A DNA stretch of 38,111 nucleotides. It comes from a virus. Where the stretch lies: positions 1 through 38,111 of the IMG/VR virus record IMGVR_UViG_3300043540_000263; one strand, 5' to 3'. Below are positions 1 to 38,111 of the stretch, one piece after another (the stretch's first letter is position 1; every line of letters begins with the position of its first letter). Under the pieces are notes generated by a model. That model had not been told where the DNA came from and made no database searches. It worked only from the letters and a program-made list of their open reading frames with translations. The position numbers were made by a program, and so were the translations under genes.

Positions 1-184
1 CGTTTTTTCGCTATACAATCCGATGTGTTGTGGCTAACACTTCGTGTTTAATGTATTTAATAACTCTATTCAATAGTCAGTAACATTCAAAGTAACATTG
101 AATAAAGAATGTTTTATTGAATGCGCGGCGCCCCCTCTCCCAATCTCTTCTTAGACAAAAGAATATACGTTGGGGAGATTTCCT
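1..184. other. Intergenic leader before the first gene
   Basis: No gene is visible here. The region has a variant of the dispersed CGCTAT motif near its left edge, short direct repeats of GTAACATT and ATTGAAT around 80-122, and a late-type GAATATAC element at 162-169. The latter is followed by the ribosome binding site GGGGAG of the first gene. Whatever lies to the left is outside the window. Confidence 0.5.
162..169 (+). promoter_or_regulatory. Candidate late promoter element GAATATAC
   Basis: AAAGAATATACG lies just upstream of the ribosome binding site of the first gene. It is one of eight such elements in the window that stand a short distance before virion-type genes. Confidence 0.45.
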
Positions 185-2452
185 ATGCCGAAACAGCTTA
201 CCAATTGTATTGAAAAAATCAAAAAGCTAGGTAAAGCAAAAAATCCTTGGGCCATTTGTATCGCTAGTCTTGGTCCGAAGGGTTCGGGCACTATTAAATA
301 TAGCAAAAAAGACAAAGAGTGGGTCAGCGCTGAAGTTAGAAACAATCTGCAAGAGGAGAGTAAGATGGAATCAGACAGAAACGCACCTCAAGATTGGAAA
401 GTGGTGGTTTACGGTCGAGGTGCTATGGATGGTGAAGCTGAGCCTCTGGACGACATAATACTCAGAGACATGACGCCAGAACAGGCTGAAGATGCAGCAA
501 TCAAATGGATTCAACAAGAGTTTGATGAATCTGAGATGCGGCACTGGACAATAAAGCCGCTCAAGAAAAAACTAAATGAGCGTCCTTATTCCCCTGGAAT
601 GTCTGACCAGTCAGGTTCTGGAATGATTGGCGAACGATTTGATGCTGGCAAAAAGTCTTCTAATTTTAGAGAAGGCGACCGAGTAATGTTTGTTGGTCAA
701 CCCTTCGCAGTTGATATGAAAATAGGCGACTTTGAAAAAGGTACAGTGGTTAAAGGTCATGGTATTTCAGGACGCTCCATTTATAGTGACCCCGTGCACA
801 AAATGGTCTTTGTTGACTGGGACAATGGAGAATATTTCGCGGTGTTCAAGTGGGAATTAGAAAAGATTAGTGACGACGATGAAGAAGAAATAGTGACTGA
901 AAATCGGGAGGAAGTAATCGAAGAAGCAGCATTCAACTTTCTCGAAGATCATGATAAGAATCGTTGTGATCTCTACCCCGATTCTCCCTCCTGTCCAGGT
1001 GGTGGAGCTAAATACAGAATATTCATCGACTATTCTGGAGGAGAAGGCATGGACACAGACGTATTAAATGTCTGTTCTAGCTGCAAAGATCGCATAGTTA
1101 AGGATTTGGCGCGCCATCCTGAGTATAGTTACAGGATTGCAACTATTCCTCAGCCGAAAAAGCGCTTGTACTACGAGACTAAGAAAACTAAAAATGACCT
1201 ATACATTGAAGTGTGGTACGAAGATGATAGGCACAATCCTTCATATTCGTTTGAGTTTCCCAGCAGACAGTTTTACAAGTGGATTGACGCGACAGATACT
1301 AGTCACGAAAAATATCAGATCGACGTGTGGCAAGGGTCGGGCAAGGATATGAAAAAGCTCAAGTTCAAGAGCAAAGAAGCTCTTCTCGCTTTTTTGGACA
1401 AAACCAAAAAGTCAATTATGTCCGTAGAACCCGATGATGTGCCTTTTTACGACGAGAAGGATATTCCCGACAAACCACTACCCGAAGCATTTGAGACCAT
1501 TAATCTTGCTGATTACGGTGTAGGCGGGGGCAGAGAAATACTTGATGAGGCTAAGAAGAAAGTACCATCAGGTCCAATGTCTAAACGCAAGTATAACTAC
1601 CGCCAGGAAACAGCAGATTTGAAAGAGCTTTTTGGGAAACATTGGCTAACAGGAGTTGACAAGACTGCTGATAGTATCAGTTTAACATTAGACGGAATAA
1701 CATACACTTTAACTGCTGATAAAATAGTTTCTAGCAAGGCTCCTGTACGGAATAAGTTTCCACGCAATTTAGTTGTGGGAAGTTTTAATCAGGACACCTT
1801 GCTGTTAGTCGATGTGAAAACTGGTGCTCAGGTTGTGTCAGTGACGTGGAAAAACGGTAAGCTTGTTTGCAACTTTTCCCCCAATGCTATGTCAATCAAC
1901 AAAACGAGAAAACCTTATGGTCTTGTTGAAGAAGATGGTGGGGCAGGGGGTGCTGTAGCAGGAGGTGCTGTAGCTAGTGGAACACCGTCTGGCAGCGCAG
2001 GAGCAATTACTACAGCCAACGTTGGTACATATCAGAAGTCTCTTGGTGTTACATCGAAAAGAAAGTACCCAAAAACAGCAAAAGCAAGTGTGACGGAATC
2101 AAATGACTTGTTTACTTCTGAGGAATTGAAGGAGTTTGCAGGACAGCAAGCTTGGGTGGCTGCAAAGCGACAAGAGCATCCTCCTCTACCTAACACTAAA
2201 TCTGTAAAATTACAGCCAAAGGACGTTACCAGGTTCGTCAGACAACAAGTTGACTGTGACCAACTACCCACGGCTCTAACAGTACCAGAAGACACTCCGT
2301 TCAGTGCTTTTGGTGTTGCTTTAGAAAAGTTACCAGACCATGTTAAAAAAGAGTTGACGCAACCCGATGAGTCCTGTCCGCCAGTCAACACTAAGTGCAA
2401 TAAGAGTTACAGGCGCACGGACAAGGATCACTGTGAGCTGTCCGAAAATTAG
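185..2452 (+). CDS. Large unrecognised protein with an SH3/KOW-like segment, probably virion-associated
   Basis: Product of 755 residues that I do not recognise. The ATG at 185 is preferred over an in-frame TTG at 170 because GGGGAG sits 8 nt upstream of it. Residues about 155-230 (beginning FREGDRVMF and containing VDWDNGEYFAVFKWELEKI) look like a small beta-barrel of the KOW/SH3 kind. A Cys-containing segment follows (NRCDLYPDSPSCPGG, then NVCSSC). Around residue 590-620 there is a Gly/Ala/Ser-rich linker, and the C-terminus is Cys-rich. A late-type promoter element lies just upstream, and the neighbours are other large unrecognised proteins, so a structural or co-packaged role is inferred. 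It ends with TAG. No enzyme motif was found. Confidence 0.8.
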   Translation: MPKQLTNCIEKIKKLGKAKNPWAICIASLGPKGSGTIKYSKKDKEWVSAEVRNNLQEESKMESDRNAPQDWKVVVYGRGAMDGEAEPLDDIILRDMTPEQAEDAAIKWIQQEFDESEMRHWTIKPLKKKLNERPYSPGMSDQSGSGMIGERFDAGKKSSNFREGDRVMFVGQPFAVDMKIGDFEKGTVVKGHGISGRSIYSDPVHKMVFVDWDNGEYFAVFKWELEKISDDDEEEIVTENREEVIEEAAFNFLEDHDKNRCDLYPDSPSCPGGGAKYRIFIDYSGGEGMDTDVLNVCSSCKDRIVKDLARHPEYSYRIATIPQPKKRLYYETKKTKNDLYIEVWYEDDRHNPSYSFEFPSRQFYKWIDATDTSHEKYQIDVWQGSGKDMKKLKFKSKEALLAFLDKTKKSIMSVEPDDVPFYDEKDIPDKPLPEAFETINLADYGVGGGREILDEAKKKVPSGPMSKRKYNYRQETADLKELFGKHWLTGVDKTADSISLTLDGITYTLTADKIVSSKAPVRNKFPRNLVVGSFNQDTLLLVDVKTGAQVVSVTWKNGKLVCNFSPNAMSINKTRKPYGLVEEDGGAGGAVAGGAVASGTPSGSAGAITTANVGTYQKSLGVTSKRKYPKTAKASVTESNDLFTSEELKEFAGQQAWVAAKRQEHPPLPNTKSVKLQPKDVTRFVRQQVDCDQLPTALTVPEDTPFSAFGVALEKLPDHVKKELTQPDESCPPVNTKCNKSYRRTDKDHCELSEN

Positions 2453-2550
2453 CGATATCTAGTTATGAGAAATGTATCATATTCCTCAACGCAGATAGAC
2501 CTTCCAGAAGACTTGTCCGAAAGTCTCATTTGCTACTGCTGGTGAATCCA

Positions 2551-3906
2551 ATGAAACCACAATATCACGACACCGCCGTTGTTACGTTTGGTAGGATGAA
2601 TCCTCCCACTCTTGGGCATCTAGCGATAATAAACAAAGTCGCAGAAATAGCGAAAGCGCTAGATGCAACTGGGAGAGTATATTTATCACAGTCCCAAGAC
2701 CCAAAGACAAATCCTTTATCCGAAAGAGATAAGTACAGATACATCTCAGCAGTGGCACCTGAAGGGGTAGAAATAGTTAGGAACAAAACATTCAAAAGTC
2801 TAGATACTGGACTAGTTAGGTCAGTTAAACATCCCTTTGACATGCTGACACAGTTGGCGCAAGAAGGATTCAAGATCGTTTATTTCGTAGTAGGTGAGAA
2901 TAGAGAAGGACACTATAACAGAATGTATGATTGGGCGAAACAAGTGGGACTGAGAGATTTTGAAATAGTAAATGTTGGGGAGCTTGCTAGGGGCGTTCAT
3001 GCTTCAGATTTAAGAAAATATGCCAAAGACGGCGACTTTGTAGCGTTCAGTAGAGGTTGCGCAGTAAAGGGCAATTTAGCTAGACAAATGTACAATGCTG
3101 TTCGCGCTGCACTTAATAAACCCGTGAAGAAAAAGTCACAGCTAGCCATCAAAAAAGAGTCGCTCGCTGTTACTCGTGCTCTTAACTCCATCTTACGAGA
3201 GTGCATTAATAGTGGCGTTTCTCCTCAAACGCTCCCCAAGTTCAACCACCTCAAAGAGGCTGCAAACAGAGAGGGTTTGGAATTTACCTCAGATTGTTAT
3301 GAAAAGATGCTTAATGCTGTAAATGCTTTTTTTGGCTTACCGCGAGGAATTACGCTACCATTAGTAGAGCAAGACCGTAATGTCCACACAAGATTAGAGA
3401 ATAAAACAAGAACACAGTTTAGACTATTTACGGAAAGCGAGTTGTCTCAAGCTACTAAGGCTTGGATTGAGAAAATAAGTTTTCTGTCTGACGATATCGC
3501 TAGTGTGTTACAGATAGCGTTACATTGGCCAGACGTTCTACAAATGATGGCTGATGACAAAGCTATGTTTAAGCTAGACAACGTTAATCATTATCTGGGC
3601 GAAATGCTTGCCGTAGCTAAGTTTATTAAGGAAGACTCCGTAATAAGAGGCGCGCTTCTCGCTAATGGTGAAGAAGGTGCCAAGACATTGTTGGAACTTA
3701 TCGAAGTGATGGTAATTTTGCATGATAGTCGCGTCAATTACAGAATGCTAAAAATTAACCATGCTCACTACAAGCAGCTTCTGTGGAAGGCAAAGCAGCT
3801 AGCTGTTACTGTTTGCAAAGCGCTTGCGGACGCCTACACAAATCTAAAAACAAATGAGCAGTTACCAGAGGACGAACACACAAAAATTTTTGGAACCTCA
3901 AACTAA
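2551..3906 (+). CDS. Cytidylyltransferase-like nucleotidyltransferase with a long helical C-terminal extension
   Basis: The N-terminal ~190 residues show the HIGH-superfamily nucleotidyltransferase fold. GRMNPPTLGH at residues 14-23 is the nucleotide-binding (T/H)xGH motif. GVHASDLRKYA at 149-159 corresponds to the C-terminal ISSTxxR-type motif. LSERDKYRYI near 56-65 is typical of the NMN-adenylyltransferase-like branch. Related proteins occur in many T4-like phages, where the substrate is generally unknown. The remaining ~260 residues are mostly alpha-helical and unrecognised, so this is a fusion or a phage-specific elaboration. I chose the ATG at 2551; GTG 2542 and TTG 2530 are in-frame alternatives. 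A 26-codon mini-ORF at 2465-2545 overlaps GTG 2542 as GTGA and could couple translation, but nothing else supports it. Confidence 0.8.
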   Translation: MKPQYHDTAVVTFGRMNPPTLGHLAIINKVAEIAKALDATGRVYLSQSQDPKTNPLSERDKYRYISAVAPEGVEIVRNKTFKSLDTGLVRSVKHPFDMLTQLAQEGFKIVYFVVGENREGHYNRMYDWAKQVGLRDFEIVNVGELARGVHASDLRKYAKDGDFVAFSRGCAVKGNLARQMYNAVRAALNKPVKKKSQLAIKKESLAVTRALNSILRECINSGVSPQTLPKFNHLKEAANREGLEFTSDCYEKMLNAVNAFFGLPRGITLPLVEQDRNVHTRLENKTRTQFRLFTESELSQATKAWIEKISFLSDDIASVLQIALHWPDVLQMMADDKAMFKLDNVNHYLGEMLAVAKFIKEDSVIRGALLANGEEGAKTLLELIEVMVILHDSRVNYRMLKINHAHYKQLLWKAKQLAVTVCKALADAYTNLKTNEQLPEDEHTKIFGTSN

Positions 3907-3941
3907 AGAATTAAGAGGTAGTGTAAACGGTTTTAGTTGGA

Positions 3942-3949
3942 GAATATAC
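3942..3949 (+). promoter_or_regulatory. Late-type GAATATAC element at the left border of the TnpB gene
   Basis: GGAGAATATACAAG ends only a few bases before the tnpB ATG, so a transcript initiated from it in the usual position would lack a tnpB leader. It may be the original promoter of the downstream gene at 5.3 kb, displaced when the element inserted, or the tnpB start may lie further in. Confidence 0.35.
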
Positions 3950-3953
3950 AAGT

Positions 3954-5255
3954 ATGCCACTCAAGGGTTTTTCATACCGAATTTATCCGACGCCTGAGCA
4001 AGAAGTCTCGATTAAAAAGGCTTTTGGTGTTGCTCGATACGTGTATAACTGGGCATTGGACCTTAGACAAAATGCCTATAAAGAAACAGGCAAAGGATTA
4101 ACTTGGTGTCAAATCAGCAAGGCACTCACGACACTTAAACAAGAATATTCATGGCTTAAAGAGACAGAACGCAGCGCTTCTCAGTACTCAATTATACATC
4201 TCACGCAAGCCTATGCTAATTTCTTCAGGCGACTCAAGGAGGGTAAAAAAGGTAAGGCTGTTGGATTTCCTACCTACAAAACCAAGAGAGACAATAAACA
4301 GTCATATAGCACGTGCGCACGATATATTAAGGTACTTGACAACGCAATCAATCTTCCGACATTGGGTCTAGTAAAAGCTAGAATTCACAGACCTATTGAG
4401 GGACATATCAAATCAGTAACAATCAAAAGAATGCCAACTGGTAAATACTTTGCGTCTGTGTTGTGTGATGCTCCAGAGACAACCAAACTCCCTGAACGTA
4501 ACACTGCTGTAGGCATTGATTTAGGGTTGCATACATTTGCTACGCTAAGCACGGGTGAGAAAATCAACTTGCCTGAGTCGTTGTATAGGGCAGATAAGAA
4601 AATCAGGAAGGCTAACAGGGAGTTGCACCATCGGGTCAAAGGTAGTAAAAACAGAGCCAAAGCACGAATCAAATTAGCAAAGGCTTATGAAAAACTTAAG
4701 AATCGCAGAGAAGACTTTCAGCATAAACTGTCTCTCAAGCTCGTTCGTGAGAACCAAGCGATTGGGCTTGAGACGTTAGCAGTGCTGAATCTTATGCGGC
4801 GCAGAAAGACTGGCAAGAAAAGCAAGAAAAGCAAGAAAACGGGCAAGGAAATCACACATAGAGGACTAGGTAGAGCTTTTGCACTAGCGGCTTTTGGTGG
4901 ACTCATTCATAAAATTGGATATAAGGCTGATTGGTATGGAACTTACATTGTTTATTCTGACAGATTCTACCCTAGCTCGCAACTTTGCCATTGTTGCGGT
5001 TATCAAAACTCGCTTGTTAAAGATCTCAAGATACGTGAATGGATCTGCCCAAAATGCCATGCTCACCACGACAGAGATATCAATGCTGCGCTAAATCTGT
5101 TAGGTGAAGTACTGAAAGTCTTTCCAGAACTGACTCAAAATAGGGATGGGATATCCCGAATCAACGCCTGTGGAGATTTGACCTCTACTCACTCCCTAAT
5201 AAGGTTTGAGCAAGCCACGTCGCTGAAGCAGGAAATCACTGGCTTAAGTCAGTGA
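3954..5255 (+). CDS. tnpB: RNA-guided nuclease TnpB of an IS200/IS605-type element (no TnpA)
   Basis: Full-length TnpB of 433 residues. The N-terminal helix-turn-helix starts with the usual KGFSYRIYPTPEQE. The RuvC-like catalytic residues are intact: D189 in GIDLGL, E273 in GLETLAVLNL, and the final Asp in HDRDINAALN at 372-381. A zinc ribbon is formed by C345/C348 and C365/C368. In known systems TnpB uses an omega RNA from its own 3' end and cuts DNA beside a short adjacent motif. The 3' end here has the conserved SLKQE stretch followed by a hairpin that runs past the tandem stop TGA TAG. No TnpA transposase is present, so it is either an IS1341-like element or a domesticated phage gene. It interrupts a run of virion-type genes. 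Confidence 0.93.
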   Translation: MPLKGFSYRIYPTPEQEVSIKKAFGVARYVYNWALDLRQNAYKETGKGLTWCQISKALTTLKQEYSWLKETERSASQYSIIHLTQAYANFFRRLKEGKKGKAVGFPTYKTKRDNKQSYSTCARYIKVLDNAINLPTLGLVKARIHRPIEGHIKSVTIKRMPTGKYFASVLCDAPETTKLPERNTAVGIDLGLHTFATLSTGEKINLPESLYRADKKIRKANRELHHRVKGSKNRAKARIKLAKAYEKLKNRREDFQHKLSLKLVRENQAIGLETLAVLNLMRRRKTGKKSKKSKKTGKEITHRGLGRAFALAAFGGLIHKIGYKADWYGTYIVYSDRFYPSSQLCHCCGYQNSLVKDLKIREWICPKCHAHHDRDINAALNLLGEVLKVFPELTQNRDGISRINACGDLTSTHSLIRFEQATSLKQEITGLSQ

Positions 5256-5263
5256 TAGTCCAC
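5223..5263 (+). repeat. TnpB right end with hairpin (copy A)
   Basis: The segment contains CTGAAGCAGGAAAT, then the imperfect palindrome ATCACTG, GCTTAAGT, CAGTGAT, then AGTCCAC. A related 41-bp copy lies at 28872-28912. The position at the 3' end of tnpB matches the right end and omega-RNA scaffold of IS200/IS605 elements; any guide would begin just after it. Confidence 0.65.
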
Positions 5264-5272
5264 TACCGGACG

Positions 5273-7942
5273 ATGAGCACGCTAAAATCTTTGGGACTCC
5301 AAACTGAGGAGCATGTCGAGATGACAACAGAAACGCAAATCGATTATACAAAAAAATATCATGTCATCCGAGCTAAGTTTATCGGAGTTTTTGAATCTCT
5401 TAATGAATACTTTGTGTCCTTGTACGGCAAGGAACACACTTCTAAAGATTTGGCGGAAGTGCTGCATACTTTTGTGGCTGAAACAGGAGCCAATATCAAC
5501 GAGGGCTGGGATTACTTTCTTCATACTGACCCAAAAGCGGCAAAAGAATTTTTGGAAAGTCTTGTAGACACAATGAATGAACCTATCACCAAAACCCCTA
5601 GTATTCTAGTTATAGAAGTTCTTGATGACTCGTTTAACCACATCGCTTTCTATGCTACCACTCTCGGTTTTGCCTCATTTGAAGGTGAGGAGAGCGCTCC
5701 CGCTTTTTACGTCAAAACTATTGATAACACGTTAGAAGACCGAATACCAAAAGCGCTCTCAGATAAAATACGCAATTCTAAATTTGGGCAAGTTACTAAA
5801 ACTAGCAATCCCAAAGCTTCTGTGTCTGTGTTTATGACTCTGATGTCTAGTATAATAGACGGTTTTGGTGAATCCCCAATGAAAACAATAGGAGTATCAG
5901 AAATACCAGTTGAGGATACTCAACGTCCAGTCAAACCACTAGGAGAATTGGAAAAAGTGACTGGTTTCGCTATTTATGCAATGCCCCTAGACATGCCTCG
6001 TGATGCGTATGGTGATACGTCACCAGAAGCGAAGTTTGAGTTTGCTACGGGTACGTACACATATTCAGACAACGAAGACAAAGAACAACTTGTTACCGAA
6101 ACTAGTAGTGTTATAGTTTTTCCAAATCGTCCGTCTGATATAGCAGAGTTTCCTAGAGTGGCTGACGTGGCAGCATTTACAGGAAATCCTGAGCGACGAG
6201 AAATTGTGTTACAGGATGTCTTAGGCAACTTTGGTCCCAAAACCACAAAAATTCTTCGTGCTTTGCGTAAAGACCTAGGGCAGTATTATGGTGAAGCATA
6301 CTCGTTGAGAGAAAGTTCTTTTGCTAGACATAAACTCCGCTTTGTAGCTGAAACTACGAATTTCTATGTGTTCCAGAATGGCGTATTAGCAGTGCCACAA
6401 GTCTTTTCATCTACGTTTTCCTTGTGGATAGTGCCGTGGAAAAATAGAGCAAAAAAACAATTGGATGAAGAAAGAGCATTTAGACTGACTTTCCGAGACG
6501 ATTACTCCGTTATATTTTTTGCTAATGAACTCCGAGGTAAACGACTTAATGAAGCTGAGTTAATGTCCGCTGAGGAGTTTCTAGCTTATAGTGGTCAGAG
6601 CAAAGAAGCGGCTGAGAAACAAGAAGACGAAAGTTGGAAGGGAATTAGCAAAAAATTTTTTAATAATGCCACACAAATTGAGTTTAATAGTCAGCCTCCC
6701 AAAAACAGGCAAACCCCCGTATTTTGGATAGACTATACATATTTGGACGGTTCAACAGCAAAACAACTTGTCAATGACAGTACTGACATTAACACACATG
6801 ACGTGTTGCCCATTATGGCTTACAGATTCTTTCCTAGCGTCACTAAAACGGAGGGAACTACAACAACAAATGATTGGGCACGGGCTATAGTTTGTCTTGA
6901 CGATTTAGCCCTGTTTAACGGTGAGGAGGGAGAGCCTTCTGGCAACATTTACCTGTATTTGAGAGTACCACACGTCGCCGATGTCAAGGGAGAAGATAGT
7001 GACGATTTTTTAGGACAAATGCTCGGAAAAGGTCAAGGCGTTGAGTTTAAGCCATATACTTTTAATGGCACCTCTGAAGGAGCAAAAGCCCTAGCCTCAC
7101 TCGCTTCACAGGCACAAGGCGCAGGAATGCCTGAATCAGAAAAACAGGAAAACGCACAGACAGAAGAATCTGAACAGGCTGCTCTCTCTACGGGGGCGCA
7201 AGCATCAACTGCTCCTCAAAAAGAAAGCAAAAGTATATTTAGGGAAGCAGATGAGACTGCCACTTCTGAGACTGACACTTCTTCACAAGTCTCCGAGGCA
7301 GACTGGAAAAAGGCGGAAGATACACTTATGAACGACATTGAGGAGTTGTTTGCTAAAAGTTTTCCAGACGGCCCTCCTAAGATACCTAAACAGCAATCTT
7401 CTGGAAATCCAAAATTTTTGCTAGGCTGGGTCAAAGTATGGGATGCCTATAAACAAGCTGCTGTAAAACAAAATCTAGTACAAGGTGAAGGGACGGAGAA
7501 AAACAACCAAAACAAAAACGTCCTCATTGACGAAGCTCTGAAATACATAGATTTCCAGAAGCTAGCCACCATGAAGAAAACATCTGGTAAAAACGTCTCT
7601 CAGCCATTTGATTTACAGCAATATGGAAAAGATTTTAGAAAAGCTTACAAAGACATTTTTGTCAGTTTGGATCGTGCAGGGATGAAAGACGGTAGACTTC
7701 AAAAAGCCAGTAAGTGGCTACGTGATTCCAAGACAGGTGACAGATTATTCAACTCCGCAGCCCACGATGCTGTGTCTAATGAGAACAGCCCAAAAACTGT
7801 TCTACTTCTATTTCTTAAAGTGTATGCGCAAGCACTTTTAGTTACTATTCCGACTATTAAGGATGCTAAGACTCTTGCAAAGGTGCTTCAGTCTTCTATG
7901 CTTTTGGGGTGGGATACTGGAGCGCAAGCCCCACCAAAATAG
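5273..7942 (+). CDS. Large unrecognised protein, probably virion-associated
   Basis: Product of about 889 residues from the ATG at 5273. The in-frame ATG 5321 has GAGGA 10 nt upstream and may be the true start; GTG 5252 would lie inside the TnpB hairpin. No family is recognised. The first ~600 residues look like a compact mixed alpha/beta protein. Residues about 610-680 form a Gln/Ser/Glu-rich linker. The C-terminal ~210 residues (from the SEADWKKAEDTL segment) are helical. The linker contains SIFREADE, which resembles gp21-type prohead protease sites (hydrophobic-x-Glu before Ala). A virion internal or core-associated role is therefore inferred only. The upstream flank appears to have been altered by insertion of the tnpB element. 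Confidence 0.75.
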   Translation: MSTLKSLGLQTEEHVEMTTETQIDYTKKYHVIRAKFIGVFESLNEYFVSLYGKEHTSKDLAEVLHTFVAETGANINEGWDYFLHTDPKAAKEFLESLVDTMNEPITKTPSILVIEVLDDSFNHIAFYATTLGFASFEGEESAPAFYVKTIDNTLEDRIPKALSDKIRNSKFGQVTKTSNPKASVSVFMTLMSSIIDGFGESPMKTIGVSEIPVEDTQRPVKPLGELEKVTGFAIYAMPLDMPRDAYGDTSPEAKFEFATGTYTYSDNEDKEQLVTETSSVIVFPNRPSDIAEFPRVADVAAFTGNPERREIVLQDVLGNFGPKTTKILRALRKDLGQYYGEAYSLRESSFARHKLRFVAETTNFYVFQNGVLAVPQVFSSTFSLWIVPWKNRAKKQLDEERAFRLTFRDDYSVIFFANELRGKRLNEAELMSAEEFLAYSGQSKEAAEKQEDESWKGISKKFFNNATQIEFNSQPPKNRQTPVFWIDYTYLDGSTAKQLVNDSTDINTHDVLPIMAYRFFPSVTKTEGTTTTNDWARAIVCLDDLALFNGEEGEPSGNIYLYLRVPHVADVKGEDSDDFLGQMLGKGQGVEFKPYTFNGTSEGAKALASLASQAQGAGMPESEKQENAQTEESEQAALSTGAQASTAPQKESKSIFREADETATSETDTSSQVSEADWKKAEDTLMNDIEELFAKSFPDGPPKIPKQQSSGNPKFLLGWVKVWDAYKQAAVKQNLVQGEGTEKNNQNKNVLIDEALKYIDFQKLATMKKTSGKNVSQPFDLQQYGKDFRKAYKDIFVSLDRAGMKDGRLQKASKWLRDSKTGDRLFNSAAHDAVSNENSPKTVLLLFLKVYAQALLVTIPTIKDAKTLAKVLQSSMLLGWDTGAQAPPK

Positions 7943-7955
7943 GAGGTAATTCACG

Positions 7956-8246
7956 ATGCCCACGTATACATTTCTTTGCCAAAAATGCTTTTCGCATTTT
8001 ACAGCTATGAAAAGTATAGCCGAAAGAGATGATACCTTGACGCTCAAATGCCCAAAGTGTGGAGCGATAGGGGAAAGCAAACGAGTCTGGCCTCAAGGGC
8101 ACTCAATCGGAATTCAATTTGTTGGAGAGGGCTGGTTTCGTGATGGATATTCCAAAAACAGTTCAAGCGAAAAGGCTAAACAGCACAACGAAACTAGAGT
8201 ATCAAGTTCGGACGCCGCTCCACCCGCGCCAAAAAATCTAGACTAA
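7956..8246 (+). CDS. FmdB-type small zinc-ribbon protein
   Basis: A 96-residue protein opening with MPTYTFLCQKCFSHF and continuing with LKCPKCGAIG. C8/C11 and C32/C35 make the zinc knuckle typical of the FmdB putative regulatory family. The C-terminal half is low-complexity Ser/Ala/Pro. It has a strong AGGAGG 9 nt before the ATG and follows the previous gene by 13 nt, so it is probably co-transcribed. Function in phages is unknown; nucleic-acid binding or a role as a small assembly factor are both possible. Confidence 0.8.
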   Translation: MPTYTFLCQKCFSHFTAMKSIAERDDTLTLKCPKCGAIGESKRVWPQGHSIGIQFVGEGWFRDGYSKNSSSEKAKQHNETRVSSSDAAPPAPKNLD

Positions 8247-8262
8247 TTTTCTAGTTCGGAGA

Positions 8263-8272
8263 GAATATATAT
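8263..8272 (+). promoter_or_regulatory. Candidate late promoter element GAATATATAT
   Basis: GGAGAGAATATATATCG stands about 40 nt before the ATG of the following Glu/Arg-rich gene, in the gap after the zinc-ribbon gene. Confidence 0.45.
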
Positions 8273-8310
8273 CGTGAGACAGGTATTTGTCAATCAAAGG
8301 AGAAACGCAA

Positions 8311-9705
8311 ATGTCAGAAAACAAGCATAAATTCGGCGGTCGCAAAAAGATTTATCTTAGTGACCTTCCCGATTATCTCAAAGAGGCAAAAGATAACTTA
8401 GCCTTCCAAACTTTTTTGGAAGCGAAAGGACTCGAATTAGTGGACGAGGAGGGCACAAAAATGACTTGTGAATGTAACAAAAAGAAGGCAAAGAAAAACA
8501 CAAAGAAAAGCATCGTTGCCAAACTGATGGAAGCGACGGAGCCAGAGGACGATCATAAGACTGCCGATAGTGTGGTAGACGGAAATGCTGTAGATAGCAT
8601 GTCCCCTATAGTCGCTGACAAGAACAATCTTGAAGGTGTTGATATGGATACTGAAATCCCTCCTTCTGATGAAGCAAGTGAAAAAGAAGAAGAGATGGAA
8701 GAAGAGCAGGAAGAAGAGAAGGAAGAAGAGAAGGAAGAAATAGCAAAAGCCGAGGCTATTCTTGCTGGCATAGAGGAGCTTCTTGCTCACGAGACTAGCG
8801 AGCTAGTTAAAGAAGAGGACAAGGACGAGGAAGAGTCTCTTCCAGAAGAGGATGTTGAGATCGAGGACGGGACCGAGGGCGAAAAGGAGATTTCTTCAGA
8901 GGATGAAGAGCTAGTAACTGAAGACGGCGAAGAGTCGATGACTGAAGGCGCTGAAGAGGGTGATGAGGAAGTGGTATCTGTTGAGGATACTGACGATGAG
9001 CCTTCTTCAGAAGAAGTTGATGAGCTAGAACAAGAAAGTGAAGAGATTAGGCTTTTAAGGACCGCCGCTGACGCAATAAAAGCCTACATTGAGCTTGAGA
9101 GAGGCGAAGCCGAATTTGATCTCGACCTCTCGTCAGAAGAGGAAGAAGCTAGCACTGAAGAGGAAATGGACACTGTAGATGATAAGGAGGAAGAAGGTAT
9201 GGCAACATTAGAAGAAGCAAGAGCAATGCGTATCAGACGACTGAAAGAGAGCAGGATGCGTGAGTTGGCAAGGGAGTACAGACGGCGACTTTCTAGGGAT
9301 TCTCGTACAGACGAGGAAGAGGACGAGTTGTGGGAAGCTCGTCAGCGTCTTCACGAAGCTCGCAGGCGTCGGCTAGCTGAGGCTCGCAGGCGTCAGCTAC
9401 TCGAAGCTCGCAGGAAAGAAGATGAAGAGAACGAGTGGAAGACAGAACCCGACGAGGAAGAAGAGGAAGAGAATGAGTGGCGAACAGAGCCGAGGGAAGA
9501 AAGAGGACCTTCTCTTAGAGAGAACCTTCTCCGAATCCGTCGGGCACAACGGCTACATGAACATCGTCTCCGCGTCCTAGAGGCAAAAAAGCGAACTCTT
9601 CTCAAAACCGCTTCGTTCAAGGGCTCCAAAGGTAACGCTGGAACAATAGCAAGACCAGTTAAGCTTCACAAGTCTAGTATTTTAGCCAAAAGACGGAAAT
9701 TCTAA
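8311..9705 (+). CDS. Highly acidic then Arg/Glu-rich low-complexity protein
   Basis: Product of 464 residues from the ATG at 8311; AAAGGAGA 7-12 nt upstream decides this over the in-frame TTG 8287. Three regions are visible. There is a short globular N-terminus of about 60 residues (from KFGGRKKIYLSDLPDYL). An extremely Glu/Asp-rich segment occupies about residues 110-300. An Arg/Glu coiled-coil-like segment with repeated EARRRRLAEARRRQL follows, ending in a Lys/Arg-rich tail. KLMEATE near residue 70 resembles a prohead-protease site. Highly charged proteins are common as prohead core or internal DNA-associated proteins in T4-like phages, which is the best guess; no homologue is recognised. 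A terminator follows. Confidence 0.75.
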   Translation: MSENKHKFGGRKKIYLSDLPDYLKEAKDNLAFQTFLEAKGLELVDEEGTKMTCECNKKKAKKNTKKSIVAKLMEATEPEDDHKTADSVVDGNAVDSMSPIVADKNNLEGVDMDTEIPPSDEASEKEEEMEEEQEEEKEEEKEEIAKAEAILAGIEELLAHETSELVKEEDKDEEESLPEEDVEIEDGTEGEKEISSEDEELVTEDGEESMTEGAEEGDEEVVSVEDTDDEPSSEEVDELEQESEEIRLLRTAADAIKAYIELERGEAEFDLDLSSEEEEASTEEEMDTVDDKEEEGMATLEEARAMRIRRLKESRMRELAREYRRRLSRDSRTDEEEDELWEARQRLHEARRRRLAEARRRQLLEARRKEDEENEWKTEPDEEEEEENEWRTEPREERGPSLRENLLRIRRAQRLHEHRLRVLEAKKRTLLKTASFKGSKGNAGTIARPVKLHKSSILAKRRKF

Positions 9706-9734
9706 TTTCGGAGGCATAACATAATTTGGATATA

Positions 9735-9765
9735 GGGCGAGGCTAAAAACCTCGCCCATTTTGTT
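9735..9765 (+). terminator. Intrinsic terminator
   Basis: GGGCGAGG, 7-nt loop, CCTCGCCC, then ATTTTGTTATT. It closes the operon ending with the acidic/Arg-rich gene. The same hairpin, loop included, recurs at 10196-10218. Confidence 0.9.
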
Positions 9766-9779
9766 ATTAGCAAAAATCG

Positions 9780-9808
9780 AGTCAATGTCTCGAAAGCTGT
9801 GTTATGCT
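9780..9808 (+). promoter_or_regulatory. Early-type promoter AGTCAA-N17-TATGCT
   Basis: AGTCAA at 9780-9785 and TGTTATGCT ending at 9808 are separated by 17 bp, with an A-rich stretch and TCG just upstream. This is one of seven matching promoters in the window and is correctly placed for the 99-residue gene that follows. Confidence 0.7.
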
Positions 9809-9861
9809 GTCCTTAATCGAGGCAACACGGTGTTGCCGAGACACAGTGAGAGGAGATTGCA

Positions 9862-10161
9862 ATGAAGACCCTTTATGTTATTCACTCTGGTATTTATCAT
9901 GTGCCTTATGTCTACACTTCACGAGCTAAGGCGGAGACGGCCCTGACTGAGTTAGCGTTGCTTGACGCTAGACTTCTTAACGAGAACAGACTGGCACCGC
10001 TCTTGACTAGTATGAAGCAGCGTAAAACTGGCAGAGTGCGAATAGGTGGAGATGAAGTAGTTTTCTTGCGTGCTGGCAAAGTGGTCAAAATTAAAAACCA
10101 CGCCGAAGGTGAGGAATATGTTGTTGAAAAACTTCCTCATCTTGATAAGCCGTTGTCGTAA
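9862..10161 (+). CDS. Small unrecognised protein in a self-contained early-type cassette
   Basis: A 99-residue basic protein starting MKTLYVIHSGIYHVPYVY. It has GAGAGGAGA 7-12 nt before the ATG and stops at TAA. No family is recognised and no membrane segment is seen. It has its own early-type promoter and is flanked on both sides by the same terminator sequence. It therefore behaves as an independent transcription unit set between a virion-type gene and the reductase. Small host-takeover proteins of phages are often organised this way, but that role is only inferred. Confidence 0.75.
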   Translation: MKTLYVIHSGIYHVPYVYTSRAKAETALTELALLDARLLNENRLAPLLTSMKQRKTGRVRIGGDEVVFLRAGKVVKIKNHAEGEEYVVEKLPHLDKPLS

Positions 10162-10195
10162 GTAGCTACGGAACGTCTATAACAAGCAATACAAA

Positions 10196-10227
10196 GGGCG
10201 AGGCTAAAAACCTCGCCCATTTATTTT
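10196..10227 (+). terminator. Intrinsic terminator, duplicate of the one at 9735
   Basis: GGGCGAGG, loop CTAAAAA, CCTCGCCC, then ATTTATTTT. Stem and loop are identical to those at 9735-9757. It ends the small early-type gene. Confidence 0.9.
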
Positions 10228-10231
10228 GCAA

Positions 10232-10250
10232 TTTTCGCTATTATAAGTGA
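10232..10250 (+). promoter_or_regulatory. Dispersed intergenic motif TTTTCGCTATTATAAGTGA (reductase upstream)
   Basis: This is the best example of a motif seen at several intergenic places, here just after a terminator and 140 nt before the reductase start. The rest of the 228-nt gap up to 10389 shows no further clear signal. Confidence 0.4.
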
Positions 10251-10389
10251 CCACGGGTTCAAATAGTTTTGAGCAACTAAAATAATACCATATAAAGCTT
10301 GAATTTAAGAAAGAGTGCACAATTGATGACAGCATATCGAAAACACAAATCTCAAAACAAATCTAACAACAATCTAACGGAGGCTATTA

Positions 10390-12933
10390 ATGAAGCTTGC
10401 AGAAGCTAAAACTGTTCTTCAAAATGAGTCGGAGCAAGTACCCCCACAACTACACCGACTTTTACAGGAGACGGGAGGTTCACGAAAAGCAGCATCCATT
10501 TTTCTATCGAAGTATTGTCATCGAGACGCTGAAGACAATCTTTTGGAAACCAGCATGGAAGAAGTGTGGAAACGTGTGTCGAAAGGACTATGTACCCCAA
10601 ATGAAGCAGAAGAGCAGGCAGCTTATATAGAGACTTTGAGAGAGGATTTGACACAACTTGAAGGACAGTTGTTGCAGGTAATGATGAATAAAGAGTATAT
10701 TTTTGGAGGTCGTGTTGCCGCCTCTATAGGTATTAATAAAAAAACATCTGCTTATAACTGTTACGTTATTCCGTCTCCTGACGACAATCTAGATAGTATC
10801 TTTGACACAATCAAATATATCGCCAAAACACAAAGTCGCGGCGGGGGCACCGGTGTAGACTTGTCTCTGTTAAGACCAGAGGGAACACCAGTTGGCAATT
10901 CGGCAAATAGTTCTACTGGTCCCGTCCCATTTATGGATATTATCAGCAAAACAACGGGCACAATTGGGCAGAACCAGCGTCGTGGCGCACAAATGATAAC
11001 GCTCTCTGTAGAACATCCTGACATTGAAAAGTTTATCGATGTAAAGCAGTATGACAGAGAAGCCATTGATGATGCAGTTGTGTCGTATGTACGCGGTGAG
11101 GTTGGCTTGTCTGGCTTGAAAGACGCCATTGCTCCAATGTATTCTGTAAATCACGCGAACATTTCGGTTCTTCTCTCTGATAAATTTTTACAGGCAGTAG
11201 AGAAGGACAAAGAGTTTGAACTGCATTGGGAATCAGAAGATGGAAAGGAAAAGGTTACTAAAACTGTTAGAGCAAAGACTATTTGGGATAAGATTATCAA
11301 AAATGCTTGGTCCACTGGTGAGCCTGGACTATTATTTTGGGACAAGATGAGGGCAGAGCATAACGGAGAGTACTATGCTCCACTAGCTTCTACTAATCCT
11401 TGTGCTGAGGAACCTCTTCCAGGTCACGACGCGTGTTGTCTCGGACACATAAATTTAGCCGCGTTGGTAAGGGACTCTTTCAGTAAAAAAGCTTTTTTTG
11501 ATTTGGAAAGATTTGTCGAGATTATACATATTGCTGTTCGAGGCTTGGATAGGGTTGTTTCATTCAATGCCAGCACTAAACACCAAGCATATCAGGAACA
11601 GGTAGATATGGCGCTAAAAGGTCGTCGTATAGGTCTTGGTGTTACCGGACTGGGAGATATGTTTTTCCGATTGGGTATTGCGTACGGCTCAACCAAATCC
11701 AAGAAGCTTCTCAAGGACATTATGTTTGCACTAGCTTACGAAGCTTACAAAGAGAGTATTGAGCAGGCGAAAAAATACGGCGCATTTCCAGCTTTTCAGT
11801 ATGACAAGTTTATACAATCAACTTTCATGCAGAGACTCTTGGAAGAAATCAAGGAGTCTGGCGATACACAATTCAAAAAAGATTTGAAGGAGTTTGGTAT
11901 ACGTAACGTGACACTGTTGACGGTTGCCCCTGTTGGCACAGGTTCTGAAGTGCTGGGACTCGGCTCATCAGGAGTCGAACCCATATTTGCTCCATCTTAC
12001 ACCAGAACTGTGTTTTTCGCAGAAGGTAAGAAAGATTTCACAGAGTTTGTTCCCTCTGTCCGCGAATACATGACTTCGATGGGCAAGGACACCTTGCCTG
12101 ACTATTTTGTGTCTGCACACGACATCTTACCTGAGCAACGAATTGAAATGCAGGCACTTATGCAAAGGTACATTGATACCTCTATATCTAGCACCATTAA
12201 TTTACCCTATTCTGCTACGGTTGAAGATGTCTCAAAAATTTATCAGATGGCGTGGAAGTCGGGATTAAAGTCTATTACAGTATACAGAGAAGGAAGCCGA
12301 GAAGACGTAATACGCATTTCTGGAGCAAAAAACCGACCTCTACTCAAAAAGTTATTCAAAAGCTCACGTGACCTCATTGCTCCACGCCCCACATGTTTAA
12401 GGAGTGCTACATATGCAGTCAACTATTATCCTAACTACCGAGCGTATGTAACTATTGGAGGCAATCTCAAAACAGGGACCCCTGTTGAGATACTTATCAG
12501 GACGAAGCGAGTTGAGGATGAAACGGCAGCCAAGGTTCTCGGCATTTTGTTGACAGCGCAGTTGCGAAGAGACTCAGCGATGGGTGTGTCAAGCCGCTGG
12601 GTTATCGAAGAATTGAATGCTGTTAAAGAAGATGTCGGTGTATTTCACAAAGACTCTTTCAATCCATATCCAAAAAATATCAAGGGGCTTACACAAGCGG
12701 TGGCATACGCACTTGAGTTATTTATGGACAAGAAGTTTTCTGCGGAAGATTCAGACGATGCAGAAAGCAAGGAAAGCAGCGATAAGACTCAAACGTCTGT
12801 GATTTTGCCAGCTACAACAAAAACCGAAATTACTGATACCACGCTGGAACTTTGTCCAGTGTGCGGTTTTAGGGCGCTCGTTAAAACACCTTGTGACACC
12901 TGTTTGCAGTGCGGATATTCTAAATGTGCATAA
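10390..12933 (+). CDS. nrdJ: Adenosylcobalamin-dependent (class II) ribonucleoside reductase
   Basis: An 847-residue reductase that would convert ribonucleotides to deoxyribonucleotides for phage DNA synthesis. Visible features are the N-terminal redox Cys in AYNCYVIP (C124), the substrate loop SRGGGTGVDLS, the active-site finger NPCAE (N336, C338, E340), the partner Cys in ACCLGHINL (about C349), and APVGTGSEVLGLGSSGVEP, matching the family phosphate-binding TGT/SSGxEP region. The C-terminus carries CPVCGF, then PCDTCLQCGYSKC, the zinc-ribbon/redox tail of class II enzymes. No NrdB-like radical subunit is adjacent, as expected for class II. GGAGG precedes the ATG. Active-site residues all appear intact. 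Confidence 0.93.
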   Translation: MKLAEAKTVLQNESEQVPPQLHRLLQETGGSRKAASIFLSKYCHRDAEDNLLETSMEEVWKRVSKGLCTPNEAEEQAAYIETLREDLTQLEGQLLQVMMNKEYIFGGRVAASIGINKKTSAYNCYVIPSPDDNLDSIFDTIKYIAKTQSRGGGTGVDLSLLRPEGTPVGNSANSSTGPVPFMDIISKTTGTIGQNQRRGAQMITLSVEHPDIEKFIDVKQYDREAIDDAVVSYVRGEVGLSGLKDAIAPMYSVNHANISVLLSDKFLQAVEKDKEFELHWESEDGKEKVTKTVRAKTIWDKIIKNAWSTGEPGLLFWDKMRAEHNGEYYAPLASTNPCAEEPLPGHDACCLGHINLAALVRDSFSKKAFFDLERFVEIIHIAVRGLDRVVSFNASTKHQAYQEQVDMALKGRRIGLGVTGLGDMFFRLGIAYGSTKSKKLLKDIMFALAYEAYKESIEQAKKYGAFPAFQYDKFIQSTFMQRLLEEIKESGDTQFKKDLKEFGIRNVTLLTVAPVGTGSEVLGLGSSGVEPIFAPSYTRTVFFAEGKKDFTEFVPSVREYMTSMGKDTLPDYFVSAHDILPEQRIEMQALMQRYIDTSISSTINLPYSATVEDVSKIYQMAWKSGLKSITVYREGSREDVIRISGAKNRPLLKKLFKSSRDLIAPRPTCLRSATYAVNYYPNYRAYVTIGGNLKTGTPVEILIRTKRVEDETAAKVLGILLTAQLRRDSAMGVSSRWVIEELNAVKEDVGVFHKDSFNPYPKNIKGLTQAVAYALELFMDKKFSAEDSDDAESKESSDKTQTSVILPATTKTEITDTTLELCPVCGFRALVKTPCDTCLQCGYSKCA

Positions 12934-12988
12934 AATATAGGTCTAAACCACTAATACATCAACCGGCATTATTGCCCAGGAGGAGCAA

Positions 12989-13567
12989 ATGACGAATGCA
13001 GCAGAAAACAAATTGACTTTCAAAATCATAATACCAGAAGACATTGCTGAATCTGATATGATAATTGCTTCAGCAACCAAAGGAGATGGAAAGACTGGGC
13101 GCTTGTCCATAGCTTCAGATGCTGAGGGCAATATTATCAGTCCTAACGAAACAGCACTGTACACGCCCCGTTTGAATTCTATTTATTGGATTGAGCAACA
13201 AAAGCAGAAAGAGCGCGACGGTAATATGGCTTGGGCAACAATTGACAAATACCTTTTGTGTGTTAGCATTGTCAATGGTCCTGTGGATGGAAACAATGAA
13301 AATAGCTTCGTGCCTCTTTATATTATGGCAGATTTGTTTTATGACCAAGACACAAATACATACATCGCTAAAGCACTAGGTTCCTATTCTTCGCTTGCCA
13401 AGGTAGTCGCAGTGAATATCAAAAACCGAGGTAAGATAATTGCAGAGCGACATTTTACTGAAGATGGCGTTGGAAAGCTAACAAACATAGTCATTACAGA
13501 CGCCAGTCTTGAAAAAAGAGCAATTCCGCTATTTTTCTGGTTACAGTTGACAGAAATCTTTACTTGA
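12989..13567 (+). CDS. Unrecognised 192-residue protein
   Basis: Soluble mixed alpha/beta protein starting MTNAAENKLTFKIIIPEDIAESDM, with no recognised motif. AGGAGGAG lies 4-11 nt before the ATG. It follows the reductase by 55 nt, perhaps in the same transcript, and is closed by a strong terminator. TGA is its stop; reading through it would run straight into the terminator hairpin, which shows that TGA terminates translation here. Function unknown. Confidence 0.75.
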   Translation: MTNAAENKLTFKIIIPEDIAESDMIIASATKGDGKTGRLSIASDAEGNIISPNETALYTPRLNSIYWIEQQKQKERDGNMAWATIDKYLLCVSIVNGPVDGNNENSFVPLYIMADLFYDQDTNTYIAKALGSYSSLAKVVAVNIKNRGKIIAERHFTEDGVGKLTNIVITDASLEKRAIPLFFWLQLTEIFT

Positions 13568-13602
13568 GCACGGTATTCTCTTTGCATAGTAAAATTACAC
13601 AG

Positions 13603-13631
13603 CCCCCCGATTAATGGGGGGTTTTCTTTTT
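13603..13631 (+). terminator. Intrinsic terminator
   Basis: CCCCCC, 7-nt loop GATTAAT, GGGGGG, then TTTTCTTTTT. It ends the reductase transcript. Confidence 0.92.
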
Positions 13632-13643
13632 GTTGTTCTTTGA

Positions 13644-13651
13644 GAATATAC
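13644..13651 (+). promoter_or_regulatory. Candidate late promoter element GAATATAC
   Basis: TTGAGAATATACCTC lies just after a terminator and 30 nt before the ATG of a probable structural gene. This is the cleanest context among the late-type elements. Confidence 0.55.
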
Positions 13652-13680
13652 CTCTAGAAGTCAAAACTAGGAGGTAAGTT

Positions 13681-14193
13681 ATGAGTTATCCTTTAGCAAA
13701 TTCCACAGCCTGTGCATTGCAGGGAGGTCAGTATTTGCGCATGTCGTCAACACTCAGTGTAACCGATACTTATGGTAATCCTCTCCATAGCTTTCCTTTG
13801 TCAGACTTTGGAGCTATAGCAGATCAGGGAGAGTTCGGATTCAATTTTCTTCTCTCATCTGCCAATCCTTATATGATTTTTGACGAGAATCTCACTGGTT
13901 TTTCTGGTGCTACGAGTGATACAGATGTCGATTTTTTCTATCTAAGTTGTTCCTCTCCTGTGCTTGTAGAGTTGGCCTATGGCATTCCTCTTAATTCAGT
14001 AGCTCCAGGTTCACGAAATCCTTCTGGAATGGTGTTTGACGTAGCAAGTTGTCTTTTATGGAAAACCAATACTATTTCTGGGCTTACTCTCGATGTTGCG
14101 GCAGACCAAAGGTGTTTGCCGATGCGAGTGGTACTGCCATCAAATATCTCGTCAAGTCAATGCACATTGTATTTTGCTAAATTTTCAAACTAA
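13681..14193 (+). CDS. Probable small virion protein, beta-rich
   Basis: A 170-residue protein rich in Ser, Thr, Leu and aromatic residues with few charges. It is predicted by eye to be mostly beta-structure, as in phage decoration or tail proteins. AGGAGG precedes the ATG. It shares a late-type promoter and transcript with the next gene, which is also low in charge. Six Cys residues are scattered without a metal-binding pattern. No family is recognised; the structural assignment rests on composition and promoter class. Confidence 0.65.
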   Translation: MSYPLANSTACALQGGQYLRMSSTLSVTDTYGNPLHSFPLSDFGAIADQGEFGFNFLLSSANPYMIFDENLTGFSGATSDTDVDFFYLSCSSPVLVELAYGIPLNSVAPGSRNPSGMVFDVASCLLWKTNTISGLTLDVAADQRCLPMRVVLPSNISSSQCTLYFAKFSN

Positions 14194-14211
14194 AGTATAG
14201 GGGAGCGGGAA

Positions 14212-15396
14212 ATGGGAATCATACAGACCAATAATTGTTACCAGCTTCAAAAACATAGACTAACTCTCGATGGACGTGTGCAAGAATACTCGGCTACCAA
14301 AGACCTCATCAGGCAGTTTTTTGTTTCTATTCAAGGCGACCTCGTAAACCAAAGAGACTGGTTGTTTCAACGGACGTTGACTAGTACTAGTCCTACTGCT
14401 GTCTTTCCTGCGGGTGCAGATTCCCAGTTTGTCACTCCGTTAGTTACCCCCGATCCTTCTACAGGACTTGTAATGAATGCAATAGAAAATGGCCAGTACC
14501 TTCAGCCAAACTTTATTTACATTGCTACTGATTCTCCTGTGTCTGTGACATTTGGATACAATCCAGCCCCAGTAGTCTGGCCATCAAATTATGCTACAAC
14601 CACATCTCCAAATTTGTTCTTTACTTCGGCTACTACTGCTATGGGTGGTCTAACTTGGCCCACCGCAGTTGCGGGAGATGTCACTGGCGTTTGGGATCAA
14701 GTAGGTGGTGCAGGAACAGTGTGGTCTTTTACTCCAACAGTTCCGCCAGCTTGGATACCAGACTATTTTGCAAATCAGACTATCTTATTGACAGGCACCA
14801 ATTATAGCACCCCCACGGCGTTTACTGTTTTGACAAACTCAGACACAAGCGTCTCAGTAGATTTTGGTAGCCACGATTCTCCTGGTGCAGAAGGCTCTTC
14901 TGGTACTGCATACTTGTTTAAGTCGCCGTTGTGGACAACTAATGCTTATACGAATAGACCACTGACTACCTTGACCACGGTTGCGGGCTCCGTTATGATA
15001 CTCAGTAACACAGCTAATACACTTACATTAGCTAACAACACCTTGTATTCTGCTAACACTATTGATTTGGGACAAATCAAAATGACTGTCACTTTCAAAA
15101 ATCCCTCTGATCCGACACAGATACTTACGCCCCAACCCTATAATCTGAATAGGACCATTACAGTCAACAGCTACTACCTTAATCTAATGACAAAAAACAA
15201 CATGAAAATAGCACCTACCACTACAGCGGAGTTGACACAGTGGAATTCAGGCGTCATCAATGGAGGTGTCGTTGGTGATTGGGCTGGTTACAGTGATGTA
15301 GTTCCTACGTTCCCAATTTACGTTTCCAAAATGTCGGGAATTCAATCAAGCAAAATCATAATTTACTGCGCAATCATGCAGCCACCAGCAGGCTAA
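14212..15396 (+). CDS. Probable virion protein, beta-rich, Thr/Ser/Asn-rich
   Basis: A 394-residue protein with very high Thr, Ser, Asn and Pro content and long stretches without charged residues, such as the region from WPSNYATTTSPNLFF onward. This composition fits an extended beta protein such as a head decoration, fibre or tail component. The ribosome binding site is GGGGAG, and the start is 18 nt after the previous stop, so the two genes are co-transcribed. A terminator lies about 45 nt after the stop. No specific family is recognised. Confidence 0.65.
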   Translation: MGIIQTNNCYQLQKHRLTLDGRVQEYSATKDLIRQFFVSIQGDLVNQRDWLFQRTLTSTSPTAVFPAGADSQFVTPLVTPDPSTGLVMNAIENGQYLQPNFIYIATDSPVSVTFGYNPAPVVWPSNYATTTSPNLFFTSATTAMGGLTWPTAVAGDVTGVWDQVGGAGTVWSFTPTVPPAWIPDYFANQTILLTGTNYSTPTAFTVLTNSDTSVSVDFGSHDSPGAEGSSGTAYLFKSPLWTTNAYTNRPLTTLTTVAGSVMILSNTANTLTLANNTLYSANTIDLGQIKMTVTFKNPSDPTQILTPQPYNLNRTITVNSYYLNLMTKNNMKIAPTTTAELTQWNSGVINGGVVGDWAGYSDVVPTFPIYVSKMSGIQSSKIIIYCAIMQPPAG

Positions 15397-15440
15397 ATTC
15401 TATAAAATATAAGCGATATTTCATGCTGAAGTTTATGATG

Positions 15441-15472
15441 GTCCACCTGATTTAGGTGGACATTTTCATTTT
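15441..15472 (+). terminator. Intrinsic terminator
   Basis: GTCCACCT, 5-nt loop GATTT, AGGTGGAC, then ATTTTCATTTT. It ends the two-gene structural transcript. Confidence 0.88.
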
Positions 15473-15485
15473 ACGCTATTATATG
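15469..15485 (+). promoter_or_regulatory. Dispersed intergenic motif (TTTTACGCTATTATATG), HU upstream
   Basis: It matches the CGCTATTATA core seen before the reductase and overlaps the T-tract of the preceding terminator. The HU gene starts 67 nt further on. A promoter role is possible but unproven. Confidence 0.35.
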
Positions 15486-15551
15486 TAGAAAAGGAAACTG
15501 GTTGTAGCAGGTTTTAGGACAAACAAACAAACTCAAGTCAAAGGAGGTCAC

Positions 15552-15842
15552 ATGAACAAGCTAGATTTGGCAGAAACACTGGCACAGGAAGTCGCGGGAA
15601 CAAAGAAGGAAGCCCTGAAGTATCTGGACGCCCTTTTTGGTCAGGGAGGAATCGTACCAGAAGCGCTTATTAATGGCGAGGAAGTGAAGCTACCTGGCTT
15701 TGGTCTGTTTACGGTCAAGGAGCTAAAGGCTCGCACCGCCAGGAATCCACGAACAGGAGAGCAGGTCAATGTTGGTCCTCGCAAGGCTATCCGTTTTCGT
15801 CCACTATCTCGTCTCAAAAATGCTGTCAAGGAAGCGCAGTAA
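15552..15842 (+). CDS. HU/IHF-family DNA-binding protein
   Basis: A 96-residue histone-like protein that bends and compacts DNA as a dimer. The family signature is complete: the N-terminal helices ([14 protein letters not shown]), the GFGLFTVKE strand, and the DNA-gripping beta-arm [23 protein letters not shown], followed by the C-terminal helix. A strong AAGGAGG precedes the ATG. It stands alone between a terminator and a structured intergenic region, so it probably has its own promoter. It could serve phage chromosome organisation, replication or packaging. Confidence 0.95.
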
Positions 15843-15916
15843 CACCGTTTAATCGGGGAAATCGTTTCGCTATGTGGACTAGAGGACTAGTTCACACGTA
15901 ATTCATAAGGAGGTTG

Positions 15917-15952
15917 CTGGTGGGCTGACAGGGTATGATGTCAGTCCACCAG
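15917..15952 (+). promoter_or_regulatory. Strong hairpin in the leader between HU and recA/uvsX
   Basis: CTGGTGGGCTGAC pairs with GTCAGTCCACCAG around a 10-nt loop; the only non-Watson-Crick pair is G-T, a wobble in RNA, giving 13 continuous pairs. It is preceded by AAGGAGG with no ORF behind it, and is not followed by a clear T-tract. It could be a terminator variant, an RNA-stabilising element or a regulatory leader of the recombinase gene. Confidence 0.5.
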
Positions 15953-16036
15953 TTCTCTGTGTTAGATGGACGATTGATTTGGATTAGCGGGCAAAGACTG
16001 GCTCACAGAGCAAACTAGTTAGAACAGGAGGCTGAG

Positions 16037-17236
16037 ATGTTGTCCAAAAAGATGGATGTTAAGCACATTGAAAAGTCAAAAGCAGAAACTCCTAAAGGAC
16101 CAGTAATGGGAATGGCTAAAGTGAAAACCCCAACAGGTATGGTAACTCCGTACAATTCAATACACGAGTCGGCAAAAACATTATTTGCCACTCTTATGAA
16201 AAATGAAATACTAAATCCTGGTTTTGCTCATTTTGCACCAATGGAAGAAGCGCCGCCACCTAGACAATTTATTTCTACTCTACTGCCCCCGCTTGACAAA
16301 ATGCTAGGCGGAGGTATACCCCTAGGTAATTTTGGTGAAATATTTGGTAAGAACGGTTCAGGCAAATCCACACTTGCCTACAATATCGGAGTAGCATTTC
16401 AGCGAGCAGGTGGCTATGTGTTCAGTATCGACTCAGAACATTCTTGGGATGTTGAGAGGTTCAAACAGACGGGAGGAGATTTAGGTTCCCTCATTTATTC
16501 TGAGGTAGACACGTTAGAACAAACGTTTGCTTTGCTTATCGCAACCCTGAACAATCAGGCCAAAGCAAAAGACCAAACGCCGTGTCTCATCATAGTAGAT
16601 ACTGTAGCCGCTACACCCCTCGCGGCGGAGCAGAACGCAATTCTTTCTGGTGAAGTGTTCAATGACGCATACGGTGGCGGAAGAGCGAAGTATCTGTCAC
16701 AGCAAATGCGCCAGTTGCCTCGTCTTGTTGGACAGTGTAAAACGTCTATACTATTCCTGAACCAGGTTCGGCAAAAGATGAGCGTGATGCCTTTTCAGGA
16801 TCCTTATGACGTGCCAGGCGGAGAAGCCGTAAAACATTATGCTTCCTTTCGCTTGAAGGTACAGATGATAGGCAAAATAAAAAACGGAGACAAGGTAGTC
16901 GGCCAAAAAGTCAGGTTCGAGACGGTAAAATGCAAAACAGCACCGCCTTTTCAGCGAGCAGACCTTGACTTACTCTACGAGTCGGGAACGTTTGATACCC
17001 TTGCTTCTACCCTACTGTCTTTGAAAGAGCAAAAACTCTTTAAAAAGACTAGTGCAGGATTCAAGGTTTCTGAGAAGCTTCAGAGCATGGGTTTTGCTGA
17101 TGCCTATGCTACAGAAGCAGAATTTCGCTCAGCCGTCGTAGCCAACATGTCGGCACTTGTACCATTGATAGGCTCGCCAGAAAAGGCCGACCTCACAGAA
17201 GAGGTCGATGATGGCGAAAACGGAAAATCAGATTAA
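16037..17236 (+). CDS. uvsX: RecA/UvsX-family recombinase
   Basis: A 399-residue strand-exchange ATPase. Walker A is GKNGSGKST at 104-112, Walker B is LIIVD at 184-188, FLNQVRQK at 240-247 matches the RecA FxNQ(L/V)R motif, and GGEAVKHYASFRLKV is the DNA-binding loop 2 region. The first ~75 residues are a longer N-terminal extension than usual. Its role would be recombination-dependent replication and repair, as for T4 UvsX. AGGAGG precedes the ATG. Its 3' end overlaps the sigma-factor start by 29 bp, so the two are translationally linked. Confidence 0.93.
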   Translation: MLSKKMDVKHIEKSKAETPKGPVMGMAKVKTPTGMVTPYNSIHESAKTLFATLMKNEILNPGFAHFAPMEEAPPPRQFISTLLPPLDKMLGGGIPLGNFGEIFGKNGSGKSTLAYNIGVAFQRAGGYVFSIDSEHSWDVERFKQTGGDLGSLIYSEVDTLEQTFALLIATLNNQAKAKDQTPCLIIVDTVAATPLAAEQNAILSGEVFNDAYGGGRAKYLSQQMRQLPRLVGQCKTSILFLNQVRQKMSVMPFQDPYDVPGGEAVKHYASFRLKVQMIGKIKNGDKVVGQKVRFETVKCKTAPPFQRADLDLLYESGTFDTLASTLLSLKEQKLFKKTSAGFKVSEKLQSMGFADAYATEAEFRSAVVANMSALVPLIGSPEKADLTEEVDDGENGKSD

Positions 17237-18164
17237 ACGCACAGGACCAAGAATAGCTGGACATGATGGTCTCAAAAAAAGTCACTACTATGACGATGAA
17301 TACTACACGGGGCTGTGGTTTGAGTTTTTTGACGAAAATACGTCTCCTGCCCGCAAAGCAGAAATACGCGATGAAATAATTCTATCAGCTAGACTGATAG
17401 CTAAAGGCGTTATACGCACGAACCACTTTTATCAGTTTGCGTCCGAAGATGATTTGCTTCAGGAAGCAAGCTTAAAAGTGGTTCGTGATTTTGAGAAGTT
17501 CAATATTCATCTTAAAGGTAAAAAACCCAAAGCGTTTAACTACCTCACTACTATTATCAAGCACCACCTTCTCACCTACATATCTCGTGCGCGAAAACAC
17601 AAATTCTACACCATTCCTCTTGACGATTTTATGACGCGGAGTAACAATGACCCAAAGGTAAATGAACAGCTCATTGCCACAGACGATGGCTCCGCTGTGC
17701 ATACTGACAACGAAGTTGTACCAGCAAGCTTTATTAGTAGTGACTCTATCGCAGAACAACTACGTATCAATTCTATGATAAACGTTCTTAAGCTGCATCC
17801 TATAGGTGTAGCCATCTTAGCGTTTATTGATGCCGAGATTAAAAATTCACATAAGAAGGTTAAAAACACCCGTAAACCCACAATCAAGAGATTGCTAGGA
17901 TATCTATATTCTCAAGGGTTTCAAGCTAAGGACTGTTTACAATATTTAGAAGATTTACAGTCGGGAATAATACCTAAACTACCAGAGGATGTCTGCACAA
18001 GCAAGGAGTTAGCAAATGTTAGTAAAAAAATCAGAAGCAACGGGGAAAGCAAAACCGCGAGAGGCAAGAAAGTCAGCAAAGAAGGAAGCCGCCACAAAAA
18101 AAGAAGAAAACCAAAGCGCCTTAGTAATGACTCAACACTTGGCGGAAAGTTTAGAAACCCTTAG
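17208..18164 (+). CDS. T4 gp55-like late sigma factor
   Basis: A 318-residue protein. Residues about 35-135 resemble sigma region 2 of gp55-type phage sigma factors: a helical segment ARKAEIRDEIILSARLIAKG, the FASEDDLLQEASLKVVRDFEKFN core-binding stretch, then PKAFNYLTTIIKHHLLTYISRARK for -10 recognition. T4 gp55 directs host RNA polymerase to late promoters whose only element is at -10. The GAATATA elements in this window are plausible targets. The start is ATG 17208 or 17211. The C-terminal ~55 residues are very basic and overlap the next gene by 149 bp in another frame. It ends with TAG. Confidence 0.82.
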   Translation: MMAKTENQIKRTGPRIAGHDGLKKSHYYDDEYYTGLWFEFFDENTSPARKAEIRDEIILSARLIAKGVIRTNHFYQFASEDDLLQEASLKVVRDFEKFNIHLKGKKPKAFNYLTTIIKHHLLTYISRARKHKFYTIPLDDFMTRSNNDPKVNEQLIATDDGSAVHTDNEVVPASFISSDSIAEQLRINSMINVLKLHPIGVAILAFIDAEIKNSHKKVKNTRKPTIKRLLGYLYSQGFQAKDCLQYLEDLQSGIIPKLPEDVCTSKELANVSKKIRSNGESKTARGKKVSKEGSRHKKRRKPKRLSNDSTLGGKFRNP

Positions 18165-18729
18165 AAGAGCACAAGAACAGAATGCTTCTAGTGGTGCTGT
18201 CATTCCCTCTATGCCGCCTCCGCAAACTGCTGTTGCTCCCGTGACTACTCATCAATCACTAGATCTTTCTGTCACGTTCAAGCCACTTGCTATAGATTTG
18301 GAAGAAGTCAAGACCCTTGATAAGCCAGGACGAGAGGGCTTTCTCAAGCTGATGTATTCATGGTTGGCATCACTAGAAGAAGAGCGAAAGATGGCTCACC
18401 AAATGGTTAATGTAATGCAACGTTCCCAAAGTGTTGCCTCCTGTGATCCACAACTAGGACTTATGGCTGGTGCAGTAATACAAAAGCTCGCCGAAAATCA
18501 GCTAAAGATTATCAAAGAAATAAGCAGCGCTATGAAGTTACTGGGTGAGATTAAATTGCAGTGGGAAATGATTGATAGGAGTTTAGAAACAACGCAGGAG
18601 AGCGCATCAGATATGTTTGCGCGTGTAGCTGAGGCACAGGGTATAGAAGCAGAAGGTTTCAATATTAACGACTTGCCGCCTGAACTCAAGAAAGAGATTA
18701 ATATAGACACAGATGAGGAGGAAACATGA
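18016..18729 (+). CDS. Unrecognised coiled-coil protein, candidate small terminase
   Basis: A 237-residue protein with a Lys/Ala-rich N-terminus, a Pro/Thr-rich linker (about 60-85), and a helical, coiled-coil-like core (about 100-210). It ends in acidic NIDTDEEET. The ATG at 18016 has AAGGAG 7 nt before it, although this puts 149 bp inside the sigma gene. The internal ATG 18127 would avoid the overlap but has no ribosome binding site. A small helical protein two genes upstream of GroES and terminase is where a gp16-like small terminase might be expected. That is a positional guess only. It joins the next gene by an ATGA overlap. Confidence 0.7.
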   Translation: MLVKKSEATGKAKPREARKSAKKEAATKKEENQSALVMTQHLAESLETLRRAQEQNASSGAVIPSMPPPQTAVAPVTTHQSLDLSVTFKPLAIDLEEVKTLDKPGREGFLKLMYSWLASLEEERKMAHQMVNVMQRSQSVASCDPQLGLMAGAVIQKLAENQLKIIKEISSAMKLLGEIKLQWEMIDRSLETTQESASDMFARVAEAQGIEAEGFNINDLPPELKKEINIDTDEEET

Positions 18730-19418
18730 CAGAAGAAAATTTGAGACACGCTTTCCAAACACTGCCGTCACTGCCTCTAGAGTGGTTTACGTTTGATATG
18801 TGGCTTAAGGACGGACCGCTTCCTATAATTCCTTCCACGCAGTTAGAACTTTCGGAGAAAAGGCGAGAGCTTGTGAAGAGCATAGAAAAGAGTCTACTTC
18901 CTTTAACTCTTGTAGTGACGGATAGACAAGTAGGTTTTTCGACATTTATGGTTGCCTACGCGATTTATAGACTGTGTGTGCAAGGTCAAAACTCTTTGCT
19001 TGTTTACCCCGACGAAACGACACTAGAGTATTTTAGGATGGTAGCCGCCCTTATGTTATTAGGTTCTCGGACGCAAGCAAATTCACACAAGTCAAATAAA
19101 TACCTATTAATTGCCGACAAGGCAAGTATCCAGTTCGTAAACGGAAACGTGTCTAGCAATTTAGATAACCAATACGACAAGGGCGTTGACTTTTTGGTAT
19201 TTGACACTGCGGGGCAAATTTCTAAAGACACACTTCTAGCAGCCTTGGCTACCGTTACAAATGCTGGAGCGGTAGTAGCGCAACAACCCGCTTTTGAGAG
19301 AACAGGGGATATTAGTGTAGACCAAGAGGGCTGGTTTACAGAATTGTGGAACACTTGCAATGTCAACAAATTGCGACTGACCAGGGAAGATTTACAGTTC
19401 TCAAGTAACCACTCTTAA
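18726..19418 (+). CDS. Terminase-ATPase-like protein lacking catalytic residues
   Basis: A 230-residue protein that looks like the ATPase half of a large terminase, decayed or repurposed. TDRQVGFST at 65-73 lines up with KSRQMGIST (Walker A region) of the real terminase encoded 1.2 kb downstream, and is followed by similar helix residues. DFLVFDT at 155-161 lines up with the Walker B FVVDEA, but the catalytic Glu is Thr. GAVVAQQ at 181-187 sits where the coupling motif STPNG should be. There is no nuclease domain. It overlaps the upstream gene (ATGA) and lies before GroES. It could be a regulatory partner of packaging or a relic; the relationship is inferred from motif spacing alone. Confidence 0.6.
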   Translation: MTEENLRHAFQTLPSLPLEWFTFDMWLKDGPLPIIPSTQLELSEKRRELVKSIEKSLLPLTLVVTDRQVGFSTFMVAYAIYRLCVQGQNSLLVYPDETTLEYFRMVAALMLLGSRTQANSHKSNKYLLIADKASIQFVNGNVSSNLDNQYDKGVDFLVFDTAGQISKDTLLAALATVTNAGAVVAQQPAFERTGDISVDQEGWFTELWNTCNVNKLRLTREDLQFSSNHS

Positions 19419-19435
19419 TTTTAGGAGGACGACCA

Positions 19436-19750
19436 ATGATAACTATCCAACCTTTATATGACCGTGTAGTACTCAAGAGACCCACACCCGTAGAAGAAAC
19501 TACTAGAGGGGGGATTATTATTCCCCAAGCGGTCGTGGGAAAAGAGAAGCCGCTTATCGGAGAGGTGGTAGCAGTAGGTCCAGGAAGATACAACGCCAAC
19601 ATGGAATTAGTACCTACTCATGTTAAGGTGGGTGATAAAGTTCTTGTCGGTAAAATAGCTGGTATTGACGTAGAGCTTGAAGGAGAGAAATATAATATTG
19701 TACAGGAGTCAGAGATAGTTGGAATCGTTATTACGGAGCCGAGCACATGA
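19436..19750 (+). CDS. groES: GroES-type co-chaperonin
   Basis: A 104-residue co-chaperonin. It begins ITIQPLYDRVVLKR, has the mobile loop EETTRGGIIIP that contacts GroEL, the GEVVAVGPGRY strand, VKVGDKVLVGKIAG, and the C-terminal strand YNIVQESEIVGIV. It would cap host GroEL to fold the major capsid protein, the job of T4 gp31. No GroEL gene is in the window. AGGAGGAC precedes the ATG, and the stop overlaps the next start as ATGA. Confidence 0.95.
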   Translation: MITIQPLYDRVVLKRPTPVEETTRGGIIIPQAVVGKEKPLIGEVVAVGPGRYNANMELVPTHVKVGDKVLVGKIAGIDVELEGEKYNIVQESEIVGIVITEPST

Positions 19751-19959
19751 AAGAAGAAAAGAAAGCAAAAGTGCAAATACTGTTTTCGTATGAGTTTTTG
19801 CAAAACGTGCTTGGGGTAGATATTGAACGTTTTCGGGATAAAATACACGCGATGAAATATCGAGGGGCAAATTTTACAGACTTCGATATCCAGTTTAACG
19901 ATGAAATTCGTGCTCTTACTATGATTGGACCTGGCTCAGTAGTGGAGGAGAGCAAGTAA
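19747..19959 (+). CDS. Small unrecognised protein between groES and terminase
   Basis: A 70-residue protein starting MKEEKKAKVQILFSYEFLQNVLG. It is tightly coupled on both sides: ATGA overlap with groES and TAATG overlap with the terminase start, where the last base of TAA is the first of ATG. This arrangement strongly supports it being translated. No motif is recognised. Position suggests a head-assembly or packaging accessory, but nothing in the sequence proves it. Confidence 0.75.
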   Translation: MKEEKKAKVQILFSYEFLQNVLGVDIERFRDKIHAMKYRGANFTDFDIQFNDEIRALTMIGPGSVVEESK

Positions 19960-21851
19960 TGCTCAAACGTCCAGCGTCTAAGAAGATAACCAAACTTGAA
20001 GCGCTAGCCTATCCTACAATCAAGATAGACGGTATTCCTGATACGTCTTCTTGGACTGCTGAAAAGAAGCTTGCCGAGTATTTGAAGTGCAAAAAAGACC
20101 CCGTATATTTTTTGACTCAGTACGGAGTAATATCACACCCTAAAAGAGGGAAAATACCGTTTCGCTTATATGAATTCCAAAAAGAACTGCTGTATACGAT
20201 TAGAGATAATCCAGAGGTAATTGTAAACAAAAGCCGACAGATGGGAATCTCAACGCTTATTGCGGGTTTCTCTGCGTGGTTGACTATTTTTTACAAAGAA
20301 AAAACCGTTCTTATCCTTGCTACTAAAGCTGAAACAGCAAAAGGATTCTTGGAAAAGGTTAAGACTATTTATGCTTACACTCCGCGTTGGATGAAACCAG
20401 CTCCAGCCGAATGGAACAAAATGAAATTGACTTTTGCTCAGCCTAATGGGTCATTCATAGTAGTTAGTACAAAAGCTGCGGATGCTGGTCGTTCCTACGC
20501 ATTATCACTGTTCGTGGTTGACGAGGCTGCGCACATTGCGGGTTTAGAGGATATTTATACTGCAGTACTGCCAACCATTTCTACTGGTGGTCGAGCGATA
20601 ATCCTATCTACCCCCAACGGTCCCCAAGGATTTTTCTATGACACGTGTATGAAGGCAAAAGAGTACGAGCGGTTGAAAAAGACCAACCCTGCTCAGGCAG
20701 ATAAGCTGGCGTCTACAGCATTCAAATATGTAGAATTGCAATGGTATCTTCACCCAGAAAGAGACCAGACCTGGCTGGACAATATGAGAAAGAAATTTAA
20801 TAACGATAGCCGCAAGCTTGCACAGGAAGTTTTGTGCGACTTCACTGCGTCTGGTGATAAAGTCATTAATCCAGACATAATTAAGTGGTATGAAAATGAT
20901 AGCCGCAGGGTGCCCGCATTACCAAATCAGCGAGACATAACGGAACAACTCTTCGCTAGATATCTGCCAGAGGTATTTGAAAATTATGATCTCGGTTCAG
21001 ATGAAAATCGACTCTTGTTGACCGAGCAACTTGCTGAAGCCGCAATAAGGGGACTGAGGTTATACATACCAGCTGAAAAGTTAACTAACACTCAAATATT
21101 TGCTGGTGTTGATGTCGCTTCTGGTGGTGCTGCTGACTATTCAGCTTTTCATTTCAGTGATACGCAAGGTTCTATAGTGGCTTCGTTCAAAGACAAAGTT
21201 AACACACGAATTTTAGCTGTCTTGCTATACTGTTTAGGTCGTTATTATGGAGACGCACAATTAGCCATAGAACGCAATTCATACGGACTTGATGTGATTA
21301 TTCGTCTCAGTGATGAGCTTAGATATCCAAATCTACTTGAAGGTCTACAGAAAAACAAGTTGGGATACACCACCACAGGCATAAGCAGACAGTTATATGT
21401 GAGTAGACTTATTAGTCAATTATCAATACCAGAACTCGAAAAGCGACCCATCCTGAATGACAAAAGATTCCTCGAAGAGTTGTTAGTATTTGTATGGAAA
21501 AATGGTAAACCTCAAGCAGAAGCAAAATGTAATGACGACTTAGTAATGTCTTATGCAATACTATGTACCGCGATAGGAAAAGAGACAACTAGTGATGACC
21601 ATTTGTTAGGAGTTTATAGGGGTGTGGGACAGGAGATTGCCCCCGAAGGTCCTTTAACTCCAAGGATATTGAGAGATGAAATTAACAGAATTGTAGAGGA
21701 TAAAGCTATGCGCGACTCCGCTGAGATGCTCATATCCGCAAATAGTGACAACCCCGCGCTAAGAGAATTGCAAGCTCAACAGGAGATATGGGACCAGTTT
21801 GGAATACCACACATGGCAAACCCTTCAGGAAAACCAAAAGACAATTCCTAA
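19959..21851 (+). CDS. terL: Large terminase subunit (packaging ATPase and nuclease)
   Basis: A 630-residue DNA-packaging motor, gp17-like. ATPase half: adenine-binding FQKELLYTI (73-81), Walker A region KSRQMGIST (91-99) with the non-canonical form seen in some terminases, Walker B SLFVVDEAAHI (183-193), and coupling motif STPNG (217-221). RNase H-like nuclease half: D385 and D393 in GVDVASGGAADYSA, E438 in AIERNSYG, and D526/D527 in KCNDDLVMSYAI. It would cut concatemers and pump DNA through the portal encoded next. All catalytic residues appear present. The start is coupled to the preceding small gene. Confidence 0.95.
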   Translation: MLKRPASKKITKLEALAYPTIKIDGIPDTSSWTAEKKLAEYLKCKKDPVYFLTQYGVISHPKRGKIPFRLYEFQKELLYTIRDNPEVIVNKSRQMGISTLIAGFSAWLTIFYKEKTVLILATKAETAKGFLEKVKTIYAYTPRWMKPAPAEWNKMKLTFAQPNGSFIVVSTKAADAGRSYALSLFVVDEAAHIAGLEDIYTAVLPTISTGGRAIILSTPNGPQGFFYDTCMKAKEYERLKKTNPAQADKLASTAFKYVELQWYLHPERDQTWLDNMRKKFNNDSRKLAQEVLCDFTASGDKVINPDIIKWYENDSRRVPALPNQRDITEQLFARYLPEVFENYDLGSDENRLLLTEQLAEAAIRGLRLYIPAEKLTNTQIFAGVDVASGGAADYSAFHFSDTQGSIVASFKDKVNTRILAVLLYCLGRYYGDAQLAIERNSYGLDVIIRLSDELRYPNLLEGLQKNKLGYTTTGISRQLYVSRLISQLSIPELEKRPILNDKRFLEELLVFVWKNGKPQAEAKCNDDLVMSYAILCTAIGKETTSDDHLLGVYRGVGQEIAPEGPLTPRILRDEINRIVEDKAMRDSAEMLISANSDNPALRELQAQQEIWDQFGIPHMANPSGKPKDNS

Positions 21852-21858
21852 AGAATAC

Positions 21859-21868
21859 GGAATATAAC
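21859..21868 (+). promoter_or_regulatory. Weak late-type element GGAATATAAC before portal
   Basis: GGAATATAAC lies in the 79-nt gap between terminase and portal, about 63 nt before the portal ATG. It is a less exact match than the others because A replaces the final pyrimidine. Confidence 0.3.
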
Positions 21869-21930
21869 AAGGGGCGGTTTGTGTGTGCTTACAGTTTAAC
21901 TAGAATCAGGAAAGGCTGGAGTTAATAGCT

Positions 21931-24231
21931 ATGGCAGATAATAGCAAACCTACATTTATGGATAGACTCTTTTCGCGGTGGAGCGGAAATTACGTACGAG
22001 TGTTAGTGGCTGATTCCCCAGTAATGCCTGGAGGAGTGTCTCGCACCAAGCTCTGGCGTGCTGACAAGATGAAGGATTCTCCATTTCCAACGGGTTACAA
22101 TGCTAGAGACCTTGTTGATGATCCTAGTAGAAACATAGCATTGACAGGATCGCGATTCTACATTTTTAATTTAATGAATGTCAGTAGAAAAATTCGATAC
22201 CACTTATATGACCTCATCGAAGAGTGGCACCCAGAAATTACAGTGGCACTCAACATCATTGCTGACGAGGCTTGTATTACTGGAATGAACAATGAAATTT
22301 TTGATATAGTTATCGAAAAGATGGATGGCGGGGAACTAAGTGATTTAGATGAAGCTGAAGTGGCTGCAATGACTACCATTCTTAACCAATTTTTCTTTAA
22401 GACACTTAATATCTCAGAAATGGCGTGGTCTTGGGTACGAAATTTAGCTAAATATGGAGATTGGTTTGTTGAGCCAGTATTTGGAGAAAAAGGCATTATT
22501 GATGTGGAGCCAATATACGACTTACAAAATGTCAGTAAAATAGATGATAAAACTGGTTTGCCATATTACTTTTACATGCCAGATGCTACTAACCAAGACA
22601 TCCCAAACTATATTGCTAAAGACTTTTCCTCATCAATGATTTGGCAGCCCGCAGTTATGCAGCATTTTACTCCTACTCGTCCAAGCGACTATCTAGTTTT
22701 GTTTGACGGAGAGCTTATTCATTTCAAGCTCGAAGACAAACCACAGTTTTTTCCTTATGGAACTAGTCACTTAGAAGCTATTAGACAGACGTGGGAATTA
22801 CTCAGAAGGATGGAAGACGCTATTTGGGTTTATCGAATTGTACGTGCTCCTGAACGTAGGATATACTACATTTATACAGGAAAATTACCAACTTCTAAGG
22901 CGATGGAGTATGTCAACCTTATCAGAAACAGCTTGAAACGTTCTCCCAATTCTAATACAATCGACTTTACCATGTCACAGTTCAAGGATATTGAATCTAT
23001 TGATAAACGCTTTAGACATGTATCTGTTGATGAAGACATCTGGATCCCTGTTTCCTCTGGTGGAGAAGCAACAAAGGTAGACACGTTACAAGGAGCGAAC
23101 GACTTTAGTTCCATAGGCGATGTAGAGTACTTTAGACAGAAATTATATACCGGTTTGCGAATACCAAAAGCATACTTGTCACTTGAGGAAAACACCAATC
23201 GCGCAACATTGCAACAGCAAGACGTACATTTTGCGCGTATCATACACCGGTTCCAAGCGGCTATCTCAAAAGGATTGGAACAGCTAGCAATTATGCAGTT
23301 GACGGCTTGGTTTACAGGAATGCGGTCTGGTTCATACGAAGACTTTGAAAAGGCAAAAGCACTTATTAAGAAATACAAAATCTCATTTAGGTGGACTACT
23401 GCTTCGTTTATTGAGGAGGCTGCTAGGTATGAAGGATACAAAGCACGAATGGAGATAGCGGAAGGGTTTATAAACCTTTTTGGTCCTAGCGCTAGGTCGT
23501 ATATCATCGAAAAGATTTTCAGACTGTCTCCAGATGAGAAGGAGCTACTTATGACGGGAGAAACGCCAGAGGCGGGAGCGGCTGGAGGAGGTCCAGCTGC
23601 AACGGGAACAGTCCCATTTGGAGAAATGCCCTCAACTGGAGAAGAACCAGAGTTGGGTGGAGCAGGAGAGACGGAATCGTCTGCTACTGGACCCGAATTG
23701 GGCGGCGCGGGAGGAGAGGCTGCTAGCGAAGAGGTGACTCCTACTCCTGGTGGACTGGGAGGGGCTGAGGCACCAGCAGAAGAAACCGTACCAAAGGAGT
23801 CTATGCTGTCTTTCTTTGGTTCTAAACGCAAGCTTATCAAAGAGACTTGGAAGCATATTGCCGAACGCTCTTTCAAGCTGCGGGACAAGCTTATATCGGG
23901 GTCTCCTGTGAGGATAGGCGCGTTGGGAATGAAAGAGTCTTACCGAGAGTTATGGTTCGATTCCTTTGTCACTGCTAAATTAGGTGCAATTAAAGATCGT
24001 CCCGCTGCGCAAGCTAAACTCATCACTGAATCATACAAGAGTATTGTCAAACACCTAACAAACTTAGATTTAATCAAAGAAGCTGAGACCAATGACAGCA
24101 AGTCAACCAATTCAGAAGTACCAGCTGTTCCCCCCACCCTACTCAAGGAGATAAAAGCGGAGGAAGTCAAAACTGCTAATGTCACTAGCAGGTTAGAAGC
24201 AGAGAAAGAGTCCGAATTACTAAAGGATTAA
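21931..24231 (+). CDS. Portal protein, T4 gp20-like
   Basis: A 766-residue portal. The first ~540 residues carry gp20-family features: LYDLIEEWHPEITVALNIIADEA near the N-terminus, GDWFVEPVF, LELLRRMEDA-type helix (WELLRRMEDAIWVYRIVRAPERRIYYI), and the GLRIPKAYLSLEENTNRATLQQQD motif typical of T4-like portals. A Gly/Ala/Pro/Glu linker follows (about 547-625). A separate ~140-residue helical C-terminal region ends in ESELLKD, making it longer than T4 gp20 (524 residues). The dodecameric portal would nucleate prohead assembly and dock terminase. GGAG lies upstream of the ATG. Confidence 0.93.
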   Translation: MADNSKPTFMDRLFSRWSGNYVRVLVADSPVMPGGVSRTKLWRADKMKDSPFPTGYNARDLVDDPSRNIALTGSRFYIFNLMNVSRKIRYHLYDLIEEWHPEITVALNIIADEACITGMNNEIFDIVIEKMDGGELSDLDEAEVAAMTTILNQFFFKTLNISEMAWSWVRNLAKYGDWFVEPVFGEKGIIDVEPIYDLQNVSKIDDKTGLPYYFYMPDATNQDIPNYIAKDFSSSMIWQPAVMQHFTPTRPSDYLVLFDGELIHFKLEDKPQFFPYGTSHLEAIRQTWELLRRMEDAIWVYRIVRAPERRIYYIYTGKLPTSKAMEYVNLIRNSLKRSPNSNTIDFTMSQFKDIESIDKRFRHVSVDEDIWIPVSSGGEATKVDTLQGANDFSSIGDVEYFRQKLYTGLRIPKAYLSLEENTNRATLQQQDVHFARIIHRFQAAISKGLEQLAIMQLTAWFTGMRSGSYEDFEKAKALIKKYKISFRWTTASFIEEAARYEGYKARMEIAEGFINLFGPSARSYIIEKIFRLSPDEKELLMTGETPEAGAAGGGPAATGTVPFGEMPSTGEEPELGGAGETESSATGPELGGAGGEAASEEVTPTPGGLGGAEAPAEETVPKESMLSFFGSKRKLIKETWKHIAERSFKLRDKLISGSPVRIGALGMKESYRELWFDSFVTAKLGAIKDRPAAQAKLITESYKSIVKHLTNLDLIKEAETNDSKSTNSEVPAVPPTLLKEIKAEEVKTANVTSRLEAEKESELLKD

Positions 24232-24263
24232 TGCTATTTGTGGTATCAAAAAATAGTTAGATA

Positions 24264-24300
24264 ATCGCCCTGCTCAATTGAGTGGGGCGATTTGTTTTGT
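24264..24300 (+). terminator. Intrinsic terminator after portal
   Basis: ATCGCCC pairs with GGGCGAT, with an inner palindrome CTCAATTGAG, followed by TTGTTTTGT. It separates the terminase-portal transcript from the next operon. Confidence 0.85.
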
Positions 24301-24306
24301 ATCACA

Positions 24307-24314
24307 GAATATAT
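24307..24314 (+). promoter_or_regulatory. Candidate late promoter element GAATATAT
   Basis: CACAGAATATATTATC lies right after the portal terminator and about 90 nt before the ATG of the 1274-residue gene. Confidence 0.5.
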
Positions 24315-24404
24315 TATCGGAGGCGTTTTCAGTTTATATAGCACCTAGCCTGTTTCAAAATATTTTGGGACGGGGCTGAGATCGACCACGACAAGGAGAC
24401 CTCG

Positions 24405-27400
24405 ATGAAAAAAGGCAGTCTACTTACCGGTATACAATCCACTTTCTCTAGCAGAATGGACGAAAAGATTCGCTCCAACAGCAAAGTGTTTGGAGAGTCC
24501 TATGATGTTCTGACCTATGACGGTGATGCCGCTACTTTTGTAAGTCATAAAACAGGGGCTTTGTATGAATACAGAGAGTCCGCTGGGGGTAGTATTATAT
24601 CTAGAGTAGATTTTGACGCTGAGGACATGAAAGCTCGAACATCAGCTACTTGCCGAAATATAGTAGAGGCTACTGTTAGGGGTTCTGATTCAAGACCCTT
24701 CATAAATGAACTGAATCGCCTGTTGACTGAGCGCATATACGTTAGTCGTTTACCTTTTCGAGGAGTGTTTCCTATTTCAGAGAGAATTCGTAAACGAGTT
24801 TTTAACACACTTATGGAAAACGAGTTGTTTATCGAATACCTCTCTAATCTTGGATATTCAATTAAGGAAAATAAAAAACTTCTCGTAGAATCAATGCCGT
24901 TCTTAGGATTGAGAGCTAGAGACAAGCTCATTAAGTTTTTTCAAGACCAAATTGGTTTGACCTATGAGCAGGCAAGACTTATCACGCACACGCTTTTAAA
25001 CCTCGGCTTAGGGCAGAAATTCCAAGAGGCATTTGATTTCAGGAATTTGAATAATGCACTCTCCGCTTACCTGACGCCGAGGAAGGCTCGTGCATTATCA
25101 ACTATTATTGTAGAGACAGTTATAAGGCATTTATTGGGGGAGGCAGAGGTCACACAAGCCGCCCCTGCAAACGCAAACACCGCCGCTCAGACTAATACCA
25201 AGCCCTGGGGCGACCAAGCTGACAAAGTTAAAAAAGGTATGGCTGTTAATCTTGATTCCACAGAAAAGGTTGCGGTATACGATGACGCAGGAAAAGAAAT
25301 TGCAAATGATACAGTAGCAAATCTCATCGCAAAAGGTACATTGCCTAATGCTGTCGATCCTAAAACCAAAAAACTTACTTTTATGGTAGATGCACCCAAA
25401 GACCCAGATAAGGGGTTAGCGACAGTTTCTTCCGTTGATGGAAAAACCAAACTAAATCTTGCTTTTTCTCTTGGCAAACCTACCACCGGAACAGAGACAC
25501 AGAAAAATACACAAGCGGCTAACACTGAAGCAGGGGCACAGAAAAATACACAAGCGACTAAACCCAGCGCCTCTACAACAGCAAATACAGGTGGCGCAAC
25601 AGCACCGCCTATTCCAGGCACTACCAAAGAGTCTGCCTACAGACTAGCTGATTCTACTGAAGATGAGTTTGATATAATAAAAGAATATCTTGAGCGCGAG
25701 GACGAGGACGTGTTTGCAGATGACGATGAACAGACACCTTCAGATGAAGCCGAACAAGAGGAAAGAGAAACACAGGAGCTTCTGCGTGTGCTAGATTTGT
25801 TCAAAAAAATGAATGCGAAAGCTGAAGAGGCGACAGAGATACCAGAGCCAGAGACTGCTGAGTTTGATAGTGAAGACGACTTTAGGTCGGCGTCAGATTT
25901 TGATACTGATGCTGACACTGTTGTTTCAGATGCTGAAGGTGGCTCAGACGCGGTTTTAATGCCACCTAAAGATGGTGGGCTTGGTGATGGAATTGATGAG
26001 AATAGTGTTGATGAAGAGCAATTAAGCATGGGTATTGAGATAGAATATAAGGAACACATCGCCAATAATTTTGATTTAAGTGAGAAAGCCAAACGCGAAA
26101 TGGCTAAAAGTATTGCTTTAGACCATTTGCGCGAAGACCCTGAGTACTATTCAAAGTTGCTAGCAATGGAAGATGGTGCTTGTGATGATGTAGCCTCTGA
26201 ATATGGAGAAGAAGATTTAGAAGATGCAATAGAAGTCAACGAATCTAAAAATGATATTCCTCTTAATGGGAAAACTGTATTAAAAGGTGCAACGACAGCA
26301 GAAGACGACTTGGAAGAATCAAAGGACGGAAAGCCACCTCTGCCACAGATAGGAGTGAATGTTGGAGACAAATATCAAATAGAGGAAGGAGAGCTTGAAG
26401 ACGCGGAAACTGGTGCTCCATTATTGCCAGGAGAATACACAGTCTCTGAAATAGTCTCTGACATTGCTACGCTACAAGATTCTGACGGAGAAAAGCATAA
26501 AGTAACAGCTTCAGAACTTATTCAAAATGCTGAAGAGGTTGAATCTCCTGCTGATGAGCTATCAAAGGGCGATGGTCTTTCTGTAGAAGACGGTGCTTTT
26601 CCTGTTCCCGTAGATATTGAGACTGGAGAGGAGCTTCCCCCTGGTGAATACAGGATAGAAGAAGCGACGGATACCATCCTCGTTTTACGCTCTGATTCTG
26701 GTGAATACACGGTATCTAAAAGTGACCTAGGAGGATTTACAAAGCTACAACGTCTATCAACTAAAAATAGTACACCCAAACCCCAGAAGGACTATTCAGA
26801 AGAAATAGATGAGAAAGCATTTAGTCGAAATTTTGAGCGGGAACTCATGGACGCGTTAGGTGAAGCAAAAGATATGATTGAGGAAGCCGCACCCAAACTA
26901 CCTGCTCCTCCATTACCAGACACTACACAGGAATTAGGAGGTTTTCCTCTGGACACTGAGGACCTTATAGACGCGGACTTCGTTATGGAAGAGACACCTT
27001 TATCTACAGACAGTGAAGTTCCAGAACCTCCAGCAAACCTTGCTGCACAGCCAGCTAAAGCCAAGAACGCTCCAGACGCAGAAGCTCCCGCTCCTTCTCC
27101 GTCCCATCAAACAGCAGATGAGCCAGACTTCAAAAATCTTGACGTGCCCGACTATGTAACAGAACCCACAGAAAAAGAGGGAGAACCACCACAACCATCC
27201 ACAACCCCTACAGGAGATGCACCCGCTCTTCCCGACGCCGCACCATCAGGCAAAGCTCCCGCTCGAAAAGGCTCAACAACTCCTGGAGGAGCAGCACTAG
27301 ATGAGTTTGGAGACCTTGAGGTGCCCGAAGGTGTTTCTGAGCCAACTGAAGGTGTTGTCATACCAGAGCCACCAATGCCAGAGTCTGAGCCCCCAACAGA

Positions 27401-28229
27401 GCCAGCTATTTCGCCCGAAGAGACACTCAAAGAACCTGGCGACGAGTCTATACCACCTCCAGATTTTAATTCTGACTCTCAGTCTAATGTACAAGAACCA
27501 AAGGTAGACACGGGGAATGAGGACGCGGGTAATCTTGATACGCCCTCTTCTAACGGGGAAGAAAAAGGAACTGATGGTGAAGTTTCGTCAACTTTAGCGT
27601 CTTCTGAGTCTTCTGAGTCCTCTGAGTCTTCTGAGTCTTCTGAGTCTAAACCAATAGAACCTAGTGATGAAGAAGAAAATATAGAAGAAGCTCCAGCTAA
27701 TGAAACAGACGAGATGAAGAAAATTGACAAACAGCCTTTAGGTTACGTGGCTAATCCACTAGACCCAAGTGCTGATATTGTCGATCCCACTGGAAAGTTT
27801 GGCGCAGATAAAGACGCGCAAGAGTTGTATACTAAATTAGATGCACTCAAAACACATCTTACTAGTACCGCGCAAAATGTCAATAATGACGGACTTACTC
27901 CAGCAGGAGAACAAGCTGAGTATCAAGTCGATGTAGAGGTGCGAGAGTATGCTGATACGGTTGCCAATTTAATGGCCAAGCTAAAAGAATCCCCCGATGC
28001 GTATACCAAAGACCAAGCGAGGCAATTAGTTTCTTTCTTCTCTGAAGAGCCAATAGTAGCGCCAGAGAAAGAAGAAAAAGAGTCCGAAGAGAATGACAAC
28101 AGCACTCACGAATATAACAAAGAGGATGAGGGGATTAAAGCTTCTTCCGAAATAGCGTCCCCGCCTAAGACAACAGACAGAGATCCCATCCCGAAATTAT
28201 TAGCTTCTGCTCCGAAGGGAGGTCTATAA
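24405..28229 (+). CDS. 1274-residue acidic protein in the prohead operon
   Basis: Unrecognised protein. Residues about 1-250 look globular and helical. A segment near 270-355 (from VKKGMAVNLDSTEKVAVYDD) looks like a small beta domain. Then comes an Asp/Glu-rich region (about 415-560). Two related beta units follow, about 652-705 (GDKYQIEEGELED, LLPGEYTVSEI) and about 722-780 (GDGLSVEDGAFPV, LPPGEYRIEEA), a clear tandem duplication. A long Pro/Glu/Ala-rich stretch (about 870-1060) and a Ser-Ser-Glu repeat (about 1065-1082) precede a helical C-terminus. In T4 the gp67/gp68 prohead core genes sit between portal and protease, so a core role is inferred from position, despite the much greater size. 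AAGGAG precedes the ATG. Confidence 0.8.
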   Translation: MKKGSLLTGIQSTFSSRMDEKIRSNSKVFGESYDVLTYDGDAATFVSHKTGALYEYRESAGGSIISRVDFDAEDMKARTSATCRNIVEATVRGSDSRPFINELNRLLTERIYVSRLPFRGVFPISERIRKRVFNTLMENELFIEYLSNLGYSIKENKKLLVESMPFLGLRARDKLIKFFQDQIGLTYEQARLITHTLLNLGLGQKFQEAFDFRNLNNALSAYLTPRKARALSTIIVETVIRHLLGEAEVTQAAPANANTAAQTNTKPWGDQADKVKKGMAVNLDSTEKVAVYDDAGKEIANDTVANLIAKGTLPNAVDPKTKKLTFMVDAPKDPDKGLATVSSVDGKTKLNLAFSLGKPTTGTETQKNTQAANTEAGAQKNTQATKPSASTTANTGGATAPPIPGTTKESAYRLADSTEDEFDIIKEYLEREDEDVFADDDEQTPSDEAEQEERETQELLRVLDLFKKMNAKAEEATEIPEPETAEFDSEDDFRSASDFDTDADTVVSDAEGGSDAVLMPPKDGGLGDGIDENSVDEEQLSMGIEIEYKEHIANNFDLSEKAKREMAKSIALDHLREDPEYYSKLLAMEDGACDDVASEYGEEDLEDAIEVNESKNDIPLNGKTVLKGATTAEDDLEESKDGKPPLPQIGVNVGDKYQIEEGELEDAETGAPLLPGEYTVSEIVSDIATLQDSDGEKHKVTASELIQNAEEVESPADELSKGDGLSVEDGAFPVPVDIETGEELPPGEYRIEEATDTILVLRSDSGEYTVSKSDLGGFTKLQRLSTKNSTPKPQKDYSEEIDEKAFSRNFERELMDALGEAKDMIEEAAPKLPAPPLPDTTQELGGFPLDTEDLIDADFVMEETPLSTDSEVPEPPANLAAQPAKAKNAPDAEAPAPSPSHQTADEPDFKNLDVPDYVTEPTEKEGEPPQPSTTPTGDAPALPDAAPSGKAPARKGSTTPGGAALDEFGDLEVPEGVSEPTEGVVIPEPPMPESEPPTEPAISPEETLKEPGDESIPPPDFNSDSQSNVQEPKVDTGNEDAGNLDTPSSNGEEKGTDGEVSSTLASSESSESSESSESSESKPIEPSDEEENIEEAPANETDEMKKIDKQPLGYVANPLDPSADIVDPTGKFGADKDAQELYTKLDALKTHLTSTAQNVNNDGLTPAGEQAEYQVDVEVREYADTVANLMAKLKESPDAYTKDQARQLVSFFSEEPIVAPEKEEKESEENDNSTHEYNKEDEGIKASSEIASPPKTTDRDPIPKLLASAPKGGL
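25495..25563 (+). repeat. In-gene tandem repeat of an ACACAGAAAAATACACAAGCG unit (Gln/Asn/Thr linker)
   Basis: ACAGAAAAATACACAAGCG occurs twice about 40 bp apart, encoding repeated QKNTQA in the linker of the 1274-residue protein. It is a local duplication, not a mobile element. Confidence 0.6.
27598..27648 (+). repeat. Ser-Ser-Glu codon repeat
   Basis: TCTTCTGAG-type units are repeated about five times in a row with one synonymous change, giving SSESSESSESSES in the 1274-residue protein. A simple-sequence expansion; unit number may vary between relatives. Confidence 0.8.
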
Positions 28230-28230
28230 A

Positions 28231-28875
28231 ATGGGAGTTCTCAGAGAAGTACTTATGCTAGAAGCAGCCTCAGTAGGCACATCCGAGACGACAGGCGCTA
28301 CGACTGTTCAGGGTGTCTTTCAGGTGGCTGATTCTCCTAATGCTAATCGTCGTGTGTATCCGTTTGATATACTGCTGGCAGAAACCAAACGACTACAAGA
28401 GATATGTAAAGTTCGAGGTCTTTTTGGTGAATTAGACCATCCTTGGTACAGTGGTGACGGTGCTGAGGCAGAGGCAGCTATTATTCACGCCAAGACTGTA
28501 TCGCATCTTATCACAGCCTTGTGGAATGAGGGCAAAATATTTTACGGAAAGCTTGAGCTTTTAGATACTCCGATGGGTCTCATTCTTCAGGAAATTATCA
28601 ATAAGAAATGTCAAATAGGCGTGTCTTCTCGATCTCTTGGTGGCGTGCGGTCTGGAGCCAATGGATTTTCCTATGTAGAGGCTGACGGTTTTCGCATAAT
28701 CTCTTTTGATGCCGTCATTGGTCCTTCAGTTGTTGAATCAAAACTACAGACAGTGCGTGCTATGAAAGAGTGGTCAGAGTTATCTGGTGCGTTGATAAAA
28801 GAGACGACCGAGGAAGCAAAACAAGATATCAGGAAAGATATTAGAAAAATGATAAGGCAGATAATGTTTGACTGA
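28231..28875 (+). CDS. Prohead maturation protease, T4 gp21-like
   Basis: A 214-residue serine protease of the gp21/herpesvirus-assemblin clan. GELDHP (about residues 66-71) holds the catalytic His, GVSSRSLGGV (about 130-139) the nucleophilic Ser, and FDAVIGPS a downstream conserved stretch. In T4 the enzyme is incorporated in the prohead core and cuts core, portal-associated and capsid proteins after Glu in (L/I)xE sites. The start is 1 nt after the previous stop, with GGGAGG upstream. It is directly followed by an isolated copy of the TnpB right-end hairpin. Confidence 0.92.
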   Translation: MGVLREVLMLEAASVGTSETTGATTVQGVFQVADSPNANRRVYPFDILLAETKRLQEICKVRGLFGELDHPWYSGDGAEAEAAIIHAKTVSHLITALWNEGKIFYGKLELLDTPMGLILQEIINKKCQIGVSSRSLGGVRSGANGFSYVEADGFRIISFDAVIGPSVVESKLQTVRAMKEWSELSGALIKETTEEAKQDIRKDIRKMIRQIMFD

Positions 28876-28912
28876 AACAAGAAATTACTGATTTAGGTCA
28901 GTGATAGTCCAC
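28872..28912 (+). repeat. Isolated TnpB right-end-like hairpin (copy B)
   Basis: The 41 bp match the tnpB right end at 5223-5263 at 35 positions; all six differences are transitions. The hairpin is kept: ATTACTGA pairs with TCAGTGAT, with one T-G pair that is a wobble in RNA. AGTCCAC follows in both. No tnpB frame precedes it; instead it starts inside the stop region of the protease gene. It could be an insertion scar or a solo right end. Confidence 0.6.
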
Positions 28913-28930
28913 GATGTCGAAGCAAGTAAA

Positions 28931-28938
28931 GAATATAT
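28931..28938 (+). promoter_or_regulatory. Candidate late promoter element GAATATAT
   Basis: AAAGAATATATTTG lies 15 nt before the scaffold ATG, immediately after the isolated hairpin repeat, and would allow extra transcription of scaffold and capsid genes. Confidence 0.5.
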
Positions 28939-28953
28939 TTGAAGGAGCTACAT

Positions 28954-30048
28954 ATGGCAAAATCTACTAGAGCAACGGAAAAAAAAGTAAGCCCAAAAAA
29001 GACTGTGCTCAAAGAAGCACAAGAGCTAGAACCACAGGGCAGTCCGTTAAGTGACTTACAAAAAATGGTAGCAGAGGAAGTTGCTCCTTTGCGTGAAAGT
29101 TTGAATCGTCTCACCGAGGAGAATGCTCAGCTAACAGACAGCACGACTACGCTCAAGGCTAGCTTAGCTGCCGCAGAGAAAAAGGTCAAGGATTTGATGC
29201 TCGAAGCTTCGGGGCTATCAGAGAAATTGAAAAATGTTACCGCTGTGGCTAAAGAGGCTGCTAAAGAAAATGCCATGCTTAAAGAGGCAATAGAGACTAT
29301 CAAAAAACGTAATGTTAGACTTATTTCTGAAATGAAAGCCATCAATGAATCAGCATCTAAACGTATTAAGCTTGCCGTGGAGAAGGCAGAATCAGACAAG
29401 CAGGCATTCATACATTCAGTCACTGAAAGTTTGGAGAAACAAGTAGGACAACTACTCCATGAGGCTTTCAGTGGAGCAAAAATGTTGTTTGAATCAGATA
29501 TGAGTGCAGTACAAACGGACCTGCTATCTGATCTTGGAAACCTATTGCTGCCTTATGTCAATGACCCATCGTTGCCTCGTCGCACCGAGACGTTACGTAA
29601 AGCTATCAAGGAAGCGAAGGAAGAGCTTGTTAAATCTGCTCGTAATTTCAAAGAGTATCAATTGAAAAAAGACGCAGAAACCAAAAAACTTCTGACCAAA
29701 CTGACAGAAGCAAACAAGCTGTTACAAGAAGCCAAGTTTAACAAATATAAGGACAATCTTGTTAAAAATTTACCTGAAACTATAAGGAATTTTGCAAGAG
29801 AGAAATTGAATGAAGCAAAAAATGTTGAAGATGCGAAGAATATACTACAGACAATCATCCGAACATCCTCCGCCACAGGTGGGATTAAAACTCCTCCTAA
29901 GCCCGTGGTGGTTACAGAGGCTGAACAAGCCCAGGGCGGTGATAATCGGGTGGAAGCACTTCTTCGAGAATCCCTCGGACGTACCGAGGTAGATGCCACA
30001 GTTGATCCTGAGTTACTCAAACTCGCGGGCATCTCGAAGAGAAAGTAA
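28954..30048 (+). CDS. Prohead core/scaffold protein, gp22-like coiled coil
   Basis: A 364-residue, almost wholly helical protein with long coiled-coil heptads (about 45-160 and 225-300), Lys/Glu/Ala-rich. It lies directly between protease and major capsid protein, as gp22 does in T4. It would form the core on which capsid protein assembles and then be degraded. LKE at 19-21 before Ala, and several later LxEA sites, fit gp21-type cleavage. The ATG at 28954 has AAGGAG 8 nt upstream; an in-frame TTG 15 nt earlier is less likely. The assignment is by position and composition. Confidence 0.82.
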   Translation: MAKSTRATEKKVSPKKTVLKEAQELEPQGSPLSDLQKMVAEEVAPLRESLNRLTEENAQLTDSTTTLKASLAAAEKKVKDLMLEASGLSEKLKNVTAVAKEAAKENAMLKEAIETIKKRNVRLISEMKAINESASKRIKLAVEKAESDKQAFIHSVTESLEKQVGQLLHEAFSGAKMLFESDMSAVQTDLLSDLGNLLLPYVNDPSLPRRTETLRKAIKEAKEELVKSARNFKEYQLKKDAETKKLLTKLTEANKLLQEAKFNKYKDNLVKNLPETIRNFAREKLNEAKNVEDAKNILQTIIRTSSATGGIKTPPKPVVVTEAEQAQGGDNRVEALLRESLGRTEVDATVDPELLKLAGISKRK

Positions 30049-30076
30049 GGCATTCACTCTAGAAGGAGGACATCAC

Positions 30077-31807
30077 ATGCCTATCGCTGGAAGTTATCGT
30101 CAATACAATCTACCCGAACTACACAAAAAGTGGAATCAGTGGCTCACGGGAATTAAGTCCGATGAGATGCGCGACGCCCTAGCAATTCTGCTCGAAAACC
30201 AACATGCTTGGAACAAGAAGGAAGCTCCAGGACTCTTGAAGGAAGCTGTTACCACGTCAGACGTAGGTACATTCCAGAAAGTCATTCTTCCTGTCGTTCG
30301 ACGTGTGTTCCCAAGACTTATCGCTCCTGAGCTAGTGGGTATGCAGCCAATGTCAGGTCCGCATGGTCTTGCTATTTTCCTCAAGTATTTCTATGGCAAT
30401 GCGTCCGCTAATGACCAGATTCTTAAACCACAGGGTAATACTGACGGCCGCAGAATCAATTTCCGTGAGTATCAGGGATCACAGTGGATGGAAAAGTCTG
30501 CTGTCACCTCTGGTACAGATTCTCTTGTCTATGACTTCTCTGGAGTTAATACCCTTCTGCCTTCCTCTGCGGCTGGCGGTGGCGTTATCGCTCCCAATCC
30601 TACAGGCAATGCGTGGTTTGGCCCAGCCACTTTCCGTTTCAATGTCACTGTGACTAACGCAGACGCCTCAACTGCAACCGACACCATTGTAGTTTACAAT
30701 ACTGCACCGTATAACAGCTATCTAGGTAATCAGGTTCCCTCTTGGGCTATCAGGGCTGAAAAAGGCAACATCACTGTGTCTTTCGACTCCGCCGCACCTA
30801 CAGCAGCCAGCACAATCGTCTGCTCTGTTACCCCAACTGACTACACTCTCGCTAATCTGAAGTTCACTTTCCTGTGCAAGACTGACGGTACTATGACAGT
30901 TAATGCGCAGCCTGTGCCATATACTACACTAGTTACCAATGCTACCACAGTCAATGGCGTTTTCAACGACGCAGTTTTCATTGATGCTGCTGGATGCCCA
31001 ATCATTGCTTCCAGGGGTCTTGAAAACCAGGCTCCCGCAAACCTCAGCGTCGCTTACGAAACAAAGCCCATCACAGCCGAGACCATTAAATTGCAGGCTG
31101 CCTGGAGCTTGGAAGCAAACCAGGACGTAGGTGCACTGCATGGTGAGTCCCTCGAAGAGATTCTCGCCAACCTACTCACCCAGGAACTTATGAATGAGAC
31201 AGACTACACCGTAGTCAATGACCTTCTGTCTATCGCCGGTCTCGTTCAGACTTGGGGCAGGTTCCCTGGCGTCGTTACTGGTTTGTCTGGCACAGGCACC
31301 ACCTCAATGCCCGCTTTCCGTGGCAGTCTCCAGGATCACTACCAGACCCTCATCATGGCTATGAACGACATGGCTAATGGCATTTTCACTCGTATTCTCC
31401 GTGGTCCAGCCAATTTCGCAGTCTGCTCACCTGATGTTTCTGCTATCGTCGAAAACATCAATGGCTTTAAGTCCGCTGAAATGGGCGACCTCGACAACGA
31501 GGCTGGCATTGTCAATGTCGGTAGCTATCAGTCCAAGTACAAGATTTACAAGGATGCTCGTCTACCGAAGGGCACTATGCTCATGGGTTACAAGGGCAAG
31601 GACGCTACCTCAACTGGCTATGTGTTCGCTCCATACATCCCAGCCACCCTCTCTCCAGTTATCTGGAATCCGACCACCTATGCGCAATCTAGAATGATTA
31701 TGACTAGGTTTGGACGCACAACCCTGCTTGATGGCCAGTTCTTCTACGGACGGATTCTTGTTACTGAGAACGTCGGTAAAGCCACCTCAGACTTCAGCGC
31801 TGTATAA
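30077..31807 (+). CDS. Major capsid protein, T4 gp23-like
   Basis: A 576-residue HK97-fold capsid protein. An N-terminal region (about 1-56) ends in LLKE before A57, a likely maturation cleavage. Then come gp23-family stretches: TFQKVILPVVRRVFPRLIAPELVGMQPMSGP, the long central insertion, LEANQDVGALHGESLEEILANLLTQEL, and near the end FGRTTLLDGQFFYGRILVTENVGK. AAGGAGGAC precedes the ATG, which is preferred over an upstream in-frame start at 29993 inside the scaffold gene. Codons end in C more often (AAC, TTC, GAC) than in neighbouring genes, as expected for the most highly expressed gene. A strong terminator follows. Confidence 0.95.
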   Translation: MPIAGSYRQYNLPELHKKWNQWLTGIKSDEMRDALAILLENQHAWNKKEAPGLLKEAVTTSDVGTFQKVILPVVRRVFPRLIAPELVGMQPMSGPHGLAIFLKYFYGNASANDQILKPQGNTDGRRINFREYQGSQWMEKSAVTSGTDSLVYDFSGVNTLLPSSAAGGGVIAPNPTGNAWFGPATFRFNVTVTNADASTATDTIVVYNTAPYNSYLGNQVPSWAIRAEKGNITVSFDSAAPTAASTIVCSVTPTDYTLANLKFTFLCKTDGTMTVNAQPVPYTTLVTNATTVNGVFNDAVFIDAAGCPIIASRGLENQAPANLSVAYETKPITAETIKLQAAWSLEANQDVGALHGESLEEILANLLTQELMNETDYTVVNDLLSIAGLVQTWGRFPGVVTGLSGTGTTSMPAFRGSLQDHYQTLIMAMNDMANGIFTRILRGPANFAVCSPDVSAIVENINGFKSAEMGDLDNEAGIVNVGSYQSKYKIYKDARLPKGTMLMGYKGKDATSTGYVFAPYIPATLSPVIWNPTTYAQSRMIMTRFGRTTLLDGQFFYGRILVTENVGKATSDFSAV

Positions 31808-31830
31808 CAACAACAAGGGTTTCCACGCAC

Positions 31831-31860
31831 AGAGGCGGTCGCAAGACCGCCTCTTTTTTT
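31831..31860 (+). terminator. Strong intrinsic terminator after the capsid gene
   Basis: AGAGGCGGTC, GCAA tetraloop, GACCGCCTCT, then TTTTTT. This is the strongest terminator in the window and closes the head operon. Confidence 0.96.
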
Positions 31861-31903
31861 GTGCCTTGTTATGTGACCTTATTCACTCAAATTTTTAAGT
31901 CAA

Positions 31904-31920
31904 TTTTCGCTATTATTATT
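31904..31920 (+). promoter_or_regulatory. Dispersed intergenic motif (TTTTCGCTATTATTATT)
   Basis: It shares TTTTCGCTATTAT with the copy before the reductase, again after a terminator and before the next gene. Confidence 0.35.
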
Positions 31921-31928
31921 GTAAGATA

Positions 31929-31936
31929 GAATATAC
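31929..31936 (+). promoter_or_regulatory. Candidate late promoter element GAATATAC
   Basis: GATAGAATATACTATAGG lies 15 nt before the ATG of the zinc-finger nuclease gene and overlaps the start of its ribosome binding region. Confidence 0.45.
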
Positions 31937-31951
31937 TATAGGAGGTTCCAA

Positions 31952-33757
31952 ATGGAAAAAAGATTTTGTAAAATATGTCATAAAAAAATTCCCGAAACTA
32001 TGGGTTACAGAGCTGTCACCTGTGGATCTAAAGAATGTTTGCTACAAGTCAAACGCACACGACAAACGCAAACAAAAGTTTGTCCACAGTGTCATAAAGA
32101 GTTCCAGACGAAAACAGCGAAAAGTATTTATTGCAGTCGGTATTGCAAAAACGTAGCTCGTTATTTAGCTGGTAAAGATCGGGCACCGAAGAAGTGTGAA
32201 AGATGTGGTAGAATGTTTTTTTCAAGGCCAGGCTCCTCTCGAACGCTGTGCCAGGATTGTTTTACCGATAAAAGTCGGTTGCAAAAAGAAGAGCTAGATA
32301 AGAAGCTAGCAAAGTTTGAAGGGCAGGAAAGCATTACCTGTCGCATTTGCAATACTTTGTTCTTGAGTGGTGAAATAACTGGCAAACATCTAAAGAAACA
32401 TAATTTGACACCAAGTCAATATAAAGAGCAATTTGGCGAAGATTCGTTATGGTCAAGCACTAGACGACAGGTAAAGCTTGAGCAATTAAATCGGGCAAGA
32501 CAGCAAAGGGTAAAAACTAGCACATCTCAAACTCGAACTTGTGCTTATTGTGGGAAGCCGCTTTCTCCAAACCAGTCAAAGCGGGTCAATACATGTAGTC
32601 GTGCTTGTGGATATGCTTTGCGAAAACAGAAAACTGCTGAACGTATCAAATACTGTAAAGTTTGCAATAAGCCTATAGACTTTGGTGTCCGCGATAGACG
32701 ATCTAGGACGTGCTCTGTAGAATGTGAGCGTGCAGCAATAGGGATGAGAAAACCAACCTTGAGAGTGTGCCAATCCTGCGGCAAAACGTTTGAAAGTAGG
32801 GCATCAAAAGCTTATGCTTGTCTAGAATGTCAATCAAAACTGCATCAACTAAAACAAGGCAGAGTCGTAAAAATTTGTAGCAAATGCGGTCGGGAGTTTT
32901 TATCTACATCTGAATCTAACGACCTCTGTAAGACGTGTTTTAGAAACAAGGACCGTCAAGAAGAAAAGGTTAAAGCGAAGTTTGCTGGTATCGAGCCTAT
33001 ACAATGTCGTATATGTGGCAAAGTGTTTGCTGGGGGTTTGTTGACTAACACGCATCTAAAACTTCACAACATTACGCAAGCGCAATACAAGGCTAAATTT
33101 GAATCTGAGGGACAGCATGTTTTGTATTCATCGTCGAGACACCTTCGACAAAATCAGCAGCTTCAAAAGGTTAATCCCCAATTTGACGATACACACATCA
33201 AGGCACGTGAAGAAGCGTTACGGAAATATGAAGAGTTGCAGCCAAAATGTGCTTTTTGTCATAAGTTGTTGCCACTGAAAAAGTTCATGCAGTATTTTAG
33301 CCAGAAAAAACAAGGAAACAAATGGGAAGACAAGCCTAGATTTTGTAGTACCAAGTGTCGAGGTTCGTATTATATCAGTGACGAGTTTCACAAAATTGCT
33401 CCTCACAAGTATTTAAGACCTCGGAGTAAAAATGAGAAAGCAATAGAACAGTGGCTTCGCACCAATTTTCCAACCTTAGAATTGATAACAAATGACAGGA
33501 CACAGCTAAAACCTTACGAATTAGACATTTATATTCCCCAATATCGAATGGGGATTGAGTACGAAGGTCCGCTGCATTATGAGCCAATTTTTGGAGAAAA
33601 ACGCTTTCACAAGGTACTAGAAACTGACGCAAAAAAGGTAGCTCTTGCCGCCGAAAAAGGCATCTCGCTCATTATTATAGATGGCAGAATCAAGTCTTTT
33701 GAAGAGCAGATAGCGCCACTCAAAGCCGCATTAGCCTCTGTTCTTCCTCCATCTTGA
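31952..33757 (+). CDS. Multi-zinc-finger protein with C-terminal Vsr/EDxHD-like nuclease domain (candidate homing endonuclease)
   Basis: A 601-residue protein. About ten Cys-pair zinc knuckles cover residues 6-470 (for example C6/C9, C44/C47, C82/C85, C197/C200, C235/C238, C273/C276, C309/C312, C433/C436). Two Ros/MucR-like fingers, CRICNTLFLSGEITGKHLKKH (130-150) and CRICGKVFAGGLLTNTHLKLH (352-372), lie in two ~100-residue halves that are clearly duplicated. The C-terminal domain (488-580) has E495, ELDIYI (D525), GIEYEGPLHY (E536, E538, H542), D559 and K561/K562, then LIIID. That is the Vsr-like PD-(D/E)xK fold also used by EDxHD homing enzymes. AGGAGG precedes the ATG. Its place next to the capsid gene suits a free-standing homing endonuclease. 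Confidence 0.82.
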   Translation: MEKRFCKICHKKIPETMGYRAVTCGSKECLLQVKRTRQTQTKVCPQCHKEFQTKTAKSIYCSRYCKNVARYLAGKDRAPKKCERCGRMFFSRPGSSRTLCQDCFTDKSRLQKEELDKKLAKFEGQESITCRICNTLFLSGEITGKHLKKHNLTPSQYKEQFGEDSLWSSTRRQVKLEQLNRARQQRVKTSTSQTRTCAYCGKPLSPNQSKRVNTCSRACGYALRKQKTAERIKYCKVCNKPIDFGVRDRRSRTCSVECERAAIGMRKPTLRVCQSCGKTFESRASKAYACLECQSKLHQLKQGRVVKICSKCGREFLSTSESNDLCKTCFRNKDRQEEKVKAKFAGIEPIQCRICGKVFAGGLLTNTHLKLHNITQAQYKAKFESEGQHVLYSSSRHLRQNQQLQKVNPQFDDTHIKAREEALRKYEELQPKCAFCHKLLPLKKFMQYFSQKKQGNKWEDKPRFCSTKCRGSYYISDEFHKIAPHKYLRPRSKNEKAIEQWLRTNFPTLELITNDRTQLKPYELDIYIPQYRMGIEYEGPLHYEPIFGEKRFHKVLETDAKKVALAAEKGISLIIIDGRIKSFEEQIAPLKAALASVLPPS

Positions 33758-33771
33758 ATAAGGAGAACACA

Positions 33772-34476
33772 ATGCCAGACCTCCCTAACGCAAAAGAACA
33801 GTCATATATCACGTTGACGATGTTGAAGCAAAGGGGTTGGAGTAACAAGCTCATTCATTCATTATTAGGGGAACCTGACCTAACGAAAATGAATCCTTTT
33901 TATCGTTCTGCTCCTGGCATGAAATTGTATTTGCTCAAGCGGGTAGAGGAAGCAGAGAAAAATAAAGCCTTCATTGATTTTCAGCCTCTCAGAGAGAAGT
34001 ATAGGCAACGCGCTCTCAAGGTAGCGGAGAAAAAGCGAGACGAATTGCTTGCTTACGTAGAAGCGCTCAAAATTAAAATTCCTCGCTTTCCAAAAGACCA
34101 GCTTTACAAGTTTGCTTGCAAACATTACAATCGCTTGTGGGAAGAGAGAGAAGCATTTGATAAACACGCTGAACCCGCAGATGACGAAGCTTTTCTGAAC
34201 CGGATTGCTGTAAACTTTCTCAGACACGCTTGTTCAAGCTATGAGGACCGGTTAGAAGAATTGCATGGAAAAGTGGGAAATTTTTTAGCGTATTTTGCAT
34301 TGAAGGAAAAAATACTAACCAAAATTGCTGAGTGTTATCCGTATCTTGCTGAAGAGTGTAAAAGACAAAATGGAGACGAGGACGATGATAATGGGGAGGA
34401 AAACCAAAAGCAAGAAGTTCCCGTAACAAATACAGAAGGAGAACACAATGTCCAAAATCAAATACAAAATAGTTGA
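33772..34476 (+). CDS. Conserved-looking protein of unknown function
   Basis: A 234-residue protein; the ATG at 33772 has AAGGAGA 7-11 nt upstream. The N-terminus (LKQRGWSNKLIHSLLGEPDLTKMNPFYRS, then MKLYLLKRVEEAE) resembles a family I have seen widely in bacteria. There, a GW..xLI..LLGEPD core is followed by an RVE motif. Its function is unknown to me; nucleic-acid binding would fit the basic, helical character. The rest is helical, ending in an acidic low-complexity tail. It is probably co-transcribed with the nuclease gene 14 nt upstream and overlaps the next gene by 29 bp. Confidence 0.75.
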   Translation: MPDLPNAKEQSYITLTMLKQRGWSNKLIHSLLGEPDLTKMNPFYRSAPGMKLYLLKRVEEAEKNKAFIDFQPLREKYRQRALKVAEKKRDELLAYVEALKIKIPRFPKDQLYKFACKHYNRLWEEREAFDKHAEPADDEAFLNRIAVNFLRHACSSYEDRLEELHGKVGNFLAYFALKEKILTKIAECYPYLAEECKRQNGDEDDDNGEENQKQEVPVTNTEGEHNVQNQIQNS

Positions 34477-34861
34477 GAAGCCCGTTACATCAGCAAAATC
34501 CACGTCACCCGAAGATTACTATGATAGAGAATCTAGTGGTAAGCGTTGGATAATTGTTGAAGAAGGTACTGGGAAATTGCTCGATGATGCTCAGGGTTTT
34601 GGATACAAATCGGCTCAAGCTGCTCACAAAGCTGCGTGGTATCGTTTTTCGGGGGGCAAACAGAGAGTGAATGCTTTCAAAAAAGTGGCTGCAAAGTTTT
34701 GGAAAAACAATCCTAAACTTGTTGAAGACATTTTCTATATTGAATTTTATGGTTTGAAGGATGGAGAAAGTGATAAGGAAATTGAAGAATCTATACTTGA
34801 GGCAGTGAAAGAGCGGGGCATAGAAGATTTCAAGCTAGAGTTCCTAAAATTCTTACCTTGA
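34448..34861 (+). CDS. Unrecognised 137-residue protein
   Basis: Small soluble basic protein. The N-terminal half looks like a compact alpha/beta domain (KRWIIVEEGTGKLLDDAQGFGYKSAQAAHKAAWYRFSGG), a pattern reminiscent of small domains that process WGR- or AP2-like folds. I cannot assign it. The C-terminal half is helical. AAGGAGA precedes the ATG, which lies inside the previous gene. It is the last plus-strand gene before the accessory region. Confidence 0.7.
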   Translation: MSKIKYKIVEKPVTSAKSTSPEDYYDRESSGKRWIIVEEGTGKLLDDAQGFGYKSAQAAHKAAWYRFSGGKQRVNAFKKVAAKFWKNNPKLVEDIFYIEFYGLKDGESDKEIEESILEAVKERGIEDFKLEFLKFLP

Positions 34862-34880
34862 GTCTTCGCAAAAAGTAAGT

Positions 34881-34908
34881 GGAGCCGCCCTATGGTTATC
34901 GCGGCTCC
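34881..34908 (+). terminator. Hairpin after the 137-residue gene, weak terminator
   Basis: GGAGCCGC and GCGGCTCC pair around a 12-nt loop, 19 nt after the stop. There is no T-tract, so termination may be inefficient or the hairpin may protect the transcript end. Confidence 0.45.
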
Positions 34909-34923
34909 TGGTCATAAACTTAC

Positions 34924-34942
34924 TCACTTATATTAGCGTAAA
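34924..34942 (-). promoter_or_regulatory. Dispersed intergenic motif, minus orientation
   Basis: On the minus strand it reads TTTACGCTAATATAAGTGA, sharing the AAGTGA end with the copy before the reductase. It lies between converging plus and minus genes, so a promoter role is not obvious at this copy. Confidence 0.35.
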
Positions 34943-34982
34943 CTTGTCTTTGACGCAGTTAATAACATAACCAATATGGAAA

Positions 34983-35011
34983 AGCCTCCCTGTTGAATAT
35001 TGGGAGGCTTC
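34983..35011 (-). terminator. Terminator of the minus-strand small gene (module copy 1)
   Basis: AAGCCTCCC and GGGAGGCTT flank an 11-nt loop; on the minus strand the stem runs into TTTTCC. A nearly identical hairpin with the same flanks occurs at 36622-36650 below a paralogous gene. Confidence 0.65.
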
Positions 35012-35042
35012 GCCGTGGTACAGAGGAGGGAGGTTCCTGTAA

Positions 35043-35252
35043 TTACTTTGGCCGAGGTACTTCTCTAGCCACTATTTCAAAATATCTACTGTCCTTGTTG
35101 ACAGATTTAGTAGTGTCGTCTAGGCGAGGGTAGAGTTTAGCGAGATCCCAGTAGTTTTGGATATCCTCTTCAATACGTTTAAGAAATTCTGTCATTTCTT
35201 TGTCTGTCATTTTACTCTGTACTACATATACTGTCCTCTTTGTTTTGGTCAT
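35043..35252 (-). CDS. Small early-type protein, intact paralogue of the broken gene at 36.8 kb
   Basis: A 69-residue basic protein starting MTKTKRTVYVVQSK and ending REVPRPK. GAGGAGAC lies just upstream of the ATG, with an early-type promoter about 25 nt before that and its own terminator below. No family is recognised. A diverged copy with the same promoter, terminator and C-terminal EVPRPK lies 1.6 kb away, so the whole unit was duplicated. W34 of this protein aligns with the internal TGA of that copy. Confidence 0.8.
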   Translation of the reverse strand: MTKTKRTVYVVQSKMTDKEMTEFLKRIEEDIQNYWDLAKLYPRLDDTTKSVNKDSRYFEIVAREVPRPK

Positions 35253-35274
35253 CTGCGCGTCTCCTCACGCCGAG

Positions 35275-35303
35275 AGTATAGCACAAACTTTTGGACATTG
35301 ACT
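35275..35303 (-). promoter_or_regulatory. Early-type promoter AGTCAA-N17-TATACT (minus)
   Basis: On the minus strand, AAATTTCG precedes AGTCAA; after a 17-bp spacer comes TGC TATACT (extended -10). It drives the 69-residue gene. Confidence 0.75.
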
Positions 35304-35349
35304 CGAAATTTGGTCTTTATCGGTATAAAGATGAAAATACCAAAAAGCA

Positions 35350-35378
35350 AGTCAATGTAGCTTGTCCTCTGTTATAAT
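35350..35378 (+). promoter_or_regulatory. Early-type promoter AGTCAA-N17-TATAAT (plus)
   Basis: AGTCAA at 35350-35355, 17-bp spacer, TATAAT at 35373-35378 with TG one base upstream. It is followed 20 nt later by the ATG of the TGA-containing frame. Confidence 0.75.
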
Positions 35379-35397
35379 AGCGACGAAGGAGGTACAC

Positions 35398-35679
35398 ATG
35401 CGTCACAAAGAGTCAGAACACGAAGAGAAGTTCAGGTTGCCAACAGCAGAGGGACATTATGTTTGGGCAGCCCATTGGTTTGGAATTTGGCGTTGTAGGT
35501 GACCAAAAGTTTTGGCAGAGGAATGGAATGACAATATGTCTTTCAGACCGTGATGTCGGTGGCTCATCTCTATGCGTCCAGTATTTGTAATCTGGACTGA
35601 AGCAAAGAATAAGACTGAACGGGAATGACAACGCATAGAGGAGCGTAGAAGAGCCAAGGCTAGTCTTGAGTGTGATTAG
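35398..35679 (+). pseudogene. Early-type gene with three in-frame TGA codons: pseudogene or TGA-readthrough gene
   Basis: A promoter and AAGGAGG 5-11 nt before the ATG point to a real gene. The frame runs 93 codons to TAG at 35677, but has TGA at codons 35 (35500), 52 (35551) and 77 (35626), and no TAA or TAG. The parts read well as one protein: HYVWAAHWFGIWRCR, then PKVLAEEWNDNMSFRP, then CRWLISMRPVFVIWTEAK, then QRIEERRRAKASLECD. The protein is rich in Trp (TGG), so the TGAs may be mutated or alternative Trp codons. With standard decoding only a 34-residue peptide is made. No homologue is recognised. Recoding and decay cannot be told apart from this sequence alone. Confidence 0.55.
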
Positions 35680-35718
35680 AGTTATAAAGGGTACGAATAA
35701 TATTTTAAGGAGATGAAG

Positions 35719-35937
35719 ATGAAAGTCATTATAGATTCGGACGAGTATTATCCGTTTTATTACTTCAAGGATTTTAGCGATAATCCTACTGTGTATGATG
35801 TAATATTGGATTTACCTAAAGAAAAGGTAAAGAAGTTTCAAAGAATCTTTCGAGAGTTTACAGCTATGCAAGACGAGTTGGAGACGTTGTGTAGCATTGG
35901 TAGTCGTAAACGATTCACAACGAAGCATAAGGAATGA
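35719..35937 (+). CDS. Small unrecognised acidic protein
   Basis: A 72-residue protein (MKVIIDSDEYYPFYYFKDFSD and on) rich in Tyr, Phe and Asp at its N-terminus. AAGGAG has good spacing to ATG 35719; the in-frame ATG 35713 is too close. It is probably co-transcribed with the TGA-interrupted frame 39 nt upstream. It stops at TGA; reading through would add only six residues before TAA. A strong terminator follows. Confidence 0.7.
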   Translation: MKVIIDSDEYYPFYYFKDFSDNPTVYDVILDLPKEKVKKFQRIFREFTAMQDELETLCSIGSRKRFTTKHKE

Positions 35938-35975
35938 GAAATGGTTTTGTAATGCGCAAACTCAAGTAAAAACCG

Positions 35976-36014
35976 AAAGGTCCCCCAAAGTTCTTAGCAG
36001 GGGGACCTTTCTTT
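35976..36014 (+). terminator. Strong intrinsic terminator
   Basis: AAAGGTCCCCC, 13-nt loop, GGGGGACCTTT, then CTTTT. It ends the plus-strand two-gene early unit. Confidence 0.93.
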
Positions 36015-36220
36015 TGGTAGCTCAGGTGCAGCAGCCGACTAACATCTATATTAGCGTTAACTAGTTTTCAGTGTGGTATAATATAACAAATAATTAGGAT
36101 TTTTGCAAACAAGAGATGGGTTTATAGACCTGTCTTTTTGTGTTTCGAGCAGTTCAACTACTTAGCAATCCTCGGTAGTTCGATTTTGATATGCTATAAG
36201 GCGTGCTAGAAAGGACGTTG

Positions 36221-36297
36221 GGGGGGCTTCGAGGAGTGGCATGAGGACGAAGCCCCCCATGGAGGTATGAAGCAGCAAGGTGGAGGTCCTTGCTACG
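36221..36297 (-). ncRNA. Candidate small structured phage RNA
   Basis: An early-type promoter (36303-36331, minus) fires leftward into a stretch without a plausible ORF. The predicted RNA would begin near 36297. It forms a first hairpin from AGCAAGG/CCTTGCT and a second with an 11-bp stem, GGGGGGCTTCG against CGAAGCCCCCC, around a 16-nt loop. Loop and linker contain ACCTCC and CTCCTC, complementary to Shine-Dalgarno sequences. The trailing CAACGTCCTTTCT is only a weak T-tract. The strand rests on the promoter. Confidence 0.4.
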
Positions 36298-36302
36298 GGG
36301 TA

Positions 36303-36331
36303 AGTATAGCACAAACTCCTAATCATTGACT
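36303..36331 (-). promoter_or_regulatory. Early-type promoter AGTCAA-N17-TATACT with no ORF behind it
   Basis: It has the same AAATTTCG-AGTCAA, 17-bp spacer and TGC TATACT as the promoters of the small minus-strand genes, but no coding frame follows on the minus strand. Confidence 0.7.
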
Positions 36332-36365
36332 CGAAATTTGACTTTTTGCGGTAACTCGGTCTAGC

Positions 36366-36566
36366 TTACTTCTTACTTTTTGCTGTCTGTCGAGTCTTGT
36401 CAACTTCTTGCAAAGTGACCAAGAGTACCTTTGCCTTAGTAGTGTCGTTCGGTACAGGGAATTTTGTCTCAATTTCACGAACAGCGGTTTTTAGTGCGCT
36501 ATCAATGTCCTTGCTATTGACCGCCCCAACTGTAGCAAAGCTTGCTGATACATATTTTGTCTTCAT
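36366..36566 (-). CDS. Small unrecognised early-region protein
   Basis: A 66-residue protein starting MKTKYVSASFATVGAVNSKDID and ending in KTRQTAKSKK. The middle is amphipathic-helical and the tail basic. An AAGG-type ribosome binding site lies 9-12 nt before the ATG. Unlike its neighbours it lacks the AGTCAA promoter and has instead a CGCTATTATAAG motif 28 nt upstream in the same orientation. Function unknown. Confidence 0.65.
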   Translation of the reverse strand: MKTKYVSASFATVGAVNSKDIDSALKTAVREIETKFPVPNDTTKAKVLLVTLQEVDKTRQTAKSKK

Positions 36567-36593
36567 TTTAGACGCCTTTCTGTTTTAGTTTCT

Positions 36594-36612
36594 ACTTATA
36601 ATAGCGAAAAAT
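36594..36612 (-). promoter_or_regulatory. Dispersed intergenic motif before the 66-residue gene
   Basis: On the minus strand it reads ATTTTTCGCTATTATAAGT, nearly identical to the copy before the reductase and in the same orientation relative to the downstream gene. This supports a promoter-like role. Confidence 0.45.
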
Positions 36613-36621
36613 GATATAGAA

Positions 36622-36650
36622 AAGCCTCCCTGCTAGATATTGGGAGGCTT
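36622..36650 (-). terminator. Terminator, module copy 2
   Basis: AAGCCTCCC and GGGAGGCTT around an 11-nt loop; on the minus strand it is followed by TTTTC. The flank CGCCGTGGTAC and the following GGAGGGAGGTTCCT are shared with the copy at 34983, showing a duplicated unit. Confidence 0.65.
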
Positions 36651-36682
36651 CGCCGTGGTACGAAGGAGGGAGGTTCCTATAA

Positions 36683-36904
36683 TTACTTCGGTCTAGGCAC
36701 TTCTTTGGCTGTGGCTGTTATCTTGAAGCACTTAGCGTTGATATCATTATCGAGCGCGCTGTCTTCGGGCAAGTAATATAAGTCATAATTTTCTCAATTG
36801 TTTAGGATATCGCGTTCAATACTTACAAAAAACTTTGACATCTCCCTGTCTGTTCTTTTGCCGTATGCCACGAATAAGGATTTATCCAACTTTGCTTTGC
36901 TCAT
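36683..36904 (-). pseudogene. Diverged paralogue of the 69-residue gene with one internal TGA
   Basis: The minus-strand frame runs 73 codons from MSKAKLDKSLFVAYG to KEVPRPK and TAA, broken only by TGA at codon 37 (after RDILNN). TDREMSKFFVSIERDI matches TDKEMTEFLKRIEEDI of the intact gene at 35043-35252. Between the shared DI and the shared Phe (29 positions, no gaps) the TGA aligns with W34 of that protein. It keeps an early-type promoter and a terminator. So it is either a recent nonsense mutant (TGG to TGA) or is expressed by TGA readthrough. Standard decoding would give a 36-residue fragment. Confidence 0.75.
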
Positions 36905-36923
36905 CTGTTCCTTCTATGATGTT

Positions 36924-36952
36924 AGTATAGCACAAACCTTTGAACATTGACT
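36924..36952 (-). promoter_or_regulatory. Early-type promoter AGTCAA-N17-TATACT (minus)
   Basis: AAATTTCG-AGTCAA, 17-bp spacer, TGC TATACT on the minus strand, just upstream of the TGA-interrupted paralogue. The promoter is intact although the gene is broken. Confidence 0.75.
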
Positions 36953-36965
36953 CGAAATTTGGTCT

Positions 36966-37154
36966 TTATCTCTTTTTCCATAGTTGACCTTTTGTTTTTC
37001 TTCGCTCTTCTATGGTCATCTCTGGCCCGAAAGCAAAGTTCACCCACGTCTCATACATTTCATGCCATTCTTTAGTGTCTCTAGCTGGTAGCTTGTTGTG
37101 TGTTTCTAGCCACCATGCTTCTGCTTCTTCAGCTAGTGTTCGTTCTTTTGTCAT
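36966..37154 (-). CDS. Small Trp- and Glu-rich early-type protein
   Basis: A 62-residue acidic-to-neutral helical protein (MTKERTLAEEAEAWWLETHN, then EWHEMYETWVNFAFGPEM) ending RRKTKGQLWKKR. It has five Trp, all TGG, and stops at TAA. AAGGAGGA lies just before the ATG and an early-type promoter about 25 nt further upstream. No family is recognised. Small Trp-rich early proteins seem to be a theme of this accessory region. Confidence 0.75.
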   Translation of the reverse strand: MTKERTLAEEAEAWWLETHNKLPARDTKEWHEMYETWVNFAFGPEMTIEERRKTKGQLWKKR

Positions 37155-37176
37155 TCGAGTTCCTCCTTCCGCTAGT

Positions 37177-37205
37177 AGTATAGCACAGACCTTTGAATAT
37201 TGACT
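37177..37205 (-). promoter_or_regulatory. Early-type promoter AGTCAA-N17-TATACT (minus)
   Basis: On the minus strand: AAATTTCA-AGTCAA, 17 bp, TGC TATACT. It drives the 62-residue gene and stands back to back with the plus-strand promoter at 37216. Confidence 0.75.
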
Positions 37206-37215
37206 TGAAATTTGG

Positions 37216-37244
37216 AGTCAATACTCAAAGTTCTATGATATACT
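37216..37244 (+). promoter_or_regulatory. Early-type promoter AGTCAA-N17-TATACT (plus)
   Basis: AGTCAA at 37216-37221, 17 bp, TATACT at 37239-37244; divergent from the promoter at 37177-37205 with only 10 bp between the two -35 elements. It serves the HNH gene. Confidence 0.72.
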
Positions 37245-37264
37245 GTCGACGTAGGAGGAGACGG

Positions 37265-38111
37265 ATGAACGAAGTAGAAAAAACATTAGTCAAGCAAGAC
37301 GGACGTGCATCTGGGGAATTAACATTCACTAGGTCGAGAGCACCGAATCTCGAAGGGCAAAGATTTGGTAAATTATTGGTACTTCGACGAGTTTCAAACA
37401 GACAAGTGAAGCATAGGACCTATGCTCAGTGGCTTTGTAGATGTGATTGTGGTAGAGAAATTGTTACCTTTTCCAGTGCACTTCGTTCAGGGAACACTAG
37501 AAGTTGCCACTGTTTACTGCGTAAGTCGTTATCAGCAGTAAAGAATCTTAAAGGGCAAAGATTTGGGAAATTATTAGTGCTAGAAAGAAGTCGGACTGGC
37601 TGGTTCTGTCGTTGTGATTGCGGAAACGAAATTGTTGTGCCTAGGCACAAATTGCTAATTGGAAAAATTGATCGTTGTAGAGAGTGTGCAAAAACACAGC
37701 TTCCCGCTAACAGAAAAACAGCATTTGAGTATCTGTTTACTACGTTTTGTCAAAACGCAAAAAATCAAAACCTAAGACAGGAGCTTTCAAAAGAAAAATT
37801 TTATGAACTTAGTACTCAACCGTGTTATTATTGTGGTAAAGCGCCTTCTAACGTGCTTGCGCCTAAAAGTGCGCACGATACATTCATCTACAATGGCATA
37901 AACAGAGTTGACGGCAGAATAAAAGCGTATACTATTGACAACTCTGTCCCAGCGTGTAAAGCCTGTAACTACGCTAAGCATGGGCAAACTCCTGACTATT
38001 TTCGTGAGCTAGTTATAAAGGTTTACAATACACTTGTTGTTCAAAAACGTTCTCCTGCTGTTTATGCGAGCGAGTTGCTTAAAATACCAGACATTGAGTT
38101 ACCTCAGTCTC
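37265..38111 (+). CDS. HNH homing endonuclease with two zinc-ribbon repeats (3' end beyond window)
   Basis: The frame is open for 282 codons to the window edge. GGAGGAGAC precedes the ATG. Two N-terminal repeats, LEGQRFGKLLVL (29-40) with WLCRCDCGREIV and LKGQRFGKLLVL (95-106) with WFCRCDCGNEIV, are zinc-binding DNA-recognition modules common in phage homing enzymes. The catalytic region holds CYYC (187-190), NGINRVDGRIKAYTIDNSVPAC (210-231) and CKACNYAK (231-238), the zinc-containing HNH/beta-beta-alpha-metal pattern. It would cut a specific site and promote its own spread. The early-type promoter means it is expressed independently of late genes. The stop codon is not visible. Confidence 0.87.
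   Translation, partial: MNEVEKTLVKQDGRASGELTFTRSRAPNLEGQRFGKLLVLRRVSNRQVKHRTYAQWLCRCDCGREIVTFSSALRSGNTRSCHCLLRKSLSAVKNLKGQRFGKLLVLERSRTGWFCRCDCGNEIVVPRHKLLIGKIDRCRECAKTQLPANRKTAFEYLFTTFCQNAKNQNLRQELSKEKFYELSTQPCYYCGKAPSNVLAPKSAHDTFIYNGINRVDGRIKAYTIDNSVPACKACNYAKHGQTPDYFRELVIKVYNTLVVQKRSPAVYASELLKIPDIELPQS

Follow-up and report, generated by a model that had tools for sequence, protein, structure and literature searches.

A 41-bp right end of an IS200/IS605-type tnpB element, probably a relic, at the 3' end of the head protease gene of a T4-like phage

The window analysed here, a viral stretch of 38,111 nucleotides (IMG/VR record IMGVR_UViG_3300043540_000263), is a contig of a T4-like phage that encodes a Peptidase_S77 protease, a Gp23 capsid protein, a T4-type terminase and a portal. 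A tnpB element lies at 4-5 kb, and its 41-bp right end (RE) recurs once more, as a solo copy, between the protease gene and the gene in the position of the scaffold gene (Table 1). What, then, is an isolated TnpB right end doing between two structural genes of a phage head? An earlier note on this DNA had offered three possibilities, namely the scar of a second element, a stand-alone omega-RNA scaffold and a mobile miniature. Our results favor the first of these, since the similarity stops at both RE borders and the site shows neither a tnpB remnant nor a recognisable left end. We conclude that the 41-base piece is probably the relic right end of a lost second tnpB-type insertion sequence, which most likely shortened the phage protease.

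Table 1. Features of the window that bear on the solo right end.
Feature	Position	Strand	Basis or remark
tnpB, 433 aa, RuvC residues D/E/D present, no tnpA	3954..5255	+	Pfam OrfB_IS605, Cas12f1-like_TNB
Candidate pseudoknot partner GTGGA, able to pair with TCCAC at the RE end	5170..5174	+	
Intact tnpB RE, forming the 3' portion of the omega-RNA	5223..5263	+	
gp21-like prohead protease, stop codon 28873-28875 inside the solo RE	28231..28875	+	Pfam Peptidase_S77, phrog_207
Solo RE, probable relic: TGAAACAAGAA motif, 9-bp hairpin, AGTCCAC terminus	28872..28912	+	35/41 to tnpB RE; family RE layout
Subterminal hairpin: stem 28884-28892 with 28897-28905, loop 28893-28896	28884..28905	+	Fold, stem scan
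16 nt at the TnpB guide position (GATGTCGAAGCAAGTA), scaffold-gene leader	28913..28928	+	Perfect match also in the sister contig
Gene in scaffold (gp22) position, between protease and major capsid protein	28954..30048	+	Position only; synteny with cyanophages; no PHROG match

The two copies have the same orientation and share 35 of their 41 bases; the other six positions differ by transitions (G-A, G-A, C-T, G-A, C-T and A-G). The earlier note is correct in its counts, coordinates and strand. The chance ceiling is far lower: when the window was shuffled 60 times under a first-order Markov model, the best ungapped match to the 41-mer reached 25/41, and the third-best real match in the window (27/41) lies on the reverse strand of the tnpB element itself. 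Identity between the copies is at background level immediately 3' of GTCCAC and immediately 5' of CTGAA, and a repeat search of the window returned the pair as a stand-alone two-copy family. Both copies form the 9-bp stem. The hairpin had been described as preserved by a wobble pair; the stem is indeed kept, but its three changes, all in the 5' arm and all pairing-preserving, amount to two wobble replacements (C-G to U-G in each case) and one repaired wobble (G-U to A-U). Folding predictions give -14.9 kcal/mol to the tnpB copy and -8.7 to the solo one. None of the differences falls in the last 16 bases (p 0.04 under random placement of the six changes), which faintly suggests that the end of the element is or was under constraint.

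Both 41-mers were compared with the right ends of 15 related tnpB loci. In tnpB relatives from plasmids, phages and genomes the right end is composed of a TTGAAGCAGGAA- or ATGAAACAAGAA-like motif, a hairpin, a TCAA or TCAC terminus and then unrelated flanking sequence, and a layout with a TGAARCARGAA-type motif is shared by related TnpBs of Nostoc, Bifidobacterium, enterobacterial plasmids and phages. The solo RE carries this 5' motif adjoining its subterminal hairpin; among the 15 loci the arrangement is clearest in Nostoc and Bifidobacterium and looser elsewhere, and TGAAACAAGAA is itself an RE motif of the family (Bifidobacterium, locus L028). At the other border, both 41-mers end in GTCCAC and diverge from there, at 5264 and 28913, and the copies of multi-copy elements in Holdemanella and enterobacteria diverge exactly past their TCAA or TCAC terminus. 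Since both 41-mers fit the family layout, including the 5' motif TGAAACAAGAA, the solo copy is, judged from its sequence, a canonical right end of an IS200/IS605-type tnpB element.

The order of parts (TGAARCARGAA-type motif, hairpin, TCAA/TCAC-type end, unrelated flank) is that of the right ends of ISDra2, ISEc46 and the Nostoc and Bifidobacterium copies. Unlike these, the solo copy has no tnpB, no upstream omega-RNA scaffold and no recognisable left end, and the 3' end of a phage protease gene is joined to it. The ORF list around 28.9 kb contains neither tnpA nor tnpB, which bears out the earlier note on the absence of tnpB from this site. The RE at 5223-5263 shares the stem and terminus with the solo copy, but the functional context, a tnpB and a pseudoknot partner, is found at that RE and not at 28.9 kb. 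The resident TnpB can be aligned over its length with TnpB proteins of solved structure (8bf8) and keeps the catalytic residues. No recognisable left end was seen by eye at 3880-3953, and the resident element may therefore be immobile or domesticated.

Searched for exact copies of GTCAGTGATAGTCCAC, viral contigs yielded three matches, all of them outside an RE context, and a degenerate RE pattern had no match. Rfam returned nothing at the gathering threshold and chance matches only below it, and in Nostoc plasmids chance partial motifs were seen but no solo RE. Apparent truncated tnpB copies beside right ends in Holdemanella biformis were dropped as a relic precedent, since the sequence upstream consists of runs of N.

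The RE begins at the last protease codon and its TGA is the protease stop codon, a point on which the earlier note was silent. Measured from a conserved EW, the protease tail is 36 residues long in the window phage and in its sister phage, versus 45-48 residues in all 73 relatives in which the EW could be located, so that about nine residues are missing. The F..FL..L ending found in 71 of these 73 relatives is absent from both phages. Across T4-like phages, tail length (45-48 aa after the EW) and the F..FL..L end of the gp21-like protease are almost invariant. Such a nearly invariant tail suggests a functional C-terminal helix, which would be lacking in this phage pair. Read-through past the RE would add DVEASKEYI and a stop, giving a tail of 45 residues, the commonest length in relatives. 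We did not use this as evidence because the added residues bear no resemblance to F..FL..L and, by our own estimate, such a stop would arise by chance with a probability of about 0.1.

The sister phage is the one close relative in the viral collection, a 21-kb contig with ~90% nucleotide identity to the window over 12.4 kb. At the junction the sister has GTTTGACTAAAACAAGAAAGCACTAGTTAG, followed like the window by GATGTCGAAGC; the sister protease terminates at the same codon, with TAA instead of TGA. It retains CTAAAACAAGAAAGCACTAGTTAG, aligned with the 5' half of the tnpB RE, without GTCAGTGATAGTCCAC; the 3' arm and the terminus are missing, and the solo hairpin is not conserved. Over their full length, the 24 junction bases of the sister can be aligned with the 5' half of the resident tnpB RE (Markov p 0.0017), and the 11 bases after AAA give p 0.0018 when compared with that RE by themselves. 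In an unfiltered scan, 71 of 20,996 sister 24-mers score as well against the tnpB RE, and support for an RE remnant in the sister is therefore moderate. The available 21 kb show no similarity to tnpB. The contig does not include the locus of the resident element, and no relative was found for the gene flanking that element. Because the sister keeps the 5' half of the RE and a stop at the same codon, it has most likely arisen by deletion and does not represent an empty site. Thus the search for an empty protease-scaffold junction that the earlier note suggested led, in the only close relative, to a partly deleted RE.

From these observations we infer an insertion followed by a deletion. A second tnpB element of the IS200/IS605 type, of the kind found at 4-5 kb and then still complete, would have inserted at the 3' end of the gp21-like protease gene in the common ancestor of the window phage and its sister. 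A later deletion would have taken the left end and tnpB, thereby joining the protease reading frame to the RE, whose 5' motif would have provided the stop codon. The RE would have drifted since, with six transitions now separating the copies, and in the sister a further deletion would have removed the 3' arm and terminus. Most simply, a single insertion and truncation would have preceded the divergence of the two phages, and the sister would afterwards have lost the 3' half. A match far above chance, direct orientation and an end exactly at the RE terminus all support a relic. No recognisable left end or tnpB fragment survives at the site, and the original element is reconstructed from 41 bases. 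The order of events depends on a single comparison with the one close relative in collections (p ~0.002), protease clades could differ in tail length for unrelated reasons, and the unchanged last 16 bases could mean constraint on the RE end.

The solo RE is a further example of an already known kind, the decayed IS605-type end; ends-only and decayed IS605 copies have been described in Halanaerobium (PMC7290912). As in the ends-only, PATE-like relics of Halanaerobium hydrogeniformans, a decayed IS605 copy would have been cut down to its ends. The H. hydrogeniformans copy, however, keeps 28 nt of the left end and 58 nt of tnpB (PMC7290912), whereas ours consists of 41 nt of RE only and lies in a phage structural operon.

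It is unlikely, though conceivable, that the relic has been retained as a cis-acting RNA hairpin, serving as a stabiliser of an mRNA 3' end, a processing site or a brake between the synthesis of protease and that of scaffold. Such a role would fit the position between two structural genes, the survival of stem pairing through three changes and the RNA z-score of the solo 41-mer (-1.7). Three pairing-preserving transitions are, however, expected by chance about 1 time in 4 by our own estimate, and the hairpin has no T-run, in contrast to the real terminators of this phage. Furthermore, the 3' arm is lost in the sister, which argues against an important role. Most likely, the solo RE serves no purpose today other than to supply the stop codon of the protease and some of the leader.

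Absence of the hairpin and terminus from the sister would also follow if the sister were the original empty site, the RE a recent arrival in the window phage alone, and the shared CTRAAACAAGAAA host sequence similar by chance. We regard this as distinctly improbable: the shared stretch and GCACTAGTTAG together can be aligned over their full length with the 5' half of the RE (p ~0.002), TGAAACAAGAA is itself an RE motif of the family in Bifidobacterium, and the sister protease is truncated at the identical codon.

A third reading takes the solo copy as a stand-alone omega-RNA, in which the RE forms the 3' scaffold hairpin and the scaffold-gene leader the guide, so that TnpB acting in trans would cut related phages at this site. 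A TnpB with an intact catalytic triad is encoded on the same contig, the RE end and hairpin are intact in the window phage, and the six changes between the copies spare the 3' 16 nt. Additionally, the 16-mer at the guide position is perfectly matched in the sister, where it lies beside the non-RE sequence AGTTAG, and an exact 21-mer from the guide position was found in the sister contig only. A guide-position match to a relative is, however, expected for any RE at its own insertion site. The similarity between the copies is limited to 41 nt, whereas processed omega-RNAs across surveyed TnpB orthologs measure 79-466 nt (PMC10278001). The scaffold of the ISDra2 omega-RNA is 116 nt long and its end pairs with positions -102 to -106 (PMC10097598). 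In a test for a scaffold of ~100 nt with an upstream partner for the RE end, the resident RE has a perfect 5-bp partner, GTGGA, at -94, and in several relatives the partner is GAAC (-79 to -93); upstream of the solo copy, by comparison, there is no partner of at least 4 bp at -135 to -75. The hairpin is also gone in the sister. A guide RNA at this site is thus very improbable. One elaboration, in which transcripts of the late structural operon bring the solo RE to the phage TnpB, the protease 3' end acting as scaffold and the guide directing cuts in the capsid operon of co-infecting relatives, is more improbable still. If true, such a guide would be a phage weapon against relatives. The earlier idea that a TnpB using two ends could target relatives lacking either insertion finds no support, the known relative carrying a partly deleted RE.

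Scarcely credible is a mobile miniature, a non-autonomous PATE-like element with both ends that is moved by a trans-acting Y1 transposase. PATE-like ends-only IS605 copies are known (PMC7290912), but here protease coding sequence homologous to that of other phages reaches the RE, with no recognisable left end. The left-end layout of the family (GCCGTAA, hairpin, TATAAGGCG; loci L012, L026 and L028) was not seen by eye on the left flank of the tnpB copy or of the solo copy, inspection of the window showed no tnpA, and there is one copy per genome.

We rejected an ordinary intrinsic terminator, the outcome that the earlier note attached to a hairpin present in tnpB-less phages and unlike other TnpB right ends: there is no T-run, AGTCCACGATG comes next, a terminator scan made no call, the RE matches those of other TnpBs, and none of the 77 related protease junctions has such a hairpin. 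A TATAAAT element is present at 49 of these 77 junctions.

The relic right end would mean that an IS605-type element got into the best-conserved region of a T4-like phage genome and shortened its head protease for good, leaving a fossil that can be dated relative to the sister phage. It also calls for caution, as an isolated TnpB right-end hairpin is not automatically a guide RNA. An upstream pseudoknot partner and decay in sister phages are the checks that separate a relic right end from a guide RNA.

Several other repeats and genes were seen in the window. Four copies of AGTATAGCACAAAC..TTTGAACATTGACTCGAAATTTGG lie beside small minus-strand ORFs (35275-35313, 36303-36341, 36924-36962 and 37177-37215); reversed, the repeat contains a TATACT box, and the copies are therefore likely a family of minus-strand promoters. 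A 96-nt repeat, 86% identical between its copies at 34974-35069 and 36614-36709, forms a G+C-rich hairpin and is also present in the sister contig. Identical 28-nt terminator-like hairpins, AGGGCGAGGC..GCCTCGCCC, stand on either side of a small ORF at 9734-9761 and 10195-10222. Finally, a 601-aa zinc-ribbon protein (31952-33757) is encoded 3' of the major capsid gene and an HNH-like protein (37193-38110) at the contig end, both possibly further mobile or homing genes.
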